NCBI RefSeq assembly: GCF_003324165.1
Contig: NW_025407894.1
Span: 1 to 56,178, forward strand
DNA length: 56,178 bases
Direction of reading: 5' to 3'
From: Naegleria lovaniensis
Taxonomy: Eukaryota; Heterolobosea; Eutetramitea; Acrasida; Naegleriidae
Positions within the stretch are counted from its first letter, which is position 1. Each line of letters begins with the position of its first letter. Below the pieces are notes generated by a model. It saw only the letters and a program-made list of their open reading frames with translations. It ran no database searches and was not told where the DNA came from. Below, in pieces: positions 1 through 56,178 of this stretch. A program made the translations under genes and the position numbers.

Positions 1-507
1 TTTATCACCAGGTCTTGAACTGTTGAGGTCTTTTCGAGAAGTTGGAACGCTATCATGGTTGTCCTGTGGTGGCTGTATTGTTTGGATACCGAAGGAAGAG
101 CGAGGAAAATTGGAGTCCTTTGTACCGGTCCTGTTCGCTGCAGTAATAACACCTTCAGACGCATGATTGCTTGATGCCCTTTTGCTGTTGTTGGATGGGG
201 AAAGAATTTTGAATGAGAGTACCTTGTTTCTTTCTTTGTGTTTGGGTTTTTTAATTTGATCCAAAAACACCCTAACGTCTTGATCAGAGGAAATACAAAC
301 TTCTTCTTCAGCAGTTTCGTCGAAATACTTGATTCGGAAATCGTTGCACACATTGTCTGTAAAGTTTAAATTCTTGGCTTTGTTTTTGATATCTTTCACA
401 AGACTATCAAAAGATGTATTTTCTTCAAGTATTAGAAGAAGTTTTTCAATGTTTGATGAGCTGAGAGATGAGCTCTCTCCTTCTAAACGACAAATGACTT
501 TTGACAT
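1..507 (-). CDS. PB1-domain protein, C-terminus cut off by window start
   Basis: The reading frame is open on the minus strand from an ATG at 507 to the window edge, 169 codons with no stop. The first ~105 residues look like a PB1 domain: a basic N-terminal strand (MSKVICRLEG) and, near residues 60-82, an OPCA-like acidic segment (KYFDETAEEEVCISSDQDV). PB1 domains form head-to-tail heterodimers in signalling and autophagy scaffolds such as p62, Par6 and MEKKs. After residue ~105 the chain becomes Ser/Asn-rich and disordered, as far as it can be read. The catalytic or effector part, if any, lies outside the window, so the role is unknown. The ATG is preceded by an A-rich run, as in neighbouring genes. 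The PB1 call rests on motif recognition by eye. Confidence 0.6.
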   Translation of the reverse strand, partial: MSKVICRLEGESSSLSSSNIEKLLLILEENTSFDSLVKDIKNKAKNLNFTDNVCNDFRIKYFDETAEEEVCISSDQDVRVFLDQIKKPKHKERNKVLSFKILSPSNNSKRASSNHASEGVITAANRTGTKDSNFPRSSFGIQTIQPPQDNHDSVPTSRKDLNSSRPGDK

Positions 508-1261
508 TTTTTTCAAAGTGTGATTTGCTAAACTAGTTCATATTGAAATTTTTCCAAATTGAGGTTTCATTATGCTTGAGCTCATAACTTGAGCAGAATC
601 AACGCATCTGATTTCGTTTTGCTAAAACACACAAAAATACTCCTCATTACTATCATCACAAAACGGAATTGCAACAATTATCATCTCCTTCGAAATTATT
701 GCCATTCAATATTAGGTGAAAAAAAGTAGGGGAATTTTAAAGTGGCCAAGAGTGCTGCTCGTTAATAATCACAGCCCTTTTGCAAAATCGGAGAGCAAAA
801 GATACGGCGACGTCATTTTCTTGCTGAAGGAATATTTTTTTAAATGGTGCTGCAGTTTTCAAAACTAGGGCTCTTCATGGTTTTGGACAGACTAGATTTC
901 ATGTTAATCCAGAAGACATGGTTGTATATATTTCTTGGTTATGAACAGACGGTGCTCCTCATTCTCGCGTATTAATAAAACATGAGATTGAGATTTTTTA
1001 ACAAGAATTATAATAATACCAGCCCTTTCGTGCACGAATATGGAAATACCATCTTCAAACAAAATCACACATTTATCCAGAGGGCCAACCGTTTTTTTTG
1101 TTCTCTTCAGATTTTTAGCACACTGCTTTCAAGCCGCCATCATCAAAAACGATCAACAAGAACCGAATTCTTGATCTGAGAGTAGTATATACTCACCATC
1201 TTTCCATCCGCTTTTTTCAATATTATTCATAATATATTTATTTGTGTTCATCATCATCAAC
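508..1261. other. intergenic, no convincing gene
   Basis: About 750 nt separate the divergent PB1 gene and the saposin gene. The stretch is AT-rich. A 65-codon ATG ORF at 982-1179 (+) has no recognisable domain and unremarkable composition; I do not call it. The segment presumably holds both promoters. Confidence 0.5.
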
Positions 1262-2272
1262 ATGTTGTGCACAACAAATTCATTCAATATTATGTTGGTG
1301 GTCGTGGTGATCATCATCAGCATGTTTCAACAATGCGCTTCTGCACAATTAAATAATTATAACGGAGCATCCGTTCCTCTCGAATATTCACAACAAAAGG
1401 TTTGCCAATTGGTTGTTGGACTGGCGCAATATGTAAGTTGGAGGATTACGATATTGATATTCACCAGACTCTCGTTTGTTCTATGGTCATCGCTCCATTG
1501 AATTGTGCTTGTGGTCATCACGATTTCAAAATGATGGAATAATGTTGTTGTGAACGCCCGACCTTCACAGAAACTCGTCTCAGAGAAGAAGAGCATTTCT
1601 GAGATGGAACACGACTTGATCCATACATGTACAAATAGTGCAGCATTCAATAGAAACCAAACCATGATGAACATGTGCCACGAATTGGCCATTTCCTTCC
1701 TCCCACACGTTCTTAGTGAAATGATTGCAAATCATTCACCCAAGACTATTTGTCAAAAACAAGACCGAGGATACAAATTGGTCATGTCACAAGTGAAGGA
1801 TGAGAATAGAACCAAGTATATTTGCAACGTGTGTCAATTGATTGTTTATGAAGTTGGTATGTTTTAGTATGTCGTTGTTTCAATCACGTGTTCACATAAC
1901 TGTGTTAAATATTTGCCGAACCAATCAACGTGGTTTACCCTTAACGCTTGTGTAAAAATCTTTACAGAATTATTTATCTCTCAAAATGAGTCCATGTCAC
2001 AACTCACTCAAAAATTGGAGGAGGTGTGTACAACTGTCCCAACAGCCTATCAAGCTATCTGTATCTACACTGTTGAACAATACCTCCCAACATTTATTCA
2101 AGAAGTTGAACACGAATTGTCTCCCTTGGTCAGTTGTCAAGAAATTGGTTATTGTCCAGAGGATCCAAGTGAAAGCAAGAGAACCAGCTCACCATCTGCC
2201 AAAATGAAAAGAGAAAATGCTGAGAGAATGGCTACCATGTTGACCTCAATCAAGTCCATGTTAAATAAATAA
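1262..2272 (+). CDS. secreted protein with two saposin B-type domains
   Basis: Three exons: 1262-1432, 1571-1856 and 1968-2272. Donors are GTAAGT and GTATGT, acceptors CACAG and TACAG, and the frame is kept across both. The start is the ATG at 1262, which opens a signal peptide (hydrophobic run MLVVVVIIISMF); an in-frame GTG upstream is not a plausible start. Saposin-like domain 1 has only four cysteines and lacks the outermost pair. Domain 2 has the full six-cysteine pattern, starting CNVC and ending C-x5-C. SapB domains bind lipids or membranes; in amoebae they include activators of lipid hydrolases and pore-forming granule proteins. Nothing here decides between these roles. The C-terminal tail is charged. 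The last 12 nt overlap the 3' end of the convergent DUF4116 gene. Confidence 0.8.
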
Positions 2273-4147
2273 TAAGGCAAGATTTCTCTCACACTTTACC
2301 ACTTGTGCCCAAATATGCGCCATGATAACATTGTTGCATTCGTTCGAGAAATAAGTCGTCACTATAGTTCCAAACAAAACCATTGGTCTTGAGTGCTTCC
2401 ATTTGAGTTCAGGATCATGTCGCAATCCTTGGACTGCGGAATACAAAGCATATCCATTATTTTTCACAGCTTCTAACACGAGTTCTTTGTCATGGCTAAC
2501 GTAACTGTGTCCTAGAAACTCCAATCCCGTTGTATTGGACAGCTTTTAACATAAATTCCTTGTCATTAGCAAAATCTAGTGGGGCGTATTGTAGAACATT
2601 TTCACAGCCAAGTCTGACAGCCTCCAATATAAATTGTTTGTCACTCAAAAGTCTCTTTGAAGCATATTTAAGAGCAGACTTATTTCGTTTGATAGCTTCA
2701 AACACAATCTCTTGATCTCCTCTTATCATCTCATCAGCAAAAGCAAGGGCGTAACCACTTTGCATCACAGTTGTCATTGCAACTTCCTTGTCGTTTTTTA
2801 ACTTATCAGATGCGTACTCAAGAGCGCGTGCATTTACATTCACGGCAGATAATACCACCTCTAGATCATTTGTCAAATCAGTTGATGCAAATTCAAGAGC
2901 TTCTCCGTTTTGATTTACAGCAGCTAACACAACATCCTTATCGTTCTTCAATTCTTCAGAGACAAACTCTAATGCTTCACCATTTTTTTTAACGGCCATC
3001 AATGTAATTTCTTTGTCGTTCTTTAAATCATCAGACGCAAACAACAATGAAGTACCATCATTTGTGACGGCATTCAAAACCACATCTCGATCATTCTTGA
3101 GGTCACACGATGCAAATTCTAACAAAAATCCAAATTTTTGAACTACTTTGAGCATTATTTCAATACAACCACTCTTCACAAATTTCTTGAGAAAAGGTTG
3201 CGCGAAGTAATTCCTCACACCAGAGAAATTAAAAAATTTTTTGCGTGTGGTTGTATTGCTTTGTTCGAATAATCAAAAGTGACTAATTCAGGAAATATTA
3301 AATTTAGAGCCTTCAACATGAAATTATGATCCAACAATATATCTTGCGACACCCATCGAAGTACCTTGTTATTTTGTTTGATAGCTTCAAATATAATTTC
3401 TTCATTAATTTCCAAATTATGTTCCACAACACACTCTAACACATCACCGTTTTGCTTCACAGCAGCTAAAATAACCTCAATGTCACTACGAAATGGTGTA
3501 CGGTCAGAAAACCACAGAGCATTTCCATTCTGGCAGACTTCTTGCAAAACAAATTCCTTGTTTTCCAAAAGATATTCTGAGGCATATTGAAATGCATCAG
3601 CTTGTTGCTTTATGGCTGCCAATACCACCTCTTGATCGTTGTGAATATTGTGATGTGTATATTGTAATTCTGAACCGTTTTGTTGAACAGCTTCCAGAAC
3701 AAAATCACGGTCTTCTTGTAATTGTGAGGATGCAAATTTCAATCCATAACCATACTTTTTAATGTGATTCAACACAAATTGCTGATCATTCATAAACTCC
3801 ACTGGGAAGAATTTCTCATATTCCAATTCCCGATTCAAAAGCCATTTCTTTTTTCCGGCTTGTTGCAATGAGAATTTGTTATTCAATAATAATTCCAATC
3901 GTTGGATGATATGTTCATAGTCATCATTATCATCATTTGGAACAGAAAAATTTGAAAAATCAACAATTATCATTCGTACATGTTTATCGGTTTTGGAAAC
4001 GGATGTCTGTGATATCATCAATTTTCGTTTCTTATTTTGAAGTGTTTTCTGTGGAGCATTGTCTGCCTCCTCTCCATACCCGAAATCTTGGTCGTCCTCT
4101 TCGCTGTTTGCAGGAAAACGGACAGGCCCAAGTTCTCGTTTCAACAT
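2261..4147 (-). CDS. DUF4116 repeat protein with two frame breaks
   Basis: From the ATG at 4147 a 310-aa frame reads to a stop at 3215. The same protein continues in another frame (about 3240 to 2496) and then a third (about 2524 to 2261). All three contain the same ~25-residue repeat, roughly 14 copies, of the type LKNDKEVVLxAVxxNGxALEFAS, which is the DUF4116 signature common in Naegleria and some other protists. The N-terminal ~60 residues are charged and non-repetitive. The first break lies at an A6/T6 run near 3227-3240: one extra A would join the frames exactly. The second lies near 2520, inside a repeat. Either this is a decaying gene or the assembly has indels. DUF4116 function is unknown. 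Confidence 0.75.
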
Positions 4148-4295
4148 TTTTTCAGCATTTCAGATCTTTACAAAATTACAAATACATTTTACAACTCGCA
4201 TGTTAGTTGCACTTCAATCGGTGATGGTCTTGTTGCAACGAAAAAGAATGTTGGTGAACTATAATCCAGATTACTATATTTGTTGATAAACATCA

Positions 4296-5105
4296 TTAAA
4301 TCTCAACTTCCTGCTTCTTCCACCAGTCCTTTATTCCACCTGCATAAACAACCACCTTGTTACATCCTAATTCTTGTAAAATCTCTGCAGCTCTATCCAA
4401 CCACTTCATATAAGAAACGCTGTACAAAATAATCATCGGCCCCTTCTCGCTTGAAATATCTTGAGAAGGCAAGACAAATGCATATCGTTTGAGAGAGGTA
4501 TTAACACATGCTCGAAGGAATACGTGACCAATATTCTTGAGCAGAATATTCTTGGCGCTGGCATGGATGGAGGGATAGTTTTCATTAGACGAGTCTCTCT
4601 CGTCCCTAATGTCGTAAAGAATGAAATCTCTTCCTGCCTCCAGTGTCTGAAATATGTGTTGTAGACCTTGTTTTGTGACATAGGAAATGTTACATTTAGG
4701 ATTAATAGAGTCGAATGATGTATTGAGAGTTTCATGACCACCAATGTATTGGGAAAGAAATTCGGAGTTGAACTGAGAGCAAATTGCAACGAATTTGTCA
4801 GTAAAGTCGCAATATTCATCATAACGTTGTTTGAACTCCTGTGGTCGAGGTATGTACATGCTTTCAAAAGAATTTGTGTGACTCTTCTTTTTCTTCTTGT
4901 TCAGTGTTGTGCTTTTATGTTTGAAACAACATGTGGCTGAGTGATAACTTCGATCAAAAATGAAAGCCTTAATTTTAGTAAAAAGGATCAATGAATTGGA
5001 ACGTATGAACCGAATAGAGATTAAATCCGTTACTGGTCTACCATTAAGGGAGCGAAGAGAGGACCCAGATGAAGAATTCAACGATTGTCGTAATAAGGTA
5101 GCCAT
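4296..5105 (-). CDS. rhodanese-like domain protein lacking the active-site Cys
   Basis: Single exon, 269 aa, ATG at 5105. The C-terminal ~115 residues have the rhodanese/Cdc25 fold pattern: a strand with DIRDERD, a helix, then the loop ILYSVSYMKW followed by a helix and CNKVVVYAGGIKDWW. In active sulfurtransferases the loop after the strand starts with Cys; here it is Ser (YSVS), so the domain is probably non-catalytic and may bind or regulate a partner. The N-terminal ~80 residues are basic and Ser-rich and could be a targeting region, but this is uncertain. It shares a 45-nt divergent promoter region with the Ies6-like gene at 5151. Confidence 0.65.
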   Translation of the reverse strand: MATLLRQSLNSSSGSSLRSLNGRPVTDLISIRFIRSNSLILFTKIKAFIFDRSYHSATCCFKHKSTTLNKKKKKSHTNSFESMYIPRPQEFKQRYDEYCDFTDKFVAICSQFNSEFLSQYIGGHETLNTSFDSINPKCNISYVTKQGLQHIFQTLEAGRDFILYDIRDERDSSNENYPSIHASAKNILLKNIGHVFLRACVNTSLKRYAFVLPSQDISSEKGPMIILYSVSYMKWLDRAAEILQELGCNKVVVYAGGIKDWWKKQEVEI

Positions 5106-5150
5106 CAGCTCGATACAAACGAAAAATTTTTTTTAAATTTTTATTTAAAA

Positions 5151-5873
5151 ATGGCACCAAAGCGGAAAACTCGTTCATCACAACAACGAACACCCTCATC
5201 GAAAAAGGGAAACGCATCATCAGGTACAACTTCATCTCCAAAAGCAACAACACCAAAACGGAGTTCTCATCCAGCTATCAATGTGGACGAAGAGGACGAT
5301 GAAGAATTCTTGAATGATCAAACAACTACATCCAGTACACTTGCTGTCGGAGGAAACACTCCGAGTACAAATAAATCATATGAGGACGCTAAACAATGGG
5401 AAGCAATGAGAGCTAGACTTGCACTACTCGAGAGAGATAATTATTTTGATAGGAAAGGAGGCAGTGCAGGAAAGTTTAGTATCATTTCTGGAGGTGATGA
5501 TGAAGAAGGTGTATGGGATACAACCAATGATGTCACCAGACCGAAAAACAAGTCCAAGAAAAAAAAGAAGGATACTTCCGAAGATGTGGAACCATCATCA
5601 AAGAAGAAAAAGACTGAGTCTAAAGACTCCAAAAAGAAATCTGCAAAGTTCGTTCGGAGGAAATTAGACAATGTATTATTGAATATGGACAAAGTTCACT
5701 TGAATTCACATCCGAATTATTTTTCGATTGAAGCATCTCCTTCCATTTATCCACCAAGAAAGTATTGTTACACCACAGGATTCTTAGCAAATTATACATG
5801 TCCACACACAGGAAAGCATTTCATTAATATTCCAGCCTATGAGCATATCAAAAAAGATTTTCAATTGGAATAA
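5151..5873 (+). CDS. YL1 C-terminal domain protein, Ies6/INO80C-like chromatin subunit
   Basis: Single exon, 240 aa, ATG after TTTAAAA. The N-terminal ~170 residues are Lys/Ser-rich with runs of KKKKK and acidic patches, typical of a nuclear disordered tail. The C-terminal ~45 residues match the YL1_C module: PSIYPPRKYCYTTGF, then YTCPHTGKHFINIPAYEHIK. This module is found in Ies6/INO80C (INO80 remodelling complex) and YL1/Vps72 (SWR1/SRCAP). The absence of the long YL1 H2A.Z-binding region favours Ies6. In other eukaryotes Ies6 with Arp5 docks on INO80 and helps nucleosome sliding. No intron is visible. Nuclear location is inferred. Confidence 0.75.
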   Translation: MAPKRKTRSSQQRTPSSKKGNASSGTTSSPKATTPKRSSHPAINVDEEDDEEFLNDQTTTSSTLAVGGNTPSTNKSYEDAKQWEAMRARLALLERDNYFDRKGGSAGKFSIISGGDDEEGVWDTTNDVTRPKNKSKKKKKDTSEDVEPSSKKKKTESKDSKKKSAKFVRRKLDNVLLNMDKVHLNSHPNYFSIEASPSIYPPRKYCYTTGFLANYTCPHTGKHFINIPAYEHIKKDFQLE

Positions 5874-6056
5874 TACGCTGGCTGAGAAGTGAACTTATTG
5901 CATTTCGGTTCATGATAGCATCTTTCATCAAACTTGACATTTCTGAGCTAGGTATTGGTAACATGCGATAGCTTTGCTGGTGCTTACCTCGACACGATCG
6001 ACCAACTACTATTTCACAGATATCAATCTCGATTTTTTGATTTTTTGTGAATAAAA

Positions 6057-6845
6057 ATGTCTGAAAAGTCCTTGCTCCTTCCTCTCCCAATCAACGAACA
6101 AATCTATGCAGAATACCTCATCAAAGTTGGCACGAGTTCGGAAGATATTTCTCTCATCTCATCATCACTGAACGAAATTAACAAACAAATTGACAACCTT
6201 TTTAGCAACGCCATTTCACACAACGATGAATCATTTGCTTCCAAAATTACAACATCAAACGAAATGTTACAATTATTCAAATATGACGTTCCAAAGAAAA
6301 CACCAGGAGCCTTCGCCTGCAGTAGAGCAAAGGACGAAAAACAATTTGATTTATTACAGTGTGCTTTTGGAATGGAACACGTAAATCCAAAGGATGATCG
6401 TGTGATTGCACTTGCAAAATTTATTCATCTATTATACGAAATTGTGAATGCCTTGCAGAAGGAGGTTCAGTGTGAATGGTTGGGAATTTACAAAAACATT
6501 CACTCATGCCTGTACAAGATGAGTTATTATGGAAAGTTCAGTCGGGCAGATTTTCCAATTGATGAAGAACATGCCAAAGCATCCACGAATTCTTTTGTAG
6601 CATTGAATGGAGTTGTGGTGACTTGGGAAGATGTCAATTCAGCATCTGATTCAGGTCAGCCCTATTACAGTTGTGATACCATGGTGCAAGCAGAGTGTTG
6701 TTTGCCAATCTATGATGAAACCAATTCTAAAGTGATTGGTATTATTGATGCAGAAGCACATTCAAAGAAATTCTTTTCGTTGGAGAGGAAATTTAAATTA
6801 TTGAGGGCGTGCTTTCTTTTGAGATTTGTGTTCTCCATGATATGA
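6057..6845 (+). CDS. GAF-domain protein
   Basis: Single exon, 262 aa, ATG in the context AAAAATG. The C-terminal half reads as a GAF domain: CEWLGIYKN, then a SxNSFVALNG stretch and the end strands CCLPIYD and VIGIIDAEAHSKKFFS. The architecture resembles the small cytosolic GAF proteins of Dictyostelium. GAF domains bind small ligands, and the free-methionine-(R)-sulfoxide reductases are enzymatic members. Several cysteines are present in the GAF part, but I cannot confirm the catalytic set. The N-terminal ~120 residues are helical and unassigned. A 3' neighbour on the opposite strand converges on it. Confidence 0.6.
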   Translation: MSEKSLLLPLPINEQIYAEYLIKVGTSSEDISLISSSLNEINKQIDNLFSNAISHNDESFASKITTSNEMLQLFKYDVPKKTPGAFACSRAKDEKQFDLLQCAFGMEHVNPKDDRVIALAKFIHLLYEIVNALQKEVQCEWLGIYKNIHSCLYKMSYYGKFSRADFPIDEEHAKASTNSFVALNGVVVTWEDVNSASDSGQPYYSCDTMVQAECCLPIYDETNSKVIGIIDAEAHSKKFFSLERKFKLLRACFLLRFVFSMI

Positions 6846-6955
6846 TCATGATATGATGATGGTAAATTTGAGTAGGTACTAGTACAACGTGCATATCTCA
6901 TTGCTCAAATTGAGTATTTAATACTAATTCAATATTTACATCTTTTGCCTCTGCA

Positions 6956-8134
6956 TTATTGATAAGGAGTGCCGTTCAGTATATCTAATTGCTTGGAAAT
7001 TATTTCTACAAATTGACCCTGATTAATTCTTGAAGTCTTTTCAAATGCTGATAAGGCTTTTTCTGCATTTTTAGAATCCACTTTTAGATTGATTAAAGTC
7101 TTTAACGTTTGGTCGTAGGTCACAAAGCCCTTATTATTAATATCAATCATGGAGAACATGGTTTCAAAATCTGAGGACGTTAAAATCTTCTTCGAGGAGT
7201 GGGACTGAATTTTCTTCAAGTTATCAATGAGAAATTGTCGTGGATCAGAAGGCATTTCTACCAACACAAGCTGCAGCAAATATTGAAGCAACTCGCTAAC
7301 TTTGTGTGTCTTCATGTATTCTCGAGCAGTGTGCTTGCTCTCGTAAAATGGTTCATTTTCCTCTTCAGTTTTGCCTTCGACAGCATTCACAAATCTTCTC
7401 ATATCAGCCTCCATATTGTTGGTAATGTCAACAAAGGTGAGTGGAATATTTCCATTGTAATGCAAATATTTTCGAAGATCATTAATTGTCTTGTCTTTCT
7501 CAATGTACTCATGATGCACCATTAACGTATCGATTTCATCTTGATTGTAACATCCCTTGTCCTTTAGAGATTGCTGAACTACCTCTCTTGACGCTCGAAC
7601 AAGCACAATTTTTACATCGTGGGAATCTTTATACAATTTGATAGCTTCCATTAATGGGTTGAACACTGATCCACTCTCTTCAGATCCAGAGCTGTTAGAA
7701 GTGGAAATGATGACTTTCCGACACGATGGATGTTCTTTCAAGATTGTCTCAACATTTGGAATGGCCTTATAGATGTAATCGATAGTGATGGCTTCCGATT
7801 TTGAACACTCGTATTGCTTGTCCAGAAATTCCTTCCAACATAAATCAAAATCATTACTAGCGAAGCGAGAGGCAAAATTTGAAGCATCCTCGAATTCAAA
7901 ACAATTCGGAGTCCTTTTAAAATCGTGCTCGATATCTTTCGGTGCCACCGTAACTGTCGGAACAAACACAAACTTTTCGAGTCCGTCCAACATTCGATGG
8001 ATGCTGCTTGTTGCACTGGAAGTTTTTTCAAGCAATTGCTGTTGAGAATCCATCAAACTTTGCAATAAATTTTCCTTTCTGCTTCCGACTGCTCCATAGA
8101 TTAAAACAACGGTTGGTCTTTGAGGTCCGAACAT
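6956..8134 (-). CDS. P-loop/DPY30-like/EF-hand protein (EFCAB10-like fusion)
   Basis: Start chosen at the ATG at 8134, giving 392 aa. The N-terminus (RPTVVLIYGAVGSRKENLL) looks like a nucleotide-kinase P-loop, but the usual GKS/T is replaced by RKE, so nucleotide binding is doubtful. Residues ~268-308 (AREYMKTHKVSELLQYLLQ and onward to PRQFLIDNLKKI) form a RIIa/DPY30-type dimerisation helix pair. An EF-hand-like segment follows at ~323-348 (MFSMIDINNKGFVTYDQ). The last two modules together match the layout of EFCAB10, a small ciliary protein; adenylate kinase 7 combines a kinase and a DPY30 motif in a similar way. A flagellar role is inferred and would suit an amoeboflagellate. Confidence 0.6.
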   Translation of the reverse strand: MFGPQRPTVVLIYGAVGSRKENLLQSLMDSQQQLLEKTSSATSSIHRMLDGLEKFVFVPTVTVAPKDIEHDFKRTPNCFEFEDASNFASRFASNDFDLCWKEFLDKQYECSKSEAITIDYIYKAIPNVETILKEHPSCRKVIISTSNSSGSEESGSVFNPLMEAIKLYKDSHDVKIVLVRASREVVQQSLKDKGCYNQDEIDTLMVHHEYIEKDKTINDLRKYLHYNGNIPLTFVDITNNMEADMRRFVNAVEGKTEEENEPFYESKHTAREYMKTHKVSELLQYLLQLVLVEMPSDPRQFLIDNLKKIQSHSSKKILTSSDFETMFSMIDINNKGFVTYDQTLKTLINLKVDSKNAEKALSAFEKTSRINQGQFVEIISKQLDILNGTPYQ

Positions 8135-8452
8135 TTTCAATTGATGTTATGGCAACTCTTTCAAATATCAAGAATATGATTCAATTTTTTCAAAAAAATG
8201 ATTTGTAAATTATTGGCGGCAAGAATGCGCTGTCCGTTTCTTTCAAACTTTTCCAAACAAAAAAAATCAAACAAGAAGCTTGCAGTTCGGGATTGTTTCG
8301 TCATCATTGAAACCGAAAATTAATATTGGTGTGAATAGTGAGTGATAACCAGTAATGATTTTCATCATCTTGAGCAATTTTGAGAGAAGGTGAATTTTGA
8401 AATTATTATCGGATTTGCAAAATAGTCGGAGGACCAGATTATCAGCAATAAA

Positions 8453-10510
8453 ATGTTGCATCTGTATGTGGCACACTATGCAACCAAACTGGCGAATATT
8501 GTTCAACAGGTTCCGTTACCTTTCTTGGCCATCACCATTCTCTTTAATGCCATTGCTTTTGTTATAGAGCTCTATTTGGATTACAGGCAAAGTAGGCTTT
8601 TGAAAACATCAACGAATATCCCATCTAAATTGCAAGATTATATTGACAAAGATGAATATGATGACATGAGAAATTATGTAAGTTTGATGATTAACGAGAA
8701 TTAATTTAATCCAATTCTAACCGCAAATGTGTGTGTGAAATATGAAAAATTTTAATTTGCAATCGCGATTGTGAAATAATTCATCATGATGGTATTTAGA
8801 GTATAACAAGATTAGGATTTTCTCGATTAGAAAATGCGTACGGTTTCATTACAGAAGTATTTATTTTGCTCTCGGGAGTTCTGAATTGGATGTTCGATCT
8901 AGCCCTCAAAACGAACGTGTTACTTTTTGGCCTCGGTGAAGAATATGTCATCACTAGAGGTGTGACATTTCTATTTCTTGTTTCATTATTGAGCACTTTC
9001 GTTCGTGCACCATTTGAAGTGTATCGTATATTTGTGTTGGACGGAAAATTCTTTGAGATTAAGCAAGAACGAAGAGATTTGCAAAAATCGATCGAAAATG
9101 ATCCATCCACAGAATTTTTAAAGAAAGAAACTCTTGATAAAATCAGTAGAAGGAGAGTCATGCAAGTGAATAATGCAAATATGTTTTTCGGAGATGAAAA
9201 TCACCAGAATGGATCCTACTACAATGAATACAGTACCGATGAAGAGGAGGTTGCTCTACTTCCTGAGCATGCTAGCCCTCAACTCAATGAAAAATCAATT
9301 ATTGGCAAGGAAAATATTGCCAACAAGCTCATGACTTCAACAGCCGTAGAAACATCTGAAGATGAAAAAGAGGATCATGACGCCTCCTTGAGTGACAATA
9401 GCAGTGACAGTGGAGTGCAAGACATTATGTCTGTTTTCCGAAATTGGATTATGGATCAAATCAAGATGGGAATTATGGCCGTGGTGATTGGTATTCCATT
9501 ATTATTTTTAATTTTATGGCTCCTCATAACAGGTAGCCCAATTCATTGGGTTTATCTTTGGTTTGGAGGTGTTGCCCTTTCTGTTGGAATTTATGAATTG
9601 TATCCAATTGTGTTAGCACCCATGTTCAATACTTTTTATGGTAAGTGAGGGGCACTGTTGAAAATCAGAAATTACTAATAATTTTATTTGCACAATCACC
9701 AATGGATGGTTATCCATTGTCATTGATTAAAATACATTCAATTTATGAACGTTAATGGAATGAATGGAAACCAACCTACAGAAATGCCTGAAGGCCCACT
9801 TCGAAAGAGTATCGAAGAACTGACCAAGACTGTTGGAATTGATGTGAAAGATATTGTCTATGTGGATGGTTCAAAACGAAGTGAACACGCCAATGCTTTC
9901 ATGGTGGGCAGTGGAAAAAACAAGAAAATTGTACTCTATGATAACTTGATCAGCAAGGATGGATTGAATTTAACCAATGAGGAAATTTTGGCAATTCTAG
10001 CTCACGAAATTCATCATTACAAGATGAATCATAGTATCAAAATTCTAACTTCTCAAGTATTGGCACTCGGAATATTCTTATTCATTCTTTCATTTACAAT
10101 TTACAATGAACACTTTTATTCAAGCTTTGGATTTGGATTTATTGATGTAAGTAGCATGGACACGACTTCACAAAACGTACAACAACAATATTTAGCCAAG
10201 TGTTGGCCTCTGCCTATTTTCTTATCTATACCAACCATTGGGCAACCTTGCCATGGTCATACTGAACTACATTCAACGAAGCTATGAATATTCAAGCGAT
10301 GAATACAGTCTCTCTCTTGGCTATGACATTGAAAAACCACTAATTAGAATGCATGTAAATAATGTATATAATTTAATTGTTGACAAACTGTACTCGAGAT
10401 ATTACAACGCTCATCCCTCACTGTTAGAGCGAATGGACAATATAAAACGATTCAAGGAAAAGTATGCCGTTCGACAACGCCTAAATGCAAAGCTCACAAA
10501 GCAAGAATAG
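8453..10510 (+). CDS. STE24: CAAX prenyl protease 1 (Ste24/ZMPSTE24 family, M48)
   Basis: Four exons: 8453-8677, 8800-9640, 9782-10146 and 10196-10510. All donors are GTAAGT, and the last intron is only 49 nt. The product is 581 aa. It is a multi-pass ER/nuclear-membrane zinc protease that trims prenylated CAAX proteins. The catalytic HExxH is at about residues 430-434 (AHEIHHYKMNH). The distal glutamate region reads YEYSSDEYSLSLGYD, and the C-terminus has the family motif YYNAHPSLLERMDNI. Human and yeast members are ~450-475 aa. The extra length is an acidic, Ser/Glu/Asp-rich insertion at roughly residues 157-284 between two membrane segments, replacing the usual GFN-containing loop. Joined exons give an uninterrupted family-like sequence, so the gene looks functional. 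Confidence 0.88.
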
Positions 10511-10632
10511 AATAATGGTAAGGTGAACATGAAATCACAAAGACCGTCAGGCCACTAACGTCACATGTACATCTAAATTAAATCTTTACGGCTTGCCATG
10601 CATTTGTACTCTGTTTTTTTGGTTGAAGTCCT

Positions 10633-10740
10633 CATCTTGATTGACGGACTAACTTTAGATGCTTTTGGCCAAAGGCCAGTTATTTGGTTAAGTATTTAGG
10701 AGGAATATTAGCATCTAAAGTTAGTCCGTCAATCAAGATG
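10633..10740. repeat. perfect 31-bp inverted repeat with 46-nt loop
   Basis: The arm at 10633-10663 (catcttgattgacggactaa...) is the exact reverse complement of 10710-10740, with no mismatch. The right arm encodes residues near the C-terminus of the minus-strand gene at 10680 (ILIDGLTLDA). The left arm lies just past its stop, so the mRNA could form a long hairpin spanning the end of the coding region and the 3' UTR. The loop holds a smaller tggcc/ggcca palindrome. Confidence 0.95.
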
Positions 10741-12197
10741 GCGGCTTCTTGGTTATTCTGGATCAAGTTTCCATTGGTGGAAGAACTTGAAGCAGAGCAA
10801 GGTTGATGGACAAGCTTAAAAGAAGCATTGGATGCACGAGATTTGTACTTTCTCAAACATGCCTTACGGAAAGAACGAGAGTTTCCTTGTGATTCTGAAA
10901 TGGTCACCATGTTGCAGACTTGTCCTTTCGGACCTTTGGAGCCTTGACAATATAGAAAGTGAAATTCGTCAGAGGTGTCAAATCGTACATAGATGGATGG
11001 TTTGGGGTTGTTGTCGTCTTTTGCTTGTTTTTTGATGTACCGAAAAATGCGAGGAATGTAAATGCGTTGGTTGTTATAGATTCGAGAATTTGGAGCAAGA
11101 GTAATTTCAATAGAATATAAGCGCATTGCCTTCTTGAGCTTGTCAATCTCAGGTTCGTACTGACTGTCAGGTACAGAAAATACATGAATAAGTATTGGTG
11201 TGGTTGGAATGATTCCATTTTGTAGTACATATTCAATATAAGTATTTCTATGGTCCAATTTGATTGGAGAAGCCATCACTGGCATGATAGGAATGGTGTG
11301 TTTCTGTCTCTTTTTGGAACTTTCCAAAGAAGATGAGTTGTTAGTTCTCACAATAGTTGCATCAGAACATGTCCTCTTATGACTATTGTTCACAGTACCT
11401 TGTTGCATGATGGATGGTTGCATTATTTGGTGCACAAAAGGTTGTGGCATGAATGCATAGGGTGGAAAGTGAAATGATTGAACATGTGACATCCCGCAAC
11501 CACTCATTGTCACATTTAATGGAAAAGGAGGAGGAGGTAGAGGAGGAACGATAATAGGGTTGTATATCGCCGTTGCGCAATCATAACTATATGGACAACC
11601 AAAAGAACCATAATTAACAACTGGCAGATGTGTACTTCCATGATTGCTGCTTGAAAGATTCCCCAAAAGTGGATGGAATGAACCTACTGGATAAAAATAA
11701 TAATTCATGAAAGGAGGAGGAGCATAACCAACATTTTGAACCATTACGTTCTGACAAGGAAATTGTGGTCCAAGATTTGGATTGAGAATAATTCTGTGAT
11801 TATTTGCCTCAACAGAAGAAAAGTTTACATAAGTGGTTGTCGGATTCGGTGTTGTAACCACATGAGAATTTGCATTCAAATTTTGGTTCAAAGATCTTCG
11901 TGGATCATCGTGTGGATGGAAAGTGTTGTCACGAGGAGTGACTGCATTTGTTGCTTGATCATGACGCATCAAGTGATTTGAAATTGAACTCAATTCATGA
12001 TCATTTAGTTGATCTTGATCATCGTCCTCCTGATCGGAAAGTAAATCATCAGCAGTTAATCCTTCGGTTGGAAACAAAGGTTCTTCATATTCTTTAAAAC
12101 GATAATCATTAAGAGAGTTGGAAGCTTGTTCATTGTTGGCACAATCGAGAGAAGAGTTGGCGTCCAACAACATTGGGTCGGTGAGAATGGTTGCCAT
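10680..12197 (-). CDS. lineage-specific nuclear-type protein, paralogue A
   Basis: Single exon, 505 aa, ATG at 12197. I do not recognise a named family. The N-terminal ~300 residues are acidic, then Asn/His/Pro-rich and low-complexity. A basic stretch (SSKKRQKHTIP) near residue 295 could be a nuclear localisation signal. The last ~180 residues are shared with the gene at 12846: a strand-rich region ending RFDTSDEFHFLYCQGSKGPKG, then SFRKACLRKYKSRASNASFKL. Shared key features are FxYCQG, a glycine/lysine stretch and an R/K-rich helix before SNA. The gene could be a DNA-binding or regulatory protein, but nothing proves it. Its 3' end lies in the 31-bp inverted repeat. Confidence 0.6.
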   Translation of the reverse strand: MATILTDPMLLDANSSLDCANNEQASNSLNDYRFKEYEEPLFPTEGLTADDLLSDQEDDDQDQLNDHELSSISNHLMRHDQATNAVTPRDNTFHPHDDPRRSLNQNLNANSHVVTTPNPTTTYVNFSSVEANNHRIILNPNLGPQFPCQNVMVQNVGYAPPPFMNYYFYPVGSFHPLLGNLSSSNHGSTHLPVVNYGSFGCPYSYDCATAIYNPIIVPPLPPPPFPLNVTMSGCGMSHVQSFHFPPYAFMPQPFVHQIMQPSIMQQGTVNNSHKRTCSDATIVRTNNSSSLESSKKRQKHTIPIMPVMASPIKLDHRNTYIEYVLQNGIIPTTPILIHVFSVPDSQYEPEIDKLKKAMRLYSIEITLAPNSRIYNNQRIYIPRIFRYIKKQAKDDNNPKPSIYVRFDTSDEFHFLYCQGSKGPKGQVCNMVTISESQGNSRSFRKACLRKYKSRASNASFKLVHQPCSASSSSTNGNLIQNNQEAAILIDGLTLDANIPPKYLTK

Positions 12198-12845
12198 GAG
12201 TGTATGAGTTGTTTGTAAAATTTTTTTCTTTGTTTGAATTTTTGTGAAGTTGCTTCCAGCAAGACAGGCATTTTAAACAATTTTATCATTTGACATTTGA
12301 CTGGAAATGAGAGCTCTCAATTTAATTTCGTCCAATCAGAAAACTCAAGATTTACAACTCAGGATATTTGCCAAAAGAAGGGTATTGGATTTGAATATGA
12401 GTCGAGTTCTCAACAACAACACTTTGGAAACAAGGATGTTGTATAAAACATTTACAATCTTTATGTTTACAATTTTTATATTTACTCAAATAAAAATTTG
12501 TTCCACCTACCCTTAATCCCAATACCACAATAAATGCAACAGGTTATCTAATCCAAGGTTCATGATTAAACATGGTCTTTAAAAAACAACTAAAAAGTCA
12601 CTGATCAGTTGCGTTTGAAACAACCATTGAACAATACATCCACTTTCAATGTTACAGTGGTTTATTTTGTTGTATTTACAAAGTATTTTCAATATCAACG
12701 CATTGCACTTTTATCGTCGAAGAGAATATTGCTTGGCGATTTATGTACAAATGTCACCAATCTTTACTTCACCAAAGTTGATACTTCAGTGAATTAGAGA
12801 GTAATGACATGTGCTTTGAAACTGCATAAATCGTCAAGCAAGTTC
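12198..12845. other. intergenic between tandem paralogues
   Basis: About 650 nt of AT-rich sequence. Short ORFs here have no recognisable features. It should contain the promoter of the paralogue ending at 10680 and the 3' UTR of the one ending at 12846. Confidence 0.45.
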
Positions 12846-13730
12846 TCAGTTGATCTGTCTCAAGTATTCATTGGAAGATGAAGTACTTGAAGCTGATGTG
12901 GTCGACAATTCGTTGTCAAGCGTTAAAATGGCGTTGGATGTATGTTTTGAGTATGCGCTCAAAATTTCTTTTCTGAGACTAACTGTTCCATCTACAGCAA
13001 TGGACACAACATTCTTGGTCTTCTTTTTCTGGTTAGTTATTTTGTTTTCTTGCTTCTCTGTGTCCTGTTCAGTACGTGGTTTGGAAACAGCTTTTTTCGA
13101 CCCACTGCCCCTACCTTGACAATAGACAAAGATACGTTCAGTGGACTTGCCAATTTCAATCCAAATGTATTTGTTGGCAGGAAATTTCATTCGGTTCTCC
13201 ATTTTCTGGAAAATTTGGCTGACATAGATTTTGTGATCCTCTGTTTGTGTAATTTCAGTAACAGTAAATCGATACTTGCAAAGAGGGGTGGCTTTGCTAC
13301 CATCTGTTGCATTCGCTTGGTGTTGAGTTTTTCGAGAGATATAAACTCGAATTTCCACACCAATATCACCCTCTGGTATTTCCTTGGATGGCAATACCCA
13401 TTCAAGATTTGTATTTCGTTTGTCGACTCGATTAATGTCACCGTCATCACTACTTGTCGCCTCTTTCTTGATCTTTTTGCTTCCACGAGAAGTGTGAACG
13501 CTACTCTCTTGCTTTCTCTTCTTTGATAGCTCTGGCTGTGGCTGCTCCGTAGTGTCCTCGTCCTCGTCGTCCTCATGGTCGTCCTCGTCGTGCTCATCCT
13601 CGTGATACTCCTCGTGGTCGTCCTCGTCGTGCTCATCGTCGTCCTCTTCCTCGTGATCGTCGTTATCAACATTAGTATTGCATAATGAAGGGCCTACATG
13701 TTGGTTGGTAGTCGGTGGAAAAAGTGGCAT
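12846..13730 (-). CDS. lineage-specific nuclear-type protein, paralogue B
   Basis: 294 aa from the first ATG at 13730. The segment just upstream on this strand (tttcttcctattttctttccag) looks like a 3' splice site, so an unseen 5' exon is possible. Residues ~20-55 are a run of Asp, Glu and His from an imperfect DNA repeat, followed by basic NLS-like KKRKQ and KKIKKE. The C-terminal ~190 residues match the module of the gene at 10680: IFQKMENR..., IWIEIGKSTERIFVYCQGRG and SLRKEILSAYSKHTSNAILTL. The order and spacing are the same, so the two genes are tandem duplicates that diverged. Function unknown. Confidence 0.6.
   Translation of the reverse strand: MPLFPPTTNQHVGPSLCNTNVDNDDHEEEDDDEHDEDDHEEYHEDEHDEDDHEDDEDEDTTEQPQPELSKKRKQESSVHTSRGSKKIKKEATSSDDGDINRVDKRNTNLEWVLPSKEIPEGDIGVEIRVYISRKTQHQANATDGSKATPLCKYRFTVTEITQTEDHKIYVSQIFQKMENRMKFPANKYIWIEIGKSTERIFVYCQGRGSGSKKAVSKPRTEQDTEKQENKITNQKKKTKNVVSIAVDGTVSLRKEILSAYSKHTSNAILTLDNELSTTSASSTSSSNEYLRQIN
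13550..13668. repeat. imperfect GA/TC-rich coding tandem repeat
   Basis: Units such as gtcgtcctcgtcgtgctcat recur near 13577 and 13615, with shorter degenerate copies between and around them. Translated on the minus strand it gives the Asp/Glu/His run of paralogue B. Repeat slippage can explain its length. Confidence 0.7.
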
Positions 13731-14060
13731 CACTGGAAAGAAAATAGGAAGAAAGACAAAGGACACTGCCACAACAATTTAATTTTGGCCACTTTCACAA
13801 ATTGCCAATCCCTCTCGCAGATTTTTCTAAAAATTTGTGCGCATCTCAAAAAAAATGCATTAAACTGCTTGTGCTTGGTGGCCCTGGCCACTTTAAAACA
13901 AAATTCGCAACTTCTCATCAGTAGTGTAGTATTTGCTCCTTCGTGATCATTGTCTTCATCACAACAACCTAGTAATTCTCATCTATAACCTGAACGACTT
14001 TTCTTGTACATCGACTCGATTCAATAATAGTAATAATAGTAATAATAATCATCAATCATC
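13731..14060. other. intergenic, divergent promoter region at the left edge of the compact block
   Basis: 330 nt between divergent genes. It contains two ggccacttt-type motifs (near 13787 and 13887) and an aat/agt trinucleotide run at about 14024-14050 directly before the next ATG. No gene is seen, and I could not find a clear terminal repeat marking an element end. Confidence 0.45.
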
Positions 14061-14744
14061 ATGGCCAAAACATCAAACAAACGTGTCAACAACAAGAGCA
14101 AAAGTACAACAAAAAAGAAACAAGCAACCAAAAACAAGAAGCAAACAACCAACGTTCGTGATCTACAATGGCTTGCGTATGATGGTAGTAATTCTTCATC
14201 ATATAGAGATGTTTATCAAATCATGCCTCAAGCAAATCCAGTTGGAAGAGAGCGTATTAGGATGGCTGCTTGTTTGGCAATGTTTGCTCATTCTGCTGCT
14301 TTCTTTCTTGGTCATTCTTTAGATCCCTATTACACCAAGAGATACCAACGAGGAATCAAACTCGGTTGTTTGAATCCTGATTACTTTGTAAGATATTTTG
14401 GCAACTCTTCAGCAAGATATATCACCAAGCATCAGGTTTTGAATTTTGATAATCATACTCGTAGGATTGAATGTATTGGGTTTGCCTTCGATAATTTTGA
14501 AGATATGCCAGGATTGAATTGTGGGAAAACTTATGCTTTAAGAGGATTTGTTGCTCAAAATCCAGTTCGCGTCTTCGATCATGATATCAATCAATATGTG
14601 ACAATGCATTTTGATTTTCAATATCGAATGTATTTCACAAAACTCGTCTTCTATTGTAATACTGAATCATGGATGGTCACTGTTGATTTTGATTGGACAA
14701 TTGAAAGATATAACGAAATGAATGATACATGGGATTCGGTTTAA
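14061..14744 (+). CDS. orphan protein with basic N-terminal tail
   Basis: Single exon, 227 aa, ATG directly after a CATCATC run. I do not recognise a family. The first ~32 residues are almost all Lys, Thr, Asn and Gln (KKKQATKNKKQTT), like a histone or nucleic-acid-binding tail. The rest looks globular: RERIRMAACLAMFAHSAAFFLGHSLDPYY is a helix-rich part, then a strand-rich region with aromatic residues and two Cys (LNCGKTYAL, YCNTESWMV). There is no signal peptide. It ends 1 nt before the 3' end of the convergent gene at 14746. It is the first gene of a compact block with the H3-like gene and a transposase-like gene. Confidence 0.55.
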   Translation: MAKTSNKRVNNKSKSTTKKKQATKNKKQTTNVRDLQWLAYDGSNSSSYRDVYQIMPQANPVGRERIRMAACLAMFAHSAAFFLGHSLDPYYTKRYQRGIKLGCLNPDYFVRYFGNSSARYITKHQVLNFDNHTRRIECIGFAFDNFEDMPGLNCGKTYALRGFVAQNPVRVFDHDINQYVTMHFDFQYRMYFTKLVFYCNTESWMVTVDFDWTIERYNEMNDTWDSV

Positions 14745-14745
14745 T

Positions 14746-15165
14746 TTATTGATCACTTTCTCCTTCAAATTTTAATGGCACTATATATTTAAATAAATCA
14801 CATTGAAGTTTAGTAATATCAACATTTGCAAATAGTTTTTTGAATCGACTGTGCTTGAAAACATCTTCATTAAGAAGCAGCAAATACAAATTATGTGCTG
14901 TCATATGTCTTGTTTTGTTTGACCAGCCAAAAAAAGGTTGAAGATAAGATATTTGTGAAGGCGTTAATGTGATGGTAAAATTTACATGTTCAACCATCAT
15001 CTCCGATTGTCGTTTTTTCAAATAATGAACAAAAGATCGAGGATTTGAAAATAAAATATCGGAAAGCTCGCTGTTGGGTATATATAAACTTTCGAAAAAC
15101 GTATCATCATCTAATGGATCATCAGGATGAAAGTAATAAATTAATTTCAGATCATACAGGTCCAT
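14746..15165 (-). CDS. orphan small protein
   Basis: Single exon, 139 aa, ATG at 15165. No family recognised. The sequence is rich in Phe, Leu and Tyr with an acidic start ([15 protein letters not shown]) and a mid-part, [19 protein letters not shown], that could be a helix-turn structure. There are no cysteine motifs and no signal peptide. Its start codon overlaps an ATG on the opposite strand (palindrome CATG, 15163-15166). The gap to the likely H3-like ATG at 15242 is 76 nt, so these two genes must share a very short divergent promoter. Confidence 0.5.
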
Positions 15166-15241
15166 GTTGAGCGTCGATTTTTTTTGCCACGTATGCAGTC
15201 ACTTAAAATATTTATCGAACTTCAGTTTGGACGCACAAAAA

Positions 15242-15664
15242 ATGACCCAACAGTCCGCACCTGAATCATCATCAAAAAAACAACCATCAATAAAACAACG
15301 TCAAGCCATCAAACAGCCTCGGAAGCAAAATAAACCATCAACACGCAAACCATTATCTGGAGGAATTAAAAAGCCACACAGATACAAACCTGGTACAGTA
15401 GCACTACGAGAAATAAGAAAATTTCAAAAAAATACGGAATGTCTAATCCCAAAAACAAATTTCAGACGACTTGTTCGTCAAATAGCATCGGATTATAAGC
15501 AAGATTTAAGATTCCAACTCAACGCTTTGAATGCTTTACAAGAAGGAGCAGAAGATTTTCTTGTTAGGATTATGCAGAATAGCAATGAATTGGCAATACA
15601 TGCCAAAAGAGTTACTATCCAACAAAAAGATATCATTCTTGTTCAAAAATTGTTCAGTTATTAA
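15242..15664 (+). CDS. divergent histone H3 variant
   Basis: 140 aa from the ATG at 15242 (context CAAAAAATG). An in-frame ATG at 15164 would add 26 residues, but the tail length from 15242 matches H3 better. The core is unmistakably H3: [19 protein letters not shown], then [30 protein letters not shown] and [12 protein letters not shown]. Loop 1 has the canonical length, so it does not look like CenH3. The tail lacks the ARTKQTARKS start and any ARKS site, so the K4, K9 and K27 contexts are missing; it is instead Gln/Lys/Ser-rich. The residue matching Cys110 is Glu. It would pack DNA with H4, probably in special chromatin. Its setting among orphan genes suggests acquisition or element cargo, which is inference. 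Confidence 0.9.
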
Positions 15665-15667
15665 AAA

Positions 15668-16369
15668 ATGAGTTCAAACATCACCACATTCACTAACGTC
15701 AATCATTCCGACGGTTTGATTGAAATAATTTTAGGTAAATCTGTTGAAACAATTATTGTCAACAACGATTTCTATTATCGTTTTCAAGATCTCAAACACA
15801 AATATGAATCTTATTCCAAGTATTCCAAAAATAACGATGTCGTTAAAATTGGACGAAAAGGGCTTACCTATGTGTGTTTGGAGATCGCTCTAGATATTAT
15901 AACAAAAGAGGACAATTATCGGTCCCATTTAATTAACTATCTCACCCAACAACAATTACAACGATTCCAAAACAATTCAGAAACGATGCAACAAACATCA
16001 CAAACAAGTACTTCTTTTTCCAACATTTCACAAGACATTCCTAATGCTCCATCTACATCCTCTCCAACAAAAAGAAAACAAACTCTGCAAGAATTGGATA
16101 AACAAAACAAAACAAACGCAACACCATCTCTCTCTATCGCGAAGCCAAAAGTGTTGACTAAACGATCACGCAATACAGAACATGATATTAAAGAAATAAC
16201 TAAAAAAAAAAAGGAAAGTAAAAGGATAAGAGAACAAGAAATTGACACCTATTTAAATAGACTGATAGAACAATATGATAAAGAAAAGAAAGACATTGTG
16301 AAATCCAATATATCAAAAGTCAATCTAGTGGCTGCTTCAGAAACACGAGATATATATAAAAGTCAGTAA
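15668..16369 (+). CDS. orphan protein immediately downstream of the H3-like gene
   Basis: Single exon, 233 aa. The ATG at 15668 comes 3 nt after the H3-like stop codon, too close for a normal separate promoter and 3' UTR. The first ~95 residues look globular: IEIILGKSVETIIVNNDFYYRFQDL, then VVKIGRKGLTYVCLEIALDII. The part from YVCLEIAL to HLINYL loosely recalls KilA-N or similar small DNA-binding domains, but I would not assign it. The C-terminal ~140 residues are Lys/Ser/Thr/Gln-rich with basic clusters (KKKKESKRIRE) and a coiled-coil tendency, consistent with a nuclear protein. Translation may depend on a shared transcript with the H3-like gene or on a promoter inside it. Confidence 0.5.
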   Translation: MSSNITTFTNVNHSDGLIEIILGKSVETIIVNNDFYYRFQDLKHKYESYSKYSKNNDVVKIGRKGLTYVCLEIALDIITKEDNYRSHLINYLTQQQLQRFQNNSETMQQTSQTSTSFSNISQDIPNAPSTSSPTKRKQTLQELDKQNKTNATPSLSIAKPKVLTKRSRNTEHDIKEITKKKKESKRIREQEIDTYLNRLIEQYDKEKKDIVKSNISKVNLVAASETRDIYKSQ

Positions 16370-16447
16370 GCAAAGCAAAGGGAGACGAAGTACTAGTATG
16401 CAGAAAATTTTTTGAGCATAAAAATAAATAATAAATAATAAAGTCTA

Positions 16448-18592
16448 ATGACAAAATATGCAGAAAATCCCTCAAACACCAATCCTTTTCAAAGGATGGA
16501 TGTTTGGCGAGTTACAAACCCATTAGTTTTCCTCCAATTAATTCCAAACTCTTGTTGTTGTTTACAATGTAGAAACACAGAGGCAATTCTTTCTCTTGCA
16601 CAAGCAATAAGTTCTTCCAATCACGTCTCCGATAACGAAAAAGAAACATTTAGAAAGCTAAAACAAATGTCGTTAAAACCAGTCTCTTTAACCAAACAAC
16701 TGAAGGTAAAAGATGAACTATGTTGCTCCAACAAAGCTTGGAAAGAGCATATTTTTTCGTTGGGACTCAACGATATTCTTAAGGCGGATCTTAAAGACAT
16801 AGAAGGACAAGTAACGAATGCCTTAGTTGAATATTTTGGAATACAACATGTATTAAAAGGATTTGTGATGAAACTGGAACCTGTGATCATTGCAGCTGTA
16901 AAAAGTCACCTGCATACCGTGTTTCTAAGAAAACAACAACAACGTCCTGTAAATGAAGAGTTACCTGATTCTTTGGTAATCAAGATGAGTATGGATGGAA
17001 GAAAATTTGACGGACTTCAGACGGTGGTTGTAACTCTTTCAGTTTTAAATCTTACAACATTTGGAACTCAAGAGCGAAGAAATGTTTTTCCTGTCGCAAT
17101 GTATATTGGTAATGAACAGGAAATTATGGATTATTGTAAAAACTTTGCACAACAAGTCGAAAAGATTTCGAAAGATGGTATACAAATAACGAAAAAACAA
17201 GCAGACGCTTCGTTAAACAAAGAAAATTTCAACATGAAAGTGACTATAATATGGGTTAGCGATTTAAAATCTCTGTCTTACGTGAGCGATTTATTAGAAG
17301 GCAATATGTTTTGTTTGAGATGCGCATGCTTGAAATGTAATAGCTTAAATGGAACCTCCATGCCAAGGTTTTTAAATCACAAGTTTGGTATTGATTCATC
17401 CAAAATTTATATTTGCATTCTCCACGCAGAAGAACGTATTACGGAGCATTTGGTAAAATGGTCCCTTACAAAAGAAGAATATGAAAAATTAGTGCTTGAA
17501 AGAGTAAGAAAACTACCATGTTTTTCATCTTCCTTTACATTTCATTCGACCCAAGTTAAAAATACATCAGACGCAGAAGAAGATCCAGTATTAGAAAACG
17601 AGGACTATAAATTCATGTTGACTGGAGGAATGGTTGAAGTTATCTCACAGCATTACAAGACAATTTTTGAAAATGTTGTTACGGATGAAATGATGGAAAT
17701 TTGGGATCAGTGGATTATTGTTCGTCAATGGCTTAAAATGACAAATGATGAGCGAGCAAAGAAAACAGAGGAAGAGCTTTTAGAATTTTATCAATTATTA
17801 ACTAAATGGCATATCAACATTGTAGAACTACGATCAAGCGTTGGAGTGCTTCCGTATTACATACACATTATTGTGCATCATGTAAAAGAATTTTTCGATG
17901 AAATTGGTTCTCTGGTTCCTGTTTCCAATGAAGCAGTAGAAGGTTCTCATCAACATGACCATTTTATAACAGAAAGAGCAACAGCAAAAGGTAAAAAGAA
18001 ATACTTTTTCGATGAATATGTGAAAGATAGTAATACTGTGTGGAACGAGATGAGTATTTATACAGAGCCAGACTTGTCTATTGATGAGTTTAACAATATA
18101 TTTAAATATGAAAAACATATTCCAAGAAAAGAAGACAAAAGAGAATGGAATCAATTGTTCCAAATTTTCCAACTGATTGTGAAAAAACTTAGAGTATTAT
18201 TTCTCTCTTTCAGGTCTGATGAAGATACTACATTTGAAAGAATAGAAGAAAGAAGTGGTGACAAGGTTAAGGAGAGATGGAATAGCTTCAATGATCTGAA
18301 AATCAAGGATCGAGTAATAATTGAAAGTGATCAATCAACTGCTACTAATTTACAGTCTTCTCGTTCAGAATTAGAGAAATCTAAGCTGGATCTTTATTTA
18401 CAGACAAATGTTCAACAGGAAGAAATGTTTCAGGACGAAATGAGTGATTTTGAAGATGATGATGGAGATGAAGAGATGACAAATAATGAACAGCTATTCG
18501 ATGAACTAAGTGATTATGAAGACGGTGATGAAGAGATGGAGTTTGGAGAGGAAACTAGTATTCCTGACGACATAGTGGATTTTATTTTTTGA
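16448..18592 (+). CDS. DDE-transposase-like protein with zinc-binding insertion
   Basis: Single exon, 714 aa, ATG at 16448. The layout resembles a family of RNase H-like transposase proteins scattered through protists, Glomeromycota and invertebrates. A first acidic motif is KMSMDGRKFDGLQ (~180-192) with a following strand VVVTLSVLNL. A second is IWVSDLKSLSYVSDLL (~270-285), directly followed by a zinc-like CLRCACLKC and then ICILHAEERITEHL. A late segment, YYIHIIVHHVKEFF then SNEAVEGSHQHDHF (~475-510), carries the candidate catalytic Glu. The C-terminal ~60 residues are extremely acidic. I infer D, D, E from order and spacing; catalytic competence is untested. It may be a mobile-element enzyme or a domesticated derivative. 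Confidence 0.5.
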   Translation: MTKYAENPSNTNPFQRMDVWRVTNPLVFLQLIPNSCCCLQCRNTEAILSLAQAISSSNHVSDNEKETFRKLKQMSLKPVSLTKQLKVKDELCCSNKAWKEHIFSLGLNDILKADLKDIEGQVTNALVEYFGIQHVLKGFVMKLEPVIIAAVKSHLHTVFLRKQQQRPVNEELPDSLVIKMSMDGRKFDGLQTVVVTLSVLNLTTFGTQERRNVFPVAMYIGNEQEIMDYCKNFAQQVEKISKDGIQITKKQADASLNKENFNMKVTIIWVSDLKSLSYVSDLLEGNMFCLRCACLKCNSLNGTSMPRFLNHKFGIDSSKIYICILHAEERITEHLVKWSLTKEEYEKLVLERVRKLPCFSSSFTFHSTQVKNTSDAEEDPVLENEDYKFMLTGGMVEVISQHYKTIFENVVTDEMMEIWDQWIIVRQWLKMTNDERAKKTEEELLEFYQLLTKWHINIVELRSSVGVLPYYIHIIVHHVKEFFDEIGSLVPVSNEAVEGSHQHDHFITERATAKGKKKYFFDEYVKDSNTVWNEMSIYTEPDLSIDEFNNIFKYEKHIPRKEDKREWNQLFQIFQLIVKKLRVLFLSFRSDEDTTFERIEERSGDKVKERWNSFNDLKIKDRVIIESDQSTATNLQSSRSELEKSKLDLYLQTNVQQEEMFQDEMSDFEDDDGDEEMTNNEQLFDELSDYEDGDEEMEFGEETSIPDDIVDFIF

Positions 18593-18661
18593 CCGTCTAA
18601 TTTGAAAAGGTAGAGAGTTGAGAAAATTTGCTGTTGAGCTTTGGAAATTCGACGGTCAAAA
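18587..18661. repeat. inverted repeat at the stop codon of the transposase-like gene
   Basis: ttttgaccgtc at 18587-18597 pairs exactly with gacggtcaaaa at 18651-18661; with mismatches the match extends inward (aattt..aaa) and outward. The left arm includes the TGA stop. It could be a terminator hairpin or one end of an element; I found no matching end at the left of the block. Confidence 0.6.
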
Positions 18662-19136
18662 TAAAGAGCCGGTTTTAATGAACGTTCAAAATTTAAAAAT
18701 AAAAAAATATTTTTAAAACCTTGGAAATTCCACTTCCAAATTCTGGAAGCGCATGAATTGGCAATTTCGGGTCCTAAATTGTTGTGCATAGGACGGCTGT
18801 TGAACACAACGAAATGTTGTTGTGCTGTGATTGTTGTTGTGAACAATTTGTTGGTTGTTGTTGTTGGGATTTCTGAACTATCAATAATTTGGATGGAAAA
18901 AGAAAGAGAGTCATTGAATTCGTCCATGCTGATTTTTTTGAGTGTTTTTTTTGTTTGGCTCTTGAAATTGAATAATAAATCGGTTCTTTTTATGACAGTT
19001 GACTGTTGAGTGTTCTCAACTCAATTTCGTAACAACAGTCTGGTTTTCTTGTAAAATCAAAAGAACCAATCGTCACAAAAGCACCAAAAATTAAAGGGAG
19101 TTCAATACGATTACAGGGTTTAAGCTATCCAAAATA
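18593..19136. other. intergenic with a possible truncated minus-strand coding remnant
   Basis: An ATG at 18927 on the minus strand opens about 60 residues of host-like coding sequence (MDEFNDSLSFSIQIIDSSEIP, then Thr/Asn/Gln-rich) down to ~18740. There it runs into an AT-rich segment and then antisense transposase sequence. It may be the 5' end of a gene cut by insertion of the block, or chance. The rest of the region shows no gene. Confidence 0.25.
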
Positions 19137-19571
19137 CTATTGATAATTATTTTCCAATGCATTGCTTGTCATCATTGATTGGGTCTCTTGTTGAGCTGGT
19201 GTTATCGACGTTTCATTTTCAACATTATCATCAGAAGATGATGCTGCACCTTGTTTCTTTTTCATTTTAGAAGCTTCCTTTCGTTCAGCTTCCTCCAACT
19301 GTTGCTTTTCCATTCTCATTAATCTTCTATAATCTCCAAACACGACTTTCATCAATTGTCTTTTTTGAACATCGGGAACACTCTTGGATTGTAATGTAGA
19401 AATAACCTTGTTGGTCTCTCTAATTTGATACTCATCTGCATCCTTTCTTTTCAATCCCAATTGTAAATGTTCAATACACCAAGTTAATTCCGAGTCGAGT
19501 TGAGCCTTTTTCTCTTCCGAGAGTTGAACTTTGGGCAACGATGAAGAAGGAGCTTTTTTCAGTGGTGGCAT
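19137..19571 (-). CDS. UPF0488 (C8orf33-like) protein
   Basis: 144 aa from the ATG at 19571 (context AATAAAAAAATG); an in-frame ATG at 19604 would add 11 residues. The core at ~25-95 matches UPF0488: SELTWCIEHLQLGLKRK, then a helix and VQKRQLMKVVFGDYRRLM. The family is found in animals and many protists and has no firmly known role; human C8orf33 has been linked to chromatin. The N-terminus is Ser/Lys/Pro-rich, a basic helix (KEASKMKKKQ) follows the core, and the tail is Gln/Asn/Thr-rich and disordered. A coiled coil is likely in the middle. No intron. Confidence 0.7.
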   Translation of the reverse strand: MPPLKKAPSSSLPKVQLSEEKKAQLDSELTWCIEHLQLGLKRKDADEYQIRETNKVISTLQSKSVPDVQKRQLMKVVFGDYRRLMRMEKQQLEEAERKEASKMKKKQGAASSSDDNVENETSITPAQQETQSMMTSNALENNYQ

Positions 19572-19759
19572 TTTTTTATTGAACCTCAGTAACAAAAATC
19601 TCATTGGATTCTATTGATGATAATAAATTCATAACAGCTGCAGTTATTAATGAACAAGGTTGAAAAAGCATCGTTTACCAATAATTCTTGTAATGTTTGG
19701 ATTTGTTTTCAAATTAAAAATTCAAAAAAATATTTCAAAACCAATTTGCTTCGTTCATT

Positions 19760-19987
19760 TCACTCCAACATGCTCCGAGCAAAAAGCAAAACAAGATTAG
19801 TGATTAGGTTGGAACTTCTCAAACGGTCAAATGGTATCATCACGATACGGTCCATTTGTTCTAATGGAGGAGGATAGGAAGGCACAGTTTGATGAATTAA
19901 TACGTAATGTTGGTCAATGAGGGCATTCCGATACAAAGAAGCCTGCATGGAGAACGTGTTCGAATTGGTGCCTACATTCTTGCTCAT
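19760..19987 (-). CDS. small hypothetical protein
   Basis: 75 aa, ATG at 19987 in the context AAAAATGAG. No family recognised. It has a coherent composition, with a likely amphipathic segment MDRIVMIPFDRLRSSNLI and a hydrophobic end LVLLFARSM. It is divergent from the receptor gene whose ATG is at 20107. It could be a real short gene or the first exon of one. Confidence 0.3.
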   Translation of the reverse strand: MSKNVGTNSNTFSMQASLYRNALIDQHYVLIHQTVPSYPPPLEQMDRIVMIPFDRLRSSNLITNLVLLFARSMLE

Positions 19988-20106
19988 TTTTGGATTTTTT
20001 CGATATGTTAGGTTGGATTTCGTTCATGGTGGATTATTTCAGATACGATAACGTAATCGTCATTTTCAAATCTTGTCAATCACGTGGAACATCCACACCC
20101 AACAAA

Positions 20107-22326
20107 ATGGCCACACATGCCACCCACACTCCTCTCATCTTGCTGTTGCTTGTGTCTTTGCTTTTGACACATGTATGGGCTATATCTCAACAAACTCCCT
20201 ACGCAGCAGTTCTCTCATCTTCAAGTCTCAGAAAGCTCTCGAATGGAGACACATTGGTTGGAGTACACACCTTTTTGACCCTCTTCGTGTGGAAGGACAG
20301 GGTATTTAACAATGTGTCCACATCTAATTCGTTCTTTTCTGATTGGCTCGACAAACTCAATTCTTCATCAAGTGCTATTGTTTTGACACGAGACGATTTT
20401 ATTCAACTGATGATGAAGAAAAAAGGGGAGATAACACAAGTAGGCACCTCCATCAAAATTGGAATCGAAAACCACAACTTTGCCTCTTTTAATGAGATGC
20501 TGAAATTTCATAACTTGACATCTGACACGTTACCCATAACTGTTCGCAAAATGAGGGTGTGGTCAGAGCCATGTAGAATAGGTAACGTATTTGAACAACA
20601 CGATGCTGTTGTTATGGATCCTTATGATTTTGCTTTTTACTTGAGAACATACAGAGATCGAACACAACAGTCTACAACAGCATCTCAAAATTACCTCAAT
20701 ACTAATGATTTCATTCCAATTCCTTTGATTCCAAACACACTGATAGTGAAGAGTGCTAAAAATACATGGTCCGACAATACCAATCTCCTCCAAAATCAAA
20801 CCATGGGTTTAATGTTTGATTACGCGGATATGACATGTCTAAATGCTGACGTAGCAGATGCACAAACCTATCGATTCTTGACAGGGTACTCTAATTTCAC
20901 TCAACAAGATGCAGAGTTAGTTCGATATATCTCTCGAAAAGCTATTTCCTACGACTGGAGAGTGTATAACCATTACATGCCTTTATTTCTAGCCTCACAT
21001 AACTTGACTTCACCTAATTGGAACTTGAATGCTGTCGTAAGCTCTCTATTTCCTTCCACATGTCATCCATGTGGTACTGATACTCTTTGTCTCTCCAAGA
21101 TCTTCCGGCCTGAAACAGATTCTGGTATATTTCCCCAATTCATAATTTTCATACTCTATTTCGTGCTATTATTTGCAACAGGAAGCTACAAAATTCCAGC
21201 ATTTAAGAGAAGACTTCTTGTTCCTTACACACCATTACTTCTATTTATTGTATTTTTAATGTTTTGCAATTTTTTAGTGAGACTTTGCTCTCCAATATTC
21301 CATTTTGTTTCAATGATCATTTATACATGGTTTTTCCTAATCTATTTCTTTTCAGTAGTGCGATTTTATTATTTGAGAAATTTATATACATTTATTTCAA
21401 AGTCAAGGCATAAAAAATTGCTCAAAATATTGGCCACCAATCGAGTTGGGTTGTTCATCACAGGTTTTCTCTCATTTATGATGAGTGTAGTATTTTCTTC
21501 GATTGGAATTTATATTTTCTTTGGAAATTCTATTGAGGAGACTAATACTTTCCGAGTAATATTTTTATTCGTAATTATTATTTTGGGCAGCATACTTGCC
21601 TTAATTGCAATATCATTTGACATTTTTGTAAATAGAAAGAAGATTAGACAAAAAGGGCTTTTTACTTTTCTATTATTTGACGACCCTTTTTATGTGCGTA
21701 TTGATTTAATTTCCATTAGCTTGGTCATCATTGTGGCCATTCTTGTAATATTGGGCAACACTATACCCGGATTAGCAGAAGCAGCTACTTCAGGAGGTGC
21801 CAGCGCCATACTCAACACAGTTCTTTGTATTTGCTGTGTCATGTTTTGTGGAGGAACAACACTCACCATTGAAATTGTCAAAAAGCTTAGAAATCGAAAT
21901 GCAAAGAAAACCTCGACCGAACTTCAAGATTTGCTCGCAGAAAATATTGACCTCTTGGAATTACTCAAAGAATATGCCTCTAAAGAATTTAGTATTGAAA
22001 ATATTGAACTCTTTTCATTGTTGAAATCCATCAAAAGTGAAACGGTCTCACTTTCACAATTAGAAGACATTGAGAAGGATTTTATTGCTAATTTTTCGAA
22101 ATATGAAATTAATTTACCATCCAGCACAAAACATCACTTTTACAAGCTTCTTGAAGAGTGCAGAAATGCAAATCTCCAACAAGTATCGACACAGAAATTG
22201 TTCGACGTGATTTGGAACGAATTAATCATCAACATTTTGGACACCTTTGGGCGCTTGGAACAAACAGCTCAATATAAGGAATGGCTATCGATCAAGACAA
22301 TGCAAGAGAATAGAGGCCTGAAATAA
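20107..22326 (+). CDS. seven-transmembrane receptor with C-terminal RGS domain
   Basis: 739 aa from the ATG at 20107, which opens a signal peptide (LILLLLVSLLLTHVWA). Residues ~30-340 are an extracellular region with N-glycosylation sites and paired cysteines; I cannot assign a ligand-binding fold. Seven hydrophobic helices lie between ~344 and 590. The cytosolic C-terminus, ~603-735, is an RGS domain beginning ELQDLLAENIDLLELLKEYA and containing the family helices to FDVIWNELIINIL. RGS domains accelerate GTP hydrolysis by G-alpha. The layout is like the 7TM-RGS proteins of plants and the many RGS receptors of amoebae. It would sense an extracellular signal and dampen G-protein output at the plasma membrane. 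Confidence 0.8.
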   Translation: MATHATHTPLILLLLVSLLLTHVWAISQQTPYAAVLSSSSLRKLSNGDTLVGVHTFLTLFVWKDRVFNNVSTSNSFFSDWLDKLNSSSSAIVLTRDDFIQLMMKKKGEITQVGTSIKIGIENHNFASFNEMLKFHNLTSDTLPITVRKMRVWSEPCRIGNVFEQHDAVVMDPYDFAFYLRTYRDRTQQSTTASQNYLNTNDFIPIPLIPNTLIVKSAKNTWSDNTNLLQNQTMGLMFDYADMTCLNADVADAQTYRFLTGYSNFTQQDAELVRYISRKAISYDWRVYNHYMPLFLASHNLTSPNWNLNAVVSSLFPSTCHPCGTDTLCLSKIFRPETDSGIFPQFIIFILYFVLLFATGSYKIPAFKRRLLVPYTPLLLFIVFLMFCNFLVRLCSPIFHFVSMIIYTWFFLIYFFSVVRFYYLRNLYTFISKSRHKKLLKILATNRVGLFITGFLSFMMSVVFSSIGIYIFFGNSIEETNTFRVIFLFVIIILGSILALIAISFDIFVNRKKIRQKGLFTFLLFDDPFYVRIDLISISLVIIVAILVILGNTIPGLAEAATSGGASAILNTVLCICCVMFCGGTTLTIEIVKKLRNRNAKKTSTELQDLLAENIDLLELLKEYASKEFSIENIELFSLLKSIKSETVSLSQLEDIEKDFIANFSKYEINLPSSTKHHFYKLLEECRNANLQQVSTQKLFDVIWNELIINILDTFGRLEQTAQYKEWLSIKTMQENRGLK

Positions 22327-22428
22327 CCACCGAAAGATGTCACAGAGTGAGCCATTTTGATGAATTTGTATTATATATGTAATTTCATGTATGAATTTTA
22401 TTTACAATGAAAGGAAAACGTTAAGAGA

Positions 22429-23286
22429 TTAATCGAATTTGTGAAATTTTTCTCGCATAGCATCAACTGGATACAAGTAACCTCCAATTCCTAACAATCC
22501 AAAATAAGCAGCGGCCAACATGGCCACAATTCCTCCCAAAAGGAAGGGTCTTTTTACCTTATATCCCAGAGCAGTATTCAATCCAAACAGCATGTGATAG
22601 ACACCAGTAGTCATTAGAATTCCAAAGTAAGACATTCCAATGAAATGACCCACTCCCTTCTCTAAGAAGTGTCTCAACGCAGCAAATTCTTGTTGATACG
22701 AATTTGCAAATCTCACACCATAAATATGACCAGGAATGAGTACGGAGAGAACGTATCCCGAATATTGATGAAGTCTTTTCCAAATCGAAATGGAGGGTTT
22801 TTTCACTACTAATGTTTCCATATTGGAATTTCTTTGAATATTTCTCTTCTCCAATTCTTGAGTTTCAACATTTTTCATCAATGACTTGGGAGGAAAATAG
22901 TTCAAATAGAAAAAGTAAGAATTTGCCAACAAGTGAACAATGAGAGGACTCATCATGACTAAACCTTCTACTGTCTTGGAAGGACGATACCATGCTCGAG
23001 TCGATTCCAATACTTGATCATAGGTTTGAGGAGAAAGAGCTGCTGAAACTGTTGTGGCCACATGCATGGATGTGAATACGGAGAAGGCAATTCCGCTCCA
23101 GTGTTGAATTTTTCGAAACAAGGGAGTCCAGAATTTTGTAATGGACGCGTCTTTGTGTTTCATGAAGGATGTTCCATCGTTGGATTGATTTGAAGTATGC
23201 ATTGACGAGGCCATTTTGTGAGATGATAAGGTTCGAGTGATGGTTATTTCTTTTTGTTTGGCTGTTGAAACAGATGAAATTTTCAT
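22429..23286 (-). CDS. Mcp1-like (DUF1691) mitochondrial membrane protein
   Basis: Single exon, 285 aa, ATG at 23286. Five hydrophobic helices are arranged as two related halves, each starting with a helix that carries SG and histidines: IQHWSGIAFSVFTSMHVATT and LHQYSGYVLSVLIPGHIYG. Further helix histidines (IVHLLANS, VGHFIGMSYFG, VYHMLFG) fit a b-type haem fold as in DUF1691 and succinate dehydrogenase anchor subunits. Yeast Mcp1 is an outer mitochondrial membrane protein involved in lipid transfer with Vps13. The N-terminal ~50 residues are Ser/Thr-rich. A succinate dehydrogenase cytochrome b subunit is the alternative, but the length and pairing favour Mcp1. Confidence 0.6.
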   Translation of the reverse strand: MKISSVSTAKQKEITITRTLSSHKMASSMHTSNQSNDGTSFMKHKDASITKFWTPLFRKIQHWSGIAFSVFTSMHVATTVSAALSPQTYDQVLESTRAWYRPSKTVEGLVMMSPLIVHLLANSYFFYLNYFPPKSLMKNVETQELEKRNIQRNSNMETLVVKKPSISIWKRLHQYSGYVLSVLIPGHIYGVRFANSYQQEFAALRHFLEKGVGHFIGMSYFGILMTTGVYHMLFGLNTALGYKVKRPFLLGGIVAMLAAAYFGLLGIGGYLYPVDAMREKFHKFD

Positions 23287-23542
23287 TATTCATTGTCGAG
23301 CGGCCTAAATGTCGCTGGTTTGTGAAAAAGTCCTCTTTGCATGGAATATTGTCCTCAATGGAGAAAACTAATCAAAAACCAGACAAGCTCATTTTCAAAC
23401 AACTCTGTCATTTACAACGATTCATCTATTTTCATCCCAACGAGACTACCAGCACTGTATTCCCATTATCCATGAAACGAAACTGTCTAAAAAACTCCCT
23501 TTCGATTGAAGATGAAAATCTTTCCGCCAAAAAGTAATTGAG

Positions 23543-24961
23543 ATGACAACAACAAAAAAAATGCGACCATACAAACACGTGCATTTGTTTCGATCGGCAG
23601 CAGCAAACAACTCTTCGTCCGATGGACTCTCACCAAAAGAGTCCAATTGGTTTAGACCAGTAGCCATTTTACCACTCGAAGAGGATCTAGCTCGGCAGGA
23701 TGATGATACTGAACAACAACAACAACCAATGTATGAATATTCGATTGGTGTGAGTGATAGTCATGTTTGCATCACAGAAGGAGACTTGGTCTATTTTTGG
23801 GGAGGAAGAAATTCAACAAAGGGAATGGTAAGTGTCTTTGAGTCATCATTGCCTGATGATATAAAAATTATGATGATGTGATGCTATTGATCTTGCTGTT
23901 GACACTTTCTAAATTTGGACTTTGGATATCTTTTGAAATCTAGATTCATATCTATGATATGTCATTAAATCGATGGCTACCTCCAATTGAAGCTGTCTCA
24001 ATTCTTGTTCCACAAACGAGGTATTACCATGGCTTTGTGAAACAAGGAAAAGATCCAATTTTCTGGCTGTATGGTAAGTGTGAAATTTTGTTGTTTCACT
24101 ACAAATTGTCACAATCTAATTCATTGTGAAATCAATTGAATATCTTTAGGAGGTGTCAATGAGGAAGCTCCCAATCAAGCACAGTGGACCGATGAACTCT
24201 ATAGCTTCAATTTAACCACTCGAATGTGGTACAAACATTCAAATGGTCCTTCTAAACTCCGAGGACATATTTTCCTTTATCGAAAATCCAATCATTCCTT
24301 ACTGCTCTATTCTGGAAATGATTCCTACTCTACCAATGAAATGTATGAATATAATATTTCTAAATGCACTTGGAAAAAAATTTTCCAGAAAAACTACATT
24401 TCTGCTCGTGCCTATGCAAGTGGAAATATTGTATATAATCAAGGAAAAGAGTTGCTAATTGTTTATGGAGGAGATGTCGGAGTTGGAGCACAAGAATTGA
24501 GCGATGAATTATGTATCTATGATTTTGCTGATCAAAAATGGAGAATAGTTGACCTCATGGGAACCTCAATACCACCTCCATTGTTTGGTCATGCCAATTC
24601 GACATGCCAAATTTCTCCAACGGAATTGTTGATCTATGGTGGATGTGACGATCAATATATTCCCTATTCTCATTGCTTTATTTTTAATTTTGTGACAGAA
24701 CAGTGGAAGGCAATTAACGTGACTAATATCAAAGCATTGAATTGTTCTTCCATGTTTATTGATAAGAAACGAGGAAAAATTCATCTCTATGGAGGTTATG
24801 ACTCTGGATCACGAAGTAATACTTTCATGACCATTGAAATGAATACCATTCTCAATTATAGATGTTTGAGAGCATTTCCAAATCTATTTTCAGCTTTAAT
24901 TAGGGATAATTTAACAGACATCTCAATTGTAGCACATGATATTTATTACATGCATGATTAG
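23543..24961 (+). CDS. kelch-repeat beta-propeller protein
   Basis: Three exons: 23543-23827, 23944-24073 and 24150-24961, with GTAAGT donors; the frame is kept. The product is about 408 aa. Kelch blades are visible as repeated hydrophobic-GG and W motifs: DLVYFWGGRNSTKGM, WLYGGVNEE, LLIVYGGDVGVG, LLIYGGCDDQY and IHLYGGYDSGS, each followed by an aromatic or KWR/QWKAI turn. Six blades would fit. There is no BTB or F-box, so it is probably a scaffold or binding protein. The N-terminal ~65 residues are basic and Gln-rich. A 59-codon ATG ORF at 23361-23537 ends just upstream of the start and may be a uORF. Confidence 0.8.
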
Positions 24962-25121
24962 AGTATTGATTCCATCTCTTTCACTATTTATTAGCTCCGT
25001 ATTTCCAAGTTTTTGAATTTTTAATTTCACAAAACTTGGAGTCTCACTCAGATCTTTCATAATTGTATACAATGATGAGACACATTTTTCAATCCATCAC
25101 ACCACAACCCCGGCGTATGAC

Positions 25122-25141
25122 CCATTCGTTCGATCAAAAAA
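25122..25141. repeat. target-site duplication, left copy
   Basis: ccattcgttcgatcaaaaaa here is identical over 20 nt to 29891-29910. The pair brackets the retrotransposon and marks its ends to the base. Confidence 0.92.
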
Positions 25142-25230
25142 TACAGGGATGGGTTTATTGAAGAATAAACAAATTATAGGTACTCAATTGTCCGACGAGA
25201 GTGTGTCTAATGGGTGTGTATGTGTGGGGT

Positions 25231-28200
25231 TTAAATGTTGTCGGAGTTGAGTTCGCCAAGCTGATTGCTACATGTTTCCCAAGCAGTTGCAAATTTTGCA
25301 GTTTTGGGTTTAATTATATATCCTCTAGCCTTCTTGAGTACAGTAGAACTGTTCCAAGTGGCGTTTTTGTAACAACTGCCAACATAAGCAGCGAATGAGA
25401 GATATATTTCATTTAGCCAATCAGTCAAGGCTGGGGGAGATAGGTCTAGTTGTTGGAGAGATTCGTCTTTGATACTACCATTCCACTCCATTGGAATACA
25501 AGAGAGAGAATGGTTAGAGGGAAGTCTGACAAGCGGGGCGTTGAATTTGAGGGAACTATTGTCCCATTTTGTGTATAATGATTTGATTTCTGGGCTACAC
25601 ATGGCGCATGAGGTGAATACATGTTCCCAGTTGGCTTTGGTGTTGCAAATGTGGCAATTAGGGTAATCTTTTCCGAAATTTCTAAGGATTTCTGCTTTGT
25701 GCAGGTGAGCAAATAACAGTCGTTGCTGGAATGGTTTGAGTGAATAATTGTTCCAAAAGGAGATGGTACATGGATGCCAGATTCTATTATGGTCTAAGGT
25801 TCCAAGGCCAGAAATGCTCATGGTTGATCTATCACTGTTTAGCAATTCAGTTCTAGGGTCGACAGGGGTTTCGTATTCATTGACAAATGAATATCGTTCA
25901 TCAATGTATTGGAGAGACCAATTATTTTGAGCAGCAATATTTTTCACGTGGTTCCAAAATGGTTCGTTAAAAGTAGTATCTTTCCAAGCAGCCAAAGCTA
26001 TATTTTTGGTGATGGAGGATGAGGAATTGAATAATCTAACTGCTGTGCAAATAGGTTCAATAGAGAATAAAATAGAGGGGCGAGTAATACCAAGACCCCC
26101 AATTTGTTTGCAATTAAAAACGACTGATTTTGATAATGTGTAATCTAATCCAATAGCCTTTCTGATAAAATTAGCAACCATAATATCTGCTTTGTCTAGA
26201 GAATTCTTACTGATTCCATTGAAGCTACAGGCATATCTAGGCAATGATATAATTTTAGACATAATTGTAGTGGTGATACTGTTGAGATATAGATTAGAAG
26301 TTTTAGCTGATGCAAGTCGATTCGAGATTTTGTTGACTGGGTTATCAGAGGACCAAGAAAGATTATCCTTAAAGGTACATATACCCCCAAGGTATTCAAT
26401 AGAAGTAGACGAGGCAATTGTATCCTGTCCAATAGTGACTAGGGCTTTAGATAGTTTAGATTTAGCTGTAATAGCTAAGAGCTTGCATTTCTTGGGAGCT
26501 AAAGCGAGTCCTATTTTCTTTAACTCTCGGCCGAGGCTTTTAAGAGAGGAATTCATTTCAATCTTAGTATTAGCTATCAATAAAATATCATCGGCATATA
26601 ATAATAAAAGGATAGTAATATCAAATATTTGGACTCCTTTTAGTTTTTCTTGTATATTAGTTGAGGAGTTAATATAGAGATTAAACCATGCTGGACTTGA
26701 AGGGTCGCCTTGTGGGACTCCAACATTCGCATCGAAAGGGGAGGATAGGAATCCGTTAACTAGTACTTTCATAACGCTATTGGAAATCATGGATGTCAAG
26801 AGATTAATGACAGAGCTACGGAAACCATGTTTTTTGAGAATGCTGATAAATCTTTTATGGATTACTGATCCATAAGCATTTTTGATATCTAAAGCCATAG
26901 CGAATACTTCTTGTTTGTGCTGACATTTGTATGCTAGGGCAGTCCGAAGATTGATAAGGTGCTCTAATGTTGAGCCTTTTTTCATGAATCCTCGCTGAGC
27001 AGTATGGATTAAATTAGCCTCTTCAAGGATATTCATGAATTGTTTGTTGATAATAGAAGAAAATAGGCGATAGATCACAGATAATACTACTATAGGTCTA
27101 AAGTCTGATAATTTTGTAGGCATATTGACTTTGGGTAATGGGAGTAGAATACCAATACCCAATTCTTTAGGAACCATTTCACTGTCAATTGTGTGATTGA
27201 TACATTTTGCAAGTACTTGGAGCGAATTGTTGTCTAGAATTTTCAACAACGGCACCGAGATATTATCATAGCCAGCCATGGAATTTTTTGTTTTAGAAAT
27301 AACTTTACCCAACTCTTTGGCAGTGATATGTTGGAATTTCCATTGGGCTACAGTATTATTTTTCTTGATTTCCGGAAGGGTTTTAGTCACTTCTTGTTCT
27401 GTGTTAAACATGGCTGAAAAATGATCTACAATTATCGAGTTATGGTTACTTTGGACTACATTGAGTATAGAAGAACTGACTAATTCTTTTCTGAAGGCAT
27501 AGGAGTACGGTTGTTTAGAGCTAAGATTGTTAATTCTATTCACGAAGACCCGTTTACGGTCAGCCAATAGAGATCCAATAAGCTTGTTAAGCGAGGCTTT
27601 AGCTTCCTCTAATTTAGCCTTAATATTGTTGAGGCTAAAATTATTATTCAAGAACTGGCTGGTGACAGTAGAGACATATTTACGCTTATAAAGATACTGT
27701 TTCAAATCAAAAATGATCGTCTGAAATTGTCTAACATTACGATTATCAGTAATCAATGAAGGCTTGTCGGTGCTAGGAGAGCCATATTTCTTCACAATTT
27801 TAGCAAGGGTATTTTGGGCTTCTAAGAGAGTGCTAGGGTTGTCCATAGCAAAATCGTTATTAATTTCCTTCATCTTGGATTGCAGAGTTTTAGGATGAAT
27901 AATATATTTGTTGAACTTTTCTGGGAAGTCTAAAATAGGGTTACTGGGAAAGGAGATAGTTAAAAGTTTGTGAGAATAAGCAGTAGAAACATCATCTACA
28001 TTAGAATAATCATTGTGGGAAGTAATAATATGGTCCGGGCGAGAAAAACCATGAGAGTATTTGTTGCGTTGAGAGAACGAAGGTGTGTTTGGAATGGGAA
28101 CAACATCAAAGAGCTTCAATTTGTCACATTGGTCAATTAATAGTCGCTCATGGGCAGCATAGGATACCTTATTGAATGTTTTAGTATTGGCATTCAAGTC

Positions 28201-28683
28201 TCCCAATATGACAATACGTTCACCATGCAAGACCGCTGTTTGAGCAGCAATGTTGATAATATTGAGAGCCTTATTCATGAATTCTAATTTGTTTTTGTTA
28301 GCCGGGCCATACCAATTGAAAATACGGACCACACCTAGGCATTTATGTTCCAAAATGACTTCTGATAGTCTGCCTTGAATATGCTCGATGAATTGGAGTA
28401 CCTTAATAAAAGGTGACGGTTTGACAATAGTAGCAATTCCTGCTCCATTATCTCCCTCGGTGGCGTTGGAAGTATAGACTAAGTAGCCACGAAAGAAGGA
28501 CCTGAAATACCATACATTCCAATAGTCTTCCGTACTGGATTTTAAATGAGTTTCCTGGATATTAAGGATATCCAGTTCATATTTTCGGGCTAGGGTAAGT
28601 AATTGAGATTGTTTTACCCAGCCAACTCCTCCGAAATTAGCAGTACCTAAATTGAAGGAGTTTCTTATAGAATGAGAGGCCAT
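25231..28683 (-). CDS. LINE ORF2: endonuclease and reverse transcriptase
   Basis: 1,150 aa, ATG at 28683 overlapping the ORF1 stop. The EEP endonuclease at ~1-225 shows the expected residues: Glu44 in NIQETHL, Asn123/Tyr125 in NWYGPANK, Asp162/Asn164 in LGDLNAN, and Asp217-His218 in SRPDHI. The reverse transcriptase (~480-760) has the DFRPIVVLSVIYRLF block, QRGFMKKGST, the first catalytic Asp in ALDIKNAYGSV, GVPQGDPSSP, and the YADD box at ~695-698. A C-terminal CxxC...H...C knuckle (CHICNTKANWEHVFTSC) lies near 1010-1026. These are all the activities needed for target-primed reverse transcription. No RNase H domain is seen. The frame is fully intact. Confidence 0.95.
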   Translation of the reverse strand: MASHSIRNSFNLGTANFGGVGWVKQSQLLTLARKYELDILNIQETHLKSSTEDYWNVWYFRSFFRGYLVYTSNATEGDNGAGIATIVKPSPFIKVLQFIEHIQGRLSEVILEHKCLGVVRIFNWYGPANKNKLEFMNKALNIINIAAQTAVLHGERIVILGDLNANTKTFNKVSYAAHERLLIDQCDKLKLFDVVPIPNTPSFSQRNKYSHGFSRPDHIITSHNDYSNVDDVSTAYSHKLLTISFPSNPILDFPEKFNKYIIHPKTLQSKMKEINNDFAMDNPSTLLEAQNTLAKIVKKYGSPSTDKPSLITDNRNVRQFQTIIFDLKQYLYKRKYVSTVTSQFLNNNFSLNNIKAKLEEAKASLNKLIGSLLADRKRVFVNRINNLSSKQPYSYAFRKELVSSSILNVVQSNHNSIIVDHFSAMFNTEQEVTKTLPEIKKNNTVAQWKFQHITAKELGKVISKTKNSMAGYDNISVPLLKILDNNSLQVLAKCINHTIDSEMVPKELGIGILLPLPKVNMPTKLSDFRPIVVLSVIYRLFSSIINKQFMNILEEANLIHTAQRGFMKKGSTLEHLINLRTALAYKCQHKQEVFAMALDIKNAYGSVIHKRFISILKKHGFRSSVINLLTSMISNSVMKVLVNGFLSSPFDANVGVPQGDPSSPAWFNLYINSSTNIQEKLKGVQIFDITILLLLYADDILLIANTKIEMNSSLKSLGRELKKIGLALAPKKCKLLAITAKSKLSKALVTIGQDTIASSTSIEYLGGICTFKDNLSWSSDNPVNKISNRLASAKTSNLYLNSITTTIMSKIISLPRYACSFNGISKNSLDKADIMVANFIRKAIGLDYTLSKSVVFNCKQIGGLGITRPSILFSIEPICTAVRLFNSSSSITKNIALAAWKDTTFNEPFWNHVKNIAAQNNWSLQYIDERYSFVNEYETPVDPRTELLNSDRSTMSISGLGTLDHNRIWHPCTISFWNNYSLKPFQQRLLFAHLHKAEILRNFGKDYPNCHICNTKANWEHVFTSCAMCSPEIKSLYTKWDNSSLKFNAPLVRLPSNHSLSCIPMEWNGSIKDESLQQLDLSPPALTDWLNEIYLSFAAYVGSCYKNATWNSSTVLKKARGYIIKPKTAKFATAWETCSNQLGELNSDNI

Positions 28684-28685
28684 TA
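28681..28685 (-). promoter_or_regulatory. TAATG stop-start overlap between ORF1 and ORF2
   Basis: On the sense strand the ORF1 TAA and the ORF2 ATG share one A (TAATG). The same arrangement supports termination-reinitiation in the insect LINE SART1. By analogy ORF2 would be made by reinitiation, at a lower level than ORF1. Confidence 0.8.
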
Positions 28686-29879
28686 AAGGGAATGTCGGCC
28701 CTTCTTATGCCCACTTTTACTCTTGCGAGTAGTAGTGCCTAAGAGAGCGTTGACTTTTTGGTTAATTTCTTCAATAGCTTTGTTGATCTTATTAAAGCCT
28801 TCAGTGACCTTTTTTCCAGACCAGACAGCCATTTCCTTTGTCAATTTTTGGAGAGCTGATGACATTTCAGACATTTGTTTTTCAACAGCTTCCATTCTGT
28901 GACTGATGGAGTTGGCAACTCTAGTAGAGAATGAGAGGTTTCTGAAACTATGATTTCCAACTTGGACGAACTTGGTAATGTTATTGGTGATTTGATCCTT
29001 TTTGACACCAACAACAGCCACCTTATTAGCCAACTCGATACTCTCAATCTTGACTTTCCATTGGGAACTAATGGCACCCTTGAGTTTAGGAAGATCTTTT
29101 TCTTTACCGTTAAAGGCGATACGGAAACGAGAGATATCTGTTCTCATTTTGGAAAGCTTAAATTTCTTCAAATGATTGGCTGGTAATTCAATATTAGTAC
29201 CAATAGCCCAAAACTCTTGATCATCTATCTTGCTAAAATTGATGTTGTTGATAGAAGTACCAAGAGTTGAGATAATAGAGTGCATATTAGTCTTATCTAA
29301 GTCTTTGTCGACCTTATAACGGAATGACGTTTTGACGGTTTGAGGAATCATGGTTAGCTTGGACTTAGCACCAGAAGATATTGCTTGGTTTGCCAATTTG
29401 CGCGACTTGAAGAAGAGAATAATGCACTCCAATTCACTGACAACTCTACTACCGTACAACGCATCGGCATTCATTGCGACGGTTGCAAGGACTTCTTCGA
29501 CAGAGTTGGTAGTAAAGGCCACCACTCTGAAGAGTTTATGATGTCGCTTCAGTTTGGTAGAATGGTCGTCGGTCATGGCCGAGGTACTAAAAACTGAGAC
29601 GCCAGAGGTTGTAGTAATATTAGAGACCTCCGGTTGCGACAACATAGGAGAGTTGCATACAGTGCTGGGTTGTATTACCGACAAATTGGCTATATTGACG
29701 GAGGACGGAGTTTCTAAAATTTCGTTTTCCATCTCCTCTCTCAATTTATCATGTGCCGATTTTTGAGCAGAGAGAGATTTGTTTGCAGTATGCGGGCGAT
29801 CAGCGACCTCTTTGATAGAGGCGTGATGGCGAAGGTGATAAGTGTCTTCATCGCCGAGGGCGGTTTGGTTTTCAGACAT
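28683..29879 (-). CDS. LINE ORF1: putative RNA-binding protein
   Basis: 398 aa. The start is the ATG at 29879. A further in-frame ATG at 29894 lies inside the flanking target-site duplication, so it belongs to the host site and not to the element. The middle, ~135-310, has two strand-helix units that could be RRM-like folds (LFRVVAFTTNSVEEVLATV; FRIAFNGKEKDL). A long coiled coil covers ~325-380 (MEAVEKQMSEMSSALQKL). The C-terminus is basic (RKSKSGHKKGRHS). This order of RNA-binding fold, coiled coil and basic tail fits ORF1 proteins that trimerise and coat the element RNA. I see no CCHC knuckle in ORF1. Confidence 0.85.
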   Translation of the reverse strand: MSENQTALGDEDTYHLRHHASIKEVADRPHTANKSLSAQKSAHDKLREEMENEILETPSSVNIANLSVIQPSTVCNSPMLSQPEVSNITTTSGVSVFSTSAMTDDHSTKLKRHHKLFRVVAFTTNSVEEVLATVAMNADALYGSRVVSELECIILFFKSRKLANQAISSGAKSKLTMIPQTVKTSFRYKVDKDLDKTNMHSIISTLGTSINNINFSKIDDQEFWAIGTNIELPANHLKKFKLSKMRTDISRFRIAFNGKEKDLPKLKGAISSQWKVKIESIELANKVAVVGVKKDQITNNITKFVQVGNHSFRNLSFSTRVANSISHRMEAVEKQMSEMSSALQKLTKEMAVWSGKKVTEGFNKINKAIEEINQKVNALLGTTTRKSKSGHKKGRHSL

Positions 29880-29890
29880 TTTTTCGAAGA

Positions 29891-29910
29891 CCATTCGTTC
29901 GATCAAAAAA
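29891..29910. repeat. target-site duplication, right copy
   Basis: Identical over 20 nt to 25122-25141. Only 47 nt separate it from the ATG of the TBC gene. Confidence 0.92.
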
Positions 29911-29957
29911 GATCCAATTACTCTCTGGGTCCAATATCAATAAAAATCAAACAAAAA

Positions 29958-32087
29958 ATGTCCTGCAGTAATAATAACGCTGTTCCAAAACCATCTTGCA
30001 GCCATGATGAAGAGGACATTGAATCACGAACGAACACAACCGCTCAATCATCGTCTGGGTCCATTATAATCAACCATGATGCACGTTCATCCTATGGTGA
30101 AGAAGCAGAAATTACTGGATCCTATCATCAACAAGACCCATCCATGATTGCAATTCCACAAGAACAAGAGCAACAACATCGGGATGAACCAATCATGCAT
30201 CCACAAGAACACAATAATTTATTAATCTCATCATCATCACAACAAGTCAATGATCCATTTTCAACCACCACTTCCAAAAAGCCTTATGGAGTGGTTTCAT
30301 TTGCTGATGAGCCTTTGATGAGCCAACATCATGATCCTGTAACGGAAAAACAACCTGCAACACCAAGTAACAATGACATCACCACCACTACCACGACGAC
30401 GACAGGAGAAAATCTAGACTCATCACCAACGATCAAACCACAAGAGCGGAAACGAAGAATTTCATCACGATTACCTCTCACTTCCATGACTAGTTCTTCC
30501 ACTACTTCTATGAATGAAGCGTCTACGAATGGATTTGATGAAGAGGATGAGAGTGATGACTCTTCTTCATGCTGCTCCGAAGATGAGTCGCAACAAGATG
30601 AGCTTTCCAATCAAATTCAAGACAATTACTTTAATGCACGATCGAGACGGGTTTCCTTGTGTGCTGCTGATATTTTGAGTGTGAAAAAATCAGAAGAGCA
30701 AGATGGGAAAACGACACCTCCAACATCTTCTACGTCAACAGCAAGAAATAATTCGATTCTGATCGTTAACGAAGCGATCAATTCATATCCCTCTGTGAAT
30801 GAGATTCGATCGCCAAGAGAACATTCTCTTGATGAAAATTCACAGACAAATACTCCCAAAGTATATAGCTCAATAATTTTTGAAGCGAAACACGACTCGA
30901 AACGAATTCAACAATTTGAAGAAATTACCTCTAATTATCATGAATATGTGACAAAAAATCCGAAACAATTCCGAAAGCTCATTCGAGAAGGAATTCCAAC
31001 AAAAGAGTTAATGAAAACCATTTGGAAGCGTATGGTTGGATCCGAAGAATTATCCAACAAATATCCGGGTCTGTACAAAAAGCTGACACAACTTGATGAA
31101 ACAATTCTAGAAGACGACGTTCATAGAATTATGAAAGATGTGTATAGAACGTATCCACAATATGAATTTTTTAGCGAAAAAGACGGGCCAGGTCAAAAAG
31201 CATTGTGTCGTATTCTAAAAGCGTATTGCTATTTTGACAAGCAAACAGGATACTGTCAAGGAATGGCTTTTATATGTGGCTTTGCTTTAATGAACCTTGA
31301 AGACGAAGAGGACACATTTTGGTTCTTTGTTCAAATCATGAATAATGCGAAACACGGCCTGAAAGATATATTTTGTGATGGCTTACCTCGATTAAGAATG
31401 GTCATGTTTATGGTTTCTGAATTGGTCAAGCTACGGTTGCCAGATATTCACAAGCATCTCGAAGAAAATTACATTTTACCAGAAATGTATGCCAGTTCAA
31501 TATTAATGACACTATGTACGAATAGATTTACATTTACGGCCTCACAAAGAATTTGGTCTATATTTTTGAATGAAGGATGGAAAATGTAGGTACTTGTTGT
31601 GAGCTCTATCATGATTTTAAGACATGTTTTTGTACATTGAATGAATCACTAACTTGTCGGCGACGGTATCAACACATGCAGTATGGTACGATTAATTGTT
31701 GCACTACTGAAATTATCACGTAAGGAAATAATGGGATGCAATGCTACCGAAGTGACATCAAAAATTTATGAAAATGCAGAACAAACTGATGTTGAAACAC
31801 TTCTCAAATATGCCTTCAGTGTACGACTCACCTCACGTCTCATGACCAACCTCAAGGCAAAATACGAACTCGTATCATTAACTGAACAAGAAAAGCAAGC
31901 ATTACGAACTCAACGAGAAAATTTGAGAAAGATTCGAAGTAGTAGTCATATTGCTGGTGACTCTCGAACACGATCGTCCTCTCTTCAATTACCATCCATG
32001 TCCTCGATATTTGCAAAAATTTCGAACATGTTTGGACTTCTCGATAGCAGAGAAGACGACGCCAGTCTTTTCAAAAACAACCTTTAA
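29958..32087 (+). CDS. TBC-domain Rab GTPase-activating protein
   Basis: Two exons, 29958-31585 and 31682-32087, joined inside an Ile codon; the donor is GTAGGT. About 677 aa. The first ~300 residues are Ser/Thr/Gln-rich and acidic, disordered. The TBC domain starts near 341 (LIREGIPTKELMKTIWKRM) and continues into exon 2 (GWKI-MVRLIVALLKL). The arginine finger IMKDVYRT (~390) and glutamine finger GYCQGM (~431) are both present, so catalysis on a Rab GTPase is expected. The C-terminal tail is Ser/Arg-rich. It should act in membrane traffic. The start is the ATG in CAAAAAATG. A LINE has replaced everything upstream of about -48, so its present promoter may be element sequence. Confidence 0.88.
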
Positions 32088-32303
32088 TCCACCAAATATA
32101 ATTGTGAACTTTAATTTATTAAACACTTATGAACACAAGTAAGGACATTTCTGTATGTAACACAAAAAGCAGGATTTCCTTTGAACAGAGAACTAGGAAT
32201 TCTCGGTGGGGACGTTTCTGTGGAGCATAAAAAGCTACTTTGGTACGCGTTCAAAAAAACAACAAAAAAACAACAGATCAACACAATTTCAACAACAATA
32301 GCC

Positions 32304-33412
32304 ATGTCGAGAGTACCATCCACAACTAGCTCTTCCTTTACATTTTCATTTCCATCCCTTCCTCAAATGACTCCTACAATCACACGAGGAGCCATCTTGA
32401 AAGCACAACATCCCGCATTGACTCCTCAAGAACAAGAATTGGTCGATTTCAGTGAAAAGATTGTCGATCTCGTTTTTGTGTGTGACAATACTGGATCCAT
32501 GTCTGGTGAAATCAATGTCGCCAAAGACACCATTCAAACCATCATTTCATCACTCCACGATCATTTCAAATCCGATTTGAGATTTTCAGCAGTGAGTTAT
32601 CGAGATCATTCGGATGACCATGCTGTCAAGGAATATCCATTCACTCGTGACGTTTCAGTTGCCAAATCATACATTCAGGAAATGAGTGCCATAGGAGGTG
32701 GTGACTATCCTGAAGCATTGGCCAGTGCTTTGAAAGTTGTTTCAGAAATGCCATTCAACAAAAACGGAAAGAAAATTGTCATTTGGATTGCAGATGCTCC
32801 ACCTCATGGAATGGGAGCGAGCGGTGACAGTTATCCAGAAGGATGTAAAGATGAAAACAATCAAGTCATTGATTGGATCAAACTCGCCGATTACGTCATG
32901 GAAAAGGGTTGTGTTTTTTACACACTCGTATGTGAACGATCACAAAAGGATCAACAATTGATCTTATTTATGGACTATTTGGCTACGAAAACCAATGGAA
33001 AATTCTCTTATTGACCAACGCCAACAAAATTCCAAATTTGATTATTAATGGATGTATTGAAGATGATGAAATGGATCAACTCATTGCCGAGAAGATTAAA
33101 GAATTAGGTGTTGAACGAGTGAAAACCATGAAACAAGACGAATTGTTGGAACAAATGAACAAATTGACAGAAAATGCAAAGGTTCAACAAGTGCAAACTT
33201 TTGGATTCACGTCGAATCGAACCAGCGACCTTATGAAATGTAATTCCATGTCTACCGTGCCTACCCATTTGTTTACCACTGCTACCTCAAGCTGTGCTCG
33301 TGTCGGTAACACAGATGCCACAACATTTAGTTATGGATCGACCATTGCTGCCAAACCTTCGACAGAACAAGTGTTTAAAGCTTGTCAAAGAAATGCAGCA
33401 ACCAAGAGATAA
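32304..33412 (+). CDS. VwkA-type von Willebrand A domain protein, one frame break
   Basis: The ATG at 32304 gives a frame to a stop at 33012-33014; the same protein continues one base out of phase from 33011 to 33412. A single extra T near 33011 would join KFSY to LTNANKIPNLII without loss. The vWA domain (~45-240) has the MIDAS-like DNTGSMSG, the central SYRDH and GGGDYPEA, and ends IWIADAPPHGMG, as in the vWA part of Dictyostelium VwkA. No alpha-kinase domain follows; instead there is an acidic helix and a Ser/Thr-rich tail. The domain binds a divalent metal and a protein partner. I favour an assembly indel over a pseudogene because both parts look conserved. Confidence 0.72.
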
Positions 33413-33564
33413 ATCATTGTTGCTGTTGTAATAAAATGTGAACTTTAAATACAACATTTAAGTCATCTTTTTATTGCTTATAATGCAAGACCTTTGATGA
33501 ACCTTCAGAATTCTGGACAATTGCACATTTAAACATTGTTTTTGAGGCAAGTTCCTCAAAAAAA

Positions 33565-35106
33565 ATGTCCTTTACATCATCACTATTCGGAAAAGTATTT
33601 AAAACGAAGATTTTTTCATCCTCTTCATTTCTCAACACGAGTCAGAAAATCCATCATGGAAAACGAGTATTCATGATTGGGAGTACTCTCGCTTTAGCAA
33701 CAGGCTTGTATGGAATTTTTCATCATGATGAAGATCAATCAACGAAGCTTGATGGGTCTTCAAACCAAGATGATCATTTCAAGAATTGGATTGGAAGCAG
33801 TCCATTGCAAGCCGAAGATTTGTATCAATTCTATTTTGGAGATATTCAATCGGAGGATGAATTGGAATTGATTAAAGTTCAAATTATTAATCGCCACGGA
33901 GCAAGAACACCTATCAATGCTATTCCGAGTTTTATTGACAGTAAGCCATGGGAATGTTTACCGTATGACTCCAAAGTGGTTTTGATTGGCGATAATCATG
34001 CACATTTCAAGGCTGTTATGGAAACAGACGATGGGTTAGAATTGTATGGAAATTGCATGAAAGGTCAGCTCACAGCAAAAGGTTCTTTGCAAATGGTTGA
34101 AGTTGGAAAATCTTTGAGAGATCAGTATTTGGAAAAATTGTTTGGAAATTTATCAGTTGATGAAATTGTTAAATTAATGTATGTTAGATCGAGTGATATT
34201 AGAAGTAGAAGAACAGAATACTCTGCCATGTATTTATTATTGGGCCTGTTAGGAGAGAATGTGAAAGAATACCCAACCATACACATGTTTGAAGAATCTA
34301 GAGAGACATTGTATGGCCACTTTAAAGTTTGTGCCAAGTTAGGGTCCATTATTTCGAAACGACTTAAAACGTTGGGAGAGGAGACTGAAAAGGATCCAAG
34401 ACTCCTTGAAATTAAGGATAAATTACTTGATTTGTTGGAAGCTAATTCTGCTCAGCCACAACCTGCCCAATCACAAACATCAGAAATTCATGACAAGGGT
34501 TTACTTGAAGCAAAACGTGTGAATAATGCAAAAGATTTGCAACAATGGGAATCCATCAACAATGCCTTCCTTGGTATGCTTTTTCATGGTCACGAGTTAC
34601 CAAAAGGCATTACTCTTCAAGATGTGGAGTATGTTTCACAACATGTTGGAAAAAGCGGATCTTTTTTATTTTCGGCACAAGATGACGTTCTTAAAATGAA
34701 TGTCGGCATGCTTTTGAGGCATTTGGTGACAAGTATGAAAAAGAGTGGCAACAAGCATTTACAAAAAGAGTTGGATCAAAGAAAAATGGAAGTTTACCTT
34801 GCGCATGATACCACCATTATGCCACTATTACTTGCCTTGAATATGTACAATGATGAGTGGCCAGCTTTTGCAGCCACATTAGCTTTTGAACTCTATGCTA
34901 CCAAGAAAAATCCTTCAAAACAGTTTGTGAAAATTGTGTACAACAACCAGACACTGTTTTTGAAACCAGAGCAACAGGAACAATTTGTTCAAGATTCAAA
35001 GACTGGTTTAATTCCACTCGAAAAGTTTATGGAAATGACCAAACCTTATGAAATTTCTCGTCACGAATGGACTGAAATCTGCAAATTAAATCGACCAAGA
35101 AATTAA
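33565..35106 (+). CDS. histidine acid phosphatase, ACP6-like (mitochondrial type)
   Basis: Single exon, 513 aa, ATG after an A8 run. The catalytic motif RHGARTP is at residues 110-116 and the proton-donor AHDTTIMPLL at 413-422, so both halves of the histidine phosphatase active site are present. The N-terminus is basic and Ser/Phe-rich (LFGKVFKTKIF) with a hydrophobic stretch near 36-50 (VFMIGSTLALATGLYGIF), which suits mitochondrial targeting plus an anchor. The middle RSSDIRSRRTEYSAMYLLLG matches the second conserved block. Human ACP6 hydrolyses lysophosphatidic acid; substrate here is unproven. Length is slightly above the family norm because of a Gln/Ala/Pro loop near 295. Confidence 0.82.
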   Translation: MSFTSSLFGKVFKTKIFSSSSFLNTSQKIHHGKRVFMIGSTLALATGLYGIFHHDEDQSTKLDGSSNQDDHFKNWIGSSPLQAEDLYQFYFGDIQSEDELELIKVQIINRHGARTPINAIPSFIDSKPWECLPYDSKVVLIGDNHAHFKAVMETDDGLELYGNCMKGQLTAKGSLQMVEVGKSLRDQYLEKLFGNLSVDEIVKLMYVRSSDIRSRRTEYSAMYLLLGLLGENVKEYPTIHMFEESRETLYGHFKVCAKLGSIISKRLKTLGEETEKDPRLLEIKDKLLDLLEANSAQPQPAQSQTSEIHDKGLLEAKRVNNAKDLQQWESINNAFLGMLFHGHELPKGITLQDVEYVSQHVGKSGSFLFSAQDDVLKMNVGMLLRHLVTSMKKSGNKHLQKELDQRKMEVYLAHDTTIMPLLLALNMYNDEWPAFAATLAFELYATKKNPSKQFVKIVYNNQTLFLKPEQQEQFVQDSKTGLIPLEKFMEMTKPYEISRHEWTEICKLNRPRN

Positions 35107-35204
35107 AGGATATTCAGAAGTGACTTTCAAAAGATATGAACACTAGTCGACAAAGAATGGAAAGCAAATGTGTGGATTTATTGCACGACCAAAACATCAC
35201 ATCT

Positions 35205-35993
35205 TTAATTTCTCTTCCTGCTTCTTTCTCTATATGCATGACCATGCTCCAATTTCTTCAATTCCAACAACACTGCAGAATTTTCCTGAATTAAGTCACA
35301 TTTTTCTGGTGGAGGACATTTCACATCCACTCCAAATGCATTAGGATCCACCTTTGTAGATTGATCATAATAACTCTGGATGGCACTGAACCGAGTTGTA
35401 TCATCTGAACTGGTTGATGTTATGAAAAACGTTTCCAAAAAGAACCAACATGTACGATCACCGAGTCCAGTGTCAGCTGCATAGACATGATATTCTGCCA
35501 AAAGATTCTCATCCAAATACTTGTTACTATTCATAACACGAGTCATTGGAATTCCACCCATTTGAGTCTTATTGACCACAGAGTCATCATACACCTCTAC
35601 ACAACTCTCTGGAACAATAGGTCCCGTAGGATTGAATTTGTAGCAAGTGCAACTGCTTGAAGTATTGGTAAAGACGTAGGCCAGTTTATCGACTGGACTT
35701 CGGAACAATACAGTTGTGTAAGAATCTTTTTGTTGACCATTTTTGAAATAATCATAGACATCATACCGAGCTCGTTGATGAGTCACATCTTTCTGAGCGT
35801 GCATGGTATAAACTTCAGACTCATTGCTTTTATAGTATATTTGAGAATCTACTTGAGGACAGTATCGTTTGTGGGAATATACAAACGGAAAACAACAAAG
35901 AGTGTAATCCTGCACTGAGAATTGCACAAAGAAGAAAATCAAGAGAGAGGATGTGAAAAGAAGGAACGAAATGATGGAAGGAAGGTGTCTCAT
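35205..35993 (-). CDS. secreted Cys-containing protein, ependymin-like (copy 1)
   Basis: 262 aa, ATG at 35993. A signal peptide or anchor is clear (IISFLLFTSSLLIFFFVQF). The mature part begins with CCFPFVYSH, has a strand-rich middle with YDVYDYF and SSCTCYKF, a late TCWFF, and ends with DVKCPPPEKCDL. N-glycosylation sites are common. It is clearly paralogous to the divergent gene at 36174: same Cys order and same CxC and DxKCPxxxKC motifs. The pattern resembles ependymin-related secreted proteins, which bind lipids or glycans, but this assignment is tentative. The C-terminus is basic (RERSRKRN). Both genes share a 180-nt promoter region. Confidence 0.6.
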   Translation of the reverse strand: MRHLPSIISFLLFTSSLLIFFFVQFSVQDYTLCCFPFVYSHKRYCPQVDSQIYYKSNESEVYTMHAQKDVTHQRARYDVYDYFKNGQQKDSYTTVLFRSPVDKLAYVFTNTSSSCTCYKFNPTGPIVPESCVEVYDDSVVNKTQMGGIPMTRVMNSNKYLDENLLAEYHVYAADTGLGDRTCWFFLETFFITSTSSDDTTRFSAIQSYYDQSTKVDPNAFGVDVKCPPPEKCDLIQENSAVLLELKKLEHGHAYRERSRKRN

Positions 35994-36173
35994 GGTTTTA
36001 GTGTTTTAGAGAGTATTTTTTTTGATCCAATTGCAAGTTTCGTGTAGGCTAACAGACTTTCTTTAAATGCTTGAAAAGGAAGTTGTGTTGAGGAGTTGGG
36101 TGACCGTGATAAACGAAGAGCTTGTGCGTCGTGATAGTGAGACATAGTTGAGGATAGAACTGGAACGAAAAAA

Positions 36174-36854
36174 ATGATTTCAACAACTTGGACCTGCTGC
36201 CTCCTTCTCGTCTTGAGTTTGCTCTCGTTGCAAGTACTTACTGTCACTGGTCAACATCAATGTTGTCTTCCTCCTCAATATTCTCATCACGTTCGAACAC
36301 AAACTGCCACATCTTCCAATGCTCTAAAAGCCAATTTCACAACATTGACTGTGCATCACACTTACGTGGACTCTCTTCAACATAGAATTCGAGAGGATTA
36401 TCTTCAAGTTTATTTCAATGAATATCCACAACCATCGTATTCGATATTGAGTTTCTTGTCCTCGGATTTATCCATGAAATACATCTATAGATGGAATTCT
36501 ACTTTGTGTTCATGCAGAAAAGAACGAAATACTGGAGGCACTCCTTTCAAGAAAACCTGTGCTCAAGGAAGCACTGTGAAAACCTCCAACATTGGTCTAT
36601 ATCCCATTATGCTCTTTACGGATCAAGTCTATAATTCTCAACAATTTGTCAATACAAGATTTGTCACTTCTAGAGTGAATGGTCATCCAGGAAATTGTTG
36701 GATCGTTGAAGCCGATGAGATTTCTGATAATGCCAATCGAAAAGAATACATGAATGCAGTTTTTTCAGAACAACGTGCAGTGGTTTCTGAGAATGACTTT
36801 GTATTGGATTCAAAATGTCCTTCCATCGACAAGTGTTCATGGGAACAAGCATGA
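36174..36854 (+). CDS. secreted Cys-containing protein, ependymin-like (copy 2)
   Basis: 226 aa, ATG in AAAAAATG. Signal peptide TCCLLLVLSLLSLQVLTVTG. The mature chain starts QCCLPPQYSHH, has a strand-rich middle with LCSCRKERN, a late NCWIVEADEI, and ends DSKCPSIDKCSW. The Cys layout and length match the divergent paralogue at 35205; overall identity by eye is low, so the duplication is old. The ependymin-like call is tentative. It would be an extracellular or vacuolar soluble protein. No intron. Confidence 0.6.
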   Translation: MISTTWTCCLLLVLSLLSLQVLTVTGQHQCCLPPQYSHHVRTQTATSSNALKANFTTLTVHHTYVDSLQHRIREDYLQVYFNEYPQPSYSILSFLSSDLSMKYIYRWNSTLCSCRKERNTGGTPFKKTCAQGSTVKTSNIGLYPIMLFTDQVYNSQQFVNTRFVTSRVNGHPGNCWIVEADEISDNANRKEYMNAVFSEQRAVVSENDFVLDSKCPSIDKCSWEQA

Positions 36855-36876
36855 ATAAATTGAATAATATCGATTC

Positions 36877-38063
36877 TTAAACTTGTAATTCGTTCAAAAT
36901 AGGAGTTGGAGAGGATACCGAAGGTGAGATGGACAAGCACGTTGAATTCGTTCCTTCCTTTTTTTCCATGGAATCCTGAATTGAGGATATTGAGGGTGGA
37001 TCGTTATAATGTTGAACTTGAGAAAGAGCCCTCTCTGTCTGAACAAACATGGGATGGAACAACAACAAGCTCAACGTTGCAAAGATTAACACGGCAGCAC
37101 TACTGAGAAAATGCCACAAAATTTTAAGGCCACTTCCTCGACTCGAACCTGCGACCGATACTAAGGCAGTTGCCAATAATTGACCACACACGCACAAAAT
37201 TAATCCAATCATTAAGCCGAAAGTGACGAGGAAGGGATTACTTTGTTTACAGGAGCAAAGGAGTTTGAAAGATTTGAAGTAGGATGAATTTTTGAGAATT
37301 CCTTTCAGAATGAAAAATCCACTCATTAAGGTAAGAATGATGTCAAAGAGAAAGGCACTGCATAATACTGCAAAACATGAATAGAGTATGATGGCCATGG
37401 TTGATGAAGAAATTACGGTTGTGTCATTCAATAGTTGAGCGATTGTCGCTGTCAAAACTGCCATCAAAGAGAAGAAGGCAAAAACGCCAAACAGTGCGCT
37501 CGTAACCTTCTTAATGCGTTCATAGAGAGTGGTTGACAGAGCTCCTAATTGTTGAGCTGATGTCCAACTATTTCCAAGTTTTTACAAAATTTTACAACAT
37601 TCAGAATTCCAGCTAAAACTTACAACACCATTTGAACATGAAACAAAATGACAAACACAAAAACATAGTTAATGGTCGACAATAACGTAGTCAAAGCTCC
37701 AACTGCTTTCAACGAAAAGAAATATCCTTTTGAGAACAATTGTTGAGAATCTTTTTCTTTGAGAGCTCTCGCGTCCATACTCCACGAATCAAAAACAATT
37801 CTAACAAATAAAGTGGCACATTGAATCGAAACAAAGATGGCCACAAGAATGAATAAAATTTTGGGATTTTTCTTGAGTGATATTTTTCGTTTTTTTGTAA
37901 TGATGAATAGCATGATTCCAAAACAAGAAAAAAAGATGAAATAACAAGTTAAAAAGAAGAGACTGTTGGCTAGCGAGATGGCATTGAGATAAGACGGTAA
38001 AAAGTAATCGATCGAAGTAACATTGACCATTGGGTCAATCAAGGTGATGGGTCGTTCTGACAT
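36877..38063 (-). CDS. seven-transmembrane protein of unknown family
   Basis: Two exons on the minus strand: 38063-37624 and 37567-36877. The 56-nt intron has GTAAGT and AAATAG, and the join restores a Phe codon (HVQMV-F-WTSAQQ). 376 aa, with the start at the ATG of MSERP at 38063. Seven hydrophobic helices are visible: three in exon 1, one at the start of exon 2 (ALFGVFAFFSLMAVLTATIA) and three more. A short N-terminus precedes helix 1 and the cytosolic tail is Ser/Pro-rich. There is no RGS domain or large ectodomain. A GPCR-like receptor is possible, but helix motifs such as DRY or NPxxY are absent. Confidence 0.6.
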
Positions 38064-38330
38064 TTTTCTGTCAAAATCAAAGTCAAAGAACAACGGTTAA
38101 ATGAGACACCGCTTCATTGAGACAAGAGATGTATCTCTCTCATTCATGAATTCAGGGTGTTTCCTTTTCAAAGCTGAAAGAGATAATTTCGATGAGACAA
38201 CTTCGCTGTCAAATGCCACAAATTCAAAGCAAGAAAAGTAATACCAAGTATCGATTTTCAAAGGTCCACACAAGAATTATCTTCCCGCCAAAAAAATCCG
38301 TTATAAATTTCAAATTTTTTAACATAAAAA

Positions 38331-40976
38331 ATGTTGGCCACTCCGACCCCATCATCATCCACGACCACTACTGGCACCAACAATCATCACACCACTGGCA
38401 CCAACAACAAGGAAAATCTCCTCCATCCTTCTTCTTCCTATTCATCCTCTTCTTCCAAAAAAAGCCAACCTCCTTCTTCTTCCTCAACATCATCATCATC
38501 ATCATTAAAATCATCATCATCAAATAAGCCTACCCTCGGATCCTATCTCCGACAAAGTAAACCCTATATTTTCGTTCCAACTCTGGAAGAATTAAAACAA
38601 ATCTCTCCTCTTCAAATTTATTCTCAACTGGTCGATGTTTATACAAAATTAGATGGTTCTCCTCATGCCATGTATTTGGATCAAAAAGTTCAATTCATTC
38701 GAGTGTGTATTCATGTCATTGAAGATGGAATGATCCATCACTTGTCGACGACAAGTATCATGTCGAATACTGAAAAGGATTTGTATTTCATGTGGATGCT
38801 TCTCGCAGTTTCTCTTTTAAATTGTAACATGCCTCATATTGAGAATGAAATGCAAGATCATCTCTCGAAACAATTTGAATACTTTTCATCGTGTAGTCAT
38901 CCTATTAAGGAGGATGAAACGTATTACTTTTTATATGCTCAATATGAATGGTTTGTGAATGATGATCATCAGGATCGTATGTTTAAGAGTCTTTCGAAAA
39001 TTCAACAAGGTTTGAAAAAGTTTGAAAAATCACTAGTCTTGTTGCAAGTGAAGAATTCGATTTTGGATTCGGGAAGTTTTCAATTTCATTTAAGTTTTAA
39101 ACCAACTCCTCCTCCATCCTCAAATCATTTCAAATCGTTTTCACCTGAACTGCCAACTGTCACCAAATCCATTCCTTCAACAACCTCTTTGACCACTTTA
39201 CAAAACAAATCTTCACCTCCACAACCAACAGAAGGTCTCTTTTCGAGAGCAACACGAAGACTTTCCCCTCAACCACATGTTCTTTCACAACAACCCTCAC
39301 AACAAGGTTTAAACTCTCAAGAACGACCTTTGCAATTGATTAGTGCAGCAAGACCACCTTCTTCTAGGACCAATTTATTCACAAAACCATCATCACACAA
39401 CAGCGTGGAAAGTTCTGTCAATAATGGAATGAATTCATCCAATTCGTCCAATTCATTGATGAACAACAATGCTTCATATGCAACACCCGTGTCGAACTCG
39501 AATGGAGCTTTACAATCGACGTATCAACAAACGCAGCAAACACCTTCATTCCTTAGTCCTCCTCCTCCATTAACGATTGGCAGCATGCAACAGAATGGAG
39601 TGTCTAATGTGTCAACCATGCCTTACAATACGAGTTCTCAGTCGACAACGACAACGAACTCGTCGATGGAAATGTCAGCACCACTCAAGAGATCACGTGA
39701 AGAAATTCTTGCTTCCAAAATGCCAACTTCTACCAATAATTTTGCAACTCCTTCATCCAAACAAGTATCCTCAACAACGACGACACCAACAAGTAGTTCC
39801 ACTCCTTCCAGTGAAGGAAGTGATACTAAAAAACGAAAATTTACCATCGTTGTGAAAATCAACAATCGAGAATACGGAGTGATGCGTAAAATTGGAGTTG
39901 GAGGAAGCTGTTCTGTCTACAAGTGCATTGACTTGGAAAAGAATGAAGAAGTTGCCATTAAGCACATTAAAATTGACAAGACTGATGACGCCAGCATTGT
40001 CAAGGGCTTTCTCGATGAAGCCAAATTATTGGAATCTCTCAGAGACGACGACGTCAACAATAACATCATTCGATTAATTGACTATGAACACAGACCTCAT
40101 CGAAGTCGAGATGAAATTCTTCTCGTGATGGAATTAGGCAGTCACGACTTTAACACAATTTTAAAAAAGCACAATAAGGACAATCCCTTCACTATTGACG
40201 AATTGAAACAATATTGGAGACAAATGCTTGAAGCTGTGGCTTTCATTCACTCCAAGAAGATTGTTCACACCGATATTAAGCCATCTAATTTTCTATTAGT
40301 GAATGGAAAGTTAAAACTTATTGATTTTGGAATTGCCAAAGTACCTGAACATGAAAATACTCAAAACATTTCACGAAATACCATTGTTGGAACACTCAAT
40401 TTTCTTCCTCCAGAAAGTTTCAAAAATCATGTCGTGAATGACGGCTCAACAAAATACAAATTTGGACCACCTGGAGATATTTGGAGTTTAGGAATTATGC
40501 TCTATCAAACCATTTATCACAAAACACCCTATTCTGACGTTCAGGATCATATCAAAAAGATTTCTCTCATTACAGATGAAAATTCTGAAATTTCATTTCC
40601 TGCTGTTGCAGAGGAATATCAACAAGCCATTTCTCTTCTCAAAACCATTCTAGTGAAAGATCCCAACAAGAGGCCATCGATTGCAACCATTCTACAACAT
40701 GCATTCTTTGTTCCAAAAAATTTAAGTGAACCACTTTTGATTTCATTTCGAGATGTGCATGAACAAACACATTTTGTGGACAATGTACGTCAAGTTTTCC
40801 AATATTTACTTTCCAATCATCAATCCCTTTCTTCACAGCAAGCATTGTATGCTTCGTATACAGCTCATGAGCTTTTAAGGCTTTGTTTGGAGCGTTCGAA
40901 GCAACAACAACAACAACCACATGGTGACAAATTGTCAGAGGATGAAATTTTGAACTGTGTGAAAAATAAGCCTTAA
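38331..40976 (+). CDS. Mps1/TTK-type spindle-checkpoint protein kinase
   Basis: Single exon, 881 aa, ATG in AAAAATG. Residues ~84-230 look like the helical TPR-type region of Mps1/Bub1 proteins (LQIYSQLVDVYTKLDG ... AQYEWFVNDD). A long Ser/Thr/Gln/Pro-rich linker follows. The kinase domain is ~516-795: glycine loop MRKIGVGGSCSVYKC, lysine in VAIKHIKI, catalytic loop IVHTDIKPSNFLLVNGKLK, LIDFGIAK, and PPESF with a loop rich in charged residues. HTD in place of HRD and the NFLLVNGKLKLIDFGIA block are typical of TTK. It would act at kinetochores. The C-terminus is Gln-rich (CAA repeats). The initial 55 residues are Ser/Thr-rich and low-complexity. Confidence 0.85.
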   Translation: MLATPTPSSSTTTTGTNNHHTTGTNNKENLLHPSSSYSSSSSKKSQPPSSSSTSSSSSLKSSSSNKPTLGSYLRQSKPYIFVPTLEELKQISPLQIYSQLVDVYTKLDGSPHAMYLDQKVQFIRVCIHVIEDGMIHHLSTTSIMSNTEKDLYFMWMLLAVSLLNCNMPHIENEMQDHLSKQFEYFSSCSHPIKEDETYYFLYAQYEWFVNDDHQDRMFKSLSKIQQGLKKFEKSLVLLQVKNSILDSGSFQFHLSFKPTPPPSSNHFKSFSPELPTVTKSIPSTTSLTTLQNKSSPPQPTEGLFSRATRRLSPQPHVLSQQPSQQGLNSQERPLQLISAARPPSSRTNLFTKPSSHNSVESSVNNGMNSSNSSNSLMNNNASYATPVSNSNGALQSTYQQTQQTPSFLSPPPPLTIGSMQQNGVSNVSTMPYNTSSQSTTTTNSSMEMSAPLKRSREEILASKMPTSTNNFATPSSKQVSSTTTTPTSSSTPSSEGSDTKKRKFTIVVKINNREYGVMRKIGVGGSCSVYKCIDLEKNEEVAIKHIKIDKTDDASIVKGFLDEAKLLESLRDDDVNNNIIRLIDYEHRPHRSRDEILLVMELGSHDFNTILKKHNKDNPFTIDELKQYWRQMLEAVAFIHSKKIVHTDIKPSNFLLVNGKLKLIDFGIAKVPEHENTQNISRNTIVGTLNFLPPESFKNHVVNDGSTKYKFGPPGDIWSLGIMLYQTIYHKTPYSDVQDHIKKISLITDENSEISFPAVAEEYQQAISLLKTILVKDPNKRPSIATILQHAFFVPKNLSEPLLISFRDVHEQTHFVDNVRQVFQYLLSNHQSLSSQQALYASYTAHELLRLCLERSKQQQQQPHGDKLSEDEILNCVKNKP

Positions 40977-41408
40977 TGAATTTTAATTTTTTATTTATTA
41001 ATAAGAGATCGATCACCTTTTTACAATGATTCATTGAATTTGTTACATTGGAATCTCACCAAAATAAACGAGTCATGATGATTTGTTTCACAACCATGCC
41101 ACAATTGAATTTTCCAAAACAAGTAATTTTCCAAATTTTCATTGAATACACAACTGTTTTGTGGTCGATACACCACAAACTTGAGATACACACATCCAAA
41201 TCGATTTTCAGTGAAATTGTATTTTAACCATTTATGCCCATTTCCCAATTTTATATCCCTTCAACAGCACCTGCTCTACATGTCCTTTCCAGAAGCATCT
41301 CCATATTTCATCATTGAGAGAACCATGGAATGCACACACTCGATCCACAATTACCAAAAAAACCTTCCATCGAGCAATTATAGTTGCCTCTCTCGTCAAT
41401 ATCTTACA
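40977..41408. other. intergenic with a weak minus-strand coding candidate
   Basis: About 430 nt. A minus-strand frame at 41021-41248 reads protein-like (KFVVYRPQNSCVFNENLE ... WHGCETNHHD) but has no ATG in a good place and no recognised family. It may be a 3' exon or remnant. Confidence 0.25.
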
Positions 41409-41675
41409 ATGAAAACCAAATATTGCCTTCTTCTTGTGCTCTTAGCCCTTCTGGTGTTGCTCTGTTGTATCCATTTCCATTCTCCCAACAACCACATGGG
41501 AGTCATGGCTCAACGTCAGCAATATGGAATCTACAGTTGTACCATTCGATGTACTCAATATTGGGGATGTTACTATAGAAACAGACGTTTCTTTTACAGA
41601 AGATTCCGTGGATGTTCCTATCCATATGGATGTATGTGTCGAAGATGTAAACTTCCAAGAAGATGCTACATGTAA
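41409..41675 (+). CDS. small secreted Cys/Arg-rich peptide precursor
   Basis: 88 aa from the ATG at 41409. An in-frame upstream extension exists, but this ATG opens a clean signal peptide (YCLLLVLLALLVLLCCI). The ~54-residue mature part has eight cysteines and many Arg, Tyr and Phe, with almost no acidic residues. Spacing runs C-x3-C-x5-C, then a long RRFFYRRFRG stretch, then C-x5-C-x-C-x2-C-x5-C. This is the profile of a disulfide-stabilised cationic peptide, as in defensin-like or knottin families, though I cannot match it to a named one. Secretion into phagosomes or the medium is inferred; an antimicrobial role is only a hypothesis. Confidence 0.6.
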   Translation: MKTKYCLLLVLLALLVLLCCIHFHSPNNHMGVMAQRQQYGIYSCTIRCTQYWGCYYRNRRFFYRRFRGCSYPYGCMCRRCKLPRRCYM

Positions 41676-41819
41676 AATTCTAAAGTAGTATTTGTTGAGA
41701 AGATGTTTCACACACTGATGGTTCTCTTGTTCTCGAATTACTTGTTTTCTCTAGCAATGAGGTGTGTGAAATTTTCAATCACTTGTAATAAACTTATTGT
41801 GTGTGAAAAATTGTATTTT

Positions 41820-43748
41820 CTAATTATTGAGAATTGATGAATTTTCATGAAATGAAGAAATTGCAGTTGAAGTAGATGGAGGATTGGAATGTACAGCAGC
41901 AGCTACATCAGACGGATCATGTTCCAATGATTGATGTTCGTTCTTGTTTTGAATCATTTCTTGATTTACAGTCATTGATGATTGTGGATCGACAACGATT
42001 GAATCAGTTTGTGATGAGAAGTATTCATTTCCAGATGTGATGTAATCATTCATTGATGGAAATGGTTCTTGTTCTGATGGTTTCATTTGTATGGATGGAT
42101 GAAACAAGAGTGGATTCTGTGTGACATTTGACAGTTCTTGCAATTCCACCTCTTGTAACACTGGTTGATCCAAATGAGGAATCATGGAATCGGTCAAAAT
42201 ATGTCCCACTTGAGGTATCATCATTTGAGGTGTCAATGGGGTTTGTTTTCTCACATCCACTCCATATTGTAATGCTTCTTGAATTGGAATTCCATTTTGT
42301 AAATTATTAGAAACATTTCTTGCATTGGAATTCACATTAGCATCCATGATATAATGAGTACTTGAATCCAATGAATAGCCATGTAATTTATCTAATCGAA
42401 CGAAAGGATCATTGGATTTGTGTGGTTGTCGGCTTTCATCATAGGTATTAACTCCACCGCTCGATCGATGCGCCAAATGAGCGAAGGAAGACATGTCTCT
42501 GAAATTGCCATTTCGATCTTCATGGAGATCGAAACGTTTGCTCATTCGATATCTGTAAAAAAAGTAAATGGAGGAAATAATGAGCGCGAGGAAGATTACA
42601 GAGCTAAGGACGACGGCTGTGACCACGATGGCAGCATCAATACCTGATACGAAAGCACGTCGATTGTTAGGTTTGACTGAGAAGGAAAATGGGCATGTGT
42701 TTTGCGGTAAATAATTGCCATTGATGTCTGTACAATTGACAGCTGTCACTTGAATGTATAAATCTGAAATGGCATTCAAGGTAGAAGTCACATAATAGGT
42801 CACTTTTGAATTCGTTATAGAAACGCTCATTGATGTTTTCCACACGTTCACTGAATTGGAATTCATGGCATTGGATAATGTGAAAATTGCATTAATGGTG
42901 ACATTATTCGAAAGTGGAATGGTTGTCAAATAATATGATGCCTTTGATCCCAAATCATTAATATCTAAATATGTTGCAACACATGCATCACAATAAAACG
43001 TTTCTGTCATTCCAACTGGAATGTTCACAAATTGAGCACCTGACAGAAATCTGTCATAAATTCTAGTCGCAGTACTTAATTTAAATTCCGTAACTGTTAA
43101 ATCATAGGCAACATCCAAAGGTGTTCTTTTTCTCAATACATATCGATATTGCTGCAATAATGTATTTTCTGGAAATCTCAATTCAAGAATTGAAAGTCTC
43201 GATCCAGCAAGATATGAATTTCCAACAAAGGAAACTTGATCAAAGTGAAATAAATCAAAATCGCCATCAAAATCTGAATCTTTGAAAATTCCAGAATTCA
43301 AATTCATGACTTGATTAAATTTTTCAACAGTTAGATAGGAAAGTGAAAAGGAAACATTGTTTAGAAAGGGAATGGTTTCATATCGAATATTCACTCGAAA
43401 CGTTCCGAATTGTGGAGCGAAGGAAAAATTGGGATAAAAGGATTGGTTCGTGGAGAGTGTGAATTTAGGTTCTTCGACGAGAGATGTTCGTTTGAAATTT
43501 GATGATGTGAGTGATCGAGACAGTCCGCGATGGGTCAAGGACATGCCAAATGTCATTGGGGTCGTCATCATCATGGCAATGAATATTGTCACAGACAACC
43601 ACCCCATCTTCTCGGAGCCTGTGAGAGGACAAATTCTATCCAGTGGTTGTGTTCTTATTCGTTGCATCGCAGAGACATTCAAATTATTATTATTTTTAAA
43701 ACTCGTGTGAGAAGCAAAGAGATGAATGTTGTTATTTTTTTGTAACAT
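41820..43748 (-). CDS. type I membrane protein of unknown function
   Basis: The longest ATG frame starts at 43748 (642 aa). The more likely start is 43607, where MGWLSVTIFIAMMMTTPMTFG forms a signal peptide directly. The ectodomain (~330 residues) is strand-rich with N-x-S/T sites and a C-x2-C (FYCDACVATY) plus two later cysteines (AVNCTD, NTCPFSF). A single transmembrane helix (AIVVTAVVLSSVIFLALIISSIYFFYRY) is followed by a ~245-residue Gln/Asn/Ser/Pro-rich cytosolic tail with several acidic patches. It looks like a cell-surface adhesion or sensing protein; no family was recognised. Divergent from the UGT gene with about 180 nt between. Confidence 0.6.
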   Translation of the reverse strand: MLQKNNNIHLFASHTSFKNNNNLNVSAMQRIRTQPLDRICPLTGSEKMGWLSVTIFIAMMMTTPMTFGMSLTHRGLSRSLTSSNFKRTSLVEEPKFTLSTNQSFYPNFSFAPQFGTFRVNIRYETIPFLNNVSFSLSYLTVEKFNQVMNLNSGIFKDSDFDGDFDLFHFDQVSFVGNSYLAGSRLSILELRFPENTLLQQYRYVLRKRTPLDVAYDLTVTEFKLSTATRIYDRFLSGAQFVNIPVGMTETFYCDACVATYLDINDLGSKASYYLTTIPLSNNVTINAIFTLSNAMNSNSVNVWKTSMSVSITNSKVTYYVTSTLNAISDLYIQVTAVNCTDINGNYLPQNTCPFSFSVKPNNRRAFVSGIDAAIVVTAVVLSSVIFLALIISSIYFFYRYRMSKRFDLHEDRNGNFRDMSSFAHLAHRSSGGVNTYDESRQPHKSNDPFVRLDKLHGYSLDSSTHYIMDANVNSNARNVSNNLQNGIPIQEALQYGVDVRKQTPLTPQMMIPQVGHILTDSMIPHLDQPVLQEVELQELSNVTQNPLLFHPSIQMKPSEQEPFPSMNDYITSGNEYFSSQTDSIVVDPQSSMTVNQEMIQNKNEHQSLEHDPSDVAAAVHSNPPSTSTAISSFHENSSILNN

Positions 43749-43931
43749 TTTCAACAACAACCGTTTTTGGTCGCATTAAATGCTATCGCAATAATGGAGA
43801 TTAAAAAAAGGCCGTTGCAAATGCGATGCCATCGTAGTGTCGTTGCAATTTAGGACATTGAGATCCATTATTATATAATATTATTTTTCTAAATATTTAA
43901 ATAATATATTATTACTAACATTTATTAAAAC

Positions 43932-45971
43932 ATGTCAGATCGATCCCTCATTCCGATGTCATCTTTCAACAAGATCAATGATTCGAAACACTCGTCTGCT
44001 GCGACCACAAATTCCGAAAATCAAAAAAAAATGTTTCATTCTCATCCTCTCAAATTATTCCTTCTGCTCGGATTGATTCTGATTTCAGCTGTTTTTCAGA
44101 TTCAAGCCTCTTCTTCCTCCGAATCATCATTAAGGAGAGCATGGATCTTTACTCAACCTCTCTTTTATGATCAAATGAAGCCTTTGATTGAAGAACTCAT
44201 TGGGTTTTCATCATCCGCCCATGGAAATTCATCCAAACAGATGGATGTTACATTATTTAGTCCCTATGATGATGTCGTGGATTCCTTTCAACAATATTTA
44301 CCTAGAAAAGGATCTGCTGTTTCCTCTTCTCAAACATTCCGAGTGAGAAAATGTGGAGCAGCATCAGGAGGAGTATCAGGTTCTTCTGGAAGCATCAAGA
44401 AGGATAATTATTATACGAGTATTGTGGAACATGGATTGAAGAAACAAACTTTCTTTGAATATGCGGAATATATGAAGAGGGAATGGATGGATCCATATTT
44501 GACCAATTCAATGTTTACATGTGGACAAGAAGAGTTGGAGAAGGAGGAGATTGTTTCGCCTGATGTGGTTGTGACAGATTGTCATTCCATTGGTGCTATG
44601 GATTTTGCATTTGGATTTGAAAAGCCGTTAGTTATTGTGTGTCCAACACTGGCTTCATTGTCACTCATTCAACCAACGTATTATCAGAGTGGAAAGTTTT
44701 TACAAACTCGATTTAATCCTTTCAACCAAATTTTGTTTTTGAAATTGTTGGGCGAGTTAACAAAGAGAAATACTCCAACAACTGCTCAATGGGAAAAAAT
44801 TATGGCCAATTCAGTGAAATATCTGATTGGAAGTGCAGATTTTTCCAATTCCACAAATTATTACTTGTACATGAACAAGCAAAGTTGGGTTGGAAAATCA
44901 TTGAATTTTATTTCCAACTATTTTTCACAAGCGCAATTTGAAGCATTTTGGCTGAGGGATAACCTGATGAATAATGCAAGAAATCAGTACTTACCAGGAC
45001 GCGTGCACGACACTGTTAAGCCTCTCGATGTAGTGAAGCGTGGCCATGTTTTTTACACATCCATTCCTGGTGTCACTGAAGACGAAAGTATCATGCTTCC
45101 TTCCAATGCCAAAATCGTTCCACCAATCTTGTACACAAAACAAGTCAAGTGGATTGCTCTTCCAGAAAAACGCTTGTCAGAAGTTAAGAAGTTGGAGAAA
45201 CTCATCGAGTACAAGAATGTACTTCTAGTGAATTTGAGAGATAGTTTTAAATTAATTCTCACATTCTTCAATGTGTTGGAAAAGCTGGCAAAGAAGTATG
45301 ACTATATCGTAGTGGTGAACAGAAACGAAGTAACAAAGAACTTGGAATCTAAATATCCATCATTCACCTTCTCAGATCTCAAGGTTGAGGAGAGAAGCAG
45401 AATTTTGAAGAATCCAGCTATCAAATTTGTAATCACCAGTGGAGATTTACAATCCTCGATTGAAGCATTATCCCATGAAAAATTATTGAGCTTAATCCCA
45501 TCGACCATCGAAGGATACACAGTTTCACATTACTTGACTGAGAGTTTGAATGTTGGAAATATTTTAATACCTACATTAGCCACTGAAGAAATTATTCAGA
45601 ACTATCTTGCCAATTTCTTCATTCCTGGAAAATTAGTTTCTCAAACTGTGACGACTCGAATAATTTCCAATAGATTTGTTCCTGATTCCAATCTAGCTGT
45701 CAAGACCATTGCAGAATATGTGAATGCTTTGGCCAATTCTCCACCGCTTCCAACAGCATCAGAAAACTCCAACGAGACACTCATTGTGAGCTTGGCATCA
45801 TTGGCAGCATGTTTATTAGTGACTGTCTTGATTGTCAATTACTTTATTTTCAAGTGGGTGATTATTCCCTATGTCACTTTGTGTCTCTATTGTTGTGGTT
45901 TTCGAAAACATTCTCGAGAAAGCCAAGTGTCTGCAGAGATCACTGGAGAAGCAAAACAAAAGAAGGACTAA
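43932..45971 (+). CDS. UDP-glycosyltransferase-like (GT1/UGT type) membrane protein
   Basis: Single exon, 679 aa, ATG at 43932. A hydrophobic segment near 40-58 (LKLFLLLGLILISAVFQI) is a signal anchor. The N-terminal Rossmann half shows a start strand AWIFTQPLFYDQMKPLIEE and a DVVVTDCHSIGAMDFAF segment. The C-terminal half has the pattern KFVITSGDLQSSIEALSH then LLSLIPSTIEGYTVSHYL, a divergent form of the UGT donor-site signature (usually HGG and DQ). A C-terminal membrane helix (~616-645) and a short basic tail match ER UGTs. The HGG to SGD change makes activity uncertain. Likely substrate classes are lipids or sterols; unknown here. Confidence 0.65.
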   Translation: MSDRSLIPMSSFNKINDSKHSSAATTNSENQKKMFHSHPLKLFLLLGLILISAVFQIQASSSSESSLRRAWIFTQPLFYDQMKPLIEELIGFSSSAHGNSSKQMDVTLFSPYDDVVDSFQQYLPRKGSAVSSSQTFRVRKCGAASGGVSGSSGSIKKDNYYTSIVEHGLKKQTFFEYAEYMKREWMDPYLTNSMFTCGQEELEKEEIVSPDVVVTDCHSIGAMDFAFGFEKPLVIVCPTLASLSLIQPTYYQSGKFLQTRFNPFNQILFLKLLGELTKRNTPTTAQWEKIMANSVKYLIGSADFSNSTNYYLYMNKQSWVGKSLNFISNYFSQAQFEAFWLRDNLMNNARNQYLPGRVHDTVKPLDVVKRGHVFYTSIPGVTEDESIMLPSNAKIVPPILYTKQVKWIALPEKRLSEVKKLEKLIEYKNVLLVNLRDSFKLILTFFNVLEKLAKKYDYIVVVNRNEVTKNLESKYPSFTFSDLKVEERSRILKNPAIKFVITSGDLQSSIEALSHEKLLSLIPSTIEGYTVSHYLTESLNVGNILIPTLATEEIIQNYLANFFIPGKLVSQTVTTRIISNRFVPDSNLAVKTIAEYVNALANSPPLPTASENSNETLIVSLASLAACLLVTVLIVNYFIFKWVIIPYVTLCLYCCGFRKHSRESQVSAEITGEAKQKKD

Positions 45972-46111
45972 TTATTGTCATCCGACCTAAACACAACGGA
46001 TCAACAACCAAGTCGACACCTATTAAACATTGAAAATCACAGAATGTAACTTGAACTTGAACGTCAAATGTCTGTTCAAAAAGACATTTACAAGAAATTC
46101 AACTCAAAAAA

Positions 46112-49100
46112 ATGCACACACTTCACATCTCCTTTCAGGGCATCTCTTTGAGCATCATCATCAACGAGACCGAGACGCTCACACTCTCGGAAAACACTTC
46201 CATTCAATTCACCGTTCTTGTGTCGTCACAAGAACAATATCATTATCATTTCAAAGGAGAAGACATTTCACAATTTTCATGTCAATGTGATTTAAAGTAC
46301 GTGAAATTTCATTTTGGTTCATGTTCAATAATAATATTAAATAATATTCATTCCGATATCATGTTGTCCTAACACATGAAATTATTTTAAAATATTTAAC
46401 AAATCAAAAAAATCATCATGACTTCATCATACAACGATAATTTATTTCAAATATTATTTTAAACACGATACAATGAATCACTTTCAATCTTCCTCCACTG
46501 TATTATAGAATACAATCTCCATTGATGGATGTTGTATTTGTGAAAATTCAACTTTCCTCCAACAATCATCAATATCAATTTCGAGGAATTGTTTCCAATG
46601 ATTTGAACTCTCTCGTTCAGAAACAAACCATTACAAGAACCATTCATCTTGAACCTTTTCAAATCGATAAGGACACTATTCCATTATTTTGTCGAATTGA
46701 TAACGTTCAAATTACTCCTATTGATTTTGGTTGGAATAAGGAATCGAATCAGAGTCGATTGGCCATGTTTCTGCGTCAAACCGTGGATCAGGTGTCAAGT
46801 TTTACAAAACAGAAACATGTTGAAAAATCAACGGGAGTGACCATGAAAAATATTTCAAGTTTTACAGATCATGTGGAAGATCATACAAGTGGTAATACGA
46901 TGGTGACAATAAGTGACACGTCTCCATTGAGAAAATTCTTTAGAAGTACACATATCAAATATCCTAATTTAGAAATTCGAAAAAGTATTCAACGATTTTT
47001 CAAAGCTTATTTATTATATCAAAATCAACAAGTGAAAGCTCAAAAATTGCCTTCCTCTCAAACCTGTGACTTGAATATCATTGAACTGAAGAAACATTCC
47101 TTGTACAAGTCTGAATTTGATAATTATTTTTTCTCGCTACGCATGCTTAATGAGTTAAACACCATGCTCGAATTCAATAAGAAGGAATTATTTGAGTTGT
47201 GGGTGAGGGCTCATACATTCTTTGCTTCGTCCAATGCTAGTAACAAGCCATTCATGTTTTCAACCTCGCCTACTTCATTGTTTAACAGAAGAGCGAATTC
47301 TTCAAGTTCAAGAAACGATTCAGTCGAGGACCACACCTACCTCAAATCTAAAATCATTGACCAATACTATTTAAGGTACTACTCGCGAAATGACGAAGTT
47401 CAAAAATTTATTCACATCATTGTTTACTTGTGGAAATGTATTTTCAAATCCATAGTGGAATCTCCTCGAGGAAAAACGGTTGCAAATTTAATTCATGACG
47501 AGAATAAGGAAATTGAAACTTTCATTTATTATCTGGATCGAATCTATGAAAATATTTCGAGTGTATTCGAGAAGAATCATCTCTACATGAGATTAACAAA
47601 GGTAGTGAACAAGATTAATTTTGTCACGGAGAGCAATTTAGAATTATTTCTTCAGAATAATTCCACAGATTATGAATTTTTGAGATATCCTGATTTGAAC
47701 GTAATTACAAGTATTAGAATTTTGAAGTTTTTGGATATGGTCAATAGAAAAACACTTGACTCGATTTCCCATCTCATCAAAAACGATGAATTAGAACCTC
47801 TAGAACTGAAAATTGTGAATGCATTATTGAATTCACATTCTTTCATGAAGCTTAAAGAAGTACTCGAACAAACAAATCAATACGAATCAAAAATTGTGTC
47901 AGATCCGTATTTCGATCGAATTTTCGAAGTGTCTCCTTCTCTGTTTGAACCATTTATGCTTCCCATGAAAACACTCATGTCCATCATTGATCAAACCTTA
48001 ATTGTTTTCAATTATGGAATTAACTCAATCGTCACATCAACGTTTGTAGTGAAGAAATCCAGCTATATCACCGATGAGTTGCTAGAAATCAAACTTTTCA
48101 TCAAGAAGAATGACGAAAAATCAGGCTTCCATTTTCACAATATTCGATACTCGGATTATTTAGCGTACATTTTTCACAAACAACATAATCGATTGTACAA
48201 CATTTTAGTGAAAGCAGTGGCAGCTCTTTCCAAACAATTCGAATGGACACGAGCATCTACCTGGATTGACTCCATCATGGAACGTAATTATCCACAATTT
48301 TTTGCTGCTACCAAAAAGAGATTTGGATTTAAAGATTCCAATTTCACAACATTTATATTCAAGATTATTGTGAAATTACATGAATCAGTGAATAATACGC
48401 AAAGACAACAGCAAATTGAATATTTAATGTCCATTATACCCAACGATCTTCCTTTTGATGTGAAACAATTGCCTGAAAAGCGAATCGTTAAAGACAAGAA
48501 CATTCCTCCATTCGATATGGATGAAGAACTTCCAACGCCTCATCGCAGATGGAAGAGCTTAAATTCCAAAGTGCCTCCTGTTCCACAACTTTCACAAATT
48601 GTATCTGTGACGGCCAAAGACACTACTCCAAAACGTAAACTGGCAGGAATCATTCAAGTGTTTGACGCTGATCATGACTTGTTACGAGATTATAGAAACA
48701 GAACGATGGACACAGAAGTAATTGACAAAATTTCATTGTATTACTTGTTTATTACGTCAAGCATCTGTTTGGAATCGTCGTCATTTCTCACTGAGAAGTT
48801 CAAGCTCTGTAAACGATTTTCCTCACTCTCTCGAATATCACAGCAAGAATCACAACCTCAGAAACCGCCCGTGTCAACAACAAATTCCGCCGTTGTGATG
48901 CAATCAGTATTCAAACAACTGAATGCGGTGACCAAATCCATTTCAGCTGCAAATGGGTCGAGCACAACAGCTTCCACAGTACCACCTCCTCCACCATTGT
49001 CACCCAACTCTGGAAAACCATTTTCAGCCGTGGATGCCAAATATTCACCATCTCAACCTCCTCCAAAACCTAAAAAATTAGCTAAAGAATTCTCGAAAGA

Positions 49101-52100
49101 ATTTTATGAAAAGTTGGCAGAAGTGAAAAGGATCAATACGTCGACCTCTTGGTCCTTGAAACAAATTCTCGATTTAGATGATAATGAAGAAGTAAGCGAG
49201 GATGGAATTATTGTAGATTTATTGGACAAGGTGATTCCTTTATATACGCTTTTCAAATTTCACAACATTGATTTGAATGCATTGATTCAAACGGATAATA
49301 GTTATGCAACCATCAATCAGGCAATATTGAATCAAAGATTCCCAGTCTTGAAAGAAGTATTACCATCCAAAATCGTGAAAACTATTTGTTTGTATTTATT
49401 TCCAACAAATCTCCTTAATGTGAGTTTGGTATCCAAGCAATTCTTTCAGGAAGCTCACAAAATATTCTTTCCAAAAAGCGTCAATAATGTACTATGTGCT
49501 TGGGAAAGATATCCTGTATTGACTTATTTGAAAGTGACAAGTATTGTTCGAAAAAAGAGACATCAACTGGCACAACTCAAAGATTACATTAATAACTTTC
49601 TTAACTTGATTACATTTGAAAATTTAGAAAAGAAATTGGAGAAGCTTGGATTCCATCATGCCAAAGAAGATTTATTGTCATTCTTTTCCATCAAAAAGGA
49701 GGTGTTAGCTATGAAAGTAACAAATTTATATCAAGACGAGAAACAATTTATTTACTCCCGATTTTTCAGTTGGTTTTTCAAACTTTCTGATTCTCTGAAT
49801 TATGACATTCCAAAATTAGCAAGATTCAAGCATGAAAGAGAGATTTTTAAGAGGATTTGTGCTTCCTACTTGTTTTTAGCCTTTTCTTCAAGTAAGAGCG
49901 ACACATTACCCAATGTTGGGTCTCACCCTCTCGTATTAATTAGAAACATGATCAAAACAGTGTCTGTCACTTATCCAAATGTGAACGTACTCATGCTTCT
50001 TGCCGACTTTTTTGACATTTCATTGACAAATGTTTCACAATTATTTCAATACCGAAGAGAATGGAAAACGATTTCAGAAATTGGCCATAAATTCAAAGAA
50101 TACAGTATTGATTTGGAAAACTTTTTCACAAAGAATGCCTCCAACACCTATTATAACGCAAACGAATTTATCAAACAAGCCAAAGACATTTTGAAAAAGG
50201 CGTATGAAAGTTTGGATAATAGCGACTTGGTGGACATTGAATGCTTACTCACCAAATACTGCATGAAATGCAAAGACTATTATCAGTATTATTTATTATT
50301 GAATGGTCACCCAGAATCAAAGTTAAGTTTAGAACAAGCCATGTTCATGTCCATTTCTCTCAATCAATTCGAGGAGCTGAAACAAATTGTTGGAAAAGGA
50401 GCTAATATCAATGCGGTCACAAAACACGGCTATGATATTTGCACTGCAAGTCTTCCATGTAGAAATCAAGAAATTACCAAATATTGTCATCACATTCGAA
50501 TCGAATACTTGCTACATGAAAGGCCTTCGAAACTTGAAGATTTTCCATTTAATATCTCACTCTTGATGCATACCATACGTGAAAATAACATTCAAGCTGT
50601 GGATTTATTGGTCACATTGAACCCACAAATTCTCCATGAATACGAGGGCAAGTACAGACCCATTGATTTCAGCATTGTTCATCACCCACATGTGGAAAGC
50701 ACTGAAATTCTTCTCCGTCACATGTTAACACAAGATAAGGAGCATAATATTCTTGTTCTTGCCAAAGCATGTTTTATTGCAATTGATCACGATCGTTACG
50801 ACGCTCTTAAATTATTAATTGAAAAAGAACCTCATTTAGTGCTACGAAATGAGCTTCCTGATTTCAGATATCCAGAAGCATATTATTCGAATCCTTCATT
50901 ATTATTATATTGCTTGAGAAAACGCAAAACTCAATGTATTCAATTACTGATTGAAAAATTCCCTCAACTTCTCAATTTCAAGCTTTCTTCCATGTATACT
51001 GATCGAAGTGAAAAAGCAACAAATATCATTCAATCAAAAGCAAACACACCAAAAAGCAAAACCTCTCTAGGAAATTTAATTTTAAATGGAACTCCTTTAA
51101 CATTTGCTGTAGAGACCAATCAAATGAAAATGGCACTTGCTTTGGTTGAAATGGGAGCTGATATTTCAATCACTAAAAATGGAATGGATGTTGCCGAGTT
51201 ATCAGAATCGACTGAAAATTCTGAAATGATGCAATGGGCTCGAAAGATTTTAAACAAATCCACACAATACGATTGCTACAAATTTGAAGTCGAATATGTA
51301 GATAACATGTTGAATTTGTACAGAAAAAGATTTAAAATGGTGGTCAATCAAAACGAAAGTGTCGAAGATTTTGTGAGGAAGGCAAAAATTCGATGTGGAA
51401 TTCGTGGTCAATACGAATTACAATTTTATGACCCAGATTTTAAGGAACTCGTAGACGTTATTGACTTGAAAGACATGCAACTTCATGAAGAGGAGTTAAA
51501 TTTAATTAAATTGAAACGAGTGAGAGCCAATGATGCACCTGCTCAAAATCATGGACAAGCTCGAAACGTGAAATATGAACAATATTTGGAATGGTCTTTC
51601 AGGAAAAGTATAAAATTGTGAGAACGATTGACGAGGGTGGATTTGGAGTGGTTTTTGAAGCAGAAGTATTGAACGATGTTGGTGACGCCATTAATGAACA
51701 CTCTTCCAAAAATGTTGCCATTAAAATGGTGAACTGCCCAAAAGGAAGTGTTCAAAAACAAATTCAAGATGCAGAACATGAAGCATTGCTGGTACAGCAG
51801 TTGCAGCATCAGAATATTGTCAAAATTATTGACACTTTCCAAATCGATACTCAATACTCTTCTATATTTTGCATTGTAATGGAATTGTACACATTTGGAG
51901 ACGTCATGCAACTCATTAACACACAACGTCAAAAGTCAGAACCAATTCCATTAGAAATTGTATGGAAAATTTTAACACAAATGGCTTCAGCCATTGATTA
52001 CATTCATTCTCATAACATTATGCATCGAGACATCAAACCTCAGAATATTTTTGTCAGATATTACAATAAGGAACAAAAGAATATTGAAATTGTATTGGGA

Positions 52101-52618
52101 GATTTTGGAATTGCAAAGAAAATGCTCACACCACTCGACAAACCTATGCTGGTTCATTATGTTACATTTCAGTCGAGATTTTACTGAATCAACCCTATGG
52201 CTTTGCAACAGACATGTATTCATTGGGTGTGACCTTGTTCCAATTATTGTCACTCGATACTTCTCTTTCGATTTGTTCACTCTTAATTCATTCCGAAGAG
52301 AATTGGTATGTTTTTTCTTTCACCATTCTTTTTGTGATTTAACATTTACCAATTTTTACAAATCAAATGATTCTTTAACACTTTTGTTTGTGATTTAATA
52401 ATTACTAATTTTTAACAAAACGAAATTGTTTTTAAACACACAACAACAATAGTATGCAAGAATTGAAAAAGAAAATTCTCACCAATTATCAAGATCATCT
52501 CGATCACAACAAGGGTCTCTTACAAAAATTAATTCGAGTCATGAGTCAATTATTAAGATTCCAGCCTCAATCAAGATTGAACAGCTCACAACTATTATTG
52601 GAATTGGAAAAGCGATAA
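46112..52618 (+). CDS. giant F-box/ankyrin/ubiquitin-like/protein kinase protein
   Basis: Four exons: 46112-46296, 46509-51519, 51603-52305 and 52453-52618; donors GTACGT, GTGAGA and GTATGT keep the frame. About 2,020 aa. A long helical N-terminal part (~1-1000) has no named domain. An F-box-like segment lies near 1010-1050 (LPSKIVKTICLYLFPTNLL). Ankyrin-type repeats follow at ~1335-1640 (NGTPLTFAVETNQMKMALAL), then a ubiquitin-like fold at ~1650-1730. The kinase (IDEGGFGVVFEA, VAIKMV, HRDIKPQNIF, GDFGIAKK) begins right after the third exon join. A frame break near 52160-52175 interrupts the activation segment; the C-lobe continues in phase +1 (VEILLNQPYGFATDMYSLG). It is either an indel or a damaged kinase. 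An alternative donor at 51573 cannot be excluded. Confidence 0.65.
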
Positions 52619-52799
52619 ATTTTTCAAACTGCATTCGGTATATTAAGACGAAATTTATCAATGTGAAACAGGTGGTTTTGAATCTGTGGTACATGTTGTC
52701 ATGAAATGCGGTGAACATTCCTCAACAAATTTGGTTACATCTAGATTTTTTGGTAACCTCCAAATTGACATTTTTCCACCTACAACGTGATCGAACAAA

Positions 52800-54055
52800 A
52801 TGATTAATAATAAAAAAATGGGTTCAAGTCTTCGCAAGCAACGCTCAAGAAGTAATCAAGAAGAAACATCTTCTCAACAAGGTCCAATCTCATCGTCATT
52901 GAATAGCAGCCCAACCGACGTAGAAGATGCAACCATGAGTGGCTCCATTCTTTCCCATAGAAAAGAATATGAATTTTCCCGACAAGTGATGAGATCCGTT
53001 TTGGATCAAGTCTTTCGGAAAGGACCTTTCGGTTTCATTGCGCTTTCGGTTGAATTGGAATCCACTGGAGTGGAGAATCAAGTTGTTCGTTCAACGTTAT
53101 CCGAGAAGCAAACATCATCTCAACCACAACAGCATGGTATTGTGTATTTAGCAAATGAATGTTTGAAAAATCAGATGAAATGTCAATATACATTATTTAC
53201 AATGTTGGCCAGTGGAAATGATACATTTTGCACAAAATTACATTATGAGAATACTGGTATGAATACTTACTTTTGTGATATTGTTTTTATTGTCAATAAC
53301 CATAATGGCATTGTTGAGGATGATTGGAAGCAATGTGTTCATTCATGCAAGGCGTTACTGGAACAAGTTGAAAGAGATACCTCACCAAATTCCAAGGTGG
53401 TTTATATGACTCCTCAAGCTATGAGTTTATGTGGTGTTTTGTCAAACTGTGTTTCATTGACATCTCAATCGCAACAACAAACGATTCCACAAGTGAGGTT
53501 TTCATTTGGAAAAACCTCGCTACAGGTTGTCAATTGTTTTTGACCGCTTTAGAATTGCATGCAATTTGTGAAGATTATGTAATCGAAAAACCAATGACAC
53601 AAGCACTGAGAGAATATATTCCCACACCTATTTATGAATTTTCTAAACAACTGAACCACAGTGAAGTTGTAAGCTTAATCATGACAAGCAATCTTTATAA
53701 TGCCATGAGATTGCTGGATTTATTTTGTGCAAAGTTTGCGGAGCAGATACGAGGAAAGTCACCAGAACAACTTAGAGATATGTTTGGATTGCAAAATGGT
53801 AAGTATTTTATAATGATGGTGCGTGTTAACATCAGAATGTACAATTGGCATGACTAATGTAAACTTCAATATCATGACGTGATTGTATTGTGCACTTTCA
53901 ACCATAATAATGACCATCTTTCAATAACTACTTGAACCATGATAATGGTGACCATCTATCATTTGATCTCTTTCTTTGATGAACTATCTGGCAGATTTTA
54001 CCCTGAGGAAGAGGCGAAAATAAGAGAAGAAAACAAGTGGACCGAAGAAGCATAA
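52800..54055 (+). CDS. Skp1-like protein with long N-terminal extension, two frame breaks
   Basis: Exon 1 is 52800-53798 (donor GTAAGT), exon 2 is 53995-54055. The Skp1 signature is clear: IPTPIYEFSKQLNH, then NAMRLLDLFCAKFAEQIRGKSPEQLRDMFGL and, in exon 2, EEEAKIREENKW. Skp1 links F-box proteins to cullin E3 ligases. Normal Skp1 is ~160 aa; here ~200 extra residues precede it, of unknown fold (FIALSVELESTGVENQVV). The frame breaks at a T5 run (53537-53541) and at CCC (54001-54003); one added base at each restores a typical Skp1 sequence. Taken as written, the protein would stop at 53543. Neighbour of the giant F-box protein, a natural partner type. Confidence 0.7.
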
Positions 54056-54788
54056 GTTGTAGATAATAAACTGAATGTTGTTGTTGAATCAGATAAAGTA
54101 TGATGACAACCACTGCCATCCGTCAAAACATTTTACCATATTTCAAAGGACCAAAATTTTGGCTTTGACACAACCCTTCACATATTTCCAAGTCCTGGTA
54201 GTAATAACAATCAGGAAACGTAGCAGTTTTTATTCAACCCTCCTCTTATTAACGTGTAACAATCAAATAAACTCGCATCCCTTAAGCTAGACATTTATCG
54301 TGACACGAATGTATCCAAGATTGTAACTCTATTACAACACAATAATTGTAAGTTTTACCAACAACGTCATCATCCCCATTTCAACCTTTTCACCCTCTAT
54401 TCCATTCTATGCAAATAAAGGGATTTGTGCTGTCAGAAGGTAATTTCGATGGATACTCATACCATCAAACCAATTCGTTTAAAAATTAGCTTGTGTTGTG
54501 TATAGTTACAATCTGCTTACAATAAATTTTCACAACGACGTTTCTTCTGCTTTGGCATACAACAAGTTGATTTAATTTAGATATGACTAATCAATCTATG
54601 AATATGAACCACATTCATCATCACAACAAAGACATGACTTGTACATAAAAGTTTTCACAATTGTCATCCATCTTTGAGTCGCAAAATTGACTCCCATTTT
54701 TCATCTTTCACAAAAATTCCAAATAAATTCATTCACCGCATCTCTTTCCTTCATGAAATTTCAAATGATATTTAAAAAAATTATCGAT
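54056..54788. other. intergenic, nothing recognised
   Basis: About 730 nt of AT-rich DNA. A 71-codon ORF at 54075-54290 has no coding character. The region probably holds the 3' end of the Skp1-like transcript and the promoter of the next gene. Confidence 0.45.
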
Positions 54789-55151
54789 ATGGCCAAAAAC
54801 AATACGAACAACCAAGACAAGGAAGCATTACCTTCAAGCCCTACAACATCCACAACAACCACGACATCATCAGCCCCTACAATGTCCGGAACCAAATCAA
54901 ATTCTCAATTACCTCAACCGCCATCATCATCGGCCAAGTCTTCTCTCAAAGAAACGTTGAAAACGATCGGAATTTCAGTGGGAGTCTCGGTTTTGATGAT
55001 TACCTTGTATCATCAGTTTTATATGAGTAAAACTGTGGAGGATGTTGAGAATGTTCGGAGCTATATTGCTAAAATTAAGGCTCCGTTGAATACCATTTTG
55101 GAAAAGACCAAGTCGATTGGTGTTTCTTCCTTGTTTCAGAAAACCAAATAA
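54789..55151 (+). CDS. small single-pass membrane protein
   Basis: 120 aa from the ATG at 54789 (an in-frame upstream extension is less likely). The first ~60 residues are Thr/Ser/Pro/Gln-rich. A single hydrophobic helix, TIGISVGVSVLMITLYHQFYM, sits near residues 57-77. The C-terminal ~40 residues form a charged helix (VEDVENVRSYIAKIKAPL). The layout, with the anchor in the second half and no signal peptide, suggests a mitochondrial or ER membrane protein. No family recognised. Confidence 0.5.
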   Translation: MAKNNTNNQDKEALPSSPTTSTTTTTSSAPTMSGTKSNSQLPQPPSSSAKSSLKETLKTIGISVGVSVLMITLYHQFYMSKTVEDVENVRSYIAKIKAPLNTILEKTKSIGVSSLFQKTK

Positions 55152-55529
55152 TTGATCTGTACTATCTATTTAAATTTTGAGAAAGTGAGATTGTGAAACC
55201 AATCTTTCAAAGAGTATTTTTGTAAAAATTTTGTAAATAATATACAATATTTCAATTCAGAACTGTGCTTGTGCATTTCTTTGAACTGCTTTCATTATTA
55301 ATTTTAAATACCATCTTTCGATGTCCAACGACGAACGTTGTGATTAGAATTAAAAGTTTCAAAAGTTTTAACACTGTTCCGACTCATCATGATGAGCCAA
55401 AATTAGTGATTGGAAGCTTGCATTTATCGTTGGCAACAAATCAAAATGATTTCAGTATGTTAACAAGCAATTTTGATAAAATCTGTTTTGAGGAATGAGA
55501 TTCTCAATTTTTTTAAAGCGCGAAAAAAA
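55152..55529. other. intergenic, nothing recognised
   Basis: About 380 nt, AT-rich. One 77-codon frame at 55265-55498 starts with GTG and has no convincing features. Confidence 0.45.
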
Positions 55530-56178
55530 ATGAATGCCCGCAACACGAGCCTTATTTCATTACGACTACTGCCATCATCATCATCAACGTCGTGGCCAGA
55601 AGAGAGAGAAACGGGCTCTTTACATTCATCATCAAATCATGTTCCAATTTCAACAGAATCATTAACAGAAAAATTTTTAATGAATTCCAATTCAACCTCG
55701 GCAGTGATGATGGAGAAACAATCATCATGGAAGAGTCCAACCACCACCAACGCGTGCTACAGTGATGATACAAGTGGTAATTACAATAATTATTTTCGTA
55801 ATTTAAATGAAATTCGGAATGGCCATACATTGGGTGGAAGTATTTCTGTTTTGAGTGGAAATTACACGAATTATTCTTCTCAACAGAATTGTCATGATGA
55901 AACACCAAGGATTTATGAGGATGTTTGTGTTTGTTCTCCATTATCATCATCAACAACACCTAGCAAATTCACAGAATATCCCAATAATGATGAGGGCATA
56001 TCCAATTCATCATTTCAACAACAGAACCATCATGGAACTATTCGCTCCAGTCTATCATCACCACCACCCTCTTCACACAACAATAATCATTCCACTCCAA
56101 CAGAGCTCATTGTCTCGGCAGCATCCGCAAATTCTACTTCATCACCAACATCTCAAGTGTTTTATTGGACACTCTCCA
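55530..56178 (+). CDS. Ser/Asn-rich protein, C-terminus cut off by window end
   Basis: The frame is open from the ATG at 55530 (context GAAAAAAAATG) to the edge, 216 codons. The visible part is low-complexity: Ser, Asn, Thr, Gln and His with runs such as PSSSSTSW and SSPPPSSHNNN. Disordered N-termini of this kind precede kinases, RabGAPs and other regulators in this genome (compare the genes at 29958 and 38331), so the domain is likely beyond the window. No function can be given. A minus-strand ORF at 55552-55959 is its shadow. Confidence 0.6.
   Translation, partial: MNARNTSLISLRLLPSSSSTSWPEERETGSLHSSSNHVPISTESLTEKFLMNSNSTSAVMMEKQSSWKSPTTTNACYSDDTSGNYNNYFRNLNEIRNGHTLGGSISVLSGNYTNYSSQQNCHDETPRIYEDVCVCSPLSSSTTPSKFTEYPNNDEGISNSSFQQQNHHGTIRSSLSSPPPSSHNNNHSTPTELIVSAASANSTSSPTSQVFYWTLS

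Follow-up and report, generated by a model that had tools for sequence, protein, structure and literature searches.

A histone H3-like gene inside a repeated DNA transposon of Naegleria lovaniensis

A histone H3-like gene in the genome of Naegleria lovaniensis is enclosed by the inverted ends of a 5017 bp DNA transposon that is present, with its H3, at four places in the genome. What had been described in the earlier note as an orphan-gene block around a divergent H3 is this one transposon, and the H3 is very probably cargo of the repeated mobile element. Purifying selection acts on the core of the encoded histone; its tail shows no visible constraint. As an explanation of the whole we put forward, tentatively and with a little less than even confidence, that a transposon of the CACTA-Mirage-Chapaev-Transib (CMCT) type took up an H3 gene and retained it as a functional component, by which the element would resist silencing.

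The window, the whole stretch of DNA that was analysed, comprises 56,178 nucleotides and is contig C72 of the 97 contigs (30,690,286 bases) that made up the genome searched. The features of the element, in window coordinates, are as follows.

13770-18786, no strand: whole DNA transposon copy, 5017 bp, with a matching unit on C36, C46 and C13
13770-13781, plus strand: left terminal inverted repeat CACAACAATTTA, 12 bp, ends compared across copies
14061-14744, plus strand: 227-aa protein with a basic N-terminus, the family's partner protein, akin to a 229-aa protein in cousin C31
14746-15165, minus strand: 139-aa orphan protein, the second gene for which no counterpart was seen in the C31 cousin
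15242-15664, plus strand: histone H3-like gene, 140 aa, identified from Pfam, solved-structure and genome matches
15668-16369, plus strand: split transposase gene, first part, a 233-aa open reading frame (ORF) that ends in codons derived from the replacing repeat
16359-16572, no strand: replacing repeat stretch that splits the transposase, absent from C46 and C13
16448-18592, plus strand: split transposase gene, second part, a 714-aa ORF that begins with 41 codons derived from the replacing stretch
18775-18786, minus strand: right terminal inverted repeat CACAACAATTTA, 12 bp, ends compared across copies

The whole-genome search found four copies of the element that bear the H3, on C72 (the window), C36, C46 and C13. 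The C36 copy differs from that of the window at a single base in 5017 (99.98% identity), and the C46 copy, which aligned in two pieces, is 99.8% identical; the C13 copy is diverged, with 80% and 75% identity in its two halves. On C86 there is a fifth copy, truncated by the end of the contig to its 3′ part. Each full copy (four of four) has the CACAACAATTTA inverted ends on both sides, in the form 5′-CA..TG-3′, and encloses four genes, for the 227-aa protein, the 139-aa protein (on the opposite strand), H3 and the transposase. Comparison of the loci showed that the DNA flanking the four copies is unrelated; a putative target-site duplication, AT, was seen at C36 and C46, and none was seen at C72 and C13. 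Since the H3 gene sits inside a unit repeated at four loci with unrelated flanks, we take it for element cargo and not for a host variant beside a transposon. Carriage on mobile DNA, one of two readings offered earlier, is thereby borne out; the other, a host variant used at one life stage, is at odds with four copies inside one mobile unit.

Two further loci of the window lie outside the element. Positions 25231-29894 on the minus strand hold a pair of neighbouring ORFs (1150 and 403 aa); motifs in the larger suggest to us the endonuclease and reverse transcriptase of a non-LTR retrotransposon. Positions 5151-5873 on the plus strand hold a host-type gene with a YL1_C domain by Pfam, which we take to mark a chromatin-remodelling subunit family.

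The transposase-like gene said to adjoin the H3 is real, but it is interrupted in the window. It forms an uninterrupted frame in C46 (950 aa) and C13 (942 aa) and is split in the window and C36, where about 143 bases, as in C46, have been swapped for about 215 bases of repeat. This repeat is found elsewhere in the genome: at least 58 of the 65 window DNA matches fall on the replacing stretch alone, and 37 of these span most of its larger part. Among the 59 listed genome matches to the 714-aa piece of the window, 5 belong to the same family and 23 to cousins at 23–28% identity; the remaining 31 touch only the first 67 residues, the site of the replacing repeat. The replacing stretch (16359-16572) resembles failed gap repair or filler more than a clean insertion.

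Residues D419, D508, C525/C528, H709/H714 and E734 are invariant in four transposases (those of C46 and C13 and of the cousins on C31 and C41), and from the alignment we infer which of them are catalytic. They form a DDE triad with C(2)C and H(4)H between the second D and the E. A C(2)C and H(3–4)H arrangement between the second D and the last E, together with 5′-CA..TG-3′ ends, is given for the CACTA-Mirage-Chapaev-Transib clade in passages of PMC12730594. A target-site duplication of 2–5 bp, also expected of such elements, would be represented by the AT at two of the four copies. Judged on these sequence features, the element is a CACTA/RAG1-like (CMCT-type) DNA transposon. The Pfam family Transposase_21 (CACTA) gave 13.9 and 15.9 bits, under its curated cut-off of 28.6, and a transposase profile run against solved structures had no matches.

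The gene for the 227-aa protein occurs at four genome places only, all within the element, and that for the 139-aa protein likewise has four copies, all within the element, its other matches having E values of 0.027 or worse. A candidate relative of the latter on C52 (E = 0.027) was set aside, as its frame resembles a membrane protein and the match is probably due to chance. Neither protein matched a Pfam family, and their predicted structures are poor (mean pLDDT 36.7 for the 227-aa and 54.4 for the 139-aa protein). The remark that the H3 lies among genes of no recognisable host function thus stands for these two as regards Pfam families, with the amendment that the block is a single transposon.

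The only cousin copy with both ends read is a transposon of about 4.9 kb at C31:74232-79140, with ends CACCACAAACTACGCC and a duplication of AGA or AGAGA. It has two large genes, for a 1035-aa transposase and for a smaller protein of 229 aa, a relative of the 227-aa protein by pairwise blastp (E = 1e-6) whose gene occupies the corresponding position in its element. Nine C31-type loci share 99.5–100% identity over the stretch compared, from which recent activity of this cousin follows. The H3 is absent from the whole C31 element and from its near-identical copies; cargo of cousins was examined in the whole C31 element and in the C41 flanks. Among the matches listed (29 histones and 23 cousin transposases), no histone other than the element's own four H3s was closer than 10 kb to a cousin transposase, and of roughly two dozen places with a related transposase just one is known to belong to an H3-bearing family. 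Judging by its relative in the cousin, the 227-aa protein is probably part of the basic kit of the transposon family; H3 and the 139-aa protein appear to be additions, since the cousin has a transposase and a 227-aa relative without them.

That the H3-like ORF encodes a histone is clear from its Pfam match (PF00125, Histone; 115.6 bits, E = 2e-33, cut-off 26.4) and from a search of solved structures, where H3 chains top the list and the best match is a histone H3 at E = 2.1e-40. The core aligns with canonical H3 free of gaps except in the final few residues and includes the motif AIHAKRVTI. The earlier description of a well-kept core agrees with this: Pfam recovers the full H3 fold, and the core motifs then quoted are found in the ORF. 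The description of the tail needed trimming. In both element lineages ARTKQTARKS and the second ARKS are indeed absent, the window ORF having TRKP in the K27 region, and so the K4, K9 and K27 contexts are gone; the K36/K37 context is retained and a PRKQ resembling the surroundings of K18 is also present, so that the loss of tail sites is not total. The three canonical host H3 genes (on C29, C6 and C35) all have ARTKQTARKS and ARKS.

The H3 gene is identical at the nucleotide level in C72, C36 and C46 (hence 100% amino acid identity), and the C13 protein is identical to that of the window at 91% in the genome search and at 89% when aligned. Host H3s follow in the list of matches at 54–61%. Its core retains R40, Y41, R49, R69, R72, R83, K115, R116 and T118, as well as H113, D123, L126, K56, K79 and K122; its substitutions include R63P, E105Q, D106N, L109E, R128Q, R129K and R131F. 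We take these kept and changed residues to have roles in DNA, H3-H3′ and chaperone contacts. The element H3 could plausibly pair with H4, with altered chaperone contacts, and R63P together with the changes at 105, 106, 109 and 128–131 could weaken assembly or chaperone binding.

The alignment gives loop 1 of the element H3 the canonical length, with no insertion, so that the longer loop of cenH3 is lacking. Besides its canonical genes the host has several divergent H3-like ones: C27:451319-451723 resembles cenH3, with a loop longer by two residues and a long N-terminus; those on C7 and at C35:278107 seem to be interrupted by introns; and that on C41 is a tail variant.

Selection was measured by comparing the C46 and C13 copies, with the H3 divided into a core of 96 codons and a tail of 43 codons. 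The core differs by 6 replacement changes against 9 silent ones (pN/pS 0.17, p = 7.6e-4), which shows purifying selection. In the tail, 11 replacement changes and 1 silent change (pN/pS 3.4) reveal no visible constraint, and these counts do not prove positive selection. The gene as a whole has pN/pS 0.47 (p = 0.043), and its neighbours have 0.28 (227-aa protein), 0.12 (139-aa protein) and 0.26 (transposase). Silent divergence of the H3 is low, with dS of 0.12 against 0.39 for the 227-aa protein (p = 6e-4), 0.50 for the 139-aa protein (p = 1e-4) and 1.26 for the transposase (p = 7e-20). The H3 stretch could have been exchanged between the lineages, or it could be under extra constraint at the DNA level. 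The low dS makes a long retention of the H3 less secure; it leaves the inference of core constraint unaffected.

The H3 and transposase ORFs are only 3 bases apart in both element lineages. In the window (15662-15670) and in the C13 copy the H3 stop, AAA and the transposase start (TAA AAA ATG) follow one another in one frame, on the strength of which a shared transcript for the two genes is proposed; they may be expressed as a single transcript, and readthrough of the single stop codon would yield an H3-transposase fusion.

The core of the element H3 shares 60 of 96 positions (62%) with host H3, 61 with yeast H3 and 57 with human H3. In a tree of 12 H3 sequences the two element H3s group at 100%, which is the only firm placement that the tree gives them. 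At five sites the host H3 differs from the human and the yeast protein alike; the window H3 matches the host at three of these (K53, Y78, N87) and the C13 H3 at four. At F54, Q120 and L130 the element H3 has the yeast state, where the host has the human one. The residues shared at host-specific sites favour capture from a host-like H3, which on balance is probable and not firm.

An origin from or with viruses, such as had been entertained earlier by analogy with large amoeba viruses, found little to sustain it. Alignment scans of viral contigs, with two peptide patterns for each protein, turned up nothing related to the transposase or to the 227-aa protein, and the single-H3 query likewise found none; the H3 alignment query hit only a distant triple-histone contig, L072, at 40%. 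Pfam recognises no capsid, packaging ATPase or polymerase family in the four element proteins; two of these match nothing in it and might conceal a capsid of an unfamiliar kind. Contig L072 has, at 379-1449, a 356-aa ORF with apparently several histone-fold stretches, the last of them H3-like, and a small histone-like ORF alongside.

How might the H3 serve the element? In the mechanism that we propose, the transposon would have acquired the gene, probably from a host-like H3, and retained it as a working part. The protein would be produced together with the transposase, pair with host H4 and enter nucleosomes on or near the element. Nucleosomes of this kind would escape the customary marks of silencing, leaving the element open to its own transposase. 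That the usual marks would not be taken is suggested by a tail without the K4, K9 and K27 contexts (K36/K37 being kept) on a core with most of its DNA-contacting residues. A silencing system for the tail to evade probably exists, given reports that 5mC in Naegleria is confined to transposons (in passages of PMC12695648) and that N. gruberi has an E(z) orthologue (likewise from parts of PMC9018016). Against an anti-silencing role it counts that no tail feature shows the mark of selection, as the tail ratio above makes plain. The low silent divergence of the H3, the changes that could weaken assembly or chaperone binding, and the single H3-bearing family known among the related transposases weigh on the same side. 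The strongest form of the proposal, a cut-and-paste transposon that builds unmarkable nucleosomes on its copies from its own modification-resistant H3, we hold to be possible though doubtful.

Other accounts of the same H3 have to be weighed. It might be a transposition factor that wraps or bends the element ends, or that, as a readthrough fusion, tethers the transposase to nucleosomes at donor or target sites. The in-frame junction seen in both lineages would suit this, as would a constrained core with an unconstrained tail; but the C31 cousin and its near-identical copies lack an H3, so this transposase type needs none, and the constant 3-base gap may merely reflect that no indel has occurred so far. 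We consider it unlikely. Only slightly more doubtful is a mere passenger, a host H3 caught by chance and of no use to the element. The retention time may be short, given the low silent divergence between lineages, the tail is free of constraint, and useless histone fragments are described in the Culex Helentron (in passages of PMC4067079). A passenger is, however, hard to reconcile with the core pN/pS of 0.17, with a gene intact in all four copies that reach that part of the element, and with a fold kept despite divergence down to 60 of 96 core identities with host H3.

It is rather improbable that the H3 acts in trans against host chromatin, disturbing the whole genome and so loosening silencing, by analogy with what has been proposed for bracovirus H4. 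Lone viral histones are believed to be incorporated into nucleosomes of the host (in the portion of PMC9145170 on viral histones), and four copies might supply some dose; yet a virus-like gene set is lacking, and a low-copy resident element would profit little from host damage. Very improbable is a small integrated virus, with the 227-aa protein as a capsid with a basic arm and the H3 as a packaging histone. The compact gene order, the basic N-terminus of the 227-aa protein and the existence of single viral H3s are in keeping with it, but the ends and the conserved residues are of transposase type, no viral Pfam family was matched, the viral contigs held no relative in scans by a few peptide patterns, and the 227-aa relative in the cousin sits in a two-gene transposon. 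Finally, that a host H3 variant merely adjoins, or was disturbed by, a transposon insertion deserves almost no credence: a full-length H3 fold is what one would expect of it, but the copy structure contradicts it, since the H3 sits within one unit found at four loci whose flanks are unrelated.

Of these readings we favour, with the reserve stated, the H3 as a working part of the transposon. A small DNA transposon with an intact, core-constrained H3 unites two themes, anti-silencing cargo of transposons and the carriage of histones by viruses. If the H3 enters chromatin, the element offers a natural experiment on which residues of the H3 tail transposon silencing requires, in a lineage distant from plants, fungi and animals; if the proposal is true, here is a genomic parasite bringing its own chromatin. 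Possible anti-silencing cargo of transposons is already known, and the distinctive point here is a histone as the cargo. Our searches of openly licensed papers showed no other transposon with an intact histone, the nearest case being the Culex Helentron fragments.

The element shares with CMCT transposons (CACTA/EnSpm-Mirage-Chapaev-Transib) the 5′-CA..TG-3′ ends and the D, D, C(2)C, H(4)H, E residues; unlike them it scores below the curated CACTA cut-off and carries an H3 and the 139-aa orphan. With cenH3/CENP-A and other host variants the element H3 has in common the H3 fold and a divergent tail, whereas loop 1 of the cenH3-like host gene on C27 and of human CENP-A has two more residues. Studies of Vandal elements and VANC reportedly point to transposon-encoded regulators that act against silencing. 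TET/JBP dioxygenases on fungal KDZ, EnSpm, Plavaka and other transposons are likewise thought to counter epigenetic silencing, and SET methyltransferases on HarbingerS and MuDR are transposon cargo thought to be anti-silencing (both in passages of PMC12730594). The cargo of those systems consists of enzymes or sequence-specific proteins, whereas that of the element is a nucleosome subunit. Single viral H3s are described, in the portion of PMC9145170 on viral histones, from Manila clam xenomavirus, Dishui Lake phycodnavirus and Sylvanvirus, the tail of the xenomavirus H3 being divergent, with K27, K36 and K37 possibly present. The element resembles these in bearing a lone H3 on a parasite genome and differs in that the carrier is a transposon; its core identity with host H3 is 62% (60 of 96), below the 73–87% reported there for the fold. 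Helentron-Cq-32A of Culex also has histone sequence in a transposon, namely broken fragments of H4 and H1 genes that are 83–84% like their parents (according to passages of PMC4067079), whereas the element H3 is intact, diverged and constrained in its core.
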